IMG/VR virus record: IMGVR_UViG_3300005436_000015
Location: 1-52,503 of that record
DNA length: 52,503 nt
Origin: a virus
Direction: 5' to 3' (one strand)
Below are positions 1-52,503 of this stretch, in pieces (positions within the stretch are counted from its first letter, which is position 1; each line of letters opens with the position of its first letter). A program made the translations under genes and the position numbers. The notes under the pieces are model-generated. The model was not told the origin of the DNA, did no database searches, and worked only from the letters and a program-made list of their open reading frames with translations.

Positions 1-100
1 GCGGGTGTCCCGCCTGGCGTCGTGCCCGGCGCGACCACGGTCGTCACCACGGCGACCACCACCGTCATCGCCCTCGGCGACGTGTACGCGGTCCAGGCGG
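1..100. repeat. Terminal direct repeat (circular junction), left copy
   Basis: These 100 bases are identical to positions 52404-52503. The capsid reading frame crosses the junction in phase (51480-52403 is 308 whole codons). The simplest reading is an assembly overlap of a circular or circularly permuted genome, not a biological end. The unique length would be 52,403 bp. Confidence 0.95.
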
Positions 101-489
101 CCCTGCCGCCGCGGTTCCGCAACGCCCCGGGCGCCGCGTGGGTGGCCAACGTGGCGATCATCAACAAGATCCGGCAGCTCGACACCGCGGGCGGTTCCAG
201 CTTCTGGACGAACCTCGGCAAGGGCCAGCCGGAGACGCTGCTTGGCGCCCCGATCTACGAGTCGACGACGATGGTCGGCACCGTCACCGCCGGTTCGCTG
301 GAGGCGATCTTCGGGGACTTCGGGCAGTACATCATCGTGGACCGCGTTGGGGTCAGCATCATCTATGACCCGTTGGTGCAGGGCACGGGCGGCATCCTGC
401 CGGCCGGGCAAGCTGGCTGGTATATGTTCTGGCGAACAGGCGCGAATCTCTCGACTGTCAACGCATTTAGGGTCATGAAGGGCGCGTAA
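1..489 (+). CDS. Major capsid protein, C-terminal part (HK97 fold)
   Basis: This is the C-terminal 162 residues of the capsid gene that starts at 51480; joined across the circular junction it gives about 470 residues. Codon 1 of the window is in frame with the end of the window. The segment carries the late part of an HK97-type capsid domain: a Gly/Pro-rich hinge after the ATGSG motif, then beta-rich sequence ending in an aromatic [10 protein letters not shown]-like strand and a short NAFRVMKGA tail. It forms the icosahedral shell. An in-frame GTG at 22 is not the true start. An HNH endonuclease gene follows 9 bases after the stop. Confidence 0.93.
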
Positions 490-545
490 TCTCGGGTATG
501 CTCTGTTCTGGCCGTCAGGAAACTGGCGGCCAGGACGGAGCACCC

Positions 546-1094
546 ATGAGAATGCAGGATCAGAAGTGCCTGGACTGTCCCAACCTCGTTGGGCCGAAAG
601 GCGGCAAGGGCCGCTGCCAGGGCTGCAATCAGCGCGTCCGCCGCGCAGCACTCATCGCGAGCCGGAAGCCTTGCACGCGCCTTGGCTGTAAGGGGTTCAT
701 AACCGCGCTTGGTTCTGCGGTGTGCGACATGCACCGCAACCGGATGCGCCGCACTGGTGACTACGGGCCACCTGGCCCGGTCATCGCGGCGCATGGCGAA
801 GGGTCAATCGACAAGGCGGGCTACCGCGTCCTGCGGTTTGGCACCTACCCGAACCGGCTGGACATTTACGAGCAGCGGCTCGTGATGGAGCGCGAACTCG
901 GCCGCCCGCTTGAGGACTGGGAGCACGTTCACCACAAGAACGGCATCCGGGACGACAACCGGCCGGAGAACCTCGAACTGTGGGCGAAGTGGCACCGCCA
1001 GCCTTTCGGCCAGCGGGTCACTGATCTTGTGGCGTTCGTGGTGGAGCACTACCCGGCCGAGGTCCGGCAGGCCCTGGCCGACAAGGAGGACTAG
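546..1094 (+). CDS. HNH homing endonuclease with Cys-rich N-terminus
   Basis: This 182-residue protein starts at ATG 546, preceded by GGAG; the open frame reaches back to 498 without a better start. Residues about 6-60 hold Cys pairs ([20 protein letters not shown]) suggesting one or two zinc-binding knuckles. Residues about 110-150 hold an HNH_3-type core: a [10 protein letters not shown] helix, then [19 protein letters not shown], with the His pair and Asn expected in the beta-beta-alpha metal fold. Such free-standing HNH genes nick DNA and spread between phages. It interrupts the head operon right after the capsid gene, where it is probably a recent passenger. Confidence 0.85.
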
Positions 1095-1310
1095 ATGGCA
1101 GCCAATTACGCCACCCAGGCGTTCACCTCGCAGCTCGCCTCCGGCGCGGCCTACTCGATCCAGCCCGGCGCCACGCTCGACACGGTGACCGACGCGGCGA
1201 AGATCGCGCTGTGGTCGGCGAACTTCACGGGCACGGCGCCGGTAGCTGGCGTGGGGAACGTGACCGGCGTGATGGCGGGCTACCTGGCCGCCTACCCGCG
1301 CGGGGCCTGA
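1095..1310 (+). CDS. Small virion-associated protein, paralog 1
   Basis: This 71-residue protein starts at ATG 1095, directly after the HNH stop. It has no recognised domain. It aligns along its length with the next gene: both begin MA-n-YA, share a QLASG motif near residue 15, contain a short Gly/Pro turn, and end in a -YL-A-P-G tail. The pair looks like an old tandem duplication. Its position just after the capsid gene suggests a head-associated role such as decoration or maturation, which is inference. Confidence 0.7.
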   Translation: MAANYATQAFTSQLASGAAYSIQPGATLDTVTDAAKIALWSANFTGTAPVAGVGNVTGVMAGYLAAYPRGA

Positions 1311-1311
1311 C

Positions 1312-1524
1312 ATGGCAAACCGGTACGCCCTGACGACGTTCAATATCCAGCTGGCGTCGGGCAGCCACACGGTGATCGAGGGCAGCCTGCGCGACAGCAC
1401 GCACGGCGCGGTGACGGGCGCTTCGGCGCTGTTCGGGACGGTGCCGCCGGTGCTGGGCCAGGGGCACGTCAACGACAAGCTGTTCGCCTACCTCCAGGCG
1501 AACCCGAAGGGGCCTGGTGAGTGA
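1312..1524 (+). CDS. Small virion-associated protein, paralog 2
   Basis: This 70-residue protein starts at ATG 1315 or the in-frame start at 1312 (1 base after the previous stop). It is a diverged copy of the preceding gene, sharing the YA-TTF-QLASG start and the FAYLQANPKG end. Its stop TGA (1522-1524) overlaps the next ATG by one base, so the genes are translationally coupled. The function is unknown; a head-associated role is inferred from position. Confidence 0.7.
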   Translation: MANRYALTTFNIQLASGSHTVIEGSLRDSTHGAVTGASALFGTVPPVLGQGHVNDKLFAYLQANPKGPGE

Positions 1525-1775
1525 TGTCTACGTGGGTAGCGCAGGACAACTTTGTCGGCGAGACGCCGGACGGCGCCTGGCTGACGGTGCAGAAGGGGCA
1601 GGCGTTCCCGGACGGTCATCCGCTGGTGGTGCTGGACCGGGACGCGGCGGAGGCTGCGGCGAAGGACGGGGTGTCGCGTACCTCGCTGTTCGCGCCGATG
1701 GACATGGGCGGCGAGGAACCCGAGCCGAAGGCGAAGGCCGCGGCGAAGCCCGCAGCGAGCCGTAAGGGTTCCTGA
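1524..1775 (+). CDS. Small acidic/Lys-Ala tailed virion protein
   Basis: The protein has 83 residues from ATG 1524, which overlaps the previous stop; a GTG at 1521 is an alternative. It has a short folded N-terminus (WVAQDNFVGETPDG, then a hydrophobic VVLDRDAAEAAA helix) and a disordered, Lys/Ala/Glu-rich tail. Short proteins of this form often lie next to capsid or major tail genes in actinophages. A similar small gene precedes the major tail gene at 11922. The function is unknown. Confidence 0.65.
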   Translation: MSTWVAQDNFVGETPDGAWLTVQKGQAFPDGHPLVVLDRDAAEAAAKDGVSRTSLFAPMDMGGEEPEPKAKAAAKPAASRKGS

Positions 1776-2095
1776 TGCCTCTCCGCAACGGCGACACGAT
1801 CTGGGAGACGGTGACCCCTACCCTGCTGGTGAACTCGCCGGTGACCGGCCCGTGGGTGGAAACGTCGGGGGTCACGCAGGCCATGGGCTGGCTGGCGGTG
1901 GCCGGGGGCACGACGGTGGTCACTGTCGAGTACGGCACGGACGGGAGCACGGCGGACGCGGATTTCACGCCGGTGACGATCGCGGCGGGCGCCAACGTGC
2001 CGTTCAACCTGTACGGCCGGTTCGCGCGGGTGCGGATCGTGCAGTCGGCCGCGGACGCGACGAAAACCAAGCTCTACCTCTGTGCGAAGGCGTGA
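1775..2095 (+). CDS. Putative virion protein, beta-rich
   Basis: This 106-residue protein starts at ATG 1775, with a TGATG overlap on the previous stop. The sequence is beta-rich with no membrane segment: alternating Val/Thr strands and a VRIVQSAADATKTKLYLCAKA end that resembles a small jelly-roll or Ig-type domain. It is probably a head decoration or adaptor-associated protein, by position only. Confidence 0.65.
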   Translation: MPLRNGDTIWETVTPTLLVNSPVTGPWVETSGVTQAMGWLAVAGGTTVVTVEYGTDGSTADADFTPVTIAAGANVPFNLYGRFARVRIVQSAADATKTKLYLCAKA

Positions 2096-2099
2096 TCTT

Positions 2100-2597
2100 A
2101 TGCCGTATTACCCGCCGGACAGCGCGCCGGAAGTCCCGCCGATGATGCCGCAGGCGGGCACTCCCGGCCCGGCGCCGGTGCCCTACGGCGGCCCGTCGTT
2201 CGCGCTGGCCCCGGACTCGGGTGCCCCGCTGCCGGATGTTTCCCTGGCCTCCCCGCCGGGCGGTGAGGTGATGAGCACGGTGCCGGGCGCGTCGCCGCTG
2301 GCCGCCCCGAACGTGAACCCGTACGAGCCGGGCAGCGTGTCCCCGGTCATGTTCGATGCTGACGCGGACCCCGGTGGCCGGGACATCGTGTCCGGGACGG
2401 TCGCGGGCGCGGTGGCGGCGGCGGAGGCCCGGTTCGGCGAGCTCCAGGGCGACACCTTCGGCCAGGGCTCGCACATCGGGGACATCATGACCCTCCCGCC
2501 GTCGCCGCTTGACCCCGGTGTCGGCTCACTCGGCACAACGCTGCCGTCCGGCGCCTACTACGACCCGCCGCGGAACTACGGAGATGAGCCGCAATGA
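2100..2597 (+). CDS. Proline/Gly-rich putative virion protein
   Basis: This 165-residue protein starts at ATG 2100, five bases after the previous stop; an in-frame GTG at 2082 would overlap that gene. It is low complexity and Pro/Gly/Ala-rich, with one helical stretch (GAVAAAEARFGELQG) near the middle. It ends with an ATGA overlap on the next gene. No domain is recognised; it is probably disordered and part of the capsid-associated block. Confidence 0.6.
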   Translation: MPYYPPDSAPEVPPMMPQAGTPGPAPVPYGGPSFALAPDSGAPLPDVSLASPPGGEVMSTVPGASPLAAPNVNPYEPGSVSPVMFDADADPGGRDIVSGTVAGAVAAAEARFGELQGDTFGQGSHIGDIMTLPPSPLDPGVGSLGTTLPSGAYYDPPRNYGDEPQ

Positions 2598-2881
2598 TCA
2601 CTCCTTCTGACAGCCCGTCGAGCCCGTCGAACTATGCGGGTGTGGCGGTGCAGCCGGTGAACATCCAGGCGCCGCTTCAGTCCGATGAGATCATGTCGGC
2701 GTTCAGCTCGGCGAACGCTGAGGGCGGCGGCGGGGTCCTGTACCCGGTGTCGCCGCGGATCGCTGATGCGCGGACGCTGCTGGAGTCGCCGCAGGGGTTC
2801 GGCCTGGACGGATTCGACATCACCGGCGGGTTCCACGGCGACTGGCCCGCCAACGTTGAGCCGGACGTCGCCGGGCCCTGA
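2594..2881 (+). CDS. Small Ser/Pro-rich putative virion protein
   Basis: This 95-residue protein starts at ATG 2594, overlapping the previous stop, and its own stop overlaps the ATG of the glycosyltransferase gene by one base. It has a Ser/Pro-rich start and a Gly-rich middle. No domain is recognised. The tight overlaps on both sides support a real, coupled gene. Confidence 0.6.
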   Translation: MITPSDSPSSPSNYAGVAVQPVNIQAPLQSDEIMSAFSSANAEGGGGVLYPVSPRIADARTLLESPQGFGLDGFDITGGFHGDWPANVEPDVAGP

Positions 2882-3534
2882 TGCCTGATCACGCTGTTAT
2901 CGGCTACGTCCACCCCGGGTTCGTCCGCGCCGAGTTCTGCGCGTCGCTGCTGTCCGCCGTCATGGAAGGCAGCACGCCGCTGGACACGGTGCTCACCTAC
3001 GCCAGCGGCCCGAACATCAGCACGCCGCGGAACCTGGTCGTCGATGAGTTCCTGCGGCAGCAGCGGGCACCGTGGCTGCTGATGGTGGACACCGACATGG
3101 TGTTCTCCGGCAGCGCCCTGGACCGTCTCATCGCCGCCGCCGACCCGGTGAAGCGGCCGCTGGTCGGCGCGCTGTGCTTCTCACCCGCCGCAGGTGAGGT
3201 GCGCCCGACGATGTACGAGATCACGCAGAAGGAATCCGGGGCGCTGGGGTTCGCCCACCTCCAGACGTGGCCGGAGGACACCTGCGTGCAGGTCTCCGCG
3301 ACTGGGACCGGGTTCCTGCTGATGCACCGCGGCGCACTTGAGCGTGTCGCCGCCTTCAGCAAGGACGCGGCGGCGCCGTGGTTCCGTGAGACGCCGGTCG
3401 GGGAGCCGCTGAAGCTGATGGGCGAGGACATGACGTTCTGCCTGCGCGCGGCCGCGGCGGGCATCCCCGTGCACGTCCACACGGGCGTTCAGGTCGGTCA
3501 CATGAAACCGGAAATGCTCGGCAAGGTCACTTAA
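2881..3534 (+). CDS. Glycosyltransferase family 2-like protein (GT-A fold)
   Basis: This 217-residue protein is likely a nucleotide-sugar-dependent glycosyltransferase. It has a Rossmann-like start (GYVHPGFVRAEFCASLL), a conserved RNLVVDEFL helix, a DTDM motif at residues about 69-72 (the DxD metal and nucleotide-sugar site), an acceptor-side segment GTGFLLMHR, and a GEDMTFCLRAAAAG motif where the acid of a GT-A enzyme is expected, followed by a VGHMKP end. It sits inside the head gene block with one-base overlap to its neighbour. It could modify capsid or tail fibres, or host surface sugars; the target is inference. Confidence 0.82.
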   Translation: MPDHAVIGYVHPGFVRAEFCASLLSAVMEGSTPLDTVLTYASGPNISTPRNLVVDEFLRQQRAPWLLMVDTDMVFSGSALDRLIAAADPVKRPLVGALCFSPAAGEVRPTMYEITQKESGALGFAHLQTWPEDTCVQVSATGTGFLLMHRGALERVAAFSKDAAAPWFRETPVGEPLKLMGEDMTFCLRAAAAGIPVHVHTGVQVGHMKPEMLGKVT

Positions 3535-3546
3535 GGAGATCGGGTC

Positions 3547-4035
3547 ATGCCCATCAGCGAGGTTTACACTGCCCGTTCCGGGGCCGTGACCGTCAACGCC
3601 AGCACCGCGACGCCGCTGCATTCGGTGGTCGCCACGGCGACGTTCCGCGCGTGGGCGGTCGGCGTCCGGGTCAACATCGTGTCGACCACGGCCGCGGCCG
3701 GGAACAACGTCCTGTTCCAGCTGGCCCGGCCCGGTAACACCGCGACCGGGACGACGTCGACGCTGCTGCCGGTGCCGCATGACTTCTCGGCCCCGGCGTC
3801 GCTGCTGACGAACTACACGGCGTGGTCGACGGCGCCGACGCTGGGCGTGGTCGTGTGGGAGCAGGAACTCCCGTTCACCACGGGCTCGAGCTGGGAGGAG
3901 TTCCCGCCGTCTGGCTATGAGTGGCAGATCCCGAACATCGCGAACGCGGCGGCGAACATGGGCCTGCACATGTTCGTGACCTGCTCGGTGGCGAACTCCT
4001 CGGTGTTCCAGACTGACATCGTCTGCTCGTACTGA
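3547..4035 (+). CDS. Putative virion/decoration protein, beta-rich
   Basis: This 162-residue protein starts at ATG 3547, with an AAGGAG-type ribosome site (3534-3539) just upstream. The sequence is almost all beta-prone (Val/Thr/Ala) with Trp-rich loops, no signal peptide and no membrane segment. It resembles small jelly-roll head or fibre proteins. It is followed after three bases by another protein of the same general type. Confidence 0.65.
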   Translation: MPISEVYTARSGAVTVNASTATPLHSVVATATFRAWAVGVRVNIVSTTAAAGNNVLFQLARPGNTATGTTSTLLPVPHDFSAPASLLTNYTAWSTAPTLGVVVWEQELPFTTGSSWEEFPPSGYEWQIPNIANAAANMGLHMFVTCSVANSSVFQTDIVCSY

Positions 4036-4038
4036 GCC

Positions 4039-4620
4039 ATGCCGTCGACGCTGTGGTCTGCGCCTGCTGCGGTAGGCAACAACCAGCCGTTCGTCCAGTC
4101 CACGATCACGGCTGCGGTGCTGGATGTCACGCCTGCGGTGTGCGAGATCCCGGCCGGGATGCTGAACCTGGGCACCCGCGTGCGGATCATCGCGTGGGGT
4201 TCGTACATCGCCACCACGACCGCGTCGACGATCGCCTGGGGTTTCTACATGAACAACCCGGGTGTGTCGATCCTGACGACGCCCGCGGTGCTGACTATCG
4301 GCCCGGCGGTTACCTGCGTGGCATCAACGATGCCGTGGATGCTCGAGTACTGGGGTGTGATCGCGGCGGTGTCCACGACCGCGGGCACGGCAGGGTCGAT
4401 CGTCGGCCGCGGGCGCCAGTCGTCCCCGGCCACCAGCTGGGTCACGGCCCCGTCTGAGGCCATCGCCCCCCAGACGGTGGGTGCGCAGACGGTCGCGCAG
4501 ACCGCCACCGGGATGATCACCTACAACAGCCAGTGCATCCTCGTCGGCGCCACCGTCACCACGGCGACCGGGCTGACCAGCATCACGACCAACGAGCTGA
4601 CCTGCGAGATCCTCGGGTGA
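4039..4620 (+). CDS. Putative virion/fibre protein, beta-rich
   Basis: This 193-residue protein starts at ATG 4039. It is beta-rich with repeated Thr/Val strands and a central AWGFYMNNPGVSILTTPAVLTIGP segment typical of virion surface proteins with a jelly-roll form. It has no membrane or signal segment. It lies between another beta-rich protein and the long repeat protein. Function is inferred from location. Confidence 0.62.
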   Translation: MPSTLWSAPAAVGNNQPFVQSTITAAVLDVTPAVCEIPAGMLNLGTRVRIIAWGSYIATTTASTIAWGFYMNNPGVSILTTPAVLTIGPAVTCVASTMPWMLEYWGVIAAVSTTAGTAGSIVGRGRQSSPATSWVTAPSEAIAPQTVGAQTVAQTATGMITYNSQCILVGATVTTATGLTSITTNELTCEILG

Positions 4621-4654
4621 GCCCGCCCGCCTGACCGGAGGGCGGTGAACCCGC

Positions 4655-7510
4655 ATGGCGGTCTCCGCCGCGTCGTTCAGCACGGCCTCCACCCCATCCT
4701 CGACGGTCAGCGCCCCGGCCCCCGCCGGGACTGCCGCGGGCGACCTGCTGCTGATCTGGGTGGTCTCCCAGGCCGCCGCGATGACGTTCAGCGTCACCGC
4801 GGGCTCGTCGGGATGGAACGCGGTCACCGCCGCGACCGGGCAGAACTTCTCAGCGCAGCTGCTGTGGAAGGCTGCCGACTCCACTGACGTGTCCCTGTCC
4901 GGTTCCGCCGGGTCGTACACGGTCACAGCGTCGGTGCTGCACTCCATCGCCGGGATCATCGCCCTGGCCCCCGGCGCGTCGTTTGACCCGTCCACCCCGG
5001 CCAGTTCCGGGCAGCTCCTGGCCGCGGCAGCCCTCACGTACCCGGTGACCGGGGTCACGACCGTCACCCCCGGGGACACGCTGCTGCTGTTCGCCGGGGC
5101 ACGGTGGAATTCCGGGGCGACCGGGACCATGACCCTGCCGGGGGGCTGGGCCGCGGCGGTCGCGGAGCTGGACACCACGGTTGCTGCCGCGGCGAACGTC
5201 GGCGTGATGCTCGGCACGCAGGTGCAGGGGTCGGCCGGGGCGACGGGCACGCAGACGGTAACGCTGTCCCTGTCCGTTGACGGCGGCGGCCTGCTGGTGG
5301 CCCTCACCCAGCCCACCGCGGTGCCCAGCGCGCCGGTGTACGGGCCGGGCTGGCACCCGGGCCAGGGCCTGCCGGGCCTGCCGGGCGCCACGCCGTTCTG
5401 GTCCCCGCCGTCCGCGCAGGTGCCCCCGCCGCCTGCCGCGCCGCCCGCGTTGCCGCCGCCGCTGCCGCTCCCGTCGTTCCCGCGGCGGCTGCTATCACGC
5501 GCCCGGCTGGGCCCGCTGGGAACGTGCGCGGCGGGCATCGCCGTCGCCGCGGGCCTGGTGCAGGCTCCCGCTGCCCACCGGCCGCCGGTCCCGGTATCCC
5601 GCCAGGTCCCGGCCCGCGCGAAGGTGGGCCCGCAGGGCCGCACCGCGGGCGGCATCGCCTCGGCCACCGTCACGCCGCTGGGCACACCAGCCCGGCCGCA
5701 GCCGTTCATCTTCCGGTCCCCGGCCCGGGCCCGCGCCCGGCTGGGTGCCGCGGGCAGGCCAGCGGGCGGCATCGCCTCGGCGATCGTCACCCCGCTGGGC
5801 TCAGGGTCCCAGCCTGCGCCGCGCCCGGTGCTCACCCACCCGGCGCCGAGGCGCGGCCTGGCTGGCCCCCGGTCCCGTAACGCGGGCGGCATCGCCAGCG
5901 GCATCATCACCCCGCTGGGCACGCCCGGCCCGTCCTGGCGCCCGCAGCCGCGCAGGCCCGCACCCGGCCGCGCGGTCTGGCGCGGCGGAGCGGGCCCGCG
6001 GCCCGCTGCGGGCGGCCTGTGGGTGCTCGCGCAGCAGGTCACCGGCTCCACCGCGGCGGCACTTAACACGCCGCAGATCACCATCGCCACCGGCAGCGGG
6101 TCATTGCTGACGGCGATCTTCGCCCGGTCCGGCGGCCAGAGCACCGGCGCGATGACATCGGTCACCGACTCGGCCGGGAACACGTGGGCGCACGCAGCCA
6201 GCGGTGCCATCTCCGGCGGCGCGCAAACCAGGATCGAAATCTGGTATGCGCTGAACGCCGCTCCCGTCGCGTGGGTGCAGGGCAACTCGGCCACCTCGCA
6301 GGTCTACGCCTGGAACGTCCAGGAGTGGACGGGTGCCACCAGCCAGGCCCTCGACGTGGTCAGCCCCACCTATTCGGGCACGACCGCCACCGCCACCGTT
6401 GACACGCCCACGATCGCCACCACCGGCGGCACGGACCTGGTGATCGCGGGCATCGCGTACCCGATCACCACCGGCGCCCTCAACAGCTCCGGGTGGACGG
6501 CGCTCACCAATTTCGACCAGGCCTCACAGTCCGGCCGCGCCGCGTACAACGCGGGCACCGGCGGTGCCGGGGCACCGGCCGGGAACTACTTCGCGGAGTG
6601 GCTGCTCGGCCTCAGCGGGAACACCGGCACGTTCACCGTCTCGTTCACCGGGACACTGACCGCCGCCGCGTCCGCTCCGCAGGCGTACCAGCATTCCCCG
6701 GTCCTGCCGAGATCCCCGGCTCCCCGCCGGGCACTGTGGCGCGGCCTGGCGTCGCAGGTGGTCACCCCGCTGGGGTCGCTGCAGGCACGCCGTCCCGTCG
6801 TCATCGCCCCGCCCCGCCGGACCCGGGCCACGACCGGCCACGGGCAGACCGGCGGCGGGAACGCCGGGCCGCCAGCGGTCGCGCCCCCCGCGCCGCAGGC
6901 GTACCAGCGGCCCGCCCCGCAGATCCGCAGGCCACCGCCGCGGCCCGCCGTCTGGCACGGGAACGCGGGCCCGCAGCCCGCCGCGGCGGCGTTCGTCTCA
7001 CGGCAACCGCTGCCATTGCCGCGCTCCCGCCCGGGGCGCCGCGCGGTCTGGCACGGGAACGCCTCGCAGGCAGTGACACCGCTGGGCACCCCGGCGCGGC
7101 GTCCCGGCCCGCAGATCACCAGCAGGCCGCGCGCACGTGCGGTGTGGCATGGCGGCGGCGGCACAGCAGCGCCGGGCATCGCGCCGCCGCCGAAGTGGCG
7201 CAGGCTCCCGGACCGCAAGCCCGCGCAGCGGGCCGTCGTCAGGCGCGGCATAGGCCTGGCGAACATCCTGCCGCCCGCGTTCACCATCGGCTCGCTGACA
7301 GCCTCGACGGCGCCGGGCAGCACCCTGACCGCTGCAGGCGCCGCCAGCGCCCTGACCGCAGCCACCGCGCCCGGCGCCGCCCTCACTGCGGCGACGGACG
7401 GCGCGGCGCCGCAGGCCGCGCAGTACCAGGCGGTCTACGCGGCCACCTACGGGGCGCCCCTGTCGGGGACGCTCACCGCTGCTGACGCCAGGACGGGAGG
7501 GCCGGGCTAG
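4655..7510 (+). CDS. Large virion protein with two beta domains and Pro/Arg-rich repeats
   Basis: This 951-residue protein starts at ATG 4655. Residues about 1-225 form a Ser/Thr/Ala-rich beta domain. Residues about 240-455 are Pro/Arg-rich and contain a repeated GGIAS-x-VTPLG motif with period 117-120 bases (copies at about 5645, 5762 and 5882). Residues about 455-675 form a second beta domain (concanavalin or jelly-roll-like). Residues about 675-870 have more basic repeats, including RAVWHGNA and VTPLG units. The C-terminus is Ala/Thr-rich. No catalytic motif is evident. It is probably a long flexible fibre or appendage on the virion. Copies of the linker repeat could recombine. Confidence 0.7.
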   Translation: MAVSAASFSTASTPSSTVSAPAPAGTAAGDLLLIWVVSQAAAMTFSVTAGSSGWNAVTAATGQNFSAQLLWKAADSTDVSLSGSAGSYTVTASVLHSIAGIIALAPGASFDPSTPASSGQLLAAAALTYPVTGVTTVTPGDTLLLFAGARWNSGATGTMTLPGGWAAAVAELDTTVAAAANVGVMLGTQVQGSAGATGTQTVTLSLSVDGGGLLVALTQPTAVPSAPVYGPGWHPGQGLPGLPGATPFWSPPSAQVPPPPAAPPALPPPLPLPSFPRRLLSRARLGPLGTCAAGIAVAAGLVQAPAAHRPPVPVSRQVPARAKVGPQGRTAGGIASATVTPLGTPARPQPFIFRSPARARARLGAAGRPAGGIASAIVTPLGSGSQPAPRPVLTHPAPRRGLAGPRSRNAGGIASGIITPLGTPGPSWRPQPRRPAPGRAVWRGGAGPRPAAGGLWVLAQQVTGSTAAALNTPQITIATGSGSLLTAIFARSGGQSTGAMTSVTDSAGNTWAHAASGAISGGAQTRIEIWYALNAAPVAWVQGNSATSQVYAWNVQEWTGATSQALDVVSPTYSGTTATATVDTPTIATTGGTDLVIAGIAYPITTGALNSSGWTALTNFDQASQSGRAAYNAGTGGAGAPAGNYFAEWLLGLSGNTGTFTVSFTGTLTAAASAPQAYQHSPVLPRSPAPRRALWRGLASQVVTPLGSLQARRPVVIAPPRRTRATTGHGQTGGGNAGPPAVAPPAPQAYQRPAPQIRRPPPRPAVWHGNAGPQPAAAAFVSRQPLPLPRSRPGRRAVWHGNASQAVTPLGTPARRPGPQITSRPRARAVWHGGGGTAAPGIAPPPKWRRLPDRKPAQRAVVRRGIGLANILPPAFTIGSLTASTAPGSTLTAAGAASALTAATAPGAALTAATDGAAPQAAQYQAVYAATYGAPLSGTLTAADARTGGPG

Positions 7511-9181
7511 GTGCCGTACACCATCCCGCCTGCCACGCGCGCTGTCGGCACCGGCGACCCGCCCGGCGACATCAACGGCATCTCCGCCGTGCTGACGGGC
7601 ATGGGCGCCGGGTTCAGCGTCCTGAACACCGCGTTCGCCGGGGGCGCTGACCCCACGGGGGCCGCCGATTCCACGGCGGCGATCACCGCGGCCACCACCG
7701 CGGCCGCCGCCGCTGGGCGCCCGCTGTACATCCCGGCCGGGACGTACAAGATCAGCAGCCCGCTGAACTGGAAGATCAGCGGGCTGCGCGTGCGCGGCGA
7801 CGGCCCCGGGGTCACGGTCATCTCCCAGGCCACCGCCAACACGCCCATCGTGCAGGTCGCTGGCCAGTACCAGGACATCTCCGGGCTGCAGTTCGCCTAC
7901 GCCAGCCAGCAGACCTCCGGGCAGACCTCCGCCATCGCGATGACCTTCGGCGACGACACGATCGGCTCCTGCTTCGAGGGCAACTACCACGAGCTGTGGC
8001 TGCACTTCGCGCAGACCGGGATGGCGATCGACCCGGCGGTTGCCACCGTCGCGGGCATGTTCTCCTGCCGCCTGGCGAACATCCAGGTCAGCGAAGTGTC
8101 CTCGTCGTTCATCAGCCTGGACGGGAACAACAGCCACGGCGCCGCGAACTGCACCGGCTGCGTGTTCGACAACATTTTCTGCGCGAACACGGTGGCGGGC
8201 ACGGCCGCCGGGTTCCCGGTCCTGCTGAAGAACTGGGACGAGGTCGTTTTCCGGCAGCTCAACATCGAGCACGTGACCGTCACCGCGCAGGACGTGCTCA
8301 ACCTGTCCTCGGTCGGCAACGCCGTATTCAGCGACGTGCATTTCGAGGCGGTCACGCACAGCCTGAACGGCGGCGCGCTGCTGCACCTGTCCGGCGCGGG
8401 CGCGGCGATGGTCAGCGGGCTGTCCGCCAGGTTCAATACCTACAGCGGGTCGGCATCCAACCCGGTGGTGAAGTTCTTCGGCTCCGGTCCCTCGACGCTG
8501 ATCATCAGCGGATCGAACGAGTCCGGCAACACGGTCACCACCCCCAGCCACCCGTACATCGACTTCGGGACGGCGACGAACTGCGTCGCGCAGGTTGTGG
8601 GCCAGGCCGGGTCGCAGACGACAGCTAACACGGTGAACGCGGGCACCGGGGACGTGGCGCAGTTCGGCATCCCGGCGGCCACCGGCGTCCAGGCGCTGAA
8701 GCCCGGTTTCACGGCCTTTGGCACCGGCGGGATGATCAACACGCTGAACTCGTCCTCAGGCGGCTCGGTGACGATGGTCGCCGGGACCATCTACTGGGCG
8801 GCCGTCCTGATCCCCTTCAACGCGACGCTGACGGGGATCATGCTGACCACCGGCGCCGTGGGCGGCACCGACTCGTGGATAGCCGCCCTGTACAGCTCAG
8901 CGGGTGTCCTCCTGGCGAACTCGGCGCTGGCGGGCACTGCGGCCCCGGCGGCGAACACCAGGAAGGCGTTCCCGTTCGTCACGCCCGTCACCGTGACCGG
9001 GCCATCGGTCGCCTACATCGCGCTGCAGTCCAACGGCACCACGGCGAAGTTCCTGGGCTTTAACAACGCCATCGAGGGTTTCACCACCGGCAGCGTGACC
9101 GGGGTGTTCGGCACGCTGCCGTCGATCACGCCGGGGTCGTCCTACACGGCGAACATCGGCCCGTTCGCTAACACCTACTGA
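7511..9181 (+). CDS. Tailspike / pectate-lyase-like beta-helix protein
   Basis: This 556-residue protein starts at GTG 7511, immediately after the previous stop. Residues about 40-85 match the start of a pectate lyase 3-type fold: GADPTGAADSTAAITAA, then GRPLYIPAGTYKISSPL. Residues 85-340 are successive short strands with Asn and Gly turns, as in a right-handed beta-helix. Residues about 400-556 form a beta-rich C-terminal domain. Proteins of this form are tailspikes that bind or cut host surface polysaccharide. The catalytic residues cannot be assigned from sequence alone. Its location before the head-tail adaptor is unusual. Confidence 0.82.
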   Translation: MPYTIPPATRAVGTGDPPGDINGISAVLTGMGAGFSVLNTAFAGGADPTGAADSTAAITAATTAAAAAGRPLYIPAGTYKISSPLNWKISGLRVRGDGPGVTVISQATANTPIVQVAGQYQDISGLQFAYASQQTSGQTSAIAMTFGDDTIGSCFEGNYHELWLHFAQTGMAIDPAVATVAGMFSCRLANIQVSEVSSSFISLDGNNSHGAANCTGCVFDNIFCANTVAGTAAGFPVLLKNWDEVVFRQLNIEHVTVTAQDVLNLSSVGNAVFSDVHFEAVTHSLNGGALLHLSGAGAAMVSGLSARFNTYSGSASNPVVKFFGSGPSTLIISGSNESGNTVTTPSHPYIDFGTATNCVAQVVGQAGSQTTANTVNAGTGDVAQFGIPAATGVQALKPGFTAFGTGGMINTLNSSSGGSVTMVAGTIYWAAVLIPFNATLTGIMLTTGAVGGTDSWIAALYSSAGVLLANSALAGTAAPAANTRKAFPFVTPVTVTGPSVAYIALQSNGTTAKFLGFNNAIEGFTTGSVTGVFGTLPSITPGSSYTANIGPFANTY

Positions 9182-9194
9182 GGCGGGAGGGGCC

Positions 9195-10082
9195 GTGGCG
9201 CGGTATCCGCTGAATCAGCCAGTCCGCGTCTCCACTACGGTCCGGGACGCCAGCGGCACGCTGGTCACTCCCGGCGCCCTGACCCTCCTGGTGAAGACCG
9301 CCGCCGTGGACGGCACCTGGACGACAACCGGCACCTACGCCAGCCCCGTGCAGGACTCGGTGGGCACCTACCACCAGGACATCCCCGTCACCGACCTGAC
9401 CGTCATCGGGCACTACCAGTACACGTGGACCTCGACGGGCACCGGCGCCGGGGTCAGCTTCGGCGAGTTCGACGTGTTCGACCCGTTCGAGACGTCCGTC
9501 CTGCCGCTGCAGGACGCGAAGGACCAGCTGAATATCCCGCAGTCGAACACCGCCAGCGACGCCGAGATCCAGAGCTGGATAGCCACGATCGAATCGGCGC
9601 TGAAGCGGTACACCGGCGGCCCCGTCGTCAACCGCTCCATCACCGAGCGCGCGGAGATGCTGTCGGACCAGACGGTGATCCTGGTCCGCCAGCGGCCCCT
9701 GGTCTCGGTGACGTCCATCGCCTCAGCCAGCGGCGGGACGATCGACATCTCCGGCGGCCTGGACATCGACGTCAACGCGGGGACGGTGCGCCGCAAGCTG
9801 GGCCTGCCGTTCTACGGCCCGTTCTTCCAGTGGCTGCCGCAGGTGAACATCACCTACGTCGCCGGGTGGGGCACGGCGGTCCCGGCGGCGTTCAATTCGG
9901 CGGCGCGGATCATCCTGGCGCACCTGTGGGAATCGCAGCGCGGCCCGGCGTCGCTGCCGGGCCTGGGCGGCGGCGACATGGTGACGATGCCCGGCTTCGG
10001 CTTCGCGATCCCGAACATGGCCGCCGAGCTGCTCGACGGCGCGCAGGGCGGGATCCCGTTCGCTAACGAGGCGTACGTCTGA
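9195..10082 (+). CDS. Head-tail adaptor with N-terminal Ig-like domain
   Basis: This 295-residue protein starts at GTG 9195. Residues about 1-95 form a beta-sandwich-like domain (fibronectin or Ig-like). Residues about 105-295 resemble the gp6-type DNA packaging/head-tail connector: an LPLQDAKDQLNIPQSN start, helical residues DAEIQSWIATIESALKRYTG, then beta strands ending in the conserved VTYVAGWG-x-VPAAFNSAARIILAHLWES segment. The connector ring docks on the portal. Fusion to the Ig-like domain is less usual. It overlaps the next gene by one base. Confidence 0.85.
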   Translation: MARYPLNQPVRVSTTVRDASGTLVTPGALTLLVKTAAVDGTWTTTGTYASPVQDSVGTYHQDIPVTDLTVIGHYQYTWTSTGTGAGVSFGEFDVFDPFETSVLPLQDAKDQLNIPQSNTASDAEIQSWIATIESALKRYTGGPVVNRSITERAEMLSDQTVILVRQRPLVSVTSIASASGGTIDISGGLDIDVNAGTVRRKLGLPFYGPFFQWLPQVNITYVAGWGTAVPAAFNSAARIILAHLWESQRGPASLPGLGGGDMVTMPGFGFAIPNMAAELLDGAQGGIPFANEAYV

Positions 10083-10759
10083 TGGCAAAGAAGCCCAGCC
10101 CCCAGACCCCCGGCGGGAAGGGCAAAGGCGGCGGCCCTCCCCTTAGCAAAGCGGGCGGCGGCTGGGTGGGCAAGGCACCGCACACGGGCGGCCCGCTGAC
10201 CCCCGGCGGCGGTCATACCGGCGCACCGGCGCACCGGCCGCACCACCACCACGCCAGGCACCACCCGAAGGCCACGCACCACCCGAAGGCGAAGGCGCAC
10301 CCGAAGCGGAAGCTCGCCGGGACGCCGCTTCCCGGCGCGTGGATCCTGGGCGGCAACGACGCGGCGGACAACTGCGCGGCCGTGGCCGTGGCCAACGCCC
10401 TGCTGGTGGCGACCGGTCACCGGGTGCCGGACGCTGAGCTGCTGCGGATCCACAGCCTGGCCGGGCCGCTGTCCATCGCCGATGTGCTCGATGCGCTGAC
10501 CTGCGAATACGTAATACGCATATCGCGTAATCGCAGGTCAGAAGCCTGGCCGACCCGGACCCTGCTCGGCGCGGCGTTCACTGAACTTCAGCCCCAGCCC
10601 GGCGACGCGGTTCCCTGGCCAGTGGTCGCCGGGCTGGCCACCCCGCACGGCCCCCACGCTGGCCTGCTGCTGCCCGGCGGCGGCCTGGTCACGTGGGGCG
10701 GCGAGATGGCCCTCCCGGATGACTGGGACGTCGAGGAGTGCTGGGCGGTGACCTGGTGA
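10082..10759 (+). CDS. Putative cysteine-peptidase-like protein with His/Lys-rich N-terminus
   Basis: This 225-residue protein starts at ATG 10082. Residues 1-80 are disordered and rich in Gly, Pro, His and Lys (HHHHARHHPK). Residues about 88-225 look like a papain-type or C39-like fold: DNCAAVAVANALL has a Cys at a helix start as a nucleophile would, and PHAGLLLPGGGLVTWGGEM carries a His followed by beta strands. This assignment rests on motif resemblance. A hairpin-forming AT-rich insert lies in the middle of the domain. The gene overlaps the following neck gene by GTGA. Confidence 0.5.
   Translation: MAKKPSPQTPGGKGKGGGPPLSKAGGGWVGKAPHTGGPLTPGGGHTGAPAHRPHHHHARHHPKATHHPKAKAHPKRKLAGTPLPGAWILGGNDAADNCAAVAVANALLVATGHRVPDAELLRIHSLAGPLSIADVLDALTCEYVIRISRNRRSEAWPTRTLLGAAFTELQPQPGDAVPWPVVAGLATPHGPHAGLLLPGGGLVTWGGEMALPDDWDVEECWAVTW
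10496..10541. repeat. Intragenic inverted repeat (11-bp arms, AT-rich loop)
   Basis: Perfect 11-bp arms CTGACCTGCGA (10496-10506) and TCGCAGGTCAG (10531-10541) flank a 24-base loop that is much richer in A/T than its surroundings. The loop encodes a YVIRISRN stretch unlike the rest of the protein. It may be a small mobile hairpin insert, a regulatory RNA hairpin or a chance insertion; only its presence is certain. Confidence 0.8.
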
Positions 10760-11223
10760 CCGCGTGGGCCCCGACCGCGCCCGCGGCGATCAGCGGCCTT
10801 CTGACGGCGTTCGCCGCCGAGCCGGGCCTGTCCGGTGTCGAGATCCACGACGGCCCGGCGGTGACCGCCTCAGCCGCGCTGGAGGCCCTCATCGTCGGCT
10901 GGTACGGCATCAAGGGCGACGCCCTGGCTGTGGAGGCCGAGATCACCGCGGCAGGGGGCAGCGCCTACCCGGGCCGTGAGATCTACGCGGTCCTGTGCGC
11001 CGTCATGGTCCGCGACGGGTCCGGCAGTATCTCCGCCGCCCGCACCCGCGCGTACGCCCTGGTCTCGGCGTGCGGGTCGGCCATCGCAAAGGACCAGACC
11101 CTCGGCAGGGCGGTCATGATCGCCCGGCTGGGGCGCGTCTCGCTGGCCCAGTCGCAGGACGAGTTCGGCGCGCTGGCAGTGATCGAGTTCACCGTCCCGT
11201 GCGACGCATTCACCGGCAGGTAA
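10756..11223 (+). CDS. Putative neck/tail terminator protein
   Basis: This 155-residue protein starts at GTG 10756, overlapping the previous TGA (GTGA); an in-frame start at 10738 is less likely. It has a mixed helix and strand pattern: a first LLTAFAAEPGLSGVEIHDGPAV segment, a central VGWYG loop, then a strand-helix pattern with AYALVSACGSAIAKD and a final ALAVIEFTVPCDAFTGR strand. That length, layout and position after the adaptor fit a tail terminator or head-tail stopper. The assignment is by position and shape, not by a diagnostic motif. Confidence 0.6.
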   Translation: MTAWAPTAPAAISGLLTAFAAEPGLSGVEIHDGPAVTASAALEALIVGWYGIKGDALAVEAEITAAGGSAYPGREIYAVLCAVMVRDGSGSISAARTRAYALVSACGSAIAKDQTLGRAVMIARLGRVSLAQSQDEFGALAVIEFTVPCDAFTGR

Positions 11224-11236
11224 CCGAAGGAGCCCC

Positions 11237-11560
11237 ATGGCCACCTACACCGTCCAGAACCCGTCGCACACCGGCGCCCAGCTCGTTCCGGTGGTCCCGG
11301 CCAATGGCGACATCGTCCCGTGCGGTTCCGGTATCGGGCTGCTGGTAGTCAACCCGGCCGCGAACGGGAACGTGACGGTGTCCCTGCCGATGCTCCCCTT
11401 CGACGGCGTCACGGTCGGCCCGCGGGTGGTGACCGTGCCGCAGGCCACGACGTGGCTGATCCCGCTGCCCTCCTCGGTGTACGGCTCCACGGCGACCCTG
11501 ACGTACACCGGGACGCTGGGAACCGTGCAGGTCTCCGCCATCGCCACTCCCGGCACCTGA
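11237..11560 (+). CDS. Small beta-rich virion protein, paralog A
   Basis: This 107-residue protein starts at ATG 11237 after a GAAGGAG ribosome site. It is all-beta. It aligns with the next gene over its full length: a MATY-VQ start, a GxGLxLLV motif near residue 33, a -WLIPLPS-VYG motif near residue 75, and a beta C-terminus. It lies between neck and major tail genes. A tail-tube or decoration role is inferred. Confidence 0.65.
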   Translation: MATYTVQNPSHTGAQLVPVVPANGDIVPCGSGIGLLVVNPAANGNVTVSLPMLPFDGVTVGPRVVTVPQATTWLIPLPSSVYGSTATLTYTGTLGTVQVSAIATPGT

Positions 11561-11586
11561 AGCCCCCCGGCAGATAAGGAACCCTC

Positions 11587-11925
11587 ATGGCCACCTACGC
11601 AGTCCAGGCCCCGATACACCGCCCGGCGGCGGCGATCACCCTCCAGGCCCCGAGCGGCACCACCGGCGACTTCGCGCCGACCGGCGCCGGGCTGGCGCTG
11701 CTGGTCGGCAACGGTGCCACGCCGACGACCGTCACCCTTGCCGTGCCCACGGTCGACGGGATGGCGGTCACCTTCCCGGCGATCACCATCGCCGCCAGCT
11801 CGATCTACCTGATCCCGCTGCCGTCCACGGTCTACGGAGCCGGGACGGTCGCGGTCACCTACGGGAACATCACCACGCTGACCGGCACGGGCCTGTCCGG
11901 CGTCGCGGTGGTGACGACCCCATGA
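11587..11925 (+). CDS. Small beta-rich virion protein, paralog B
   Basis: This 112-residue protein starts at ATG 11587 with AAGGA upstream. It is the second copy of the preceding gene, sharing the MATYAVQ start and IYLIPLPSTVYG motif. Its end overlaps the next gene by an ATGA. The tandem pair suggests duplication and divergence of one surface or tube-associated protein. Confidence 0.65.
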   Translation: MATYAVQAPIHRPAAAITLQAPSGTTGDFAPTGAGLALLVGNGATPTTVTLAVPTVDGMAVTFPAITIAASSIYLIPLPSTVYGAGTVAVTYGNITTLTGTGLSGVAVVTTP

Positions 11926-12107
11926 GCGACGTCACCATCTACCACCCCGAGCTCGGGGTGCAGGAGATCGTGCCGGAGGAGTCGCTGCCGCATCACCGCC
12001 GGGCGGGGTGGCTGCTGCTGTCGGACTGGCAGGACAGCGAAGCGCGCAAGGCTGAGCGTGAAGCCGCAGCCAGCAAGCCCAGTGCCACCGGGAAGGGTGA
12101 GAAGTAA
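11922..12107 (+). CDS. Small conserved protein before the major tail protein
   Basis: This 61-residue protein starts at ATG 11922, overlapping the previous stop, and its stop overlaps the major tail gene by one base. It has an N-terminal strand pattern (VTIYHPELGVQEIVPEES), a HHRRAGWLLLSDW helix and a charged Lys/Glu/Ala tail. It resembles the short protein at 1524 in design. The function is unknown. Confidence 0.6.
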   Translation: MSDVTIYHPELGVQEIVPEESLPHHRRAGWLLLSDWQDSEARKAEREAAASKPSATGKGEK

Positions 12108-12586
12108 TGGCCGCACCGAACATCGCCGCGTCCGACCGGTTCATCCCGGAAGGGACCACCTCGTATTACTGGGTGGTGACGATGGCCTCGTACCTGTCAC
12201 CGTCGAGGGCCGAGCTGAACGCGGGAACGAACCTGACCCCGGAGATCTCCTCGTCCGGCAACTGGGGGATCATCTCCAACGCGATCGACACCCCGGACCT
12301 GGCGACCACGTTCACTTCCCAGATCCCGGGCAAGATCACGATCGACGGCTCGACGCTGAACATGTACAGCGACGACAACCAGGCCGACGCGCGGACGCTG
12401 ATGCCCCGTAACGCGGTGGGCTACATCGTGAAGTTCCCGGGCGGCGACATCACGGGCCGCAAGATGACCATCTTCCCGGTGAAGGTGGGATCCGCGGCCG
12501 AGCCGACGTCGTTCGGCAACCCGACGGAGCTCAACTTCACGTTCTACGTCACGAAGATCCCCGCAGAGAATGTCACGGTGCCCTAG
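12107..12586 (+). CDS. Major tail protein
   Basis: This 159-residue protein starts at ATG 12107. Its length, position after the neck genes and sequence fit the tail-tube protein of a long-tailed phage: it starts IPEGTTSYYWVVTMASYLSPSRAEL, has a strand-rich middle (TPDLATTFTSQIPGKITIDGS), and ends with a MTIFPVKVGS...NPTELNFTFYVTKIP pattern. The subunits stack as rings around the tape measure. It is followed by an antisense membrane gene and then the tail completion and chaperone genes. Confidence 0.85.
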   Translation: MAAPNIAASDRFIPEGTTSYYWVVTMASYLSPSRAELNAGTNLTPEISSSGNWGIISNAIDTPDLATTFTSQIPGKITIDGSTLNMYSDDNQADARTLMPRNAVGYIVKFPGGDITGRKMTIFPVKVGSAAEPTSFGNPTELNFTFYVTKIPAENVTVP

Positions 12587-12587
12587 G

Positions 12588-12905
12588 TCAGCCAAACGCG
12601 GACGGGTCCGGCGGCGGCCATTCCGGCATCGGCGCGGAAGGATCAGCGGCCGTGGCCGTGGCCGTCCGCGTGCTGCGGTGGGCCAGGACGAACCACACGG
12701 GGAGCCACAGCCCGAAGGTGAACACACTGATCAGCAGGTGCAGGATGTGCTGGCTGGTGGTCATCCCCTGGCGCGTGCGCGTCGCTGCGGTGTACCCGGT
12801 GCGGCGGTGGACGGCGGCCCAGTAGGCCGCCGTCGCCGCCTCGTGCTGCGCCATCGTCCATCCGGGTTCCGGCGAGCTGCCGGGCACCCTGGCCCTGGTT
12901 GCCAT
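12588..12905 (-). CDS. Small membrane protein on the opposite strand
   Basis: This 105-residue protein starts at ATG 12905 (a GTG at 12926 is possible). The middle has one hydrophobic segment, HILHLLISVFTFGLWLPVWFVLAH, typical of small actinobacterial membrane proteins. The C-terminus is Pro-rich. It lies antisense within the tail operon, between major tail and tail completion genes, and overlaps neither of them substantially. It may be a moron expressed separately, for example during lysogeny; that is inference. Confidence 0.65.
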   Translation of the reverse strand: MATRARVPGSSPEPGWTMAQHEAATAAYWAAVHRRTGYTAATRTRQGMTTSQHILHLLISVFTFGLWLPVWFVLAHRSTRTATATAADPSAPMPEWPPPDPSAFG

Positions 12906-12955
12906 GCAGCCAGTGTGCAGCCACATGCTGGCTGCGCGTCAAGCGGGGAGGCGTC

Positions 12956-13438
12956 ATGCCAGGGTCCGTCACCGGCACGGCCGACTTCGCGGCACTGTCA
13001 GCGCGGCTGAAGGAAGCAGGCGCGACCGGGCTGCGGAGCGAGCTGTACAAAGCCATCAGCAAGGCAGGAGACGACCTCGCCACCGAGATCGCCAGCCCGC
13101 AGCACCTCTACCCGTACCTGCCTGACCCGTACGCCAGGGTGCTGGCCGCCGACCTGTCCGTGAAGGTCTACAAGCGCGGCGGCAGTAACGCCCACGTGAC
13201 GATCCGCGCTGAGGGCCGCGAGCACAAACGGAAGCTCGCCCAGCTCGACGAGCGGGGGATCCTGGTTCACCCGGTGTTCGCCCAGGGTGCGCGAAGGGGC
13301 TGGACGTGGCGGCCGCAGTTCAGCCACGTCCGGCAGGGGTTCTTCACCGACCCGTGCGAAAACGCCGCGCCGCAGGTCCGGGACAAGATCCTCGCCGCCA
13401 TGCGTGAGACCGCCCGCAAGCTCACGACCGGAAGGTAA
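12956..13438 (+). CDS. Tail completion protein (HK97 gp10-like)
   Basis: This 160-residue protein starts at ATG 12956 with GGGGAGG upstream; the frame is open from 12899 but the upstream part has no good start. It has an N-terminal helix (FAALSARLKEAG), a basic middle (SAHVTIRAEGREHKRKLAQLDERG), and an FSHVRQGFFTDPCENAAPQVRDKIL helix near the end. Length and position between tube and chaperone genes fit an HK97 gp10-type tail completion or neck protein. Sequence evidence is moderate. Confidence 0.6.
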   Translation: MPGSVTGTADFAALSARLKEAGATGLRSELYKAISKAGDDLATEIASPQHLYPYLPDPYARVLAADLSVKVYKRGGSNAHVTIRAEGREHKRKLAQLDERGILVHPVFAQGARRGWTWRPQFSHVRQGFFTDPCENAAPQVRDKILAAMRETARKLTTGR

Positions 13439-13441
13439 CGG

Positions 13442-13834
13442 ATGCCCCCGCTGAAAGTCACGATCAAGGGCGAAGTGTTCCCGTTCGATAACGAGCGCTA
13501 CCCCATCTCCGAGGCGATCGAGCTGGAGAGCAAGCTCGGGATGCCCTTCCACGCGTGGAAAACCGCGCTGGCCAGCGGCTCGGCGAAAGCCCTCGCCGGG
13601 TTCGTCTGGCTGGTGCTGAAGCGCAACGGCAGGGACACCTCGTGGGAGGACATCGTCTCCGGCGCCTGGGACCTGGCTGAGAACGACGTCGAGATCGAGG
13701 AAGAGGGCGGCGGGGACCCTACCGAAGTCCCATCGCCCACGGGCGATGGCAGTACCTCGGAGCCTTCGCCGAGCGACTCGGGATCCGGCCCTGGGAGTGG
13801 AGACACCTCACCGTCGCCGAAGCTGACCAGCTAA
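13442..13834 (+). CDS. Tail assembly chaperone, short form (G-type)
   Basis: This 130-residue protein starts at ATG 13442, three bases after the previous stop. Residues 1-80 form the conserved chaperone domain, with a beta start (LKVTIKGEVFPF), helices SEAIELESKLGMPFHAW, and FVWLVLKRNGRDTSWEDIVSGAW. The C-terminus in this frame is a low-complexity Ser/Pro/Gly tail, which is not expected for the long form. It helps fold or load the tape measure protein. A -1 frame alternative is annotated separately. Confidence 0.85.
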   Translation: MPPLKVTIKGEVFPFDNERYPISEAIELESKLGMPFHAWKTALASGSAKALAGFVWLVLKRNGRDTSWEDIVSGAWDLAENDVEIEEEGGGDPTEVPSPTGDGSTSEPSPSDSGSGPGSGDTSPSPKLTS

Positions 13835-13875
13835 TTAAGTACCTGGAGATGACAGGGGGCCACCGTGGCGGGTGA
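13442..13875 (+). CDS. Tail assembly chaperone, long form by predicted -1 frameshift
   Basis: In the -1 frame relative to the short form, the region 13681-13875 is open and encodes a typical T-type tail: RWQYLGAFAERLGIRPWEWR followed by HLTVAEADQLIKYLEM. The -1 frame has a stop at 13678-13680, so slippage must occur between 13681 and about 13750. This is the G/GT arrangement of long-tailed phages. No canonical heptamer (X XXY YYZ) is seen; possible sites include GC-rich runs near 13703-13720. The product ends inside the start of the tape measure gene. Confidence 0.82.
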
Positions 13876-16800
13876 GACCCTCACTTTTGACATTTTTGCC
13901 AGGCTGCGCGAGGACGGCTTCGCCAAGGCGGGCAAGGCCGCCACTGCGGCCAGCGAGGATGTCGACAAGCTGGCCGTGCGGCTGGACAAGCTCGGGGCGA
14001 AGTCCACCGAAGCCCGGGTGAAGCTGACCGGCAACAAAGAGGCCCTGGCCCAGCTCGACGCGCTGAACCTGAAGCTGCTGAAGGTCGGCGAGCGCGCCGT
14101 CAACCCGGAAATCGACGTGAAGGGCGCCGCTAAGGCGCAGGCCGAGATCGCCGCCCTGGAAGTCCAGCTGGACAAGCTGGGCAAGACATCGAAGGGCACG
14201 ACCGGCTTCCTCGGCTCCGGCGGCCTGGCTGGTCCTGCCGGGATGGGCGCGCTGATCGCCGCCGGGGTCGCGCTGTCCCCCATCATCGCCACGGTCGCGA
14301 CCGGGGTCGGCGCGTTCGGGCTGGCCGCCGCCGGGGCAGTAGGCCCGGTCCTGAAGGCCGCTCAGGCGACCGGCGGCCTATCCGCCAACATGGCCAAGCT
14401 GGACCCTGAGCAGCAGAAGCTGGCCCGGTCGATCCTGGGGCTGGGCAAGCAGTACGACGCGTTCCAGAAGGCCCTTGAGCCCGAGGTGCTGAACGTTTTC
14501 GACAAGGGCATCCGCCTTGCCGGGAACGTCATGCACGACGTGCAGCCCATCGCGGCGGCGACGGGCAAGGCCCTGGGCTCGATGCTCAGCGCGATCGACG
14601 CCGAGTTCAAGTCCGGCACCTGGCAGAGCTTCTTCGCGTTCATGGCGCGCACCGCCGGGCCTGATATCCAGCTGATCACGAACAACTTCACCGACCTGAT
14701 GAAGATCCTGCCGGGGCTGCTGCAGGATCTTCAGCCGGTGGCCTCGGGGTTCCTGCAGCTCACCGATGACGTGCTGAAGCTGGCTGGCGCGATCATCAAG
14801 ATCTCCGACGCGGAGCGGCACCTCGCGTCGGCGGCGCATAACAGCAGCGGGTTCCTCGGTGAGCTGGCGCACGCGGCGGAACGCGCGGTCGGCCAGTTCA
14901 TTCCCGGTATCCCGGCGGCGCAGCATCTGGGCCAGGCACTCGCCAGGCAGGCCGACTCGGCGTCGAAGGCGGCCCCGGGCATCAAGGGCGTAGGCGACGC
15001 CGCGGCCGGTGCGCAGCAGCCGGTGTTCAATCTCTCCGCGGCGGTTGACACGCTGACCGCCTCGATGGACAAGAACATCGGCACGGTCCTGACCCTGCAG
15101 GGCGATGAGATCTCCTGGCAGCAGTCGCTGCAGGCCGCCACGAAGCAGCTCGACTCCAACTCGGCGGGGCTGCGAGGCAACAGCAAGGACGCGCTGGCGA
15201 ACAAGGCCGCCGTGCTGCAGGCCACGCAGAACGTGGTGACGTTCGCCGATGACCAGCTGAAACTCGGCCACAACCTGGACGGCGCCTCGGGCAGGATCCA
15301 GGACCAGATCCACTGGCTGCAGATCCACGGCGGCAAGTCCGCGTTCGCCACCCGCGAGATCCACGCGCTGCGGATGGAAGAGGACAAGCTCAAGGCCGCG
15401 ATCCACCAGAAGATGATCGTGGACGCGGCTGGGCACTGGAGCGTGGCCGAGCAGAAGAGCGGCATCCCCATTGGCGGCGGCAACCGGATCCACTCCGCCC
15501 AGGGTGCGTTCATCACCGGGGGCATCCCGAACCAGGACTCGGTGCCGATCATGGCGATGCCCGGCGAGCTGGTGGTCCCGGTGCCCATCGTCGCCTCCGG
15601 GCTGGTCGATCACCTGCGCGGGCTGATCCCCGGCTTCGCGGCGGGTGGCGTGGTCGGCAGCTACAGCGGCAGTGTGACCGGCGAAGCGAAGTGGCTGGCG
15701 CGGCAGGACGCCGCGACGCTGCGCGCCCTGGACGTGGCCACCGCGGCGGCCACGACGGCGGGGATCAAGGCCGCCCAGTCGGCGGCTGCGTCCAGCGGCG
15801 GCCCGGGGATGCCCGGCCCGGGCGGCGGTGCCCCCTCAGCGAACGCGGCGCTGGCCCGCAAGCTGTACCCGGCGTGGGGCTCGGGCGCGGAGTGGAACGC
15901 GTGGAACTCCCTGAACATACGTGAGTCGGGCTGGTCGAACACGGCCCGCAACCCCTCCTCCGGCGCGTACGGCATCCCGCAGGCGCTGCCGCCGAGCAAG
16001 ATGGGCGCCGCCGCGAACCCGCCGCAGTCCAACCCGACGGCGCAGATCCGCTGGCAGATCGGCTACATCAAGGGGCGCCCGGGCTACGGCGACCCGATCG
16101 GCGCGTGGGGCCACGAGGTCACCCACGGCTGGTACGCGCAGGGCGGCGTGGTCGGCGGCAAGGCCGCCCCGGTGGACCCGCAGAAGAAGAAGTGGCTCGC
16201 CCAGCTCGCCCGTGACGTGAAGGTGCTGGAGGAGGACCAGAAGGCCGCAGCCAAGCGCCGCAGGATCCTACGGCATTCGGTCGAGATCGACGAGCTGTGG
16301 TTCCTCACCCACCCGAACGTGCGCAAGCACGGCATCGGCTGGGATGAGCACGAGCGGGCGCTGCGCAACGACCGGCGGCGCCTGTCCGGGTTCAACCGGC
16401 AGGAGTCCGACAAGGAGAAGGCGCTCGCCGCGAAGATCGCCATCCTGCGTGACCTGACCGGTTTCCCGAAGGGCGCCAAGTACGGCGGCCCTGGCACGCC
16501 CGCTCCTCCCGGTGACGGGGGTGCCGGTGCTGGCGGCGGTGACACCGGCGGCGGGACGGCCTCGGCGCCGTCCGGTCCGCCGCCGATCCCGCCGCCTCCG
16601 ATGCCCGCGTGGATGGTCGCGGCCGGTCTGGGCGGCAGCACGGCGGCGACTGGCGGGTTCTCGTTCCCGTCGCCGGTGGGGGCACCTCAGGCGCCCGGCG
16701 GCGGGATGGGCCTTCCGGAGCCGGTGATGCCCCGGTTCGGCGGCGGCAGCCGGTTCATGGGCGGCGGCGCCCTTGACCTGGGTGACCTGATCGCCGCGAT

Positions 16801-16918
16801 TCAGGCGATGCACCAGGGCGTGGTCGGCGCGGTCGGCCGGTCGGCGCCGGTGATGGCACGCGGCGTTGACCAGTCGCTGAACTCGATGGCCGCGCGGGTG
16901 TCAGGCAGGTTCACGTGA
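13865..16918 (+). CDS. Tape measure protein with transglycosylase-like domain
   Basis: This 1017-residue protein starts at GTG 13865. Residues 1-110 are helical/coiled. Residues about 120-165 are strongly hydrophobic (GMGALIAAGVALSPIIATVA), as in tape measures that insert into membranes. Residues about 540-600 have a Gly/Pro/Val-rich linker typical of this family. Residues about 660-760 resemble a lytic transglycosylase-like domain: NIRESGW, with a candidate catalytic Glu near 687, then GAYGIPQALP and a GYIKGRPGYGDPIGAWGHE end. The length suggests a tail of roughly 150 nm. The C-terminus is Gly/Pro-rich. It overlaps the next gene by GTGA. Confidence 0.9.
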   Translation: MAGETLTFDIFARLREDGFAKAGKAATAASEDVDKLAVRLDKLGAKSTEARVKLTGNKEALAQLDALNLKLLKVGERAVNPEIDVKGAAKAQAEIAALEVQLDKLGKTSKGTTGFLGSGGLAGPAGMGALIAAGVALSPIIATVATGVGAFGLAAAGAVGPVLKAAQATGGLSANMAKLDPEQQKLARSILGLGKQYDAFQKALEPEVLNVFDKGIRLAGNVMHDVQPIAAATGKALGSMLSAIDAEFKSGTWQSFFAFMARTAGPDIQLITNNFTDLMKILPGLLQDLQPVASGFLQLTDDVLKLAGAIIKISDAERHLASAAHNSSGFLGELAHAAERAVGQFIPGIPAAQHLGQALARQADSASKAAPGIKGVGDAAAGAQQPVFNLSAAVDTLTASMDKNIGTVLTLQGDEISWQQSLQAATKQLDSNSAGLRGNSKDALANKAAVLQATQNVVTFADDQLKLGHNLDGASGRIQDQIHWLQIHGGKSAFATREIHALRMEEDKLKAAIHQKMIVDAAGHWSVAEQKSGIPIGGGNRIHSAQGAFITGGIPNQDSVPIMAMPGELVVPVPIVASGLVDHLRGLIPGFAAGGVVGSYSGSVTGEAKWLARQDAATLRALDVATAAATTAGIKAAQSAAASSGGPGMPGPGGGAPSANAALARKLYPAWGSGAEWNAWNSLNIRESGWSNTARNPSSGAYGIPQALPPSKMGAAANPPQSNPTAQIRWQIGYIKGRPGYGDPIGAWGHEVTHGWYAQGGVVGGKAAPVDPQKKKWLAQLARDVKVLEEDQKAAAKRRRILRHSVEIDELWFLTHPNVRKHGIGWDEHERALRNDRRRLSGFNRQESDKEKALAAKIAILRDLTGFPKGAKYGGPGTPAPPGDGGAGAGGGDTGGGTASAPSGPPPIPPPPMPAWMVAAGLGGSTAATGGFSFPSPVGAPQAPGGGMGLPEPVMPRFGGGSRFMGGGALDLGDLIAAIQAMHQGVVGAVGRSAPVMARGVDQSLNSMAARVSGRFT

Positions 16919-19900
16919 GCACTGGCGACAGCCTGATCCTCGGCGACGTCGTCGAGCTTCTCCTCGGCGGCCAGGTCTCCGCCCATCCCCTGTGCCCCGG
17001 CGCGACGATGGTCCTGGCGCCCGGGTTCGACAGAGGCGCAGGCGTCCCCCGCACCCTGCAGCTCTCCTCCCTGCTGCTCGACGGGGGGACCATCTCCGGG
17101 CGCAAGACCGACAACCGGACGTTCAGCCTGCCCATCAAGATCAGCGCACCCACGCGGGCGCTGGTCAACGGCGCCCGCGAGCTGCTGCTCGACATCGTCG
17201 ACCAGGAGAAGTTCCGGCTCCAGTGGACCCCGGACCCGCAGACCGGCACGGCCCTGCCGCTCATCTTCGAGTGCTTCCGGGGCACGGGTGTCCCGGCCTA
17301 CGACCAGGACATGGAAGACCAGCTCGTCGCCTACGTGACGCTGACGTTCCCCGCCCGCCCGTTCGGCCGCTCCGCCGACTTCACCACCCTCGCGTTCCCC
17401 GCCCCGGCGCTGTCCTGGTCAGCGCCGCCCACGCCGGTCCGCGTTGACGACTACTCCACGGTCAGCTCGAGCACGAACCCGGCCGACTGGTCGCAGTCCA
17501 CCCAGGCTATTGACGACTCGTTCTCCGCCCGCTGGTCGGCGGCGGGGGCGAGCACGTTCCCGGCCTACACCCGCACCCTGGCCGGGGCCGTGTCGATCAC
17601 CGGCCTGGACCGGCTGTCGTTCAACCTCGGCCTGGGGACGACGACCTACAACGACTGGCACGGCGGCAGGATCACCGTCGCGATCACGCTGACGGACAAC
17701 GCCTCGCACACGCTGAGCTTCGGCGGGCACGTGGACGTGTCCGCGTCGAACAACCCGGCGTTCCCGAACTTCCAGCCCGTCACGTTCCAGATCCCGGCCA
17801 GCGCCACGTTCAGCTTCGCGAACGTCACCGCGTACAGCATCAAAGCGTGGCGGCGGGTCACCTGGTTCAACACCCAGGACATGGAACCGGTCGACACCTA
17901 CCTCAACGGGCTGACCGCCTCGGCGAGCGCGGCGGCGGTGATCCCGCTGGTGCGCGGCACCACGTACCGGATCGGCGCCCCGGGCGGCACCGCGCGGGCC
18001 CTGATGGCCGCCCAGTTCCAGCCGCCCGCCGCGATCTCCGGGTCAACGACGACGTACACGTTCACGTCCCCGGGGCCGTTCACGTTCGTCCCCGGGCTGG
18101 GCCAGACGTCCGGAAAGATCCGGGCCATCGGCGCGTCGGGCAAGGGCGGCACCCGGACCACGACCGGCGTCGGCGGCGGCGCGGGCGGCGGCGCGACCGC
18201 GGGCCACGACACGTACCCTATGACCCCCGGCCAGGCCATCTCCGGCGTGGTCGGCGCGGCGGGCACGTCGGGGGGTTTCCCGACACTGGCCGCCAGCTAT
18301 TTCGCCGCGCAGGACTCCTCCAACGCCAACTCGCTGGTAACACCCAGCTTCACGCCGACCGCTAACGACGTGCTGGTCATCAAGGCCATCGTCTCCGACG
18401 GGTTCTCCAACTTCGGGTCGCCGTCCGGCGGCGGCCTGACGTGGACGTCGCGGGTCAACATCGGGCCGACGGGCACGGCGCGGGTTGGGCTGTGGACCGC
18501 GACGGTGGGCGGCTCGCCGACGGCGATGACGGTGACGCTGCCGCACTCCGGCTACCCGCTGCCCCACGCGATGCTGGTCGAGCGGTGGACCGGCGCGAAA
18601 CTCGCCGGGTCCCCGGCGGTGGCCAGCGGCAGCGGGTCCGGCACGGCCCCGTCGGCGACGTGCACGACCGTCGCCGCGCAATCGGTCGTGTCGTGGGTGA
18701 ACTCGGACCACAGCATTGGGACCGGTGCCCGCACCTACCGCTCGAGCGCGACGGAGGACGCCTACCACGTCGTGTCCGTGCCGTTCTCCGGGTACACCGG
18801 CTACTGGGCGTGGCAGCAGGCGGCGGCGGCCGGGGCGCAGACGTGCGGGCTGACCGCGCCCGCCTCCCAGGTGTGGGAGCTCGCCGGGGTCGAGGTCCAG
18901 GCGTTCACCACCGGCGGCCTGACCGACGGCGGCAACACGACAGTTGACGGCGCGGCATTTGTCGCGGCCGGGGGCAAGTCGGTCCCGGACAACACGGCTA
19001 CCGGCGGCCTGGGCGGCACCACGGCGGCCTCTGCTTTCCCTGGCGGCGGGTTCTCCGTCCGCGGCGGCAACGGGTTCACCGCGTCCACGACCGGCGGCGG
19101 CGGCGGGTCCTCGGCTGGTACCGACCTGGTCGGCGTGGACGCGACCGGGCAGGCGGGTGCCACGGCCCCGGCTGGCGGCGGTTCCGGTGGCGGCGGCGGC
19201 AACGCGGGCGGCAACAATGTCGGCACGGCCGGGTCGGCTCCGGGCGGCGGCGGCGGCGGCGCGGTGTCCACCGGCGGCACGGCGGCGGGCGGCGCGGGCC
19301 AGCCGGGCAAGGTGCTCATCACCACGACCCCGGCGATCACGCCCATCAAGACCCTGCTGGTGCACGCGCCCGGGTACAACGCACCCCCGACGTTCAGCCC
19401 GCTGATCCCGGTGGGCGCTGGCCTGGACGCCCCGGACGGCCGCGAGTACACGATCCCGTCGCCGGTGGAGGGCCTGAACGCCCGCTACTACGGCACGTAC
19501 ACCGTGGTCACGTTCTGGTCAAACATTGACACGCCGTCGGCGAGCAGGACGCACACGGTCACCTTCAAGCAGTACGACTACCCGTCCGGCCCCAGCACCA
19601 GCCGCTCGGCGGTGCGGACCCTGACGCCGAACACCGAGTCACCTGCGATCCTGAATGGCGTAGTGATCGTGGACACGATCACGCTGCCCTGCCGTGACAT
19701 CGCCGACGACCAGACGGCGGCATTCACCACGGTCGGGGTGACCAGCACCAACCCGAACGACCGGTGCCTGGACGTGGCCGTGATCGACGTGACCGGCCAG
19801 CTTCTGCTGCTGTCCCACGCGACGGGGTTCCCGAACATCTGGTGGGACCCGCCGGAGGGGAGCAGGGACTGGGGCCGGATCCTGGGTTCGCCGACGGACC

Positions 19901-20070
19901 GGTCTCAGGCGGTGTCGGTGCTGGACGCGCCGCTGATGGTCCTGTCCGGCGGCCCGCTGATCATCGACCCGGACGGGCCGGGCTGGCTGCTCGCCTACTC
20001 GCCTGATGCTGGGGCCCCGGCGCTGACGGCGGGGTTCTGGGCCGCGTGGCGCGACTCCCGGCTGAGCTGA
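16915..20070 (+). CDS. Minor tail protein, Dit-like N-terminus with Gly-rich insert
   Basis: This 1051-residue protein starts at GTG 16915, overlapping the tape measure stop. Residues 1-180 fit a distal tail (Dit-like) protein: ILGDVVELLLGGQ, a RTLQLSSLLLDGG strand, a GRKTDNRTFSLPIKI segment, and a VTLTFPARPFGRS end. Residues about 390-460 and 690-810 are very Gly-rich (GGGAGGGAT, GGGSGGGGGNAGG), typical of adhesin-like or fibre domains. The remainder is beta-rich, including a lectin-like segment around 460-680. The C-terminus ends in an FWAAWRDSRLS tail. It probably forms the tail tip hub with host-binding insertions. Confidence 0.82.
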   Translation: MSTGDSLILGDVVELLLGGQVSAHPLCPGATMVLAPGFDRGAGVPRTLQLSSLLLDGGTISGRKTDNRTFSLPIKISAPTRALVNGARELLLDIVDQEKFRLQWTPDPQTGTALPLIFECFRGTGVPAYDQDMEDQLVAYVTLTFPARPFGRSADFTTLAFPAPALSWSAPPTPVRVDDYSTVSSSTNPADWSQSTQAIDDSFSARWSAAGASTFPAYTRTLAGAVSITGLDRLSFNLGLGTTTYNDWHGGRITVAITLTDNASHTLSFGGHVDVSASNNPAFPNFQPVTFQIPASATFSFANVTAYSIKAWRRVTWFNTQDMEPVDTYLNGLTASASAAAVIPLVRGTTYRIGAPGGTARALMAAQFQPPAAISGSTTTYTFTSPGPFTFVPGLGQTSGKIRAIGASGKGGTRTTTGVGGGAGGGATAGHDTYPMTPGQAISGVVGAAGTSGGFPTLAASYFAAQDSSNANSLVTPSFTPTANDVLVIKAIVSDGFSNFGSPSGGGLTWTSRVNIGPTGTARVGLWTATVGGSPTAMTVTLPHSGYPLPHAMLVERWTGAKLAGSPAVASGSGSGTAPSATCTTVAAQSVVSWVNSDHSIGTGARTYRSSATEDAYHVVSVPFSGYTGYWAWQQAAAAGAQTCGLTAPASQVWELAGVEVQAFTTGGLTDGGNTTVDGAAFVAAGGKSVPDNTATGGLGGTTAASAFPGGGFSVRGGNGFTASTTGGGGGSSAGTDLVGVDATGQAGATAPAGGGSGGGGGNAGGNNVGTAGSAPGGGGGGAVSTGGTAAGGAGQPGKVLITTTPAITPIKTLLVHAPGYNAPPTFSPLIPVGAGLDAPDGREYTIPSPVEGLNARYYGTYTVVTFWSNIDTPSASRTHTVTFKQYDYPSGPSTSRSAVRTLTPNTESPAILNGVVIVDTITLPCRDIADDQTAAFTTVGVTSTNPNDRCLDVAVIDVTGQLLLLSHATGFPNIWWDPPEGSRDWGRILGSPTDRSQAVSVLDAPLMVLSGGPLIIDPDGPGWLLAYSPDAGAPALTAGFWAAWRDSRLS

Positions 20071-20201
20071 TACTCCGATAGCGCTTCGTTCAGGACGACG
20101 GACAGGGGGACGCCGCGCCGCTCGGCCTCGCCCCGTACCCACGCCGAAAGCTCGGCTGGCGGGTGCCAGCCGAGCAACGGCGTCTTGTTCTTACCGGGCA
20201 T
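19995..20201 (-). CDS. Ribbon-helix-helix-like DNA-binding protein
   Basis: This 68-residue protein starts at ATG 20201. The segment LGWHPPAELSAWVRGEAERRG followed by VPLSVVLNEALSEY is a strand-helix-helix pattern as in CopG/Arc-type repressors or antitoxins. The C-terminal 20 residues are disordered. It is the last gene of a three-gene minus-strand operon and overlaps the end of the minor tail gene by 76 bases. It may bind the palindromes at the operon promoter; autoregulation is inference. Confidence 0.6.
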   Translation of the reverse strand: MPGKNKTPLLGWHPPAELSAWVRGEAERRGVPLSVVLNEALSEYQLSRESRHAAQNPAVSAGAPASGE

Positions 20202-20511
20202 TGACCGGCCCCTCGGCGGCGAGAAGCCGGTCGATCTCGGCGGCGATCAGCGCCCCGGCCTTCACCAGCGCACGGACGGACCCGTCGCCGGGCCTGAACG
20301 AGGGAAGATCCCACGGCCACCAGTCGGCGCAGTGATGAGACGGGCCCGGGTACTCGCCAGCAGCGGCCGGGCAGGCATGCATGCTGTAGGTGATCGCGGC
20401 GCGGACCAGCTCACCCGAGACGTGACCGGCATCATGCTTGGGCGTCCAGCCCTCATCGCTGATCTGGCGCTGCCGCTCGGCCGCGATCAGCGCGGCGCCT
20501 GGCTCAGCCAT
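20191..20511 (-). CDS. Conserved phage protein of the ERQRQI/EGW type, unknown function
   Basis: This 106-residue protein starts at ATG 20511, forming an ATGA overlap with the previous gene's stop. It begins with an LIAAERQRQISDEGWTP motif, followed by HDAGHVSGELVRAAITYS, a Trp/Pro-rich WWPWDLPSFRP segment, and a LVKAGALIAAEIDRLL helix. These signatures recur in small helical proteins in many phages; their role is not established. It overlaps the ribbon-helix-helix gene downstream by 11 bases. Confidence 0.65.
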   Translation of the reverse strand: MAEPGAALIAAERQRQISDEGWTPKHDAGHVSGELVRAAITYSMHACPAAAGEYPGPSHHCADWWPWDLPSFRPGDGSVRALVKAGALIAAEIDRLLAAEGPVNAR

Positions 20512-20822
20512 CACCACTCGCCGCCGGGACTGGTGACGTATCCCCACTCGCGGCAGTGGGAGTCAATGTGAACACCGCCGTGGCCGTGTGGCCGCGTGCA
20601 CCGCTGGCCAGCGGTGGCGCTGCCCCAGTCCACGTCGCACGCGGGCTTGCCGGTGATGCGCCAGCCCGCGCCGTGCGTGTTGATCTCAACGCTCCGGCCG
20701 CTGGCCACGATCTTCTGCCGTGCTTCGGGGCTGATGTAGCCGGTCTGCGCGGCACTGATCTCGGCCTCGGTCAGCCGTATGCCCTGCGGGTGGCGTGAGT
20801 CGCGGGTCACCTGGAATGTCAT
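20511..20822 (-). CDS. Small protein with His/Cys cluster
   Basis: This 103-residue protein starts at ATG 20822. It is the first gene of a minus-strand operon. The C-terminal part contains CTRPHGHGGVHIDSHCREWG, with spaced Cys and His that could bind zinc; the first half is helical. The promoter lies about 27 bases upstream with palindromic operators. The function is unknown. Confidence 0.65.
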   Translation of the reverse strand: MTFQVTRDSRHPQGIRLTEAEISAAQTGYISPEARQKIVASGRSVEINTHGAGWRITGKPACDVDWGSATAGQRCTRPHGHGGVHIDSHCREWGYVTSPGGEW

Positions 20823-20837
20823 TCGAGCCCCCTTAGT

Positions 20838-20877
20838 AGGTAGTTACTACCTTAACCTGGGCAGTTACTACTGTCAA
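20838..20877 (-). promoter_or_regulatory. Promoter with palindromic operators for the 20.8-kb minus operon
   Basis: Reading the minus strand, TTGACA (20877-20872), a 17-base spacer, and TAAGGT (20854-20849) form a near-consensus sigma-70-type promoter. The palindrome AGGTAGTTACTACCT (20838-20852) covers the -10 region, and a related GTTACTACT copy (20862-20873) abuts the -35 box. A repressor bound here would block transcription of the small operon at 20822-19995. The leader to the first ATG is about 20 bases. Confidence 0.75.
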
Positions 20878-20908
20878 GTCCCCGCATCGTCTTACCAGGG
20901 AGGCCATC

Positions 20909-21439
20909 GTGAAGCTGACCCGCCGTCACGCCCGCGCGCTGGCCACCGGCGCCGCCGCAACCGCCGCCTACCTCGCCGGGGCGAAACTCTCCGACTCCCG
21001 CGTCATCCGCGCCGGGTCGCTGCTCGCCCTCGCCCTCACCGCCACCGTCAGCGCACAGCAGGCGTCCGCCATCGCCAAGACCACCAAGAAGCGCGTCGAC
21101 CAGCTCTACAGCGACGTATCCGGGGCCGTCCACTTCGTCAACCACGGCGGCACCGTCAGCGGGCCCATCACCTGCACGTCACTGGCCACCGGCGGCGGGT
21201 CGGTCAACACCTCAGGCGGCAGCATCAGCTCCGGGAGCATCAGCTGCGGCGGGATCAGCATGGGCGGCGCCCTGACCATGAACAACAACACCGGGGGCAC
21301 GTTCAGCCACATCACCGCCAGCCAGATCGGGCCGGGCGGTGACCGTGCGCTGCTCGGCGCCGGGGCCACGCTCGCCCAGGTCCAGGCCCGCTGCGACTTC
21401 CTGCTCCAGCAGCTTGAGGGCGCGAACATCTGCTACTAG
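20909..21439 (+). CDS. Putative minor tail/virion protein with N-terminal hydrophobic segment
   Basis: This 176-residue protein starts at GTG 20909 after GGGAGG. Residues about 8-50 are Ala/Leu-rich and basic (ALATGAAATAAYLAG, LLALALTATVSAQQASA), which could form a membrane segment. Residues 70-140 are Gly/Ser/Thr-rich repeats (GGSISSGSISCGGISMGG) with a beta-solenoid look. The C-terminus is helical (LAQVQARCDFLLQQLEG). It lies in the tail gene run. A fibre or tail-tip role is inferred. Confidence 0.6.
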   Translation: MKLTRRHARALATGAAATAAYLAGAKLSDSRVIRAGSLLALALTATVSAQQASAIAKTTKKRVDQLYSDVSGAVHFVNHGGTVSGPITCTSLATGGGSVNTSGGSISSGSISCGGISMGGALTMNNNTGGTFSHITASQIGPGGDRALLGAGATLAQVQARCDFLLQQLEGANICY

Positions 21440-21448
21440 GGAGAACGC

Positions 21449-21772
21449 ATGGCCGGACTGCTGCTGAGCCCCGCGCTGATCAACCAGGACTGGGGGACGC
21501 TGCTGCTGGAAACGGCCACGAAGCTGGCTGAGTGCAACGGCGTTAACGACCTGATCAACGACGGGGTCCGGCTGCCCCGGGCCCAGGGGCAGACCTCGAC
21601 GGACGCGCTGGTCACGGCCGGGCTGTCCCCGGCGGACGCGGGGCTGCACGTCGCGTCGTTCGCGGCGATGGCCGCGCTGTGGAAGTTCTCCACCAACGCG
21701 CAGACGGTGGCGATGACTGACTTCTGGTTCCAGGCCCGGCAGCTGTTCGGCACCAAGCCGATGCCCAGGTAG
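21449..21772 (+). CDS. Small tail-region protein, unknown function
   Basis: This 107-residue protein starts at ATG 21449 with AGGGAGAA upstream. It is helical (WGTLLLETATKLAECNGVNDL; VASFAAMAALWKF) and has no membrane segment or recognised domain. It sits between tail genes and ends next to a convergent minus-strand gene. It may be a minor tail or chaperone-like protein; no stronger claim can be made. Confidence 0.6.
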   Translation: MAGLLLSPALINQDWGTLLLETATKLAECNGVNDLINDGVRLPRAQGQTSTDALVTAGLSPADAGLHVASFAAMAALWKFSTNAQTVAMTDFWFQARQLFGTKPMPR

Positions 21773-21773
21773 G

Positions 21774-22076
21774 TCAGGCCAGCCGCAGGTCATCCGGCGG
21801 CAGCGAGCCGAGGGTCACCGTGAACGGAGGATTCACGGCGGGTGCGTTCGTTTCCGGGTCCTCGTAGTGGCGCCCCTGCTCGTTCCCGGCGTAGGTGAAC
21901 AGCTCGGCAACCGGAACGCCGCCCGCCATCCGGAACTCCACCCGGTACGTGCTGCACACCGTAGGCCTCGCAACACCCTGGTCCTTAAGCCACTTGCCCG
22001 CCCGCTCGCTGATGCGCCCGAACCCGGGCTGGCTGACATCCCAGACGGTCACGAGGCTGGTCGTTTCAGTGTCCAT
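21774..22076 (-). CDS. Hypothetical protein inserted antisense in the tail operon
   Basis: This 100-residue protein starts at ATG 22076 and ends two bases from the preceding convergent gene. It has an alternating strand and helix pattern: TTSLVTVWDVSQPGFGRISERAGKWLKDQG and a CSTYRVEFRMAGGVPVAELFTY sheet. No domain is recognised. It is a stand-alone minus-strand gene within the tail module, suggesting separate control. Confidence 0.55.
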   Translation of the reverse strand: MDTETTSLVTVWDVSQPGFGRISERAGKWLKDQGVARPTVCSTYRVEFRMAGGVPVAELFTYAGNEQGRHYEDPETNAPAVNPPFTVTLGSLPPDDLRLA

Positions 22077-22105
22077 CCCCGCATAGTCCCACCAGGAGGC
22101 CGCGC

Positions 22106-23221
22106 GTGTATGCCCGCAGCGCGTCCACCGTCACCAGCAAATTCCAGGACGGCACCGACTACATGCCGCTGGGCGCCGTCGGCCCCGTCGCCGGGCTCGG
22201 CTGGTCCGACACGATGCCCGGCGGCCCCGACACCATGCAGTGCACCGTCCGCGTCGCACCAGACCTCGTGCAGCCGCAGGCCCTCGACGCAGGGCGGATA
22301 GTGGAGGTCTGGCGGGGCGGGATATGCCAGTGGGAAGGCGTCCTGGATCAGCCGACCCCCGGCACCGAGGGCTGGTCGGTGACGGCGAAGGGCGCGGGCA
22401 CCTACGGGGATAACTACCGCGACATCTGGACGACGTGGACCGACATCAACACGTCGCTGACCCAGGCCACCTCGCGCAGCCCCGGGCCGCTGCGGTGGAA
22501 GCTGACCACCTACTCCAACACGCCGCTCTACCTCGTGGACCAGCAGCAGTCCGGCACCGAGACGATCACCGACCGGCTGAACCTGGCGACCAAGCCCGGG
22601 TACTACACGTGGCACGTCGGCCGCCGCAACCTTCTGTCGATCTTCCCGGTGCCGACCGCGGTGACCCGGATCCTGTTCTCCTCGAGCCCGCAGGCCAGGT
22701 CGCTGGCCGGGTACTACAACGCGCTCTACGTCCTGTACCAGTCCGCGGCTGATAACGCCGACACCGGCGCCGCAGCGGTCAACTCGCTGACCTCGGCGAC
22801 GAACACGGCCAGCATCAACCGGCACGGCCGGTACGAGCAGCTGTGGGACATCACCGGCGCGGGCACGCTGTCCAGCGGCACGGCCGGGGCCTGGGCGGCC
22901 GCGGCGATCACCCGGTACAACGCGGCGTCGTTCACCGGGCCGATCCCCGTCACCTACGGCCAGTACACCGACGTGACCGGCGTGCCCGTGGACCTGGGCT
23001 GCGAGCACGCCGCCGAGGTCGTCCAGCTGGTCCTCGCGGACGGGCCGTACGGCGCGGAGGTGACCGCGTTCCCGCCGGTGACGTTCCCCGTGGGCAAGTT
23101 CGAGTACGACGAGGACAGCGAGTCGGGGAACGTGTACCCGTTCAATGTGCTGCCCAATGACCTGGGCGCGCTGCTGGACAGCATGGCGATCTGGCTGCCC
23201 AAGCCAGCCGTCACGGGGTAG
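22106..23221 (+). CDS. Minor tail / baseplate protein
   Basis: This 371-residue protein starts at GTG 22106 with an AGGAGG ribosome site. Residues 20-130 form a tail-hub-like beta domain: the GWSDTMPGGPDTMQCTVRV strand, RIVEVWRGGICQWEGVLDQP, and WSVTAKGAGTYGDNYRDI, the pattern of tail-tip (Tal-like) proteins of actinophages. The remainder is beta/alpha mixed and ends in SGNVYPFNVLPNDLGALLDSM. It probably forms part of the baseplate below the Dit-like ring. Confidence 0.75.
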   Translation: MYARSASTVTSKFQDGTDYMPLGAVGPVAGLGWSDTMPGGPDTMQCTVRVAPDLVQPQALDAGRIVEVWRGGICQWEGVLDQPTPGTEGWSVTAKGAGTYGDNYRDIWTTWTDINTSLTQATSRSPGPLRWKLTTYSNTPLYLVDQQQSGTETITDRLNLATKPGYYTWHVGRRNLLSIFPVPTAVTRILFSSSPQARSLAGYYNALYVLYQSAADNADTGAAAVNSLTSATNTASINRHGRYEQLWDITGAGTLSSGTAGAWAAAAITRYNAASFTGPIPVTYGQYTDVTGVPVDLGCEHAAEVVQLVLADGPYGAEVTAFPPVTFPVGKFEYDEDSESGNVYPFNVLPNDLGALLDSMAIWLPKPAVTG

Positions 23222-23224
23222 ACC

Positions 23225-23872
23225 GTGAGCGGCGAGACCGAAGCGCAGGTCAGCGGCTGGACTGTCGACACCCTGCACGAGCTCGTCCGCAACCTGAACT
23301 CCGCCCAGGACGAGCACCGCCGCCTCATGCAGGACGAACTGGACCGGCGGCTCAGCGGCCTGCAGATCCAGGTCGATGGCCGCATGGACGGCATGCGGCT
23401 GTCCACCCAGCATTCCATGGCCGAGCTGCGCATGTCGCTGAACGAACGGTACGAAACGCAGACCAAGGCCCTCGACGCCGCGTTCAAGGCCGCAGAGAAG
23501 GCCGTTGAGACCGCGCTGGCATCAGCGGAGAAGGCCGTCGCCAAAGCCGAGATCGCGTCGGACAAAAGGTTCGAGTCGGTCAACGAGTTCCGCCAGCAGC
23601 TGTCCGACCAGACGGCATCGTTCCCGACCCGCAACGAGGTCAACACGCGGCTCGATTCCATCGCAGCCGACGTGCACCGCAACGCCGAGGAGATCCGGGC
23701 GCTGGAGCTGCGGCTGTCCTCGCGGCTGGACTTCATGCAGGGCGGCCAGGCCGGGTCCGCGACGACGCGTACCGAGACACGGCTGAACAACGGGCAGGTT
23801 ATCGCCGCGATCGGCGCTGTCGTCGGCATCGCCGCGATCATCGTGACGATCATTCTCGCAACTGGCCACTAG
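23225..23872 (+). CDS. Coiled-coil protein with C-terminal membrane anchor
   Basis: This 215-residue protein starts at GTG 23225. Residues 15-180 are a long, charged helix (coiled coil) with repeated Glu/Ala/Lys: KALDAAFKAAEKAVETALAS and FESVNEFRQQLSDQ. The last 22 residues, AAIGAVVGIAAIIVTIILATGH, form one transmembrane segment. Such proteins occur after tail genes in many actinophages. A role in lysis or membrane association is plausible but unproven. It heads a run of small membrane genes. Confidence 0.7.
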   Translation: MSGETEAQVSGWTVDTLHELVRNLNSAQDEHRRLMQDELDRRLSGLQIQVDGRMDGMRLSTQHSMAELRMSLNERYETQTKALDAAFKAAEKAVETALASAEKAVAKAEIASDKRFESVNEFRQQLSDQTASFPTRNEVNTRLDSIAADVHRNAEEIRALELRLSSRLDFMQGGQAGSATTRTETRLNNGQVIAAIGAVVGIAAIIVTIILATGH

Positions 23873-23884
23873 CCGGGGGGTCCC

Positions 23885-24019
23885 ATGACATGGGAGGGAT
23901 GGCTCACCTGGTCCGGCTCCAGCCTCGCCGCGCTTATCACCTCTATCGCCGCGCTCATCGCCGCCGTTGCTGCCTGGCGGCGCGCGGGCAAACCGCCGCA
24001 GCAGCCCGGCGGGAGCTAG
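23885..24019 (+). CDS. Tiny membrane protein (44 residues)
   Basis: This short gene starts at ATG 23885 after GGGGG, and ends TAG 24017-24019. It encodes 44 residues: a Trp-rich start (MTWEGWLTWSG), one hydrophobic stretch (ALITSIAALIAAVAAW), and a basic, Pro/Gln-rich end. The single membrane span and location between membrane genes support it. A role as a lysis component is speculative. Confidence 0.55.
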   Translation: MTWEGWLTWSGSSLAALITSIAALIAAVAAWRRAGKPPQQPGGS

Positions 24020-24085
24020 GCACGATCGCCCGATCCCGCCGTCCCCGGACCCCGGGCGGCGGGGAAAGAGAGGCGCGGGAAATGG

Positions 24086-24316
24086 ATGACCGCTGACGCG
24101 ATCCTGCCCTACCTCACCGGCCCGGCCGCCGCGGTCGTCGTCCTGGTCTGGGTGGTATGGATGCAGCGGCAGGACATCAGGGACCTGCGCCGTGTCAACG
24201 AGGCCGCCAGCAAGCGGGCCGACTCAGCAGAGGAGGCCGCAAGATCGTCGCTCGAAATGCTCCGGGCGCTCACCGGGCAGCCCACCGCCACCGACAGGGA
24301 GCGGACCAGGACATGA
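24086..24316 (+). CDS. Small membrane protein with helical tail
   Basis: This 76-residue protein starts at ATG 24086. Residues 8-26 (LTGPAAAVVVLVWVVWMQR) form one transmembrane span, followed by a charged helix RDLRRVNEAASKRADSAEEAA. The stop overlaps the next gene's ATG. It resembles small single-span proteins of unknown role that accompany lysis modules. Confidence 0.6.
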   Translation: MTADAILPYLTGPAAAVVVLVWVVWMQRQDIRDLRRVNEAASKRADSAEEAARSSLEMLRALTGQPTATDRERTRT

Positions 24317-24516
24317 CCGTCAGATGGCTGGCGTTCGTGCGCGGCCATCACCGGGCCGCGAGAGCCGAGGCCGAGCAGGCCGAAGCCGCTGAGGAGGCAG
24401 TACGCACCGAGCTGACCATGCCGCTGCACCAGCTCCGCCAGGACGACTACATCAGGAAGGCGATCCAGTCGAGGATCCTGGGACATCACCCGCCACCCCC
24501 GCCAGCGGCGGGCTGA
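24313..24516 (+). CDS. Small helical protein
   Basis: This 67-residue protein starts at ATG 24313 with an ATGA overlap on the previous stop; the frame is open upstream but without a better start. It is a basic, Ala/Glu-rich helix (HHRAARAEAEQAEAAEEAVRTEL) followed by a Pro-rich tail. No domain is recognised. Confidence 0.55.
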   Translation: MTVRWLAFVRGHHRAARAEAEQAEAAEEAVRTELTMPLHQLRQDDYIRKAIQSRILGHHPPPPPAAG

Positions 24517-24535
24517 TGACCGCCGGGGGGGACCC

Positions 24536-24883
24536 GTGACCCAGGACTCCGTTGCGACCTTCGCCATCCAGGTGATCTTCTACACCAGCATCGCGTTCAT
24601 CATCGGCGTGTCGTTCGTCTGGCCGTGGTGGCGGGACCAGCTCGGCTGGTCGATCATCTCCAAGACCGCCGCGCTGGTGATCGTCCTGCTCCAGCCGATG
24701 CTCATCATCTGGCTGGGCGTCAATACGTTCACCGAGGCCCGCTGGCTGTCCTGGTTCTCCGTGTGGGTGCTGTTCCTGGTGCCCGCCGCGCTGATCTGGC
24801 GGTTCGTCGTCATCTTCCGCATCCAGCGCAAGGGCGCCAGCCACCAGCCCTTCGAGCCCCGCAACCCAGGAGCCCCGTCGTGA
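24536..24883 (+). CDS. Multi-span membrane protein (holin-like)
   Basis: This 115-residue protein starts at GTG 24536 after GGGGGG. Three hydrophobic segments are visible: about residues 8-30 (FAIQVIFYTSIAFIIGVSFVW), 42-65 (ALVIVLLQPMLIIWLGV) and 73-92 (WFSVWVLFLVPAALIWRF). The C-terminus is basic. Multi-span proteins of this size near other small membrane genes may be holins or accessory lysis proteins. The endolysin itself lies far away at 39.5 kb, so the role is open. It overlaps the next gene by GTGA. Confidence 0.62.
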   Translation: MTQDSVATFAIQVIFYTSIAFIIGVSFVWPWWRDQLGWSIISKTAALVIVLLQPMLIIWLGVNTFTEARWLSWFSVWVLFLVPAALIWRFVVIFRIQRKGASHQPFEPRNPGAPS

Positions 24884-25224
24884 AACGTGCCGTGTCACCC
24901 ACGCTGAACCCCACCGGGCTGATGGCCGCCGCTGGCGCCGTGTACGCGGCCGCCGTCATGATCTGGAACGCGACGCACCACCACGGGGTCATCAACCCGG
25001 CGGTGATCGTCGCCGCGGTGGGCGCGGTCGCGGCGCTGCTGACCCGCCAGGTGGTGACCCCGGTCGCTGACCCGCGCGACGGCAACGGGGATTCGCTCGT
25101 GTGCGCCAATTCCGCCGTGGCGGCCGGGGCCGCCGCCGCCGCGCCTTCGGTCTCCCTGAGCGGGGAGCAGATGGACGCGGTCAGGGGCGCGCTGGCCAGC
25201 GAGCGGAAGGTGCCGCCCGGCTAG
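24880..25224 (+). CDS. Two-span membrane protein
   Basis: This 114-residue protein starts at GTG 24880, overlapping the previous TGA. It has two hydrophobic segments (GLMAAAGAVYAAAVMIW and VIVAAVGAVAALLTR) separated by a His-rich loop, then a helical tail (SLSGEQMDAVRGALASER). The layout resembles small two-span holins. It is the last plus-strand gene of the tail module and converges with a minus-strand operon. Confidence 0.6.
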   Translation: MKRAVSPTLNPTGLMAAAGAVYAAAVMIWNATHHHGVINPAVIVAAVGAVAALLTRQVVTPVADPRDGNGDSLVCANSAVAAGAAAAAPSVSLSGEQMDAVRGALASERKVPPG

Positions 25225-25535
25225 CTGGCCTTATCAGCCCGGGTGCACCGGGAGCAGATCACGTTGCCCCGGCCAGACTCATCCCTGGGAGTGCGGCCGC
25301 CGCTTTCATGACCACCGAACTCATGCCCGCACACTGGGCAGGGCAGCCAGAAGAAGCCGCCCAGCTGGGCATACCAGTGATGCAGGCGACGCGCCCGGTA
25401 AGGCACCAGCAGGCACACCCAGACAGCTGACCGCGGGCCAGTGCTGGCGTAACCGGTGGGCAGCGGCAAGCCCAGCCTCCGGCGCCAGCGCCGGACAGGC
25501 CATCGCGGCGGCCGCATGTTCAGCGTGATTTCCAT
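25221..25535 (-). CDS. Small zinc-binding protein
   Basis: This 104-residue protein starts at ATG 25535 (or 25544). The N-terminus is Arg/Pro-rich. Residues about 60-97 hold a two-pair zinc site: CPVCGHEFGGHE, and later CSRC. It may bind nucleic acid or be a structural zinc knuckle. It is the last gene of the long minus-strand operon and converges on the previous plus-strand gene. Confidence 0.55.
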   Translation of the reverse strand: MEITLNMRPPRWPVRRWRRRLGLPLPTGYASTGPRSAVWVCLLVPYRARRLHHWYAQLGGFFWLPCPVCGHEFGGHESGGRTPRDESGRGNVICSRCTRADKAS

Positions 25536-25577
25536 GCCCCTCATCTTCCTGATTTCGGGGTCGCGGGGCCCCGATAA

Positions 25578-25617
25578 GAAGCTCCCCCAGCTGGGTTCGC
25601 CCGGCTGGGGGAGCTTC
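25578..25617. terminator. Long perfect hairpin with TTCG loop
   Basis: The arms GAAGCTCCCCCAGCTGGG and CCCGGCTGGGGGAGCTTC pair over 18 positions with one wobble, closed by a TTCG tetraloop. This is an exceptionally stable stem. It has no clear T-tract on either strand, as is common for actinobacterial intrinsic terminators. It separates genes of the minus-strand operon; it could be a terminator or an RNA processing/stability element. Confidence 0.75.
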
Positions 25618-25630
25618 CGGCATGTCCGGC

Positions 25631-25753
25631 CTAGTACGGCCCGGAGTTACTGTGCAGCGGGTGAGGCTCGCATTTCAGGCACCGGCCGCAGGCCACGAAC
25701 AGAACGTGGCCGTCCTCGCCGGGCACGCATTCCTCATCGTCGGTGACGTCCAC
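25631..25753 (-). CDS. Tiny zinc-binding protein (40 residues)
   Basis: This gene starts at GTG 25753 after GAGAGGGGGGA and ends at TAG 25631-25633. It encodes 40 residues with an acidic start (MDVTDDEECVPGEDG) and a CGRCLKCEPHPLH zinc-knuckle-like segment. It is too short for standard gene calling but has a strong ribosome site and lies within a minus-strand operon. Confidence 0.5.
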   Translation of the reverse strand: MDVTDDEECVPGEDGHVLFVACGRCLKCEPHPLHSNSGPY

Positions 25754-25773
25754 CGTCCCCCCTCTCGTTTGGG

Positions 25774-25887
25774 TTACTTATCCGCGTGCGGGTCGACCCC
25801 GGAGCCCTGGCACCGGCTGCACGTGCCGCCGCCGAGCTTCGACTTCCCGGTTCCGCTGCACATCGCGCACGGGTAGTCCTTAGCCAT
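25774..25887 (-). CDS. Tiny DnaJ-type zinc knuckle protein (37 residues)
   Basis: This gene starts at ATG 25887 with an ATGA overlap on the upstream gene's stop, and ends TAA 25774-25776. It contains two Cys-x2-Cys-x-Gly-x-Gly units (CAMCSGTG and CSRCQGSG), the repeat of the DnaJ zinc-binding domain. It is similar to the knuckle in the gene two positions upstream (26156). The role is unknown. Confidence 0.6.
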   Translation of the reverse strand: MAKDYPCAMCSGTGKSKLGGGTCSRCQGSGVDPHADK

Positions 25888-26159
25888 CACTGGCCCCTCT
25901 CTGTTCGACCGGGCGCCGGGTTGCGCCGCGGTGCGTCGGTGATCACGTAACCCCGGCTCGCCGTACGGGCCGCTGACGGCCTGCCAGGGAGTTCCCGGGG
26001 TGATGGGATGAGCCGCGCGGTCAGGACCGCACGGTGGCTCTCAGCGGTCCGGCGCTCCACGTAGCGCACCGCGTAACGGTCCCGGCGCGGCGTCAGCACA
26101 ACGACGGCGAGGGCGCCGAGCACGCACAGGCAGCCGAGGGTGATGGGGATGGCGATCAC
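25887..26159 (-). CDS. Small membrane protein
   Basis: This 90-residue protein starts at GTG 26159, which overlaps the preceding stop (GTGA); the frame is open further upstream. It begins with one hydrophobic segment (IAIPITLGCLCVLGALAVVVL) and continues with an Arg-rich cytoplasmic region. It lies in the operon with the FtsK-like gene. Confidence 0.5.
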   Translation of the reverse strand: MIAIPITLGCLCVLGALAVVVLTPRRDRYAVRYVERRTAESHRAVLTARLIPSPRELPGRPSAARTASRGYVITDAPRRNPAPGRTERGQ

Positions 26160-26383
26160 CGCAGCCTGCTGTTCACGAGCCGGGCGCCACGGCGCAGCCG
26201 CCTCGGGCTGCCCTTGCACCGCCAGCACAGGCCGTGCCGCTTGCTGTTCGAGCCCGGGTTGCGGCCGGTGCCGTTGCACCAGCTGCACGTCGTGTAGGGC
26301 CACAGCTTCAGCGACACGAGCCAGCTCCCGCCCGCAGCCGCGAACAGGATGACGGCCACCCCGGCCTCCGCCGCACCGCTCAC
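26156..26383 (-). CDS. Membrane-anchored DnaJ-type zinc protein
   Basis: This 75-residue protein starts at GTG 26383, overlapping the FtsK-like gene stop (GTGA). It has an N-terminal hydrophobic segment (EAGVAVILFAAAGGSWLVS) followed by CSWCNGTGRNPG...CWRCKG, a zinc knuckle with Gly turns. The end is Arg-rich. It is translationally coupled to FtsK-like synthesis, suggesting a role at the same membrane complex, which is inference. Confidence 0.55.
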   Translation of the reverse strand: MSGAAEAGVAVILFAAAGGSWLVSLKLWPYTTCSWCNGTGRNPGSNSKRHGLCWRCKGSPRRLRRGARLVNSRLR

Positions 26384-28170
26384 GACCGCCTCGCCTCCTC
26401 GCGGGCCAGCGCCCGCGGCCGGGTCCGCTCCCACTCCCGAAGCTCATCCGGGTCATAGGAGCGGGCCAGCCCCTCCCAGCCCACCGGCTGCGGGAACCCC
26501 GGCCGGTGACTGGCCTTACGGGCCGCGGTCAGGCTGAGCGTCAGGATGCCCAGATCCACCGCATCGGACAGTTTCAGCGCGTCACAGTCAGGCTCCACGG
26601 GGGGCACCGTCACAGTGACATTGCCCAGGTCAGGGCCAGGGTTTTCGCCAAGCGCCGCAGGTGTGACACGGGTCAGGTGCGGCATGCCCGGGATGGGCGA
26701 CGGCCACGGCGTGACCGTGCCGGACAGGGCCAGCTGGCGGGCCTGGTAGCCCGTCAGGAACCCCACCTGTGTCTCGCGGGCTACGCCGCCGGTGACGACC
26801 TGGACGCGGCCCTGCTCGTTGCGCGAGGGCGCATAGGGCACCTCGGGCACCAGCATCTTCCACGTGCTCGCGGTGTAGCGGCCCAGGATCCGGATGCCCA
26901 TCGTCTCGCGGGCCTCACCGGACGCCGACGCCCGCGCCGACATCTTCTGGCCGATGAACACGATGTTGCACAGCACCTGGCGGCCCATGAACGCGGCATC
27001 CTCGATCGCCTCCACCGCAGGCGAGCGGGCCGGGTCGCCCGGCTCGCGGATGTCGTTCCAGTAGGCGCGGAGCCGGTTCATCGTCGCGTTCATCTCCTCG
27101 GCGATGACGATGATCCGCGGGCCGACGTTGGCGTGGACGCGGCCCTCGATGTCCGCCCCGGCGTCGGCCACGTCGTTGCGCCGCTCGATCTCGTGCAGCA
27201 GCCAGATCGCCCCCGCGTGGATCTCTGCCGCCGTCTTGCAGTAGACGACGTTCGGCAGGCCCCTGGCCCAGGACAGGCTGATCCGTTTGTAGTCCCAGAC
27301 CATGACTACCGAGCCCTTGGCAAGCTGCTGGGCAGCTATCAGCCTCGCCGTGGTCGACTTCCCGGACCCTGGCCCCTGCGACAGCATGACGTGCGGCGAG
27401 TCATCGTCCAGGCTCGCCATGACCGGGCGCGAGCCGCGGCCCAGGCCCAGCACCAGGTCAGTGGTCCTTGACTCCGCGAGCGCGGGCAGGATCAGGTCGG
27501 CGCCGACCTTGCGCGGCGGCGCGGGCTGGGCACGGAACCGCACCATGGGCCGGTGCCCGCGCTCATCCCAGGTGACCTCCGGTGCCTCCAGCGCCAGCTT
27601 CGCCTTGACAACGTCGATGACCGCGGCCTTCTGTGCGGGCCTGCTGGCGAAGTCGGCAGGCAGGGCGATCGTCGCACCCGAGCGGTCAGGCTCGACGGCC
27701 AGCCACGATTGCGGGCGCTCGGCCAGCGAGACACCCAGGACGGGCGCCAGGGCCCGGTGCAGCGGGGTCACCCAGCGGCGGTAATGACGCGCCCGGGTGA
27801 TCTTCCGCACGCCCAGCCACGACCCTAGCCCCAGGCCCGCGACGACGATGAAGATGACGAAACCCAAGGTCACAGGCTTATTAACCAGCAGCCCGTACAC
27901 CACGGCGAAAGGCGCAACGGTGGCGGCGTCCCGGATCACCGCCCGGGTCAGGCGCGGCATGTGATGCCAGCGGACGGCGTGCCCGGTCGGGTGCAGCACC
28001 CGCGCGGCCGGGCGGACCCACGTCGCATTGGTGCGGTGCTTGCCGTCGAGCGGCTGACCGGAGAACCAGCGCCACGCGACCGGGCCGGTCCCGTGATGAC
28101 GGCACAGATGGTCAAGGGCAGCTATCAGGGCAGCCAGGACCAGCAACGGGGGCACCAGAAGCCACACCAT
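26380..28170 (-). CDS. FtsK/SpoIIIE (Tra)-like DNA translocase
   Basis: This 596-residue protein starts at ATG 28170. Residues 1-25 and about 90-120 are membrane segments; residues about 180-430 form a FtsK-type ATPase. Walker A is GPGSGKST near residue 270; Walker B is RIIVIAEEMN near residue 355. A DYKR loop and an IEDAAFMGRQVLCNIVFIGQK strand fit the family. It resembles the single-protein double-stranded DNA transfer translocases of Streptomyces plasmids and integrative elements (TraB/TraSA). In a phage it may move DNA at cell division or between mycelial cells. A missing gamma (DNA-sorting) domain or a divergent C-terminus is possible. Confidence 0.9.
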   Translation of the reverse strand: MVWLLVPPLLVLAALIAALDHLCRHHGTGPVAWRWFSGQPLDGKHRTNATWVRPAARVLHPTGHAVRWHHMPRLTRAVIRDAATVAPFAVVYGLLVNKPVTLGFVIFIVVAGLGLGSWLGVRKITRARHYRRWVTPLHRALAPVLGVSLAERPQSWLAVEPDRSGATIALPADFASRPAQKAAVIDVVKAKLALEAPEVTWDERGHRPMVRFRAQPAPPRKVGADLILPALAESRTTDLVLGLGRGSRPVMASLDDDSPHVMLSQGPGSGKSTTARLIAAQQLAKGSVVMVWDYKRISLSWARGLPNVVYCKTAAEIHAGAIWLLHEIERRNDVADAGADIEGRVHANVGPRIIVIAEEMNATMNRLRAYWNDIREPGDPARSPAVEAIEDAAFMGRQVLCNIVFIGQKMSARASASGEARETMGIRILGRYTASTWKMLVPEVPYAPSRNEQGRVQVVTGGVARETQVGFLTGYQARQLALSGTVTPWPSPIPGMPHLTRVTPAALGENPGPDLGNVTVTVPPVEPDCDALKLSDAVDLGILTLSLTAARKASHRPGFPQPVGWEGLARSYDPDELREWERTRPRALAREEARRS

Positions 28171-28171
28171 G

Positions 28172-28561
28172 TCACTTGCGTCCCAACATCGTCAGCAGTG
28201 ACCTGTGACGCTTCTGCCTTCTATGACTCTCTCTGTCCTTCGCGTTCCTGCCCTTAGTTCCCCAGGCCAGGTTCCCCGGCCTGCAGTTCACCTTGACTCC
28301 GTCAAGGTGCCTGACCTCACGGCCTTTCGGCCGTGGTCCGTGGAATGCCAGGCAGACCAGGACGTGAACCTGCTTCGTCCGCTTGCGGCCGCCGGTGCTC
28401 AGCGTCACCCGCAGGTAGCCGTTGTCGTCCTCGGTGGCCGCCAGGACCACGCCGCCAGCCCAGCGCCCGTCGCTGAGCTGGCGGTCAACCGACCGGATCC
28501 GCCCGGCCGTGGACGCCTCGTATCCCTCGAAGCCGGGGACCGGCTGCCAGCCCTCATCCAT
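28172..28561 (-). CDS. NUMOD4-HNH homing endonuclease
   Basis: This 129-residue protein starts at ATG 28561. Residues 1-30 form a NUMOD4 motif (EGWQPVPGFEGYEASTAGRI), and residues 60-105 form an HNH core: VLVCLAFHGPRP, REVRHLDGVKVNCRPGNLAWGT. The tail is basic. It would cut DNA at a specific site. It lies between the DUF2637 gene, which it overlaps by eight bases, and the FtsK-like gene, interrupting a plausible transfer operon. Confidence 0.88.
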   Translation of the reverse strand: MDEGWQPVPGFEGYEASTAGRIRSVDRQLSDGRWAGGVVLAATEDDNGYLRVTLSTGGRKRTKQVHVLVCLAFHGPRPKGREVRHLDGVKVNCRPGNLAWGTKGRNAKDRESHRRQKRHRSLLTMLGRK

Positions 28562-29294
28562 GGCTGCCGTGCCCGTTCAGTTCCGGCCCGGCCGGGACAG
28601 CCTCACTCCTGGGGGGTAGGAGGGCCATCCCGGCCGGGGGCTGGGGGAGCAGCCTAGCGCGCAGTTCACGCGCCACCGGGCGGCTCAGCCCGAACCGTTC
28701 CTGAAGCTGATTCTGCGAGAGAGGGTTCCCGGCATCAATAGTGGCCTGCAGCGCGATGGCCGCCGCGTTCTCGGCGTCAGTCGGAATCTGCGACGGAACC
28801 GTGCCGCCGATCGTCGCGGGGACTGCGGTCAGGCCGCGGAACACCTGGCGCATCAGCGCAGCTAGCGCGAGTATCGCCGCCGCCGGGGGGACCGCCGCAA
28901 CCGCGTACCGGCCCCACCAGACCGGGGGAGCCTGGACGTGCAGGATGTTGAACGTGACCGACAGGAGGGCGGCGACCACCAGGTAGGCCCACGCGATCTT
29001 GTCGTGCCTGCCCTTGACCGCCGAGATCGTGACGCCGAGCTCACCGGCGAGGATGAACAGGTCGACGCTGGCGGGCCACGCCCACGCCTCGGGGCCGCGC
29101 AGTCCCGCGCGCCAGGCGAAAGCGTGCAGGCCCGCGTACGACAGCCAGAAGCCGACCGCGCTGGCGGCGATGACGGCGATGACGGAGGCCGCGATGAGGG
29201 ACTTGCGTGCGGGGATGGCTGCCCGTGCCGCGGGCACCGGCCGCCGGATTCGCGCGGCGGCGACGGAAACGAGCCGGGCCGGTGAGAGACACAT
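28554..29294 (-). CDS. DUF2637 membrane protein (plasmid spread-like) with HTH tail
   Basis: This protein has about 246 residues from ATG 29294; longer starts at 29309 or 29327 exist. Four hydrophobic segments are visible between residues about 30 and 140, within the DUF2637 pattern FWLSYAGLHAFAWRAGL...WAWPASVDLFILAGE. The C-terminal region has a helix-turn-helix (SQNQLQERFGLSRPVARELR). DUF2637 proteins accompany transfer genes on Streptomyces plasmids. A -10-like TATGGT just upstream would give a leaderless transcript if the 29294 start is right; that is inference. Confidence 0.78.
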   Translation of the reverse strand: MCLSPARLVSVAAARIRRPVPAARAAIPARKSLIAASVIAVIAASAVGFWLSYAGLHAFAWRAGLRGPEAWAWPASVDLFILAGELGVTISAVKGRHDKIAWAYLVVAALLSVTFNILHVQAPPVWWGRYAVAAVPPAAAILALAALMRQVFRGLTAVPATIGGTVPSQIPTDAENAAAIALQATIDAGNPLSQNQLQERFGLSRPVARELRARLLPQPPAGMALLPPRSEAVPAGPELNGHGSHG

Positions 29295-29310
29295 GCACTG
29301 ACCATACATC

Positions 29311-29359
29311 AGGTGCACCGGGTGCACTAGACGGGCCTAGCATGATCAGGTAGTGTACT
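29311..29359. promoter_or_regulatory. Divergent regulatory region with GTGCAC repeats
   Basis: Between the DUF2637 gene and the GntR gene, GTGCAC occurs twice (29313-29318, 29322-29327) and a palindrome AGTGTACT lies at 29352-29359. The pattern is typical of GntR-type operators. The paired repeats overlap the likely -35 region of the minus-strand operon, so the divergent GntR protein probably represses it. No promoter hexamer was identified with confidence. Confidence 0.55.
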
Positions 29360-29388
29360 GAGCGCACGCAGACCACTACCCTGCCCCC

Positions 29389-29625
29389 GTGGAGTTCGAG
29401 ATCGACATGCGCTCAGGAGTGCCGTCGTGGCGGCAGCTAGCGGACAAGCTCACTGCGGCCATCGAGTCAGGCGAGTACGCGCCGGATGACCCGATCCCGT
29501 CACTGCGTCGGCTCCACGAGGAGACCGGCCTGGCGCAGTCGACCATCCAGCACGCGCTTAAGGAGCTGCTCGAGCGCGGGCTGACGTACTCGGTGCCCGG
29601 CCGCGGCACGTTCGTGAAGGGCTGA
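29389..29625 (+). CDS. Short GntR-family regulator
   Basis: This 78-residue protein starts at GTG 29389. It is a single winged-helix domain of the GntR family: GVPSWRQLADKLTAAIESGEYAPDDPIPSLRRLHEETGLAQSTIQHALKELLERG with a wing YSVPGRGTFV. It lacks an effector domain, as do the KorSA-type repressors of Streptomyces integrative elements. It is divergent from the DUF2637/FtsK operon and likely represses it. Confidence 0.85.
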   Translation: MEFEIDMRSGVPSWRQLADKLTAAIESGEYAPDDPIPSLRRLHEETGLAQSTIQHALKELLERGLTYSVPGRGTFVKG

Positions 29626-29636
29626 GGCGGAGAAAC

Positions 29637-29678
29637 CGAAGGGCCCCGGTCGCATGCAGCGCGGCCGGGGCCTTTCTC
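29637..29678. terminator. Convergent terminator hairpin
   Basis: Arms around GGCCCCGG (29642-29649) and CCGGGGCC (29665-29672) pair, flanked by AAGG and CCTTTCT, giving a stem with a T-rich tail on the plus strand. It lies between the GntR gene and the convergent recombinase gene and can serve both directions. Confidence 0.7.
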
Positions 29679-29683
29679 TGTGC

Positions 29684-30292
29684 TTAACCCTCCGGATTCC
29701 ACGGCGGCCGGTTGCGGGCCATCTCGGCCAGGTCGGCCGCAGCCAGGCCGCGCAGGTAGATGTCGGTCGTTGACAGGCGCTTGTGGCCGAGCTGGCGCTG
29801 GATCATCGGCATGGGCACGCCCTCGTTCGCCATGTCCACCGCGAGCGAGTGCCGCAGGCCGTGCGGGTGCACGCGCTTCTCGATCCCGGCCTTGGCGCCG
29901 ATGCGCCGCAGCATCGTCCGCACGTACGCATCGGACAGCGGGCCACCGGCCAGCGTGCAGAACAGCGGGCCATGCCGGTGCCCCAGCCGGGCGCGGCAGT
30001 CCATCCACCGCTGCACCATCGCCATGCCGCCGTCGTCCAGCCCGACCGTCCTCGCCTCGTCGCCCTTGCCGTGCAGCACCCGCAGCGTGCCCCGCTCAGG
30101 GTCCACGTCGGCCACCCGCATCGCCAGCACTTCGGCTACCCTCAGCCCGGCCCGGTACATGACGCTGATCAGTGCTCTATTGCGTACCCCCGTGGGTGCC
30201 GAGGATGAGCACTGGCGCAATAGCGCGGTGATCTCGGCGCTGGTCAGCACCTCAACGGGGCGCTTGCGCTTCCGCTGGGCCAGATCCGCCAT
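29684..30292 (-). CDS. Tyrosine recombinase, catalytic domain only
   Basis: This 202-residue protein starts at ATG 30292 (frame open to 30322). It is a near-complete catalytic domain of an Xer-type recombinase: Arg in GLRVAEVLAM, Lys in HGKGDEART, HGLRHS, GHKRL and the Tyr of STTDIYLRG. The N-terminal core-binding domain is short or absent. It lies next to the larger integrase and is on the same strand, with about 85 bases between. It may work with the integrase or be an unrelated resolvase. Confidence 0.85.
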   Translation of the reverse strand: MADLAQRKRKRPVEVLTSAEITALLRQCSSSAPTGVRNRALISVMYRAGLRVAEVLAMRVADVDPERGTLRVLHGKGDEARTVGLDDGGMAMVQRWMDCRARLGHRHGPLFCTLAGGPLSDAYVRTMLRRIGAKAGIEKRVHPHGLRHSLAVDMANEGVPMPMIQRQLGHKRLSTTDIYLRGLAAADLAEMARNRPPWNPEG

Positions 30293-30408
30293 CGGGCGCC
30301 CTCCAGTACCTAGTCGAAGCACAGGTGATACTCAATGGCCATGCGCCCGGTGCCGCTGATGACAATCGGTACAGGCTGCGGCTAATAGGTACTCTACGCG
30401 TAACCTGC

Positions 30409-31533
30409 CTAGTGGCGCGGAAGGCGCGCTAGGCTGCCATCGAGCGGGCCGTCCGTCGTAGGTGATCGTGGCAGTGAGCCTTTCTGTCTGGACGGCCCGC
30501 TTTCGCGCGCCAGACAGCAGGAAGCCCCGGCCGGTGACCCAGGCCGGGGCTTCCGCCGTCCCCAGTGAGGAGGAAGCCTACCCCCCCCCGCGACCGCCCG
30601 CAGCCGGGCAGGCGCCGGGATCGCATCGACCGCCGCCGCCGCCGCCCGCTGGTCGAACGCCGCGTACCCCGCCGTCGTCTCCGGGCGGGTGTGCCCCATC
30701 ATCGACTGCACCGCCCGCAGGTCCCGCGACGCCTGGTACGCCTGCGACGCGAACCGGTGCCGCAGCTGGTGCAGCGACGCGTTCACCCCGCACTCGTGCA
30801 GGTGGCAGTTGGCCAGGTGACTGATCAGCCCCGGCGAGTTCGGCCCCGGCCGCCCGTCGCGCCGCGTGAACACCCAGCCCGACGCGGGGAGCACCGGCAC
30901 GAGCTCGCCAGCGGCGAACGCCGACAGCGGCACGACACGCTCAGCGCGGCCCTTCGTGGCGCCCAGGGCCACCAGCAGCACCGGCCGCTCCGCCGTCTCC
31001 AGTACACATTCCCTCCGCAGGTACGCAATCTCTTTCGCGCGCAATCCGCACCATCCCGCGAGCACAAGCCACGGTCTTATGCGCGGCGGCGCGCACGCAA
31101 TTGCGTGCATCAGGTCACCCTCACTCACCGGCCGCGGCAGGCGCCGGGCCACGCGCGGCACGGGAAGGCCCTGCGCGGGATTGACTGCGCAGTAACCGCG
31201 CTCTACGCAGAAAGCGAAGAACGCCTGCGCGTGGCACACGTAGTGGACGATCACCTCATCGCTGACCGACAGCGCGGCCCGCCATGCGGCGAGGTGAACG
31301 GCGGTCGCCATCAGCAGCGAAACGGGCAGCTGGCGTGCGAGCATGCGCAGGAACGTCATCCTGCCGTAGATCGTTGCCCCCGAGTGGCCCAGCTGCCGCA
31401 GGTACTCTAAATGCTCCCCTATTGCATCCATGTCACCGTTGCCGGATTCTTCTTGCAGTGCGGGGTTCCGGCGAAGATCGTAAGACTGTATAGCGGCAGG
31501 ATTCAAGAGGGCATGCGAAACAGGACGTTCCAT
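30409..31533 (-). CDS. Phage integrase, tyrosine recombinase
   Basis: This 374-residue frame starts at ATG 31533 (in-frame M35 also possible). The core-binding domain spans residues about 35-125; the catalytic part shows GWCGLRAKEIAYL (Arg), a beta hairpin Lys, LHQLRHRFASQAY (His and Arg), MMGHTRPETTAGY (His and Tyr). It should integrate the phage DNA. The last 60 residues are Gly/Pro/Arg-rich and unlike the family. They begin at a run of nine C bases (30581-30589), and one more C would end the protein at TAG right there. The likely true end is near 30578. Confidence 0.9.
   Translation of the reverse strand: MERPVSHALLNPAAIQSYDLRRNPALQEESGNGDMDAIGEHLEYLRQLGHSGATIYGRMTFLRMLARQLPVSLLMATAVHLAAWRAALSVSDEVIVHYVCHAQAFFAFCVERGYCAVNPAQGLPVPRVARRLPRPVSEGDLMHAIACAPPRIRPWLVLAGWCGLRAKEIAYLRRECVLETAERPVLLVALGATKGRAERVVPLSAFAAGELVPVLPASGWVFTRRDGRPGPNSPGLISHLANCHLHECGVNASLHQLRHRFASQAYQASRDLRAVQSMMGHTRPETTAGYAAFDQRAAAAAVDAIPAPARLRAVAGGGRLPPHWGRRKPRPGSPAGASCCLARESGPSRQKGSLPRSPTTDGPLDGSLARLPRH
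30443..30501. repeat. 12-bp inverted repeat below the integrase
   Basis: AGCGGGCCGTCC (30443-30454) and GGACGGCCCGCT (30490-30501) are perfect inverted repeats. A second inverted pair, CTGTCTGG (30484-30491) and CCAGACAG (30510-30517), overlaps it. Located near the integrase end, these could be arm or core sites of the attachment site, or RNA hairpins. The attP core cannot be identified without the host sequence. Confidence 0.6.
30520..30554. terminator. Perfect 13-bp hairpin after the integrase
   Basis: GGAAGCCCCGGCC (30520-30532) pairs perfectly with GGCCGGGGCTTCC (30542-30554) across a 9-base loop. It lies just downstream of the likely integrase stop at about 30578 on the minus strand, exactly where a terminator is expected if the C9 tract shifts the frame. 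Confidence 0.7.
30581..30589. repeat. C9 homopolymer in the integrase 3' end
   Basis: Nine C bases (nine G on the coding strand) lie at the point where the integrase becomes low-complexity. With ten, the coding strand would read GGG TAG and stop. The tract could be a sequencing or assembly error or a phase-variable site. Confidence 0.85.
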
Positions 31534-31553
31534 TGCGGCGCTAATATCGTGCG

Positions 31554-31868
31554 TTATGCGGCGGAGCGGTGCAGGAAAGTCTTATTTGCGAAGGTGTATA
31601 TCAGCGCGGACCTTGATGCCCCCCGCCGTTTAAAATCGCGGTTTCCTGCCAGCCACGGGTAGTCCACGCCGGTCCTCATCGCCCACAGCCGCAGTGTCTG
31701 CGTTGAGGGCTCGATGCGCCCGTTGATCCACGTCGAGACGGTGTTGCGGGCCACGCCGAGGTAGTCGGCCATCTCCTGCACGCCGATATCAGCGTGGCGC
31801 AGGCTCTTTCTCATGCGGTCTGCCAGGTCCCAGCTGGGCACGGCGGGGGCGTGCGGCTGTTCGGTCAT
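31554..31868 (-). CDS. Cro/CI-type repressor
   Basis: This 104-residue protein starts at ATG 31868 (frame open to 31904). Residues about 25-75 form a lambda-repressor-like helix-turn-helix: IGVQEMADYLGVARNTVSTWINGRIEPSTQTLRLWAMRTGV. No C-terminal cleavage (LexA-like) domain is visible. It lies 20 bases upstream of the integrase on the same strand and is divergent from an excisionase-like gene, the usual immunity layout. It probably keeps the lytic genes off. Confidence 0.85.
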   Translation of the reverse strand: MTEQPHAPAVPSWDLADRMRKSLRHADIGVQEMADYLGVARNTVSTWINGRIEPSTQTLRLWAMRTGVDYPWLAGNRDFKRRGASRSALIYTFANKTFLHRSAA

Positions 31869-31900
31869 GGGATGAGCGTCGCACGCTGACCAGCCTTCTT

Positions 31901-31926
31901 GCAATAGATACAGGTAGACCTATTGC
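31901..31926. promoter_or_regulatory. Operator between repressor and excisionase-like gene
   Basis: GCAATAG (31901-31907) and CTATTGC (31920-31926) form a 7-bp inverted repeat with a 12-base spacer in the intergenic region. A nearby TTGTGCAA (31940-31947) is a second self-complementary site. These are likely operators for the CI-type repressor. Promoter hexamers could not be fixed. Confidence 0.6.
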
Positions 31927-31957
31927 GCAGCGTCGTGCATTGTGCAAAGGTCTCCCC

Positions 31958-32158
31958 ATGACAGATCACCCCCCCTTGATGGCCAGCGGCGAGGTGATCG
32001 CCCTGCTGGGCATCGACCGGTCCACGCTGGTGCGCCGCATCGCCGCCGGGAAGATCAGCTACGTCCAGAAGCTCCCCGGCCTGCGGGGCGGCTACCTGTT
32101 CGACCGCGCCGAGGTGGAGCGCTATGTCGCCGAGCAGGAGCAGGCGAAGGCGTCATGA
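31958..32158 (+). CDS. Excisionase/HTH_17-type DNA-binding protein
   Basis: This 66-residue protein starts at ATG 31958. The segment MASGEVIALLGIDRSTLVRRIAAGKISYVQKLPG-x-RGGYLFDRAEVERYV is a MerR/excisionase-like winged helix. It is divergent from the repressor gene and overlaps the following HNH gene (ATGA). It may direct excision or act as a Cro-like lytic switch. Confidence 0.82.
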   Translation: MTDHPPLMASGEVIALLGIDRSTLVRRIAAGKISYVQKLPGLRGGYLFDRAEVERYVAEQEQAKAS

Positions 32159-32712
32159 CGACACCACTGGCCGAGCGGCTGCGCACCAGGCTGGTGCTCA
32201 TGCCCGAGACGGGCTGCCTGATATGGCCGCTCCCCGGCAACGCCAACCGCCACAAGAAGATCAGCCTGCCCGGCAGGCGGCAGGACTACATCCACCGGAT
32301 CGCGTGGGAGCTTGCCAACGGCCCGATCCCCGATGGCCTCGTGATCGATCACGTCTGGGACCGCGGCTGCCGCTGGCGGAACTGCGCGAACGTGGCGCAC
32401 CTGGAGCCGGTCACCGACCGGGTGAACATCCTGCGCGGCATTGGGCCGCCAGCAGTCAACTCCCGCAAGACGCGCTGCCCGGCCGGGCACCCGTACACCC
32501 GGGCCAATACCCGCGTTGACCGGCATGGCAAGCGGCACTGCCGGGAGTGCAACCGGGAGCAGAGCCGCAACCGCTCCATTCCGGCTGTCCTCAGCCACGG
32601 CTCGGTCTCCACCTACAACAACTACGGCTGCCGCTGCGAACTCTGCGCGTCGGCCATGTCCGCATACCAGGCGGACTACCACCGGAGACGGAAGGCGGCA
32701 GCAGCCGCGTAA
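32155..32712 (+). CDS. HNH endonuclease with additional zinc motifs
   Basis: This 185-residue protein starts at ATG 32155, overlapping the previous stop. The HNH core is visible in residues about 40-100: DYIHRIAWELANGPIPDGLVIDHVWDRGCRWRNCANVAHLEPVT. Two Cys clusters follow: CPAGHPYTRANTRVDRHGKRHCREC and GCRCELCASAM. It is likely a homing endonuclease inserted downstream of the excisionase gene. The GSVSTYNNYGCRCELC segment resembles common phage zinc motifs. Confidence 0.85.
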   Translation: MTTPLAERLRTRLVLMPETGCLIWPLPGNANRHKKISLPGRRQDYIHRIAWELANGPIPDGLVIDHVWDRGCRWRNCANVAHLEPVTDRVNILRGIGPPAVNSRKTRCPAGHPYTRANTRVDRHGKRHCRECNREQSRNRSIPAVLSHGSVSTYNNYGCRCELCASAMSAYQADYHRRRKAAAAA

Positions 32713-32742
32713 CACGACACCTAACCAAGAGAGCGGGAACTC

Positions 32743-33477
32743 ATGATCAAGCGCATCCTCACCCTGGCCGCCGCTGGCGCCGCGTCCCTGGGCCTCGCCC
32801 TGGCCGCACCGGCCGGGGCCGCCACCCACCCGGGCGTTCACCGGGACGCGACGACCGTCTGCGGCGTCAACTGCGACATCGTGTCCGGCGAGCTGCTCGG
32901 CCCGTCGTTCATCCTCAACGCCACCGGCGTCGGCCGGGACACGGCCAGCCCGTTCGCCCACCGCATCGTCAACCTGCGGCAGGGCAGCAACCAGGCGACC
33001 AACGAGGACTGGGACGCCGACCAGGTCGGCACCCTCAACGACTTCTGCACCCGCTACCCCGGCGGCAACGGCCAGATCCCCGCCACCTCCTACGCCTGCG
33101 TGCACCTGAATCAGTTCGCACCCGTGTTCGAGGCCCAGTTCACGCCCAACTCGGTGGCCAGCGACTACTGCGCCGGTGCATGGTCCGCCCGTGCGGGCAA
33201 GGTGCTGCGGCTGTTCCCCTGCGGCACCGCGCGGACGTTCTTCGTCGAGGACATCGACTCGCTGGACCCGGCGGAGGGCCCGACCGGCGGCTACATCGCC
33301 CTGGTCTACGCGCCGGACACCCACACCACCGACCCGCTGGTCGCGACCGTACGCGAGTTCTCCACCCACCCGCAGCACCAGCTGTACCTGTCCCGCGAGC
33401 AGCTGACCGGCGCTGACGGTGCCATCTCCAGCCAGCTCGTCACCCGGGCGCCGCTGGTGGTCGGCCCGTTCAGCTAG
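32743..33477 (+). CDS. Secreted protein, putative lysogenic conversion factor
   Basis: This 244-residue protein starts at ATG 32743 with GAGAGCGGGA upstream. Residues 1-27 are a signal peptide: basic start (MIKR), hydrophobic ILTLAAAGAASLGLALAAP, cleavage likely after AGA. The mature part has six or more cysteines (CGVNCDI, CTRYPG, YACVH, YCAGAWS, FPCGTAR), suggesting disulfides outside the cell, and is beta-rich. The gene is monocistronic, with a terminator hairpin immediately after. It may be expressed from the prophage to alter the host surface; function unknown. Confidence 0.75.
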   Translation: MIKRILTLAAAGAASLGLALAAPAGAATHPGVHRDATTVCGVNCDIVSGELLGPSFILNATGVGRDTASPFAHRIVNLRQGSNQATNEDWDADQVGTLNDFCTRYPGGNGQIPATSYACVHLNQFAPVFEAQFTPNSVASDYCAGAWSARAGKVLRLFPCGTARTFFVEDIDSLDPAEGPTGGYIALVYAPDTHTTDPLVATVREFSTHPQHQLYLSREQLTGADGAISSQLVTRAPLVVGPFS

Positions 33478-33490
33478 GCCCCTGAAGCGT

Positions 33491-33524
33491 CCCCCGGCCT
33501 GTTTCTTCCTGTGCAGGCCGGGGG
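33491..33524 (+). terminator. Terminator after the secreted-protein gene
   Basis: CCCCCGGCCTG (33491-33501) pairs with CAGGCCGGGGG (33514-33524) over a 12-base T-rich loop, 14 bases downstream of the stop. It insulates the secreted-protein gene from the early operon that begins at 33622. Confidence 0.72.
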
Positions 33525-33621
33525 GCTTCCACCAGACGTAAGGGGGCGGCCCGCCTGCGCCGCGGACCGCCCGGGACGGAGCACCAGCTCTGTCCGCTTC
33601 CAAGAGTAGGAGCACCACGCA

Positions 33622-33834
33622 ATGACCGCTATACCGGCATCGCTGCCGGACCTGAACGCCGATCTTTACACCACCCGCGAAGTCGGCCTGCTGCTGCGCG
33701 TGACAACGAAGACCGTTGAGCGCTGGGACCAGGACGGGCGCCTTCCCAGGGACCAGGTCATCCGGACGCCCGGCGGCCGCCTGCGCGTCCGCGGCGACTA
33801 CATCCGCGCGCTGCTGGCCGGTGAGTTCCGGTGA
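33622..33834 (+). CDS. MerR/HTH_17-type DNA-binding protein
   Basis: This 70-residue protein starts at ATG 33622 with AGGAG upstream. It is one HTH_17 domain: LYTTREVGLLLRVTTKTVERWDQDGRLPRDQVIRTPGGRLRVRGDYIRALL. It opens the early operon and overlaps the next gene (GTGA). It could be a second excisionase or an early regulator. Confidence 0.82.
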   Translation: MTAIPASLPDLNADLYTTREVGLLLRVTTKTVERWDQDGRLPRDQVIRTPGGRLRVRGDYIRALLAGEFR

Positions 33835-34166
33835 GCGGCCACGCCTACCACGAGGCGCTGCCCGGCTACAGCCCGGACCAGATCCTGCACGACGGATGCC
33901 CGGAATGCGCCGAGCGCGGCTCGGATGTCTCGCGGGGTATCGCGTCGCTGGACCGGCAGAACTTCGCCTGCGCCTGGTCGCGTGCCTCGGACTGGCACCG
34001 GGAGGGCGTATTCGCCGTCAGCGACGCCGAGAGCGGGCTGCTGAGGGTCCTCTGGTCGGTCCAGCTTCAGCTTGAGCGGATCGGCTGGCCGATCGGTGAT
34101 CTGCCCCGGCCGCACGCACTGGACGCGATCACGGCCGCGCTCCGCGAGGCCGGTGACCCGTCATGA
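33831..34166 (+). CDS. Conserved small early protein
   Basis: This 111-residue protein starts at GTG 33831 with a GTGA overlap. It begins with YHEALPGYSPDQILHDGCPEC, a pattern shared by small actinophage early proteins, and continues as a helical domain (LWSVQLQLERIGWPI, HALDAITAALREAG). A CPEC pair suggests one zinc knuckle. The function is unknown. Confidence 0.6.
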   Translation: MSGHAYHEALPGYSPDQILHDGCPECAERGSDVSRGIASLDRQNFACAWSRASDWHREGVFAVSDAESGLLRVLWSVQLQLERIGWPIGDLPRPHALDAITAALREAGDPS

Positions 34167-34408
34167 GCCCCGCCGCGCAGGCTGAGATCGAGGCACTGAC
34201 CGCCGACTTCAAGCGCGAGCGGTGGCACTTCTACTGGTCCATCCCGTCACAGGGCTGCCGCTCCCGCGTGTGGGCCGCCCGTGCGCTGCCCTGCCACCCG
34301 CACGCCGCCACCGACCCGGACCTGGCCCGGCAGTTCACCGGGAGCGGGGAGACGGTCGACGCGGACACGCCCGCTGGGATGCGCAAGCTGCTGGAGGAGA
34401 GGTCATGA
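34163..34408 (+). CDS. Small early protein
   Basis: This 81-residue protein starts at ATG 34163 (ATGA overlap). It has a helical start (QAEIEALTADFKRERWHFYWSIP) and a Cys/His-containing middle. No domain is recognised. It is coupled to both neighbours. Confidence 0.55.
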   Translation: MSPAAQAEIEALTADFKRERWHFYWSIPSQGCRSRVWAARALPCHPHAATDPDLARQFTGSGETVDADTPAGMRKLLEERS

Positions 34409-34755
34409 GCGAGCAGCCCGACTACATGCAGGAGTACGAGCAGCACTGGCAGCACATCGTTGAGCAGCCAGACGGCACCCTGAACAAGGATCAGGTCGCC
34501 CGTGAGCTAGCCGACGCGCTCACCATCCAGCGCCACCTGTCCGAGATCTATGTTGAGGTCTCCAACGGCCCGGTCTCCAAGCCGTTCACGCTGCCCAGCG
34601 TGGTTATAGCGATGTATCACGATGAGCTGACGGAGGCCCGCGACGAGGCCATCCGGGAGCTGATCGAGGAGCTTGAGGTCCGCGACACGGACCCGGCGCT
34701 GGTGTCCTTGATCCGTGAGATAACCGGCGTGGCGGACACCGAGGCCGAGTCATGA
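34405..34755 (+). CDS. Small acidic helical early protein
   Basis: This 116-residue protein starts at ATG 34405, overlapping the previous stop. It is acidic and helical: YMQEYEQHWQHIVEQPDGTL, VARELADALTIQRHLSEIY, ELTEARDEAIRELIEELEV. No domain is recognised. It could be a protein-interaction adaptor. Confidence 0.6.
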   Translation: MSEQPDYMQEYEQHWQHIVEQPDGTLNKDQVARELADALTIQRHLSEIYVEVSNGPVSKPFTLPSVVIAMYHDELTEARDEAIRELIEELEVRDTDPALVSLIREITGVADTEAES

Positions 34756-35324
34756 CCGCCCGCGCCACTGTTGCCCTCGCGGCCGCCGCCGCCGTCATGC
34801 TGGCCCTGCTGACGGCGAAGGTCATGGCCGTCAGCGGCCTGGCAGGCACCCTGCTGCTGTGCGCCCTGGGCATCGCCGGGCTGTGCCTGACCGCCCGGCT
34901 GATCGGCCCGAACCCCGGCCATCGCGCCGCCCCGCGCGGGTACGCCGAGGCCGACGAGCGGCTGGCCGACACGCTCGAGCGGGTCATCCCCCGCGTGCCG
35001 ACCGAGCACGCGCCGCCGTGGGACCCCGCGTTCCAGGCCGCGCCCGTCATCGAGCCCGACGCCATCACCAGCGGGCCGCCGGACGAGCCGCAGCCGGACG
35101 CGTGGATCGTCGCCACGGCCACCCTGTCCGGCGGCCAGGTCACCTCCGTGCAGTACACCGCCGGGACCGCTGCGTACGTGGACGAGAAGATCCGCACCGG
35201 CATGGGCCTGCCGCCGTGGGTCGCCGAGGAACTGGGCCACGACAACGTGGACGACGCGGTGGAGTCGGCGTTCAACCGGGCGATGGCGCTGCAGGTGCGG
35301 GCGCTGACGGACGGTGCGTCATGA
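34752..35324 (+). CDS. Two-span membrane protein
   Basis: This 190-residue protein starts at ATG 34752 (overlap). Residues 6-24 (TVALAAAAAVMLALLTAKV) and 30-50 (LAGTLLLCALGIAGLCLTARL) are membrane segments. The rest is soluble and acidic, with strands AWIVATATLSGGQVTSVQY and a helix DAVESAFNRAMALQV. No known function. Confidence 0.6.
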   Translation: MTARATVALAAAAAVMLALLTAKVMAVSGLAGTLLLCALGIAGLCLTARLIGPNPGHRAAPRGYAEADERLADTLERVIPRVPTEHAPPWDPAFQAAPVIEPDAITSGPPDEPQPDAWIVATATLSGGQVTSVQYTAGTAAYVDEKIRTGMGLPPWVAEELGHDNVDDAVESAFNRAMALQVRALTDGAS

Positions 35325-35524
35325 GCGCCCGGCCGCACACCTACTGGACCGTCTGTTGTGACGCCCCGTCCTGCGGCGCCACCTGGGCCAGCGACCTGGA
35401 CACCAGCCGCGCTGCCGCCCGACGGATCCTGGCACGACGCGGCTGGACCACGAAGGTTGGAGACGGCCCGCTATCGCTTCGGGAGGACTTCTGCCCCGAG
35501 CACAGGCCCGGCGGTGCGTCATGA
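35321..35524 (+). CDS. Small zinc-binding protein
   Basis: This 67-residue protein starts at ATG 35321 (overlap). It carries CCDAPSCGATWASDL and a later FCPEHRPGG, forming a plausible zinc site. It is in the chain of overlapping early genes; no function is recognised. Confidence 0.55.
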   Translation: MSARPHTYWTVCCDAPSCGATWASDLDTSRAAARRILARRGWTTKVGDGPLSLREDFCPEHRPGGAS

Positions 35525-35727
35525 GCGGCCAGATGTACCAGGACGACTCGCTGCCGCACCAGATCCGCATCGACCTGGCTCCCGGCGGCGGCCTGGCGGT
35601 CTCCTGTAACTGCATGGGCACCGGCCAGGACTACGAGCCACTTGAGGTCCGCTGGCAGTGGGAGCCGGGCGAGGCGCCAGCCGTCTGGCGGGCGCACCTG
35701 GCCGGGACGCAGGCGGCAGCGTCATGA
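35521..35727 (+). CDS. Small beta-rich early protein
   Basis: This 68-residue protein starts at ATG 35521 (ATGA overlap). It is beta-rich: HQIRIDLAPGGGLAVSCNC, EPLEVRWQWEPG. No domain recognised. It overlaps the following membrane gene. Confidence 0.55.
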   Translation: MSGQMYQDDSLPHQIRIDLAPGGGLAVSCNCMGTGQDYEPLEVRWQWEPGEAPAVWRAHLAGTQAAAS

Positions 35728-35876
35728 GCGCCGCCGCCGCCACCGTCGTCCTCGGCGTGATCGCCGCCGCCGTCATCATCGCGCTGAACGCCGCCGCCAT
35801 CGCCGTGCTGTGGCCCCGGACCAGCGACGAGGACGGCGAGCGGCTGGCCGAACAGCCCTGGGACGGTGCGCCGTGA
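35724..35876 (+). CDS. Tiny membrane protein (50 residues)
   Basis: It starts at ATG 35724 (overlap). Residues 3-29 (AAAATVVLGVIAAAVIIAL) form one membrane span; the rest is acidic. It is followed by another small membrane gene. Confidence 0.55.
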   Translation: MSAAAATVVLGVIAAAVIIALNAAAIAVLWPRTSDEDGERLAEQPWDGAP

Positions 35877-36052
35877 CCGCCCTCCTGGTCATCGCGATCG
35901 TCGTCGGCGCCGTGGTGGCCTTCTCGGCCATCGCCGAGGCAGCCCGGCGCATGCGCAAGGCCGCCCGCGTGGAGCTGGGCGAGCCGCCGCCGCTGAGCGA
36001 TGAGCAGCCCGACGAGGTGGTGCGGATCATCCGCAAGGAGGGCGAGCGGTGA
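35873..36052 (+). CDS. Tiny membrane protein (59 residues)
   Basis: It starts at GTG 35873 (GTGA overlap). Residues 2-22 (TALLVIAIVVGAVVAFSAIAE) form a membrane segment, followed by a basic then acidic soluble tail. The similar size and design to its neighbour suggest a pair. Confidence 0.55.
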   Translation: MTALLVIAIVVGAVVAFSAIAEAARRMRKAARVELGEPPPLSDEQPDEVVRIIRKEGER

Positions 36053-36165
36053 CCGCCTACTGCCCGGACTGCGAGACGGAGCTGCAGGACGAGGGCTTCG
36101 AGTTCTGGTGCCCGCACTGCGAGGCCGCGGTGTCCTACGCCGCCGTTGCCGCCGAAGGAGCATGA
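36049..36165 (+). CDS. Tiny zinc ribbon (38 residues)
   Basis: It starts at GTG 36049 (GTGA overlap) and ends TGA 36163-36165. Two Cys-x2-Cys pairs (CPDC and CPHC) separated by a short strand region make a rubredoxin-like zinc ribbon. It is too short for usual gene calling but is coupled on both sides. Confidence 0.6.
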   Translation: MTAYCPDCETELQDEGFEFWCPHCEAAVSYAAVAAEGA

Positions 36166-36166
36166 C

Positions 36167-37114
36167 ATGGCGTTCGATTCCAGGGGCCTCGACAGCTACA
36201 TCGACGTCGCCCAGCGCATCGCCGACTTCCGCGAGCGCTACCCCGACGGCAGCCTCCAGCCCCTTGACCCCGCGCATCCGTTCGAGGTGCAGAAGATCGA
36301 CGGCATCGGCAAGGACGGGAAGCCGTTCATCGCCACGTTCATCATCTACACCGCCGCCTGCTACCGCACCCCGCATGACGAGCGGCCCGGCATCGGCTGC
36401 GCGTGGGAGGTGTACCCCGGCCGTACCCCGTACACGCTCGGCTCGGAGCTGATGAACGCCGAGACGTCCGCGTGGGGCCGCGCCATCCTGGCGTCGCTCG
36501 CGTCGGATTCCAAGCGCGGCGTGTCCTCCCGTGAGGAAGTCCGCAACCGGGAGGCCGAGCGGGAAGATCGCGGCCCGCGCGCACTGGCCGACCTGCCCCG
36601 CAACCGTGACGGGTCGGTCAGCGTGTCCCAGTGCACAACGGAGGAGCTGGAGCTTCACGGGTTCCTGACCGGCGAGCTGCGCGCCGAGCACGATGCTCTG
36701 CGCAAGGGCGCCGCGGTCGGCATGAAGCTCCCGAAGGACGAGGCAGTAAAGCTGCGGACGTGCAGCCCCGGCAACCCGTGCCTGGAGGAAGGCTGCCCGC
36801 AGTGCACACCTAGCGCCGACCTGTGGACGGAGCAAGCGGAACCTCAGCCCGCGGCTCCGCTTCGCCGCCCAAGGGCTGCCAGGAGCATTCCAGAGCAGAT
36901 CAATACCTACTTCACCCGCTTCGGCTACACCGACCGGGACGTGCGGCTGGGCATCACCAGGCGGCTCGCCGGAAGAGAAGATCGGCTGCCCTCCAGTAAG
37001 AAGCTGACGCCGGATGAGGCCGAGCGCGTGCTGGCGGTGCTGTCCAAGTGCAAGGACCGGGAGGCCCTGGACGAGTACCTGGACAGCAACCAGGAGGTGC
37101 TGGCCGATGCCTAG
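36167..37114 (+). CDS. Putative single-strand annealing (ERF/Rad52-like) protein
   Basis: This 315-residue protein starts at ATG 36167 with GAAGGAG upstream. Residues 5-125 match a phage domain seen in recombination/ssDNA-binding proteins: YIDVAQRIADFRERYPDGSL, FIATFIIYTAACYRTP, PGIGCAWEVYPGRTPYT, and LMNAETSAWGRAILA. Residues 200-230 contain CSPGNPCLEEGCPQC, a zinc knuckle. The C-terminus is helical with a RERLPSSKKLTPDEAERVL-type segment. Its role is likely recombination or replication near the early genes; family assignment is by resemblance. Confidence 0.6.
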   Translation: MAFDSRGLDSYIDVAQRIADFRERYPDGSLQPLDPAHPFEVQKIDGIGKDGKPFIATFIIYTAACYRTPHDERPGIGCAWEVYPGRTPYTLGSELMNAETSAWGRAILASLASDSKRGVSSREEVRNREAEREDRGPRALADLPRNRDGSVSVSQCTTEELELHGFLTGELRAEHDALRKGAAVGMKLPKDEAVKLRTCSPGNPCLEEGCPQCTPSADLWTEQAEPQPAAPLRRPRAARSIPEQINTYFTRFGYTDRDVRLGITRRLAGREDRLPSSKKLTPDEAERVLAVLSKCKDREALDEYLDSNQEVLADA

Positions 37115-37361
37115 GGACGGCAGGTCGATGCTGTCCATCACCATCGGCTCAGGAGGCGACGACGACTCGCCCGTTGCGCACTTCGGCTGGGTGATCCCGC
37201 GTCAGGTAGCTGAGGACTTGCTGGACGGCTTCCGGGAAGCGTTCGGGGCACCGCCAGTGGAAGCCATCGGCACCGTTGGCGGCGCGGTCGATTCCTATGA
37301 GCGGTCCCAGCGCGAGGGAACTGCGATCTTCCTTCCGGCCCGTGGGGGCGAAGATGCCTAG
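37107..37361 (+). CDS. Small early protein
   Basis: This 84-residue protein starts at ATG 37107 (overlap). It has strands (LSITIGSGGD, AHFGWVIP) and a helix (QVAEDLLDGFREAFG). No domain recognised. It overlaps the next gene by eight bases. Confidence 0.55.
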   Translation: MPRDGRSMLSITIGSGGDDDSPVAHFGWVIPRQVAEDLLDGFREAFGAPPVEAIGTVGGAVDSYERSQREGTAIFLPARGGEDA

Positions 37362-37659
37362 GGAAGCGTGGTCGCGCATCCGCGACGTGACCGGCGAGCC
37401 GATCGAGATCTGGGCCGACAACGGCGGCGTGTGGCTCGACAGCGGCGGCCTCACCGTCCTGGACGCGGACCAGCGCGAGGCCTTTGCTCAAGCCTGGATA
37501 GCCGCCTGCCACAAGGCCGACGAGCAGGTGCGCCCGGTCCCGTGCGGCGCTGTCAGCCCGTACGCCGGGGAAGCCTGCGGCCAGTACGGCGCCCACGGCG
37601 AGCACATCGCCCGGGGGCCCGGCGGCGTGGTCCTCGCCACATGGCCGGTGACGGCATGA
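37354..37659 (+). CDS. Small early protein with Cys/His site
   Basis: This 101-residue protein starts at ATG 37354. It has an N-terminal mixed domain (IRDVTGEPIEIWADNGG) and a later CGAVSPYAGEACGQYGAHGEHI cluster with Cys and His. The cluster resembles common short zinc motifs in phage early proteins. Function unknown. Confidence 0.55.
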   Translation: MPREAWSRIRDVTGEPIEIWADNGGVWLDSGGLTVLDADQREAFAQAWIAACHKADEQVRPVPCGAVSPYAGEACGQYGAHGEHIARGPGGVVLATWPVTA

Positions 37660-37886
37660 GCGGCTACGTCTGGCGCGGCACGCCGCCCGTCAACCCGTGT
37701 GCCTGCGGGTGCGGCGGCGAGGTGCCCATCGCAACGCGCAGCGACCGGCGGCGCGGCCAGGTCAAGGGCCAGCCGCTGCGCTACATCAACGGGCACAACC
37801 ACGGCACCAGGAGCACCGTCCCCTCGGCCGCTGAGCGGGGCTACGCCGGGCCCAAGCAGAGAACCCTCATGAGGGCCGCGTCATGA
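37656..37886 (+). CDS. Small zinc-binding, HNH-associated-type protein
   Basis: This 76-residue protein starts at ATG 37656 (ATGA overlap). It has CACGCGGEVPIATRSDRRRG and QPLRYINGHNH, a motif pair common in phage proteins with a single treble-clef-like zinc site, often near homing genes. The C-terminus is basic. It may bind nucleic acid. Confidence 0.6.
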   Translation: MSGYVWRGTPPVNPCACGCGGEVPIATRSDRRRGQVKGQPLRYINGHNHGTRSTVPSAAERGYAGPKQRTLMRAAS

Positions 37887-38065
37887 GCCAGCTGGCGTTC
37901 GCCGTACTGCCCCCGGGGGCCGCGGAGCTCATCGCGTCAAAGCTGGAGCTGTTCACCAGCGCGCTTGAGGACGCCGCTGCCTGGCGCGAGTCCACCGGCG
38001 ACGACGAGACGGCTGTGGCCTACCAGGAACTCTCCGCCGCGCTTGAGGAGATGGCCGGTGCCTAG
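37883..38065 (+). CDS. Small helical early protein
   Basis: This 60-residue protein starts at ATG 37883 (overlap). It is mostly one helix: LIASKLELFTSALEDAAAW, TAVAYQELSAALEEM. It is the last gene before the structured intergenic region. No domain recognised. Confidence 0.55.
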   Translation: MSQLAFAVLPPGAAELIASKLELFTSALEDAAAWRESTGDDETAVAYQELSAALEEMAGA

Positions 38066-38086
38066 CTCCGCCGTCCCCACCTAGCT

Positions 38087-38130
38087 CCCGGCGGCCTGTG
38101 GCAACCCCCGCTCCGCCACGGGCCGCCGGG
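38087..38130. terminator. 16-bp stem-loop upstream of the replication region
   Basis: CCCGGCGGCCTGTGGC (38087-38102) pairs with GCCACGGGCCGCCGGG (38115-38130) with one wobble around a 12-base loop. It lies 21 bases after the last early gene. It may be the terminator of that operon; there is no T-tract. Confidence 0.6.
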
Positions 38131-38137
38131 TTAACCC

Positions 38138-38181
38138 CCTGGCGCACGGTGCCATGGGCCGGTTCGAGACCGGCCGCCAGG
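38138..38181 (+). other. Compact tRNA-like fold (acceptor stem plus T arm)
   Basis: CCTGGCG (38138-38144) pairs with CGCCAGG (38175-38181). Between them, GCCGG-TTCGAGA-CCGGC (38158-38174) forms a canonical T arm with the TTCRA loop. A full tRNA would need an anticodon and D arm, but only 13 bases lie between the 5' strand and the T arm. It therefore looks like a minihelix or a decayed tRNA. No CCA follows directly. Confidence 0.5.
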
Positions 38182-38183
38182 AC

Positions 38184-38248
38184 GTGACGATGACTAAAGC
38201 GACGTGTTACGCGGCGCGTTACGCGGTTGTGACGCCGCGCGTTACGCG
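38184..38248. repeat. Repeats upstream of the replication gene (secondary iterons)
   Basis: GTTACGCG occurs three times (38206, 38218, 38241), twice within the exact 12-mer GCGCGTTACGCG (38214-38225, 38237-38248). A degenerate copy of the downstream iteron (GTGACGATGACT) lies at 38184-38195. These are probably binding sites for the replication protein or its regulator, upstream of its own gene. Confidence 0.65.
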
Positions 38249-38272
38249 ATTCCCGCGTTCCGGGGGTGCCTG

Positions 38273-38731
38273 ATGCCCCTTCCGTGGGTGCGTTTGGACA
38301 CAACGTTTCCCTCCAACCCGAAACTCCTGGCGATGCTCAGCGAGGAAAAAGACGGCTACCGGGCTGGGCTCGTCTACCTCTGCGGGCTCAGCTACTGCGG
38401 GGCTCACGGCACCGACGGGTTCATCCCCCGCGAGGCCCTGGGCTTCATCCACGGCCGCCTGTCTGACGCATCACTGCTGGTCAGGTACGGGTTCTGGTGG
38501 ACTCAGCCCGGCGGGTGGCTCATCAACGGCTGGGAGGAGTTCCAGGAATCCAGCCCCGAGACAAAGGCCCGGCGTAAGCGCGCGCAGGCGGGTGCAGCCG
38601 CCCGCTGGGAGGGCCACCAGCCGATGACGAAGGCCGAACGGCAGCGGCGTTACAGGGAACGCAAGGCCGCAAATGGCAACGGAAGCGGTCAGCTCTCTGA
38701 CCTGCGGATTGTGGATAACCAGGGGGCGTGA
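38273..38731 (+). CDS. Replication initiator-like protein
   Basis: This 152-residue protein starts at ATG 38273; the frame is open to 38204 but the upstream part is the repeat region. Residues 1-90 match the N-terminal winged-helix domain of phage replisome organisers: PWVRLDTTFPSNPKLLAMLSEEKDGYRAGLVYLCGLSYCGAHGTDGFIPREAL, then a GGWLINGWEEFQ end. The remainder is basic and helical. It probably binds the adjacent iterons. The gene's stop is inside the first iteron copy. Confidence 0.75.
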   Translation: MPLPWVRLDTTFPSNPKLLAMLSEEKDGYRAGLVYLCGLSYCGAHGTDGFIPREALGFIHGRLSDASLLVRYGFWWTQPGGWLINGWEEFQESSPETKARRKRAQAGAAARWEGHQPMTKAERQRRYRERKAANGNGSGQLSDLRIVDNQGA

Positions 38732-38874
38732 CGATGCTTGTGACGATGCTTAGTGTCCGTTTTGCCCGTTGTGACGATGCTTAGTGACGGTGCTTGTGAC
38801 GGTGCTTGTGACGGTGCTTAGCACCATATATGACCTGCGGAAACATGCTTGTGACGGTGCTTGTGACGGTGCTT
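38728..38874. repeat. Iteron array, probable replication origin
   Basis: Eight copies of the 12-mer GTGACGRTGCTT lie at 38728, 38740, 38771, 38784, 38796, 38808, 38851 and 38863. Three have A and five have G at position 7. Several are directly adjacent. A palindrome GGTGCTTAGCACC and an AT-rich CATATATG stretch (38825-38832) lie between copies 6 and 7, a possible unwinding element. The layout is that of an iteron-type origin next to its initiator gene. Confidence 0.85.
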
Positions 38875-38898
38875 GTTCCAATGCGCGTGGCATTAGCA

Positions 38899-38914
38899 CG
38901 GACGGACGGACGGA
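38899..38914. repeat. Short CGGA tandem repeat
   Basis: Four CGGA units run in tandem just after the iteron array and before the next gene. This may be a binding site or slippage tract; its purpose is unknown. Confidence 0.7.
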
Positions 38915-38929
38915 CTAACGGAGAAACAT

Positions 38930-39172
38930 ATGCAGACCGAAGAAAATGTGACGGACCGTAACGCGCTGGCGCGTATGCCAGATGAAGATTTTTCGGCTTT
39001 GAGCGCGAACGTTCAGCGGCTCGAGGCCGAGCGGCTGCGGCGCAGCCCGGAACCCGATCTCTTCGATGAGAACTTCCGCCGCCTGCTCAACCTGATCGCC
39101 GCCGAGTGCCGCCGCGCGGGCTACCTGCCGCGCAGGTTCCGCCCCGCCGATCCGCCGGATGGTGCCGCGTGA
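38930..39172 (+). CDS. Small early protein downstream of the origin
   Basis: This 80-residue protein starts at ATG 38930, with ACGGAGAA upstream. It is helical: DFSALSANVQRLEAERLRRSPE and FRRLLNLIAAECRRAGYLPR. The stop overlaps the next start by GTGA. No domain recognised. Confidence 0.6.
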   Translation: MQTEENVTDRNALARMPDEDFSALSANVQRLEAERLRRSPEPDLFDENFRRLLNLIAAECRRAGYLPRRFRPADPPDGAA

Positions 39173-39438
39173 AGGGCAGGCGCAAGGCCAGCGCCATGGA
39201 CCGCATCCTGGCCTGGCAGCGCCAGATCACCGCCGAGCAGATCGCCCGCGCCATCGAGGCCGACGCCGCCGGGCCCGGCGGCCTGTGCGAGGACCCGTAC
39301 TGCCCGGACTTCGTGCGGCACGAGGCGAAACGCCAGGCGGCGGCGCTGCCGGTGCGGCCACACCCGGGAGCCGCACAGCCACAGTTCCCGCCGTCACTCC
39401 ACCTGGTGCTCGGCCTGCCCGGTGGGGGCCTGCGATAA
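39169..39438 (+). CDS. Small basic protein
   Basis: This 89-residue protein starts at GTG 39169 (GTGA overlap). It has a helical domain (MDRILAWQRQITAEQIARAIEAD) and a CEDPYCPDFVRHEAKR segment with Cys and His, possibly one zinc site. It overlaps the end of its operon before the endolysin gene. Confidence 0.55.
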   Translation: MKGRRKASAMDRILAWQRQITAEQIARAIEADAAGPGGLCEDPYCPDFVRHEAKRQAAALPVRPHPGAAQPQFPPSLHLVLGLPGGGLR

Positions 39439-39495
39439 GTGGCGGCCCCGCCGCTGGTGGCACCGGAAGCGGTCAACCAACCCAGGAGGAACCAC

Positions 39496-40314
39496 ATGAC
39501 CACGCCAGGCAGGCTCAGCACCGGCGCAGCAGGCCTCATCACCGGCCCCGCCACGATCACCCACAACACGCCGTTCCCGTGCCCCAACGGCCAGCTCGGC
39601 GTCACCGGCGCCATGCAGGGCGTCCTGATGCACACGATGGTGGGCACGCTCGCCGGGACCATCGCCTCATTCAACGACCCGCACCGGCAGGCCAGCGCCC
39701 ACTTCGGCATCGGCTTCGACGGCCGCATCCACCAGTTCGGGCCGCTCGGCAAGGGCTGGGAAGCCTGGCACGCGATGGCCGCGAACCTGACCTGGTACGG
39801 CATCGAGCACGAGGACGGCGGCGACCAGCACAAGCCGCTCACCGACGCGCAGATCACCGCATCAGCGCAGGTAGTCGAGCTGCTGGCCCGCTTCGCCGGG
39901 TTCCCGCTCCAGGTCACCGACGACGTGCACGGGCGCGGCTACGGCACGCACGTCATGGGCGGCGTCGCGTGGGGCGGCCACACCTGCCCGGGACCGGGCC
40001 CGCGAGCCGCCCAGCGGGCGGCCATCATCACGCTGGCGAAGGCGATCCGCGGCGCTGCGCCGCCACCGCCGCACAAGCCGAAGGTCCCGCCGCGCCGGGA
40101 AGAGACGATCATCACGGGCGGCCGCCTGTCCCTCGCCGAGCTGGCCGCGCAGCGCCGCACGAAGCCGATGCACATCCTGCACCTGACGTGCGATCACTTC
40201 GGCGGGTTCCCGCCTGAGGTGGCGGCGTGGGGCAACGCGGTGCTGTCCGGTGACGTGTCCCCGGCGGATCCGATGCCCGCGGGCATGCACCTGCGGGTGC
40301 CGGTGAACCCGTGA
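39496..40314 (+). CDS. Endolysin, N-acetylmuramoyl-L-alanine amidase type
   Basis: This 272-residue protein starts at ATG 39496 after AGGAGGA; the frame is open back to 39439. The Amidase_2/PGRP-type domain spans residues about 30-180: GVLMHTMVGTLAG with the first zinc His, a central SAHFGIGFDGRIHQF, YGIEHEDGG, and the HTCPGPGP loop with the second His and Cys. It cuts the peptide from the glycan in the cell wall. Residues 190-272 form a linker and a cell-wall-binding-like tail. It overlaps the holin-like gene by GTGA. Confidence 0.85.
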   Translation: MTTPGRLSTGAAGLITGPATITHNTPFPCPNGQLGVTGAMQGVLMHTMVGTLAGTIASFNDPHRQASAHFGIGFDGRIHQFGPLGKGWEAWHAMAANLTWYGIEHEDGGDQHKPLTDAQITASAQVVELLARFAGFPLQVTDDVHGRGYGTHVMGGVAWGGHTCPGPGPRAAQRAAIITLAKAIRGAAPPPPHKPKVPPRREETIITGGRLSLAELAAQRRTKPMHILHLTCDHFGGFPPEVAAWGNAVLSGDVSPADPMPAGMHLRVPVNP

Positions 40315-40583
40315 GCGGGGACGATCCGCTGTGGATGGTGTGGTTCATCCTGCGGTGGTCGGTGGCCGGGATGGTCGCCGCCTTCGCTGTCATGACGCCC
40401 GTGTTCCTGTTCTGGACCCCGCCGGAACTGATCACCGTCATCATCGGCGGCTGCTTCGTGTACGCCGGGTGGTTCCTCGGCGCATGGTGGGAGACGCGCC
40501 GGGATGGCCCTGTACGGCCCCAGGATGGCCCCAGGACGGCCGAACAGGGTCAGGCCGGTGTCACGGGATACCGCGAGCCGTGA
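40311..40583 (+). CDS. Holin candidate
   Basis: This 90-residue protein starts at GTG 40311, overlapping the endolysin stop. Two hydrophobic segments (WFILRWSVAGMVAAFAVMTPVFLFW and LITVIIGGCFVYAGWFLGAWW) and a charged soluble tail fit a class II holin. Its coupling to the endolysin gene strongly supports a lysis role. Confidence 0.75.
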   Translation: MSGDDPLWMVWFILRWSVAGMVAAFAVMTPVFLFWTPPELITVIIGGCFVYAGWFLGAWWETRRDGPVRPQDGPRTAEQGQAGVTGYREP

Positions 40584-41152
40584 CGGAACTCAGGGAGGCT
40601 TGTGGCGAGCTGTACCGCTGCCTGCCCTTCGCCGCCGCCATCATCGCCATACCGGACACCGCCGCGCACACCCGCGCCAGCGGCAAACCTGGCTCCCGCC
40701 CGCCATGGAACCAGGCCAACGCCGACGCCACGTTCAGCGCCATCGCCAAGATCAATGACATCGAGGCCGACTTCCGCTATGCCGTCACCGGCCACACCGG
40801 GCGCCGCCGCCCCGCGTCGGAGACGGGCGCGGCCCTGGACGCCATCGCCTCGCTCGGCCATGCCGTGCCCCAGCATCAGGTCCGGGCCGCCGTGCGGGAG
40901 CTGGCCGCGAGGGTGCGGGAGATCCGGCAGCTGCCCGCGCGGGACGAGGACGAGCGGCCCCAGCGGGTCGAGGGCGTCGAGTGCCGGTACTGCCATATCT
41001 CGATGCTGATGACGCTGCCGAGGGCCGGGATCGTGTACTGCAAGCGCGGTGGATTCGCATGCTGGGATACCAACGGGGAGCCACCGATCGGGCGTGTGAC
41101 GGTAGGCCGTCTCGGCCCTTGCGTGGAATGGTCAGATGGCCTGGTCACTTAA
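40580..41152 (+). CDS. Conserved zinc-ribbon protein
   Basis: This 190-residue protein starts at GTG 40580 (overlap). It is helical in residues 1-130 (ADATFSAIAKINDIEADFRYAV, AAVRELAARVREIRQL) and has a C-terminal zinc ribbon CRYCHISMLM...VYCKRGGFACWD. The pattern occurs in conserved actinophage proteins of unknown function. A role with nucleic acid is plausible. Confidence 0.6.
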   Translation: MTELREACGELYRCLPFAAAIIAIPDTAAHTRASGKPGSRPPWNQANADATFSAIAKINDIEADFRYAVTGHTGRRRPASETGAALDAIASLGHAVPQHQVRAAVRELAARVREIRQLPARDEDERPQRVEGVECRYCHISMLMTLPRAGIVYCKRGGFACWDTNGEPPIGRVTVGRLGPCVEWSDGLVT

Positions 41153-41229
41153 CGGTAAAATGTTCGAATAAGTCCCGGCGACCGCGCCAGCGATCCCGGG
41201 ACATGGCCACACCTGTTGCGAGGTGCAGC

Positions 41230-41754
41230 ATGCCTGATGCTACCCGTGAGACCTGGAAGCCGGTTCCCGGCTATGAGGGCTTGTACGAAGTGAGCGACCT
41301 TGGCCGCGTGCGGAGCCTGCCGCGACCTGGCGGCAACAACCGCACCTATGGCGGGAAGATCATAAAGGGCGTCGTTAAGACGCCCGCGTATGAAGTTGTC
41401 GCCCTGTCCCGTAACGGGACCGAGACGCGGTACAGGGTTCATAATCTCGTCGCCCTGGTATTCATCGGCCCGCGACCGCCCGGGCAGGAAGTCCGGCATG
41501 GCCCCAGCGGCAGGCTGGATAACAGCCTCGCCAACCTCTGCTATGGCACACGCGCCGAGAACGCGAAGGACAGGGCCCGGGACGGCACCCTGCAGCGGGG
41601 CGAGCGGTCCCCGGTCGCGAAACTCACCAACGCCGAAGCCGCAGAGATCCGCCATCGTGCCGCTTCTGGCGAGCTGCACCGCTGCCTGGCCCGGGAGTTC
41701 GGGGTCAGCCAGTCCACCGTGACCTATCTGGTAGGCGGCCGTACGTATACCTGA
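41230..41754 (+). CDS. NUMOD4-HNH homing endonuclease with HTH
   Basis: This 174-residue protein starts at ATG 41230 with GAGGTG upstream; a start at 41203 is possible. NUMOD4 is visible (TWKPVPGYEGLYEVSDLGRV), then an HNH core (YRVHNLVALVFIGPRPPGQEVRHGPSGRLDNSLANLCYGT), and a C-terminal helix-turn-helix (LTNAEAAEIRHRAASGELHRCLAREFGVSQSTVTYL). It is the second NUMOD4-HNH gene of this genome, sharing the plan of the one at 28172. Confidence 0.88.
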   Translation: MPDATRETWKPVPGYEGLYEVSDLGRVRSLPRPGGNNRTYGGKIIKGVVKTPAYEVVALSRNGTETRYRVHNLVALVFIGPRPPGQEVRHGPSGRLDNSLANLCYGTRAENAKDRARDGTLQRGERSPVAKLTNAEAAEIRHRAASGELHRCLAREFGVSQSTVTYLVGGRTYT

Positions 41755-41795
41755 CCGCACCCGGATTACGGTCAGCAACTGGCACCATTTACGGC

Positions 41796-42008
41796 ATGCC
41801 CGCAACGGTGGCGCTCACCCTCGCCGAAGCCGCCACCATCCTCGACAACCCGCCCATGACCGTGCAGGAGATCCGCGCCCTCATCCGCGTCCTCGGCTGG
41901 CAGCCCGACGGCAAGCGCTACAACGGGCAGGTCGGCCACCCCCCGGACACGTTCGAGGCCGGGCGCATCATGAGGCTGCACGCATGGTGGGCACAGCGGC
42001 CGCGGTGA
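41796..42008 (+). CDS. Small HTH-like protein
   Basis: This 70-residue protein starts at ATG 41796. It has a helix-turn-helix-like segment (LAEAATILDNPPMTVQEIRALIRVLGWQPD) and a later charged region. It may bind DNA; the evidence is weak. Confidence 0.55.
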   Translation: MPATVALTLAEAATILDNPPMTVQEIRALIRVLGWQPDGKRYNGQVGHPPDTFEAGRIMRLHAWWAQRPR

Positions 42009-42101
42009 TGGCAACCACCATGGAAAGCATGATTCAATACGGCCGAGACCTCATGCCCGGAATCAGGGGCTGGGGTCGTTTGCATACCACCGGAGGTCAC
42101 C

Positions 42102-42164
42102 ATGAGACGCCGGAACCTCCCCGGAACCCGGCACTGCACGGAAGGCCAGCAACCGTGCCCGTAA
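42102..42164 (+). CDS. Possible 20-residue leader peptide
   Basis: ATG 42102 follows CGGAGGTCACC, an unusually good ribosome site, and the frame ends TAA 42162-42164. It overlaps the GTG start of the next membrane gene in another frame. It may be a translational-coupling leader, or the ribosome site may be shared by chance. Confidence 0.35.
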   Translation: MRRRNLPGTRHCTEGQQPCP

Positions 42165-42334
42165 TCCTCGGCATCGCCGCGATCGTCGCCATGGCCTTCT
42201 CGCTGCTGCTGCGGCTGGCGGAAGGCCACATCCACGCCGGGGTCATCCTGACATGGCCGACGTTCCTGCTCATCGGCCTGCTGTGCTGGGTGGTCTACGA
42301 CGTCATCTGGCACCGCAGAAGCGGCACGCCATGA
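42155..42334 (+). CDS. Small two-span membrane protein
   Basis: This 59-residue protein starts at GTG 42155 (frame open to 41984). Two hydrophobic segments (VILGIAAIVAMAFSLLLRLAE and VILTWPTFLLIGLLCWVVYDVIW) are visible. It overlaps the next gene by ATGA. The role is unknown. Confidence 0.55.
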   Translation: MPVILGIAAIVAMAFSLLLRLAEGHIHAGVILTWPTFLLIGLLCWVVYDVIWHRRSGTP

Positions 42335-42738
42335 CCATGGCCATCGGCGCGGACCCCGGCTGGTACTCCGGCCGCGTAGCCGAACGGCTCGCCGCCGCCA
42401 CGACCATGCCCGGCCTCGGCTCGCTCGTGTTCTACATGCTCGACGAGGCCGACGCGGAGGCGATCACCGCATGGCGGGAGAACTTCGCCGCGTTCAACGC
42501 GGGCATGTCCGGCCACAAGCACCCGCACCGTCCCGGCGTCCCCGGCTCGACCGGCCACGTCGCGCATGTCGGCTCACCTGTGCGTGCGGGTGACGTGCGG
42601 CCCGCGTGGGTGGACCTCATCCCCGACCCTGAGTCGGGTCGGCTCAACCTGAAGGTGAGCCTGGACGGGAACGACTTCCGCTGGGTGACCGGCGTGCCGC
42701 AGGGTGACGGGCCGGGCCAGTGGACGGTGCAGCCGTGA
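42331..42738 (+). CDS. Small early/late protein, unknown
   Basis: This 135-residue protein starts at ATG 42331 (overlap). It has a helical start (WYSGRVAERLAAATTM) and a beta-rich C-terminus (RLNLKVSLDGNDFRWVTGVP). No domain recognised. It overlaps the next gene by GTGA. Confidence 0.6.
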   Translation: MTMAIGADPGWYSGRVAERLAAATTMPGLGSLVFYMLDEADAEAITAWRENFAAFNAGMSGHKHPHRPGVPGSTGHVAHVGSPVRAGDVRPAWVDLIPDPESGRLNLKVSLDGNDFRWVTGVPQGDGPGQWTVQP

Positions 42739-43187
42739 GCGGGGCCGCCGATCAGATCGCATGGTCGCTCAGGTACATACGGGAGCTTTACGGCGAACCG
42801 GGCGGCAAGTGGACGTTCACCGATGGCAGCAACCCCGCTTACCGCCATGGTGGCCCGGATGCCGGGTGGTACAGGCGCACCATGGACGGCTGGCGGCGCG
42901 TCAGCGACACCGAGGCCGCGACCGGGCGGTACGAGGACATGCGGCACTTCATGCACGACCCGCGTACCGTGACGGACATGGAGCCGAAGATAACCGTGCG
43001 CAAGCACACGGCCTATGTGCCCGTCGCGGTGAATGAGGACGGCGTCCCGCTGTCCCATGGTGAGCCGATGGTGGAAGTCGAGCCCGGGTACTGGATGGAC
43101 GCCACGGCACTCGCAGAACTCCACGCCGCCGGGCTAGATCACAACTACCAGCCGGTCACCGATGGCCCGGACACGCCCGAGACTTAG
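42735..43187 (+). CDS. Small mixed protein, unknown
   Basis: This 150-residue protein starts at GTG 42735 (overlap). It has a helical start (ADQIAWSLRYIRELYGEPGG), Trp- and Asp-rich loops, and a beta C-terminal part. It lies two genes upstream of the terminase block. The function is unknown. Confidence 0.6.
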   Translation: MSGAADQIAWSLRYIRELYGEPGGKWTFTDGSNPAYRHGGPDAGWYRRTMDGWRRVSDTEAATGRYEDMRHFMHDPRTVTDMEPKITVRKHTAYVPVAVNEDGVPLSHGEPMVEVEPGYWMDATALAELHAAGLDHNYQPVTDGPDTPET

Positions 43188-43479
43188 CGCCGCAGCCCGC
43201 GGCTATGGTCCCCCGCACCAGAAGCGCGTCAGGGCAGCGAAGGCCGCATGGCGGCCGGGCCAGCCATGCGCACGGTGCGGGCGTCCCATCACCAGCCTGA
43301 CCATGGTCGACCGGTACGGGCGGACCGTCTCCGCCGTCGACCTCGGCCATGTGGACGGCTCGGGCAAGACGGCATACCAGGGGCTCGAGCACCGCCGGTG
43401 CAGCCGCAGTGCAGGCGCGGCCATGGGCAACCGGATGCGCGGGCTCACCCGGCAATGGGCCACGTCGCGGCAGTGGTAG
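43162..43479 (+). CDS. HNH endonuclease adjacent to the terminase genes
   Basis: This 105-residue protein starts at ATG 43162, overlapping the previous gene. It shows a Cys-x2-Cys knuckle (CARCGRPI) and the phage HNH pattern DLGHVDGSGKTAYQGLEHRRCSRSAGAAMGNR. Small HNH proteins beside terminase genes assist DNA cutting during packaging in several HK97-type phages. That role is likely here. Confidence 0.82.
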   Translation: MARTRPRLSAAARGYGPPHQKRVRAAKAAWRPGQPCARCGRPITSLTMVDRYGRTVSAVDLGHVDGSGKTAYQGLEHRRCSRSAGAAMGNRMRGLTRQWATSRQW

Positions 43480-43517
43480 GGCTACCGTGGCGGTACCCCG
43501 CACCGCAGGAGGACACC

Positions 43518-43655
43518 ATGAGCAACCGAGGCGGCACTGCCAGCGGCCCCAGCTTCAGCAACGGGCCGGACGGCAACGAACTGACAGCAGCGGAGAACGA
43601 GCTGTGGGTGGGTGCGTCCGACCCCCGCACCATGGCCATGTTCGGCCTGACCTGA
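43518..43655 (+). CDS. Tiny protein (45 residues)
   Basis: It starts at ATG 43518 with AGGAGGACACC upstream. It is Gly/Asn/Ser-rich with a short acidic helix (NELTAAENELWVGA). The strong ribosome site supports it. Function unknown. Confidence 0.5.
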   Translation: MSNRGGTASGPSFSNGPDGNELTAAENELWVGASDPRTMAMFGLT

Positions 43656-43657
43656 CC

Positions 43658-43801
43658 ATGGCAGCACGGTCAGGCAAACGGGGCGGACAGCGGCAGGCTT
43701 CCGCTGCCGCGGCACGGCGCGTGGCGAAGCAGCCGAAGGTGCCGCCACCCAGCATGGTCCCGGTACGGAGGGCCAGCCGTGTACGGCGGCCAGGGCACTG
43801 A
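43658..43801 (+). CDS. Tiny basic protein (47 residues)
   Basis: It starts at ATG 43658. It is very basic and Ala-rich (RQASAAAARRVAKQPK, VPVRRASRVRRPG), possibly nucleic-acid binding. It lies in the same run of short genes as its neighbours. Confidence 0.5.
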   Translation: MAARSGKRGGQRQASAAAARRVAKQPKVPPPSMVPVRRASRVRRPGH

Positions 43802-43803
43802 CC

Positions 43804-44016
43804 ATGGTGTTCGTCCGCAGGTGGAAGGTACGGCACATGCCGCCTTACCCAGGCCGGGATCAGGTCAGCAACGCATGCCAGTTCGGCCACCATGAAGCCT
43901 GCGCCGACTATGAGCAGCCTCTTGGCAGCGCGCCGCAGTGCAAGTGCCCAGCGCACAATGACAGCCGCCCCGAAGGGTCGCACGGCGAGTTGTGCTGGGG
44001 AGACATGCGCCGGTAG
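43804..44016 (+). CDS. Small Cys/His-rich protein
   Basis: This 70-residue protein starts at ATG 43804 (or ATG 43837). It contains ACQFGHHEACADYEQPLGSAPQCKCPAH, a run of Cys and His that could bind zinc. It ends two bases before a GC-rich gap. No function recognised. Confidence 0.55.
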   Translation: MVFVRRWKVRHMPPYPGRDQVSNACQFGHHEACADYEQPLGSAPQCKCPAHNDSRPEGSHGELCWGDMRR

Positions 44017-44032
44017 AGGTAAGGCACTGACC

Positions 44033-44212
44033 GTGGCACAGTGCCCAGTCCCGGCCATGCCGCAGCAGCCCATGCTGATCATGTATGCCGACCGGGACTT
44101 CACCGCCGATGAGATGGCCGATATCGAGCGGCGGTTCGCAGCCGCCATAGCCAGTCGGCAGGTGCCGATCGTCATGATCGAGCCACGCGAACTGATGGAT
44201 CCGTTCGCATAG
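44033..44212 (+). CDS. Small acidic protein
   Basis: This 59-residue protein starts at GTG 44033; the frame is open from 43892. It has a beta strand (MLIMYADRDF), a helix (TADEMADIERRFAAAIAS) and a final strand (VPIVMIEPREL). No domain recognised. It may be a small fold with a nucleotide-binding look. Confidence 0.5.
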   Translation: MAQCPVPAMPQQPMLIMYADRDFTADEMADIERRFAAAIASRQVPIVMIEPRELMDPFA

Positions 44213-44531
44213 GTTCGCCAGGACATCCGTACCAATGCACCGGAGGATGGTCACCTGTTCGGCTGACACCCCTGGTACGGACAGCGGCAGTGCTTCGCTC
44301 GCTGCGATGACAGGCCGCAGGCACCACCCACACCACCCCACCGTGGTTACAGGCAGTGACGGTGGTCGGAGGGCCGGGGACTGATGACCATCCGGCTTGA
44401 GTGTGCGGGTGTTCGGTTTGTGGCTCTGACCTGCGACGATGAATCGCAATTGCGCAAAACGGACATATTGATGACTCCGCAGCCTTCAGATATTTTTACA
44501 CCGCGTAACTAGGGCCAGATGGTGACCGTCT
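44213..44531 (+). other. Mostly noncoding gap before the terminase block
   Basis: This 319-base stretch holds one small supported frame (44384-44512) and otherwise only short open frames. It includes an AT-rich stretch around 44450-44500, unlike the rest of the genome. It may hold the late promoter; no hexamer pair was found that meets consensus with confidence. Confidence 0.5.
44384..44512 (+). CDS. Tiny AT-rich ORF (42 residues)
   Basis: It starts at ATG 44384 with CGGAGGGCCGGGG upstream and ends TAG 44510-44512. It encodes 42 residues, mixed strand and loop, with codons that are much more A/T-rich than its neighbours (for example GATATTTTTACA). It may be a foreign insertion or noncoding. 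Support is modest. Confidence 0.35.
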   Translation: MTIRLECAGVRFVALTCDDESQLRKTDILMTPQPSDIFTPRN

Positions 44532-44807
44532 GTGACGATTCTCAAGCCCGGCCCGGTCGAGCGCGCCGCGCGTGCTGAGCTGCGCAAACTCGGCTGCTCG
44601 GTGCAGTCCGACACGTCCGCGGCGCTGGCGGTGTCGCTGGCCCGCCAGATCGACACCTCGCGCGGCGCGGTGGCTGCCGCTGCGGCTGCGGCGCAGCTGC
44701 GGGTGCTGCTGGCCGATCTGAGGGCGGCGGCGGCTGCGGCGAGGCCGGAAAGGGACGCCATCGATGAGATCAGCGCTCGCCGTGCCACCAAGGCCGCTTC
44801 TGGGTGA
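44532..44807 (+). CDS. Small terminase-like protein
   Basis: This 91-residue protein starts at GTG 44532. It is Ala-rich and helical (VERAARAELRKLGC, SLARQIDTSRGAVAAAAAAAQL, LLADLRAAAAAARPERDAI). It directly precedes and overlaps the large terminase by 44 bases, the usual place of the small terminase subunit, and has its length class. Direct family motifs are weak. Confidence 0.65.
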   Translation: MTILKPGPVERAARAELRKLGCSVQSDTSAALAVSLARQIDTSRGAVAAAAAAAQLRVLLADLRAAAAAARPERDAIDEISARRATKAASG

Positions 44808-45693
44808 CCAGCGGCCGCGCCTGTGGTCGGTTCCGCCGTCTGAGGTGACGGAGGGCCATCGCGCGGCTGACCTGGCGTCGCTGGCGGGCCTGGATCTGGA
44901 TGACTGGCAGCGCTGGGTGCTGGCGCAGGGCCTGGGCCGGTCGGCGGGCAAGTGGGCGGCGTTCGAGGTGGCCCTGATCGTGGCCCGCCAGAACGGCAAG
45001 GGCAGCGTCCTGGAGGCGCTGGAGCTGGCCGCGCTGTTCCTGTTCGATGACGTCCGGCTGATCCTGCACAGCGCTCACGAGTTCAAGACGGCCGCGGAGG
45101 CGTTCCTGCGGGTGCGGTCGCTGATCGACGGCCGCCCGGAGTTCGAGCGCCGGGTGTCGCGGATCCGCACGGCGGCGGGCGCTGAGGCGATCGAGCTTCG
45201 CAACGGCAAGCGCCTGCGGTTCGTGGCCCGCTCGTCCGGCTCGGGTCGCGGTTTCACTGCTGACCTGGTGATCCTGGACGAGGCGTACAAGCTGGGCGAC
45301 CAGGAGATGGCGGCCCTCCTGCCGACACTGAGTGCCCGCCCGGATCCGCAGGTCTGGTACACCTCGACGGCGGGCGGCCCGGAGTCGGTGCAGCTGGGCC
45401 GGGTGCGTGACCGGGGGCTGAAGGGCTCTGACCCGTCGCTGGCGTTCATGGAGTGGTCCGCCGATGACGGCGACGACCAGGCCGACCCGGTGGTGTGGGC
45501 GCGGGCGAACCCGGGGCAGGGCATCCGGATCACTGAGGCGTACATCGCCCGGGAGATGGCGGCGCTTGGCCCCGATGCGTTCGCCCGTGAGCGCCTGTCG
45601 ATCGGCGACTACCCGTCCGGCGACGCCGGGTCCTGGGATGTCATCGCCGAGGACGCATGGGGCACCGCGGCGTCGCCCGGGGCCCGGATGTGA
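44764..45693 (+). CDS. Large terminase, ATPase part
   Basis: This 309-residue protein starts at ATG 44764. It carries the packaging motor ATPase: Walker A-like RQNGKGS at residues about 75-81, Walker B LVILDEAY at 168-175, and a coupling motif WYTSTAG at 198-204. Phage large terminases are normally about 450-550 residues, with the nuclease in the same chain. Here the frame stops at TGA 45691-45693 and the nuclease begins at GTG 45690 in a -1 frame. Confidence 0.9.
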   Translation: MRSALAVPPRPLLGDQRPRLWSVPPSEVTEGHRAADLASLAGLDLDDWQRWVLAQGLGRSAGKWAAFEVALIVARQNGKGSVLEALELAALFLFDDVRLILHSAHEFKTAAEAFLRVRSLIDGRPEFERRVSRIRTAAGAEAIELRNGKRLRFVARSSGSGRGFTADLVILDEAYKLGDQEMAALLPTLSARPDPQVWYTSTAGGPESVQLGRVRDRGLKGSDPSLAFMEWSADDGDDQADPVVWARANPGQGIRITEAYIAREMAALGPDAFARERLSIGDYPSGDAGSWDVIAEDAWGTAASPGARM

Positions 45694-46193
45694 GCGAAGT
45701 AGCGTTCGGCGCCGAGATCAGCCAGGACCGCCAGCACTGCGCGATTGTGGCGGCGGGCCGTGAGTCCGGCGGCTCCCGTGTCCTGGTGGACCTGGTCTGG
45801 TATGACCACCCGCGCGGCGCGGTGGCCCGCCTGACGGCGCTGGCGGCGGGTCATGACCCGGTGGCGGTGGTGGTGGATGGCCGGTCGCAGTCGGCGACGC
45901 TGATCCGCCCGCTGGCTGATGCGGGGATCGTGGTGATCCAGCCCGCGACGGCTGATGTTGCGGTGGCGCACGGGGAGTTCCTGGACCTGGTGAACGGCGG
46001 TGGCCTGGCGCACCTGGATCAGCCGCCTTTGACGGCGGCGGCCCGTGCGGCGCAGCAGCGGCCCCTGGCGGGTGCGGCGGCGTGGGAGCGGAAGGTTGCC
46101 GTCGATCAGAGCCCCTTGGTAGCCGCGACGGAGGCGGTATGGGGGTTCCTGCGGTGGGAGGAGCTGGCCGCGCCGGGCGTTTTCGTGATCTAG
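45690..46193 (+). CDS. Large terminase, nuclease part
   Basis: This 167-residue protein starts at GTG 45690, overlapping the ATPase stop (GTGA); the open frame extends back to 45657. It has the RNase H-type nuclease pattern: FGAEISQDR near residue 8 (where an Asp is usual), VVVDGRSQSATLIRPLADAGI in the middle, and SPLVAATEAVWGFLRW near the end. The usual first Asp is Glu. It should cut the packaged DNA. The split might be real coupling, programmed frameshift or a sequence error. Confidence 0.85.
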   Translation: MSEVAFGAEISQDRQHCAIVAAGRESGGSRVLVDLVWYDHPRGAVARLTALAAGHDPVAVVVDGRSQSATLIRPLADAGIVVIQPATADVAVAHGEFLDLVNGGGLAHLDQPPLTAAARAAQQRPLAGAAAWERKVAVDQSPLVAATEAVWGFLRWEELAAPGVFVI

Positions 46194-46209
46194 GACCAAG
46201 GGAGTCACC

Positions 46210-46422
46210 GTGCGCACGTCCGTGCTGATGCTGCTGGGCGCCCTGGCCGGGGTCATGGGCGGCGCGGCGCTGATCGGCGTGTGGGCGCTGGGCCTGGCGA
46301 TCATCGCTGACTCGGTGGCGGTGGGCGTGTTCGCGCTGCGGCGTGACTTCCCGGCGCCGTCGGTGCGCGATGTTCCCGGCACGGTGGCCAGCGTCCTGGA
46401 GCGTTACCGGGCGGCCTCGTGA
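46210..46422 (+). CDS. Small two-span membrane protein
   Basis: This 70-residue protein starts at GTG 46210 after AAGGGAG. It has hydrophobic segments at residues about 5-25 (VLMLLGALAGVMGGAALIGVW) and 27-43 (LGLAIIADSVAVGVFA), and a short charged C-terminus. It lies between terminase and portal, where such genes are common in actinophages. Function unknown. Confidence 0.65.
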   Translation: MRTSVLMLLGALAGVMGGAALIGVWALGLAIIADSVAVGVFALRRDFPAPSVRDVPGTVASVLERYRAAS

Positions 46423-46432
46423 GGCTGCGGCC

Positions 46433-46528
46433 GAGCGTTAGGTGAGGGCTGGGCGGCTCAGGGCAGGGCAGGCGCGGACCGCGGCGACGAGGGACGGGGC
46501 GAGGCGGGGGGTTGAGCGTTAGGTGAGG
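46433..46528. repeat. Repeated 15-bp AGGTGAGG element, two exact copies
   Basis: GAGCGTTAGGTGAGG occurs exactly at 46433-46447 and 46514-46528, 81 bases apart, in the gene-free stretch downstream of the minus-strand cassette. Related elements lie at 47141, 47217, 47301 and 47984. On the minus strand each reads CTCACCT-x-AC. Confidence 0.8.
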
Positions 46529-46613
46529 TTTGCTGGGGTCGGGGCGGGCCAGGCGGGGTCAGGGCGGCGAGGGGCGGCAAAGGGGGGGCGCGCGGCGGTC
46601 CGGAGTGGGCAGC

Positions 46614-47129
46614 TCAGTCCTCGGTTGCCTCCACGGTGATCACGGGCTGGATCCCCGCGCGGCGCTCTAGCTCGGTGAGCCGCTTCTCGGCTTCGGATTG
46701 CCACTGCTCCTGGGAGCGGAGCCGCAGCTCGTTATCGCAGAGCACAAGGTAGACCTTGTGCGCCCAGTCGCGCTGACCCGGCGTCATATCGGTGACCGGC
46801 GCAGTGCGCATGAGGTCAACGGCGTTGGTCATCTTCTTGCGGGCCTGGAGCTGGTAGGCGAGGGCGGCGGGCGCGTAGTCGGAGGGCCGCAGCACGCGGT
46901 AGCCGACACCGCGCATGTTCCCGAGGACGCGCGGGATGTTCTCGCGGGTGAACTGCTGGTTGCAGCGGCGCACGGCCCGGTGGGCGCGTGCCCGGTCATC
47001 GGTTTCGAGCACCTTGGCGATCTCATCGAAGCCGAGGTCGGCTCCGTAGGGCATCTCAACGGCGACGTCGTGGATGACGCGCCACTCGGCGCGGCCGTCC
47101 TCGCGGCGGGGTGAGAACAGGTCGGTCAT
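46614..47129 (-). CDS. Winged-helix-like protein of the minus-strand cassette
   Basis: This 171-residue protein starts at ATG 47129 (frame open to 47180). Residues 12-75 look like a winged helix: WRVIHDVAVEMPYGADLGFDEIAKVL, ARAHRAVRRCNQQFTRENIPRVLGNMRGVGYRVL. Residues 85-160 are a long helix with a coiled-coil tendency (MTPGQRDWAHKVYLVLCDNELRLRSQEQWQSEAEKRLTELERRAG). The start is preceded by the repeated element (47141-47153). It lies antisense between terminase and portal genes, downstream of a RAMP-like gene. Confidence 0.62.
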   Translation of the reverse strand: MTDLFSPRREDGRAEWRVIHDVAVEMPYGADLGFDEIAKVLETDDRARAHRAVRRCNQQFTRENIPRVLGNMRGVGYRVLRPSDYAPAALAYQLQARKKMTNAVDLMRTAPVTDMTPGQRDWAHKVYLVLCDNELRLRSQEQWQSEAEKRLTELERRAGIQPVITVEATED

Positions 47130-47140
47130 CTTGGCTCCGG

Positions 47141-47313
47141 TGTCAGGTGAGGGCGAGCAAGGTACGGCGTGACGTGGCATGTGGTGGGACGGACTGGGAC
47201 GGCTAGGCCCAGGGGGGCGAGGTAAGGGTTGTTACGGGGGGTCGAGGCACGGAGTGTCATGTGCTGGCGAGGCGAGAAGCGGGGAAGCACGACGTGGGTT
47301 GGTCAGGTAAGAG
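47141..47313 (-). promoter_or_regulatory. Start-associated repeat elements upstream of the 171-aa gene
   Basis: On the minus strand CTCACCTGACA lies just before the ATG 47129 (47141-47153), and further copies lie at 47217-47228 (CCTTACCTCGC) and 47301-47313 (CTTACCTGACC). The same element lies before the other minus gene at 47984-47994. Common position and sequence suggest a shared signal for translation or transcription control. Confidence 0.55.
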
Positions 47314-47377
47314 CAGGGCTGGCGCGTGATGGCACGGACCGTGTAGGCAAGTGGAGAAGCGGCGTGGCTGGGGATGG

Positions 47378-47974
47378 TCAGGGCGCTTCAACCAGGGCAT
47401 CAATAAGCGCGTCATACCGCCCATAGCCCTGGGATCGTGATGCGCCGAGGCCCTCGATGCGCCCGGCGCGTTCCGCGATCTCGGTCAGGTCGCGGACGTT
47501 GAGCAGTGATTCGTCCAGCTCGAACGGGATGCGCACCGCCCAGTCACGGAAGATCGGGTACGTCGTCGGTGACGCACCCCCGGTGCCCCGGATCATGCGC
47601 GTGAGGTGCCAGCTCCCGGCGTCCCACATCGTCTGAGGGGTGCGCGGCCCGTCGTAGATCAGCGGCACGGCCGGGACGGTGACCATCAGCGAGCGGAGCA
47701 CCTGCGTCCCGAGGCGGGATGCTTTCGCGGCGGTTATGAGTGACCGGCGCATGTTCTCCGACGGGATGGCGATGCCGTCGATGTCGGGGATGTCGTAGAA
47801 CGCGCCCATAAACGAGACATAGGCCATCTCCTCGTGCCACTTCTCGGTGCGGCGCTTACTGGGAGTCCCGCGCAGGTCGGCCATTTTCCTGGCCCACGGG
47901 TTCAGCGGGTTGGCGAGGTCGACGTTGTGCAGGAGCAGCGGCTTCGTGCCAACTGCCTTGATCGTGATCTGCAT
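47378..47974 (-). CDS. RAMP/Cas7-like protein (putative)
   Basis: This 198-residue protein starts at ATG 47974. It begins with a strand and long loop (ITIKAVGTKPLLLHNVDLAN), has an IPSENMRRSLITAAKASRLG segment resembling the IPGSSIKGALR motif of Cas7/Csm3-type RAMP proteins, and ends with GLGASRSQGYGRY, like the glycine-rich loop GGGRSRGYGRV of that superfamily. Length is near the lower range of a Cas7-like fold. No CRISPR array or other Cas gene is seen. It is inferred to be a single-domain RNA-binding-like protein; the similarity is by motif only and needs a profile search. Confidence 0.4.
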   Translation of the reverse strand: MQITIKAVGTKPLLLHNVDLANPLNPWARKMADLRGTPSKRRTEKWHEEMAYVSFMGAFYDIPDIDGIAIPSENMRRSLITAAKASRLGTQVLRSLMVTVPAVPLIYDGPRTPQTMWDAGSWHLTRMIRGTGGASPTTYPIFRDWAVRIPFELDESLLNVRDLTEIAERAGRIEGLGASRSQGYGRYDALIDALVEAP

Positions 47975-47983
47975 AGCAATCCC

Positions 47984-48117
47984 TGTCAGGTGAGATCGGG
48001 AAAGGCGGGGCTAGGCTGGCGGAGCGGGGGACTGTAGCGGTTCGGTTGTACTGTGAAGTCTACCCGAATAAGCCGCGCCAAATAGCGAAGTCTATTCGTT
48101 TAGGACGTGGTTTCTTT
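47984..48117. promoter_or_regulatory. Regulatory gap between RAMP-like gene and portal
   Basis: It holds a copy of the repeated element (47984-47994) before the RAMP-like gene. GAAGTCTA occurs twice (48055-48062, 48087-48094) in direct repeat, and CGAATA (48065-48070) with TATTCG (48093-48098) forms an inverted pair. These AT-richer sites just upstream of the portal gene may be a divergent promoter with operators; no hexamers were fixed. Confidence 0.5.
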
Positions 48118-50150
48118 TGCGGCTCTGGGACCGGCTGATACGCCGCGACACGGGTTTTTGGGAAGGCATGGCGTCCGGCGCTGCCGTGATGACCACCTCC
48201 TACGGCTCTCCCGACCGCGAGGCGGTCCTGCCGCAGTTCACCGCCTGGGCGCAGAAGGCCCACGCGTCCAACGCGCCGGTGTTCGCCGCGTTCCTGCTGC
48301 GCATGATGCTGTTCTCCGAGGCCCGGTTCTGCTTCCAGGCCCTCGATGACAAGCACCTGTTCGGCAACACGGACCTGTCCCTGCTGGAGCACCCGTGGGG
48401 GCCGGACTCCACCTCGGGGAGCCTGCTGGCCCGCATGGAGCAGGACGCGGGCCTGACCGGCAACGCCTACATCTGGGCGCCGCCGGGTGAGGGCCGCCTG
48501 GTGCGGCTGCGGCCGGACTGGATGACGATCATCTCCGAGCTGGTGCCCGTGGACGGCGGCGGGACCTACCGCCGCAAGCGCGGGTACTGGTTCGAGCCGC
48601 CGAAGGGCGTCACCGGGCAGGGCACCGGCCACCTGGTGCCCGCAGATGAGGTGTGCCACTGGGCGCCGATCCCGGACCCGGCGGCGGACTTCCGGGGCAT
48701 GAGCTGGCTGACCCCGATCGTGCGGGACGTGGCCGGTGACGACGGCCTGACCCAGTACAAGATCAAGTACCTGCAGAACAGCGCCAGCCCGAACCTGCTG
48801 ATCAAGTACGCGTCGAAGCTGCAGGACGCCACCGTGGACAAGATCCGCGAGCGGATGGTGGCCCGGCACGGCGGCGTGGATAACGCGTTCAAGACGCTCG
48901 TGCTCGATCAGGGCGCCGACGTGACGGTGATCGGAAACTCGCTGTCGCAGATGGACTTCTCCGGCGTGTCCGCCGCCGGGACGGACCGGATCCTGGCCGC
49001 GTCGATGGTCCCCGGCGTCCTGGTCGGCCTGGAGCCTTTGCGCGGCGCGGGCAAGGGCTACCAGGAGTCGATGCACAAGCTGGCGGACCTGTGGGCCCGC
49101 CCGCAGTGGCGGTCGGTGTGCGGGGCGCTGGGCCAGCTGATCACGGTCCCGGCGGGCAACCGGCTCTGGTTCGACACCGCCGACATCGCCGCCCTGCAGG
49201 ACGGCGCCCTCCAGCGCGGCCAGACGGCCCTGGTGAACATGCAGGCGGTGCTGACGGCGCGGCAGGCGGGCTACTCCCGCGAGTCGATCCCCGTCGCGGT
49301 CACCTCGGGGGATATCACGAAGCTGGTCCCGGACCCGGCAGCGGTGCCGCCCGCGAACCAGCCGGTGCAGCACATGCTCCCGCAGGGCCAGCCTGGCGCG
49401 ACGGCGACCCCGCTCCCGGCAGGCACCCAGACCCGCCTGCCGACCGGCTCGGTGTCCCCGGGCGACGGCGGGAACAGCACGCGGCCGACCCCGCAGCTGG
49501 CCGCCGGGCGCCGCTCGGATCCCGGCGAGCTCGATGACGGCAGCTGGTATGAGCACGACGCCACCCGGGCCGACGGCGGGGACCAGGTGTGCCCGGCGTG
49601 CGGCGCGGTGAACGGCCCGGACGCCCTGTACTGCTCGCAGTGCGGCGCTGAGCTTCCTGACGATGAGCCGGACGACGGCACGGACGGCATGGCCCGGTTC
49701 AACAAGATGCACGGCGCTCCCGGATCCGGGCACGGCGGCCAGTTCGTCGCGGCGGGCGGCGGCGGGGCGAAGAACGGCACCAAGCCCACAGGCGGCACCA
49801 AGACCGCGCCCGCGCCAGCCGGGAACGGGCACAGCGCCGCCGGGCAGAAAGCCGCGCTGCACGCCCAGGCGGCCGCCGACCGGGAGAAGGCCCGCCAGCT
49901 GGAGCACGAGCTCCACGTCCTGGAGCACCAGCACAACCTGGCCCACTCGGCGGCGGTGAAAGCGGCGGCGCAGTCGAAGGCCGCGGGCGCGGGGAAGCAC
50001 GTCGCGCACCACGCGGCGCACCACCGCAAGGCCCGCCGCAAGACGCACCGGGTGCACTCGCTGAAGGCGCGGATCGCGTCGCTGAAGCACCGGATCGCGA
50101 CCCTGCGGAAGCAGGCCAATGACCTGGACGCGAAGGCGGCGAAGCTGTGA
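48117..50150 (+). CDS. Portal protein with zinc-ribbon and basic C-terminal extension
   Basis: This 677-residue protein starts at TTG 48117; ATG at residue 18 is an alternative. Residues 1-400 are the portal core: WDRLIRR at the start, ALDDKHLFGN, TGNAYIWAPP, HWAPIPDP-x-GMSWLTPIVRDVA, KYLQNSASPNLLIKY, and LGQLITVPAGNRLWFDTADIAALQDGALQ. It forms the dodecamer at one capsid vertex. Residues 490-510 form a Cys4 zinc ribbon (C492, C495, C506, C509). Residues 530-677 are Gly, Ala, Lys and His-rich with helical coiled-coil segments. The extension is unusual. Confidence 0.88.
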   Translation: MRLWDRLIRRDTGFWEGMASGAAVMTTSYGSPDREAVLPQFTAWAQKAHASNAPVFAAFLLRMMLFSEARFCFQALDDKHLFGNTDLSLLEHPWGPDSTSGSLLARMEQDAGLTGNAYIWAPPGEGRLVRLRPDWMTIISELVPVDGGGTYRRKRGYWFEPPKGVTGQGTGHLVPADEVCHWAPIPDPAADFRGMSWLTPIVRDVAGDDGLTQYKIKYLQNSASPNLLIKYASKLQDATVDKIRERMVARHGGVDNAFKTLVLDQGADVTVIGNSLSQMDFSGVSAAGTDRILAASMVPGVLVGLEPLRGAGKGYQESMHKLADLWARPQWRSVCGALGQLITVPAGNRLWFDTADIAALQDGALQRGQTALVNMQAVLTARQAGYSRESIPVAVTSGDITKLVPDPAAVPPANQPVQHMLPQGQPGATATPLPAGTQTRLPTGSVSPGDGGNSTRPTPQLAAGRRSDPGELDDGSWYEHDATRADGGDQVCPACGAVNGPDALYCSQCGAELPDDEPDDGTDGMARFNKMHGAPGSGHGGQFVAAGGGGAKNGTKPTGGTKTAPAPAGNGHSAAGQKAALHAQAAADREKARQLEHELHVLEHQHNLAHSAAVKAAAQSKAAGAGKHVAHHAAHHRKARRKTHRVHSLKARIASLKHRIATLRKQANDLDAKAAKL

Positions 50151-50162
50151 AAGGACCCGGCG

Positions 50163-51458
50163 ATGGCTGAGGAGATCAGCGCGTGGCTGGCCGGGCGGGC
50201 GGTATCTGAACTTCAGTTCGGTCACGGGTCGAAACTGTGGAAGTACTGGACCGCAGGTGAGGGCTTCGCGAAGTGGTCCGGCGCCCTCCACAAGTGGACG
50301 ACCCTCCGCGACCTGCTGCTGAAGGCCGGTGTCCCGGCGCATTCGGTGGATGGCCTGACAACCAACATCATCATGGCGGTCATGCCGGGCTACATGAAAC
50401 TGGCCCACGCGAAGGAAATGCACGCCGGGCGGGCCGAGATGAAGGCGTCGTCGGTCAACAACCTGCCTGACTCCGCGTTCGCGTACATCGAGCCCGGCGG
50501 CAGCAAGGACGCATCAGGCCGCACCGTCCCCCGCTCTCTGCGGCACTTCCCCGTGCACGACGCGGCGCACGTGCGCAACGCGCTGGCACGGGCCCCGCAA
50601 TCACCGTTCGGGACCAAGGCCATGCCGAAGATCCGGCAGGCCGCCAAGAAACTCGGAGTCGACGTGAGCACTGACACCCAGCCCGCCACCCGCACCGAGT
50701 ACATGCGGCTGTACCAGCTGGAGGACATCCACATCCTGCGGTCGGCAGACGGCGGCGACGGGCGCACCGTCGAGGCATACGCCGCGGTGTTCGGCCAGGA
50801 AGCGGAAATCAAGGATCACGAGGGCCACTACATCGAGGTCATCGAGCCCACCGCGTTCTCCCGGGCGATCGACCACGCGCAGCGGGCCCGCGGCGGGTTC
50901 CCCGGCTCGGTGAAGGTTCTCTACAACCACGGCATGACGATCAACGGCACGCCCAGCGAGCGGTTCAGCATGCCGATCGGCGTCCCGGTCGACATCCGCG
51001 CCGAGGCGCGCGGGCTGCTGACCCGCACCCGCTACTCCGAGACGCCGCTGGCCGATGAGGTGCTGGAGAACATCCGCGCCGGGTCGATCACCAGCCAGAG
51101 CTTCACCGGCCGGATCATGCGAAGCGACCCGCAGCTGCGCCGCGGCGACCGCTACCGCCCCGGCAGCGACGGCACGCTGCGCACCGTGCGGCGCACCGAG
51201 CTGGGCCTGCGCGAGTATGGCCCGGTTCTGTGGCCCGCTTACTCCGGCGCCGAGATCCTCGGCGTGCGGATGTCCACTCCAGGTGGCGACCTGGACCCGG
51301 ACGAGCTTGACGACGCAGACGGCACTCCGCCCGATGACGGACCCGCCACCGGCGACCCGCTCCCCCAGGAGGAGGAGCACTCGGCCCGGTATCACCAGCA
51401 CGCCCTCTATGTGCTGCGCTCCCAGGAGGCGCGCGAGAAGGCCGGGCTGGTCTGGTAA
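50163..51458 (+). CDS. HK97-type prohead protease with N-terminal helical domain
   Basis: This 431-residue protein starts at ATG 50163. Residues 1-165 are an extra helical domain with a conserved LPDSAFAYIEPGG...RSLRHFPVHDAAHVRNALARAPQSPFG...AMPKIRQAAKKLGV pattern, found in several phage proteins. Residues 180-370 form the U35-type serine protease: EAYAAVFGQEAEI, VKVLYNHGMTI with the catalytic His near 256, and SITSQSFTG with the serine near 311-313. It cleaves the scaffold and capsid during head maturation. The C-terminus is acidic. Confidence 0.88.
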   Translation: MAEEISAWLAGRAVSELQFGHGSKLWKYWTAGEGFAKWSGALHKWTTLRDLLLKAGVPAHSVDGLTTNIIMAVMPGYMKLAHAKEMHAGRAEMKASSVNNLPDSAFAYIEPGGSKDASGRTVPRSLRHFPVHDAAHVRNALARAPQSPFGTKAMPKIRQAAKKLGVDVSTDTQPATRTEYMRLYQLEDIHILRSADGGDGRTVEAYAAVFGQEAEIKDHEGHYIEVIEPTAFSRAIDHAQRARGGFPGSVKVLYNHGMTINGTPSERFSMPIGVPVDIRAEARGLLTRTRYSETPLADEVLENIRAGSITSQSFTGRIMRSDPQLRRGDRYRPGSDGTLRTVRRTELGLREYGPVLWPAYSGAEILGVRMSTPGGDLDPDELDDADGTPPDDGPATGDPLPQEEEHSARYHQHALYVLRSQEAREKAGLVW

Positions 51459-51479
51459 CCAGACCGAAGGAGGCGCGGA

Positions 51480-52503
51480 ATGGCCGCGCTGCAGGATCTG
51501 CTCGACGAGCAGGCACGCATTACCGCTGAGCTTCAGCGGATGGAGAACGACCCGGAGACCACTGACGAGGGCGACGGCAACCTGCGCGACACGCTCATCG
51601 CCCGCTGGCGGGCGCTGGACGACCAGTGCAAGCCGATCATCGCCCGGATGGAAGAGATCAAGTCCATCACCCGCACCGCCGCCGACCCGGCGAACCGGGA
51701 GTCCCCCAACCCCGACGACGGCACCAGCGCCAGCCGGTTCGGCTCCCCCGACCTGGTCATCACCAACCGGCGCGACCCGTACGACTGCCAGGACCTGATC
51801 CGCCACGAGCGGCAGATCATGATGCCGCGGGCGGAGATCCGCGGCCGCGGCCTGGACGCCATCGAGCTGGAGGCCAAGCGGGGCAACCTGCCCCACGACC
51901 GCGCCGAGGCGGCGACCAGGAAGGCGCAGGATGACGCCGGGATCGCCCGGCACATGCTGCTCTACGGATCGCAGGAGTACCAGGACGCGTTCCGCGCCTA
52001 CACCGAGGATCCCGAGCATGTCTCCGAGGCCACCCGTGCCGCGCTGACCCTGTCCTCGGGCTCCGTGATGCTGCCCTTCGTGCTTGACCCAACGATCGTG
52101 CTCACCAACGGCGCCAGCGCCAACCCGTGGCGGCGGATCTCCAACGTCAAGACCACCACGTCAAATACGTGGAATGGTGTCTCGTCAGCGGGGGTCAATG
52201 CGGCGTGGATCACTGAAGGAACGATCGCCACCGACGTCACCCCGACCGTCGCCGCCATCACCGTCACGCCGGTCAAGGCCGCCGCGTGGGTGTACGGCAG
52301 CTACGAGCTGCTGGAGGACAGCGACTTCGGCCAGCAGCTCCCGACGCTCCTGGCCGACGCCAAGGACCGGCTCGAGGAGGCCGCGTTCGCGACCGGCTCC
52401 GGCGCGGGTGTCCCGCCTGGCGTCGTGCCCGGCGCGACCACGGTCGTCACCACGGCGACCACCACCGTCATCGCCCTCGGCGACGTGTACGCGGTCCAGG
52501 CGG
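51480..52503 (+). CDS. Major capsid protein, N-terminal part (HK97 fold)
   Basis: It starts at ATG 51480 with AAGGAGG upstream and is open to the window end; it continues at base 1 in the same frame (308 codons before the junction). Residues 1-60 form a charged, helical N-terminal (scaffold-like delta) region. Residues about 200-308 begin the HK97 fold: SGSVMLPFVLDPTIVLTNGASANPWRRIS, TTTSNTWNGVSSAGVNAAWITEG, VTPVKAAAWVYGSYELLEDSDFGQQLP. The full protein is about 470 residues. It forms the shell after cleavage by the prohead protease. Confidence 0.95.
   Translation, partial: MAALQDLLDEQARITAELQRMENDPETTDEGDGNLRDTLIARWRALDDQCKPIIARMEEIKSITRTAADPANRESPNPDDGTSASRFGSPDLVITNRRDPYDCQDLIRHERQIMMPRAEIRGRGLDAIELEAKRGNLPHDRAEAATRKAQDDAGIARHMLLYGSQEYQDAFRAYTEDPEHVSEATRAALTLSSGSVMLPFVLDPTIVLTNGASANPWRRISNVKTTTSNTWNGVSSAGVNAAWITEGTIATDVTPTVAAITVTPVKAAAWVYGSYELLEDSDFGQQLPTLLADAKDRLEEAAFATGSGAGVPPGVVPGATTVVTTATTTVIALGDVYAVQA
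52404..52503. repeat. Terminal direct repeat (circular junction), right copy
   Basis: These bases are an exact copy of positions 1-100 and mark the overlap that closes the genome. The unique sequence ends at 52403. Confidence 0.95.

Follow-up and report, generated by a model that had tools for sequence, protein, structure and literature searches.

Packaging genes of the window

The window analysed here is the whole 52,503-base viral contig of IMG/VR record IMGVR_UViG_3300005436_000015, whose ends define no cos site. Its packaging module (Table 1) has the HK97-type layout, with an HNH gene near the terminase and genes for the portal and the protease downstream. The small ORF ahead of the ATPase gene returned no match in the family search. 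At its C terminus the portal protein is extended by a long segment that includes a zinc-ribbon-like motif at residues 491-514, where Pfam places Zn_Ribbon_1 at residues 492-513. Two minus-strand ORFs separate the gene of the hydrophobic protein from that of the portal, the rest of the packaging module being encoded on the plus strand; their GC3 is coding-like, and the Pfam search returned no match for either.

Table 1. Features of the packaging module and of the junction between the terminase genes (positions in the window unless another locus is named)
Feature	Position	Strand	Evidence or remark
HNH endonuclease, upstream of terminase genes	43162-43479	+	PHROG 1808, E 1.5e-11
Small ORF, 91 aa, putative small terminase (TerS-like)	44532-44807	+	Position only
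Large terminase ATPase subunit, 309 aa	44764-45693	+	PHROG 9 profile, AF2 model, motifs
GTGA stop-start overlap, ATPase/nuclease	45690-45693	+	Cargo-insertion site in relatives
Stand-alone terminase nuclease subunit, 167 aa, GTG start, RNase H fold	45690-46193	+	PHROG 9, AF2
Nuclease acid E9	45714-45716	+	
Nuclease acid D63	45876-45878	+	
Nuclease acid D139	46104-46106	+	
Small hydrophobic (membrane-like) protein, after nuclease	46210-46422	+	Hydrophobic; homologues beside split nucleases
ORF between hydrophobic protein and portal	46614-47180	-	
ORF between hydrophobic protein and portal	47378-47974	-	
Portal protein, C-terminal extension and zinc ribbon	48117-50150	+	Pfam Phage_portal 4e-28
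Head maturation protease	50163-51458	+	Pfam Peptidase_S78 2e-12, PHROG 80 1.5e-21
ORF between terminase halves, L005	1158-1826		Overlaps rebuilt on both sides
ORF between terminase halves, L014	1239-1913		Overlaps rebuilt on both sides
ORF between terminase halves, L126	1229-1726		Overlaps rebuilt on both sides
Further loci with overlap-rebuilding gap ORFs: L177, L182, L237, L138			

Domains and folds of the two halves

The two adjacent proteins had been proposed to be the halves of one terminase, and profile comparison bears this out: the ATPase matches positions 58-467 (E 4e-56) and the nuclease positions 480-668 (E 5e-11) of the 812-position PHROG 9 profile, consecutively, and nothing else in the contig matches PHROG 9. 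Against Pfam TerL_ATPase the ATPase half reached an E value of 9e-4, under the cutoff of that model. It nevertheless carries the elements of an N-terminal ASCE packaging ATPase, namely a Walker A motif RQNGKGS from residue 75, a Walker B motif VILDE from residue 169 and a coupling motif YTSTAG from residue 199, and these are conserved among relatives.

The AF2 model of the ATPase (pLDDT 92) had as its top structural match residues 1-271 of HK97 TerL (6z6d; Z 27.9). Since a sequence search of the nuclease profile against the PDB gave no convincing match, structure was used for comparison of the nuclease. Its AF2 model (pLDDT 88) has the RNase H fold and matched best residues 294-483 of HK97 TerL (Z 13.6), with TerL nuclease domains occupying ranks 1-31 of the search. 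As the two models align to residues 1-271 and 294-483 of the same protein, the break between them is placed by modelling in the interdomain linker of an HK97-type TerL, and each half is predicted to be a complete domain.

The junction between the genes

The preliminary description had the ATPase gene ending at TGA with the nuclease gene opening at an overlapping GTG in the -1 frame. Direct reading of the sequence confirmed this arrangement, with the TGA at 45691-45693 and the GTG at 45690-45692. The ATPase ends in PGARM, its gene closing with ATG-TGA, and the change of frame at the junction is visible in the GC content by codon position. An alternative in-frame ATG at 45657, upstream, also opens the nuclease frame; it is not conserved and was rejected as the start. 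Homology and conservation of the nuclease begin at the GTG (MSgEVAFg...), and a nuclease-frame stop occurs within 22 nt upstream of the start in 11 of the 77 adjacent relatives with this junction, so the GTG at 45690 is the likely start of the nuclease, as judged from these alignments.

Occurrence of the split terminase in relatives

As the preliminary description had suggested, the same split was sought in relatives, which were collected from IMG/VR by ATPase, by nuclease and by profile. After removal of duplicates, 92 distinct split loci and 51 fused loci were retained, the members being metagenomic contigs, which are fragments, and one MAG contig. The set retrieved by the nuclease query is biased toward the split clade; loci retrieved with the ATPase query are free of that bias, and the latter query returned both split and fused states within the ATPase lineage of the window (lineage A). 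At the 92 split loci the two domains lie in separate frames and not in one polypeptide as in canonical single-chain TerL.

The exact one-base offset, with the nuclease start one base before the ATPase stop codon, is shared by 77 of the 79 adjacent split loci (GTGA in 75 and ATGA in two), which is well beyond chance. The split nucleases form 82 clusters at 95% identity, and their pairwise identity goes down to 42%; the junction is thus not a copied error. The same junction is present in an Actinomycetota MAG contig (L156), which was the only result of the host search. In thirteen contigs of 40-69 kb, among them the window, a single ATPase half and a single nuclease half are present and a full-length TerL is absent. 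A second full-length terminase elsewhere in the genome was considered and was found neither in the window contig nor in the 12 other large contigs.

Genes inserted at the junction

A stretch of 82-1035 nt keeps the halves apart in 13 of the 92 split loci. In ten of these the gap holds an ORF whose start lies one base ahead of the ATPase stop and whose own stop overlaps the start of the nuclease, so that a four-base NTGA overlap is rebuilt with both neighbours. Recognisable gap genes encode an N6/N4 DNA methylase, a Dam methylase and an endonuclease VII/HNH-type protein, and the gap of L204 contains both a Dam-like gene and an endonuclease VII/HNH-type gene. The other gap ORFs are short and without recognised family, and the shortest of them are perhaps mere open frames. 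To judge from these sequences, a single polypeptide is impossible at the insert loci without further events.

Two loci (L221 1226-1332 and L215 3827-3933) have a similar, apparently non-coding insert of 107 nt between the halves. Their ATPase stop is TAA/TAG and not TGA, and no overlap is present.

Exchange of the two halves between lineages

Trees were obtained by quick searches under a model with a single matrix, and show large main contrasts. The nuclease tree unites all split sequences in one clade (support 100). On the ATPase tree, the split and fused labels require no fewer than four changes, and the AU test rejected a common clade of the split sequences (p-value 4.5e-84). Four ATPase lineages, of 36, 45, 7 and 4 loci, are paired with the split nuclease clade, the first two being lineages A and B. 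The loci L129 and L130 have nucleases that are 96% identical beside ATPases that are 29% identical, and the window and L185 share nucleases of 92% identity and ATPases of 36%. Conversely, window-lineage ATPases are found in the fused TerLs L022, L023, L026 and L027, and lineage-B ATPases in the fused L175 and L176. Because near-identical nucleases stand beside very different ATPases, the four-base junction is also a module boundary; on the evidence of the trees, it is a recombination boundary within a normally single gene, whose halves have exchanged partners.

The flanking genes follow one half or the other. A homologue of the TerS-like ORF lies upstream in 30 of 36 lineage-A split loci and in none of the 45 loci of lineage B; this ORF travels with the ATPase lineage. 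A homologue of the hydrophobic protein is present at 84 of the 92 split loci vs 4 of the 51 fused ones, and hydrophobic protein and portal stand beside the split nuclease whichever ATPase lineage is present. Given the conservation of the split and the independent swapping of the two genes, the split is real and old, and not a sequencing error.

The nuclease active site

The first active-site position was placed by structural register, since profile-profile comparison against a single HK97 sequence was too weak to establish one; D63 and D139 were placed by sequence alignment. Residue 1 of the nuclease model aligns to residue 294 of HK97 TerL, 393 of T4 gp17 and 258 of SPP1 gp2. The earlier reading that the usual first Asp is Glu here holds in this register, in which Glu9 corresponds to D302 of HK97 and D401 of T4. 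In place of the three-aspartate centre of HK97 (D302, D388, D471), the window thus has E9/D63/D139, and a sister group has A/N/D.

Across 91 split nucleases, positions 9, 63 and 139 read E/D/D in 45, A/N/D in 38 and otherwise in 8, and the losses at positions 9 and 63 coincide (Fisher p-value 4e-19, uncorrected for relatedness). E/D/D is nearly uniform in lineage A (35/36), A/N/D prevails in lineage B (32/44), and the small lineages are mixed. Catalysis has probably been lost in the A/N/D nucleases, as their aligned residues suggest, although the lost acids might conceivably be replaced by carboxylates at residues 12, 13 or 34. Median dN/dS is 0.25 for E/D/D and 0.32 for A/N/D nucleases, revealing purifying selection on both types, and this selection on the A/N/D group argues for a working protein.

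The fused relatives vary as well, with D/D/D in only 25 of 51, so a loosened nuclease site is no peculiarity of the split. The fused TerLs L031, L034, L036, L039, L048 and L078, of the same broad family, have degenerate nuclease acids (E/N/D, T/D/D, A/N/D), and the nuclease may have been lost repeatedly among these phages. In several split nucleases (L151 2836-3363, L154 4983-5507, L084 1293-1817 and others) the first active-site strand is followed directly by a short insert showing a C-x-C-H pattern (e.g., ISDGCTCHPKKARKHGS), possibly a metal-binding loop.

Explanations of the split

Three explanations had been offered for the overlapping frames: a real two-protein packaging motor, a programmed frameshift and a one-base error. 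Strong support for the first comes from the conserved split and from the insert loci, and we consider it highly probable that the large terminase here is a genuine two-protein enzyme, consisting of an ATPase and an RNase H-fold nuclease whose genes are joined by the one-base stop-start overlap.

The alternative that survives best, unlikely as we consider it, is that the nuclease half has been recruited elsewhere, e.g., to regulation or head completion, and that the ATPase alone constitutes the motor. The loss of two of the three catalytic acids in most lineage-B partners would fit such recruitment, as would the inheritance of the nuclease with the portal and the membrane protein and not with the ATPase, and the packaging ATPase of phi29 works with a vestigial nuclease domain (PMC9410871). 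However, the nuclease has kept the TerL nuclease fold and its place beside the ATPase, expression of the two is apparently coupled, and the E/D/D site of the window type is intact save for the change of Asp to Glu.

Programmed -1 ribosomal frameshifting at the overlap, yielding a fused TerL, perhaps besides the separate ATPase, is very improbable. The offset is indeed -1, and the two frames of the window stay open together over about 100 nt, making a shift formally possible. Against this, a slippery heptamer is not conserved: some heptamer of the XXXYYYZ form occurs in the open stretch of 18 of the 77 adjacent loci, none of them conserved. The upstream stops leave a usable stretch of at most 22 nt in 11 loci, with a minimum of 13 nt. 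At the 13 insert loci other DNA with in-frame stops, and in some of them with genes, intervenes between the halves, and the ORF of ten of them gives a third frame arrangement that is unbridgeable by one shift. Furthermore, the offset is common to four highly divergent ATPase lineages, all of them paired with one nuclease clade. A low-level frameshift product may still, by the presence of such heptamers, arise in some members.

Even less credence is given to a terL gene that is decaying or split by an intron or intein, with its halves joined after transcription or translation. There are precedents in the intron that interrupts terL in ICP1 (PMC10448857) and the inteins present in mycobacteriophage genes (PMC5050341), but a four-base overlap leaves no space for either, and Rfam, group I and II intron families included, gave no match in the 13 insert loci or the window stretch. 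Decay is opposed by the purifying selection on the nuclease and by the conserved ATPase motifs. A one-base sequencing or assembly error that broke a single terL gene in this contig has nothing in its favour except the existence of the fused relatives, and is practically dismissed by the recurrence of the identical junction across many metagenomes, in 77 divergent contigs, as well as in the bacterial MAG contig, where the same error would have had to be repeated.

A model for the two-protein terminase

A Shine-Dalgarno-like motif of at least four bases precedes the nuclease in 5 of the 77 adjacent loci and is absent in the other 72, so that the stop-start overlap occurs mostly without such a motif, as in translationally coupled gene pairs. 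Since the inserts rebuild the overlaps on both sides and the motif is so often missing, translation of the nuclease is probably coupled to that of the ATPase by termination-reinitiation. Ribosomes finishing the ATPase would halt at the TGA and restart at the overlapping GTG, tying nuclease synthesis to ATPase synthesis. The two proteins would then come together at the portal. The nuclease would take the place usually occupied by the C-terminal domain of TerL, close to the portal, whose gene shares its inheritance.

The E/D/D nucleases, that of the window included, probably still cut DNA. Those of the A/N/D type would be structural or regulatory subunits, with cutting left to another enzyme, e.g., the HNH endonuclease whose gene lies upstream. 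This gene is a candidate because in HK97 the cleavage of cos by TerL is stimulated by gp74 (PMC9410871). The presence of an HNH gene showed no clear difference between lineages A and B in the short flanks available (15/36 vs 24/45), and HNH replacing the dead nuclease is a lead only. Taken to its full extent, the proposal is that in a large group of actinobacterial phages, most of them uncultured, the nuclease is a separate, interchangeable subunit, that recombination reassorts it with the ATPase at a fixed four-base junction that also receives cargo genes, and that about two fifths of these nucleases are catalytically dead structural subunits with cutting done by another enzyme; this broader view is plausible yet tentative.

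Relation to known terminases and significance

The window enzyme probably works like an HK97-type large terminase, as two chains and without the three-aspartate centre. It resembles HK97 TerL in both domain folds, their order and the PHROG family, and the HNH gene and portal of the HK97 module correspond to those of the window, but HK97 TerL is one polypeptide. Some actinophage annotation guides name ATPase-domain and nuclease-domain terminases separately. Among the closest cultured relatives are Rhodococcus phage REQ1, Gordonia phage Keelan and Arthrobacter phage CallinAllBarbz, with fused TerLs annotated, unlike in the window, as single terminase genes. REQ1 shares with the window the order of TerL, small putative membrane protein and portal. 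These cultured relatives are about 45% identical in the ATPase and 29-38% in the nuclease, and no cultured phage record exceeded 38.1% identity to the split nuclease.

Similar to the A/N/D group, phi29 gp16 serves a motor with a vestigial nuclease domain (PMC9410871), but there the vestige lies within one chain, with no TerS and with pRNA in use, whereas here it is a separate gene. The terL coding sequence of ICP1 is likewise in two pieces (PMC10448857); unlike the present loci, which have overlapping genes, no intron and, in relatives, gap genes, its RNA is spliced to one message. In human cytomegalovirus, terminase functions are spread over several subunits, the ATPase being assigned to pUL56 and the nuclease to pUL89 (PMC6897398). 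The pUL89 protein itself combines an ATPase fold with a nuclease fold and is not known to be divided at the domain linker. The C-terminal RNase H nuclease domain of TerL has been called universal across Caudovirales (PMC7824862), and the literature searched, with most subscription papers outside its scope, held no described case of a terminase split into ATPase and nuclease genes.

For annotation, such nuclease halves match families weakly and would be missed or called hypothetical. A nuclease that is separate, swappable and in places apparently dead opens direct tests of whether it is needed for translocation. Furthermore, the split motor makes testable how the nuclease is held off during packaging, what its stoichiometry on the portal is and which enzyme cuts the DNA.

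What the first reader, a model, noticed from the sequence alone, without database searches (positions are those of the whole stretch)
47378..47974. RAMP/Cas7-like protein encoded without CRISPR genes
The end of the protein has a GLGASRSQGYGRY loop and the middle has an IPSENMRRSLITAAKA segment like those of Cas7/Csm3 proteins. A free-standing RAMP-like gene in a phage packaging region with a winged-helix partner could be an RNA-binding or anti-defence factor. The similarity is by motif only.
Basis: inference. Interest (0 to 1): 0.72.

Follow-up and report, generated by a model that had tools for sequence, protein, structure and literature searches.

The report
VIPR guide system with flipped repeats
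This phage gene belongs to VIPR, a newly described CRISPR-like system that phages use against rival phages, and its guide arrays follow a different rule from every other copy I examined, so the targeting code of this young family is not fixed.

Summary
The ORF at 47378-47974(-) encodes a RAMP/Cas7-fold protein (model pLDDT 95; best PDB matches Csm3 and type VII Cas7). It is a homolog of Vipr from phage SUSP1, the protein of the VIPR systems described in a 2026 preprint. The 171-aa neighbour is the matching vap accessory gene. Decoded by the published 1-nt-skip rule, two match sibling-phage genes: terminase Walker B (11 consecutive dinucleotides) and the portal start. Guides of close relatives match terminase (13/13 and 17/18).

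This lineage (window plus six IMG/VR contigs, one clade) is unusual. About 75 other VIPR loci carry GGY-NN arrays on the vipr strand. Here the GG register is on the opposite strand, so the vipr strand reads NNNCC. The third base has lost the pyrimidine rule and follows the target's 'skip' base (33 of 60, 20 expected, z 4). Thumb and loop residues constant elsewhere (R/K134, R137, D178) are replaced. I infer a VIPR variant with a changed, probably C-based, triplet code. Which strand is transcribed, and whether the preprint's supplement already covers it, I could not test.

The parts
47378..47974 (-). vipr: RAMP/Cas7-fold protein, homolog of SUSP1 Vipr
   Evidence: PDB 36pp hit; model and fold search
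46614..47129 (-). vap: 171-aa accessory protein, probable winged-helix DNA-binding protein (longer ORF from 47180 possible)
   Evidence: Conserved next to vipr in relatives and aligned with MakoManhole gp77, LittleE gp33 and the SUSP1 gene downstream of vipr; weak OmpR winged-helix match E 0.03
47989..48048 (.). Guide array V6, upstream of vipr, about 12 units; decodes to the start of a sibling portal gene. RNA strand not settled
47306..47385 (.). Guide array V5, about 16 units, overlapping the vipr stop codon; target not found
47221..47305 (.). Guide array V4, 17 units; decodes to terminase Walker B of sibling phages
47146..47220 (.). Guide array V3, 15 units, in continuous 5-nt phase with V4 and V5; target not found
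46522..46616 (.). Guide array V2, about 19 units, downstream of vap; target not found
46441..46520 (.). Guide array V1, about 16 units; target not found
48057..48062 (-). Promoter-like -10 element TAGACT just before the first array; a second copy about 32 bases further upstream
   Evidence: Conserved in five of six loci, absent at the other strand's array starts

Best explanation
This is a VIPR operon of a temperate actinophage, inserted between the terminase and portal genes. Inferred mechanism: Vipr coats short RNAs made from pentanucleotide arrays in every gap of the operon, and Vap supports DNA binding. The RNA-protein complex base-pairs with double-stranded DNA of related phages, five guide bases spanning three target bases per unit, and represses packaging and capsid genes. 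In this lineage the code has changed. The constant dinucleotide is GG on the strand opposite vipr, so an RNA from the operon strand would carry CC, and the third base is free and follows the target, giving triplets instead of doublets. Shown here: homology, fold, arrays, strand switch, loss of the third-base rule, matches to target genes, replacement of otherwise constant residues. Inferred: expression, which strand is the RNA, repression as the outcome, and that the residue changes cause the code change.
For: Homology and fold. vap. Arrays: the five highest period-5 peaks of the whole window lie here. Strand switch in this clade only. Consensus. Targets: V4 exact pattern hits four contigs, all in terminase; V6 portal; L009 13/13 and L010 17/18 terminase; only the 1-nt skip spacing gives scores above 7, and each guide is at background on its own genome. 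Third base. Residue replacements. One origin on the Vipr tree. Operon-strand promoter; co-oriented gene block in L011.
Against: No expression data. The strand opposite vipr still reads GG, so antisense transcription is not excluded. The third-base effect rests on five guides and is absent in V4. The last five V4 units do not match the terminases found, and V1, V2, V3 and V5 have no target yet. The six loci are related, so they are not independent samples.
Confidence: 0.8

Rival explanations
1. The RNA is still G-based: the arrays are transcribed antisense to the operon from other promoters and carry GGN-NN units, so only the array orientation and the third-base rule have changed.
For: GG is the constant dinucleotide on that strand, as in all other VIPRs, with the same order of strictness p1 above p2. 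L051 has GGC arrays on the strand opposite vipr, so such arrays exist.
Against: No -10 element at any of 22 array starts on that strand, against five of six first arrays on the operon strand. In L011 the neighbouring genes run with vipr. Residues constant in GGY users are lost.
Confidence: 0.33
2. The lineage has turned to RNA targeting: a C-based guide complementary to mRNA silences transcripts of competing phages instead of binding their DNA.
For: 11 of 21 tracts prefer the coding sense strongly and none the antisense, whereas other VIPRs show no preference, 25 against 27. The closest folds, Csm3 and type VII Cas7, come from RNA-targeting complexes.
Against: The L009 guide with 13/13 matches lies in the opposite orientation to its terminase gene. 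The composition test is indirect and the loci are related.
Confidence: 0.12
3. The arrays are GC-rich spacer sequence with chance periodicity, and vipr is a RAMP protein without guides.
For: The region is GC-rich and no array has been seen as RNA.
Against: Unique period-5 peaks, same design in all seven contigs, and decoded matches to terminase and portal far above shuffled guides.
Confidence: 0.02

Closest known systems
VIPR system of Escherichia phage SUSP1 (type II VIPR, PMC13142463; PDB 36pp)
   Same: Homologous Vipr and vap genes, long gaps with arrays of 5-nt units, decoding with three target bases per unit, targets in competing phages, one array upstream and several downstream.
   Different: SUSP1 arrays read GGY-NN on the vipr strand with a structured 3' tail. 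Here GG is on the opposite strand, the third base is free, no long tail is seen, arrays run in continuous phase, and thumb and loop residues differ. Identity about 25%.
Gordonia and Mycobacterium phage VIPR loci (MakoManhole, Trine, LittleE, prophiBWHA-1)
   Same: Actinophage Vipr at 30-37% identity; where an array is seen it has 5-nt units; MakoManhole and LittleE carry a similar vap.
   Different: GGC/GGT-NN on the vipr strand, with tails that resemble a tRNA T-arm.
Csm3 / Cas7 RAMP proteins of class 1 CRISPR-Cas
   Same: RRM-based RAMP fold with glycine loop and thumb; expected to coat a guide RNA.
   Different: No cas genes or CRISPR array here; about 10% sequence identity; guide made of 5-nt units.

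Membership tests
VIPR | Vipr protein homologous to SUSP1 Vipr, RAMP fold with G-loop and thumb | tested here: met
VIPR | Minimal locus with vipr plus a vap gene | tested here: met
   vap conserved next to vipr and aligned with the SUSP1 neighbour
VIPR | Tandem pentanucleotide arrays in the gaps around vipr | tested here: met
VIPR | GGY/NN consensus read on the vipr strand (the preprint also allows 'a related consensus') | tested here: not met
   GG register on the opposite strand; third position not pyrimidine. The stated strand is my reading of about 75 loci, not a rule given in the preprint
VIPR | Target decoding with a 1-nt skip per NN | tested here: met
   Spacing of three target bases gives 8-14.5; other spacings at most 7. 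The skip base also tends to match here
VIPR | Structured invariant 3' tail on each vrRNA | tested here: inconclusive
   Only a short recurring element (vipr sense CTYACCTNAC) is seen; no structure test made
VIPR | vrRNA expressed and bound by Vipr; DNA binding and repression | not testable with these tools
   Needs sequencing, pull-down and reporter assays
CRISPR-Cas class 1 (Cas7/Csm3) | CRISPR array and accompanying cas genes | tested here: not met
   No CRISPR-like array in the tandem repeat search and no cas model among ten window proteins
CRISPR-Cas class 1 (Cas7/Csm3) | RAMP fold | tested here: met

The most novel reading that the evidence does not exclude
A VIPR lineage has switched its guide RNA from GGY+NN doublets to CC+NNN triplets: the constant bases changed from G to C and a third target base per unit is read, through replacement of thumb and glycine-loop residues that contact the constant bases. 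The recognition code of RAMP-guided systems would then be open to change by evolution.
Probability: 0.5. Interest if true: 0.87.

Novelty: new variant of a known kind. Interest (0 to 1): 0.74.

Why it matters
VIPR was proposed in 2026 as an ancestor-like relative of CRISPR RAMP proteins, with a GGY/NN code. A natural lineage in which the constant bases, the third-base rule and otherwise constant protein residues have changed together is a ready experiment on how Vipr reads its guide RNA. It would show that the code can be rewritten, and perhaps extended from two to three read bases per unit. The targets found (terminase, portal, probably another VIPR's vap) also extend the picture of warfare between phages to actinophages.

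Tried and rejected
Pfam and PADLOC gave nothing for vipr and vap, and Rfam nothing for the locus. No clade member was found among 84,980 GTDB species; a broader alignment could not be scanned there. Patterns for V3 and V5 (18 bases) had no exact match in IMG/VR, and a 20-base V5 pattern none in genome contigs; this also shows how rare chance matches are. A pure mRNA-targeting reading, suggested by the coding-sense bias, was weakened by the antisense L009 guide. My first permutation test of the third base averaged independent shuffles over targets and overstated significance; it was redone with shared permutations and against codon context. No second VIPR paper was found.

Full report
Observation. 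The window is a virus record. Pfam models hit an integrase, portal, prohead protease and capsid gene, and weakly the terminase, so it is a temperate tailed phage. Its terminase relatives are mostly actinophages. The gene sits on the minus strand between terminase and portal, which are on the plus strand.

Identity. phmmer against PDB sequences hits one relevant entry, 36pp, 'SUSP1 Vipr protein', at E 3.5e-15 over nearly the full length; a profile of 69 relatives hits it at 1e-57. AlphaFold2 gives pLDDT 95 and pTM 0.88. Foldseek's top matches are Csm3 chains; VIA-align gives Z about 10 to type VII Cas7, Csm3 and Cmr4. Vipr is described in a 2026 preprint (PMC13142463): a phage-encoded RAMP homolog, a vap gene, and vrRNAs of YNNGG units whose NN pairs read target DNA with a 1-nt skip. 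The 171-aa neighbour (46614-47129) aligns with the downstream gene in the close relatives, in Gordonia phage MakoManhole (annotated DNA binding protein), LittleE and SUSP1, with weak OmpR winged-helix similarity (best E 0.03).

Arrays. A simple detector of GGY in 5-nt phase finds four vrRNAs in SUSP1, one upstream and three downstream, as the preprint reports. In the window the five highest period-5 GG peaks of the whole 52.5 kb lie in this locus, all on the plus strand (13.6-28.1; next 6.7), and control periods give no such cluster. The arrays fill every gap of the operon: one before vipr, three in continuous phase between vipr and vap, and two after vap. Each begins, read on the plus strand, at GGTRA; a recurring element (CTYACCTNAC in vipr sense) marks these boundaries in the relatives.

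Strand and consensus. In all other loci examined (about 75; Gordonia, Mycobacterium, Pseudomonas and Escherichia phages plus IMG/VR) the strongest array by the ten-unit score is on the vipr strand. In the window and L008-L013 it is on the opposite strand only; L051 has arrays on both, with the longer ones opposite vipr. Logos: other loci p1 G .93, p2 G .87, p3 C .78/T .13; this clade p1 G .97, p2 G .80, p3 C .36/G .32/T .17/A .15. On the vipr strand the clade therefore reads NNNCC. The clade is one branch with support 100 and a long stem of 1.66 changes per site. Residues constant elsewhere are replaced: R/K134 to A, R137 to T, D/E178 (97% of others) to A, and others; the thumb loses about half its basic residues (mean 3.5 against 6.4), and the glycine loop is changed from GDWRPR-type to GASRKQG-type.

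Targets. Reading NN as codon positions 1-2 gives protein-like strings. V4 decodes to [FL]TG[DE]TV[IM]L[DE][DE]A. A 20-base exact pattern from it has four matches in IMG/VR, all in terminase Walker B (GRGFTGDTVILDEA or GRGLTGDTVILDEA), 10-11 consecutive units. Patterns of 18 bases from V3 and V5 had none. I then fetched about 150 sibling contigs by portal and terminase and scored 34 guides, some of them overlapping readings of one array, against 1.7 Mb. With 1-nt skip, V6 matches the portal start (8.0), V4 terminase (11), L008 terminase 3' end (8.5), L009 terminase on the opposite strand (13, 13/13), L010 terminase 3' end (14.5, 17/18); skips of 0 or 2 never exceed 7. The score with a spacing of five is the array matching itself and was set aside. 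Shuffled guides reach 7-8 at most, so V6 and L008 are the weaker cases; all five guides score at background on their own genomes. One L009 guide matches a clade member's vap gene in 9 of 10 units (score 7.5; 300 shuffles up to 6.0; one such case among 34 guides).

Third base. In the matched units the guide's third base equals the target's 'skip' base in 33.4 of 60 cases, against 22.0 by permutation (sd 2.7; none of 20,000 reached it) and 20.2 by codon context (z 4.0). In other VIPRs this base is mostly C or T and can carry little target information. Hence the inference that this lineage uses triplets. The caveat is five guides, V4 showing no effect.

Which strand is RNA. For the vipr strand: TAGACT/TATACT 3-9 nt before the first array in five of six loci, with none at 22 array starts on the other strand and 1.1% expected per start (the loci are related); L011's co-oriented gene block; same-strand arrays in nearly all relatives; loss of the residues constant in GGY users. 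For the other strand: the constant dinucleotide would still be GG, and L051 shows that opposite-strand arrays exist. I put the vipr strand at about two in three.

Function. Inferred from the preprint's experiments on SUSP1 (binding to double-stranded DNA, transcriptional silencing, phage defence) and from the targets here: repression of packaging and capsid genes of competing phages. The coding-sense bias (11 tracts against 0) could hint at RNA targeting, but the L009 match is antisense, so I keep DNA as the likelier target.

Novelty. Membership in VIPR is met on protein, locus and decoding. The GGY consensus on the vipr strand is not met, though the preprint allows 'a related consensus' and mentions staggered overlapping arrays; its supplement was not readable here. 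I examined the 80 best of 210 IMG/VR relatives, so other exceptions may exist. I call it a new variant of a known kind.

Noticed in passing
window 44764-46193; L009 5326-6788; L010 5500-6704: The large terminase is split into two reading frames, ATPase part then nuclease-like part, whose stop and GTG start overlap (GTGA) in all three phages. It looks like a conserved two-gene terminase.
   Followed up: partly
L003, L004, L005, L006 (Gordonia and Mycobacterium phage VIPR loci): The sequence after each guide array contains a tRNA T-arm-like GGGTTCGANTCCC stem-loop; ARAGORN even calls a tRNA-??? at L005 3789-3857, while Rfam finds nothing. It may be a processing signal.
   Followed up: partly
L051 2350-2941: About 70 GGC-NN units lie upstream of vipr on the opposite strand, besides one array on the vipr strand: guide arrays on both strands in one locus.
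   Followed up: no
L009 4480-4577 against L008 2100-2612: One L009 guide decodes to AEWRV.YDHA, part of the vap gene of a close relative (9 of 10 units; shuffles up to 6.0 against 7.5): one VIPR probably aimed at another.
   Followed up: partly
window 38728-38922: Imperfect 12-base tandem repeats (GTGACGATGCTT and TGCTTGTGACGG units) between genes.
   Followed up: no
window 26380-28170, minus strand: 596-aa protein with a weak match to the MADS defence protein mad8 (E 6e-7) and no Pfam hit.
   Followed up: no
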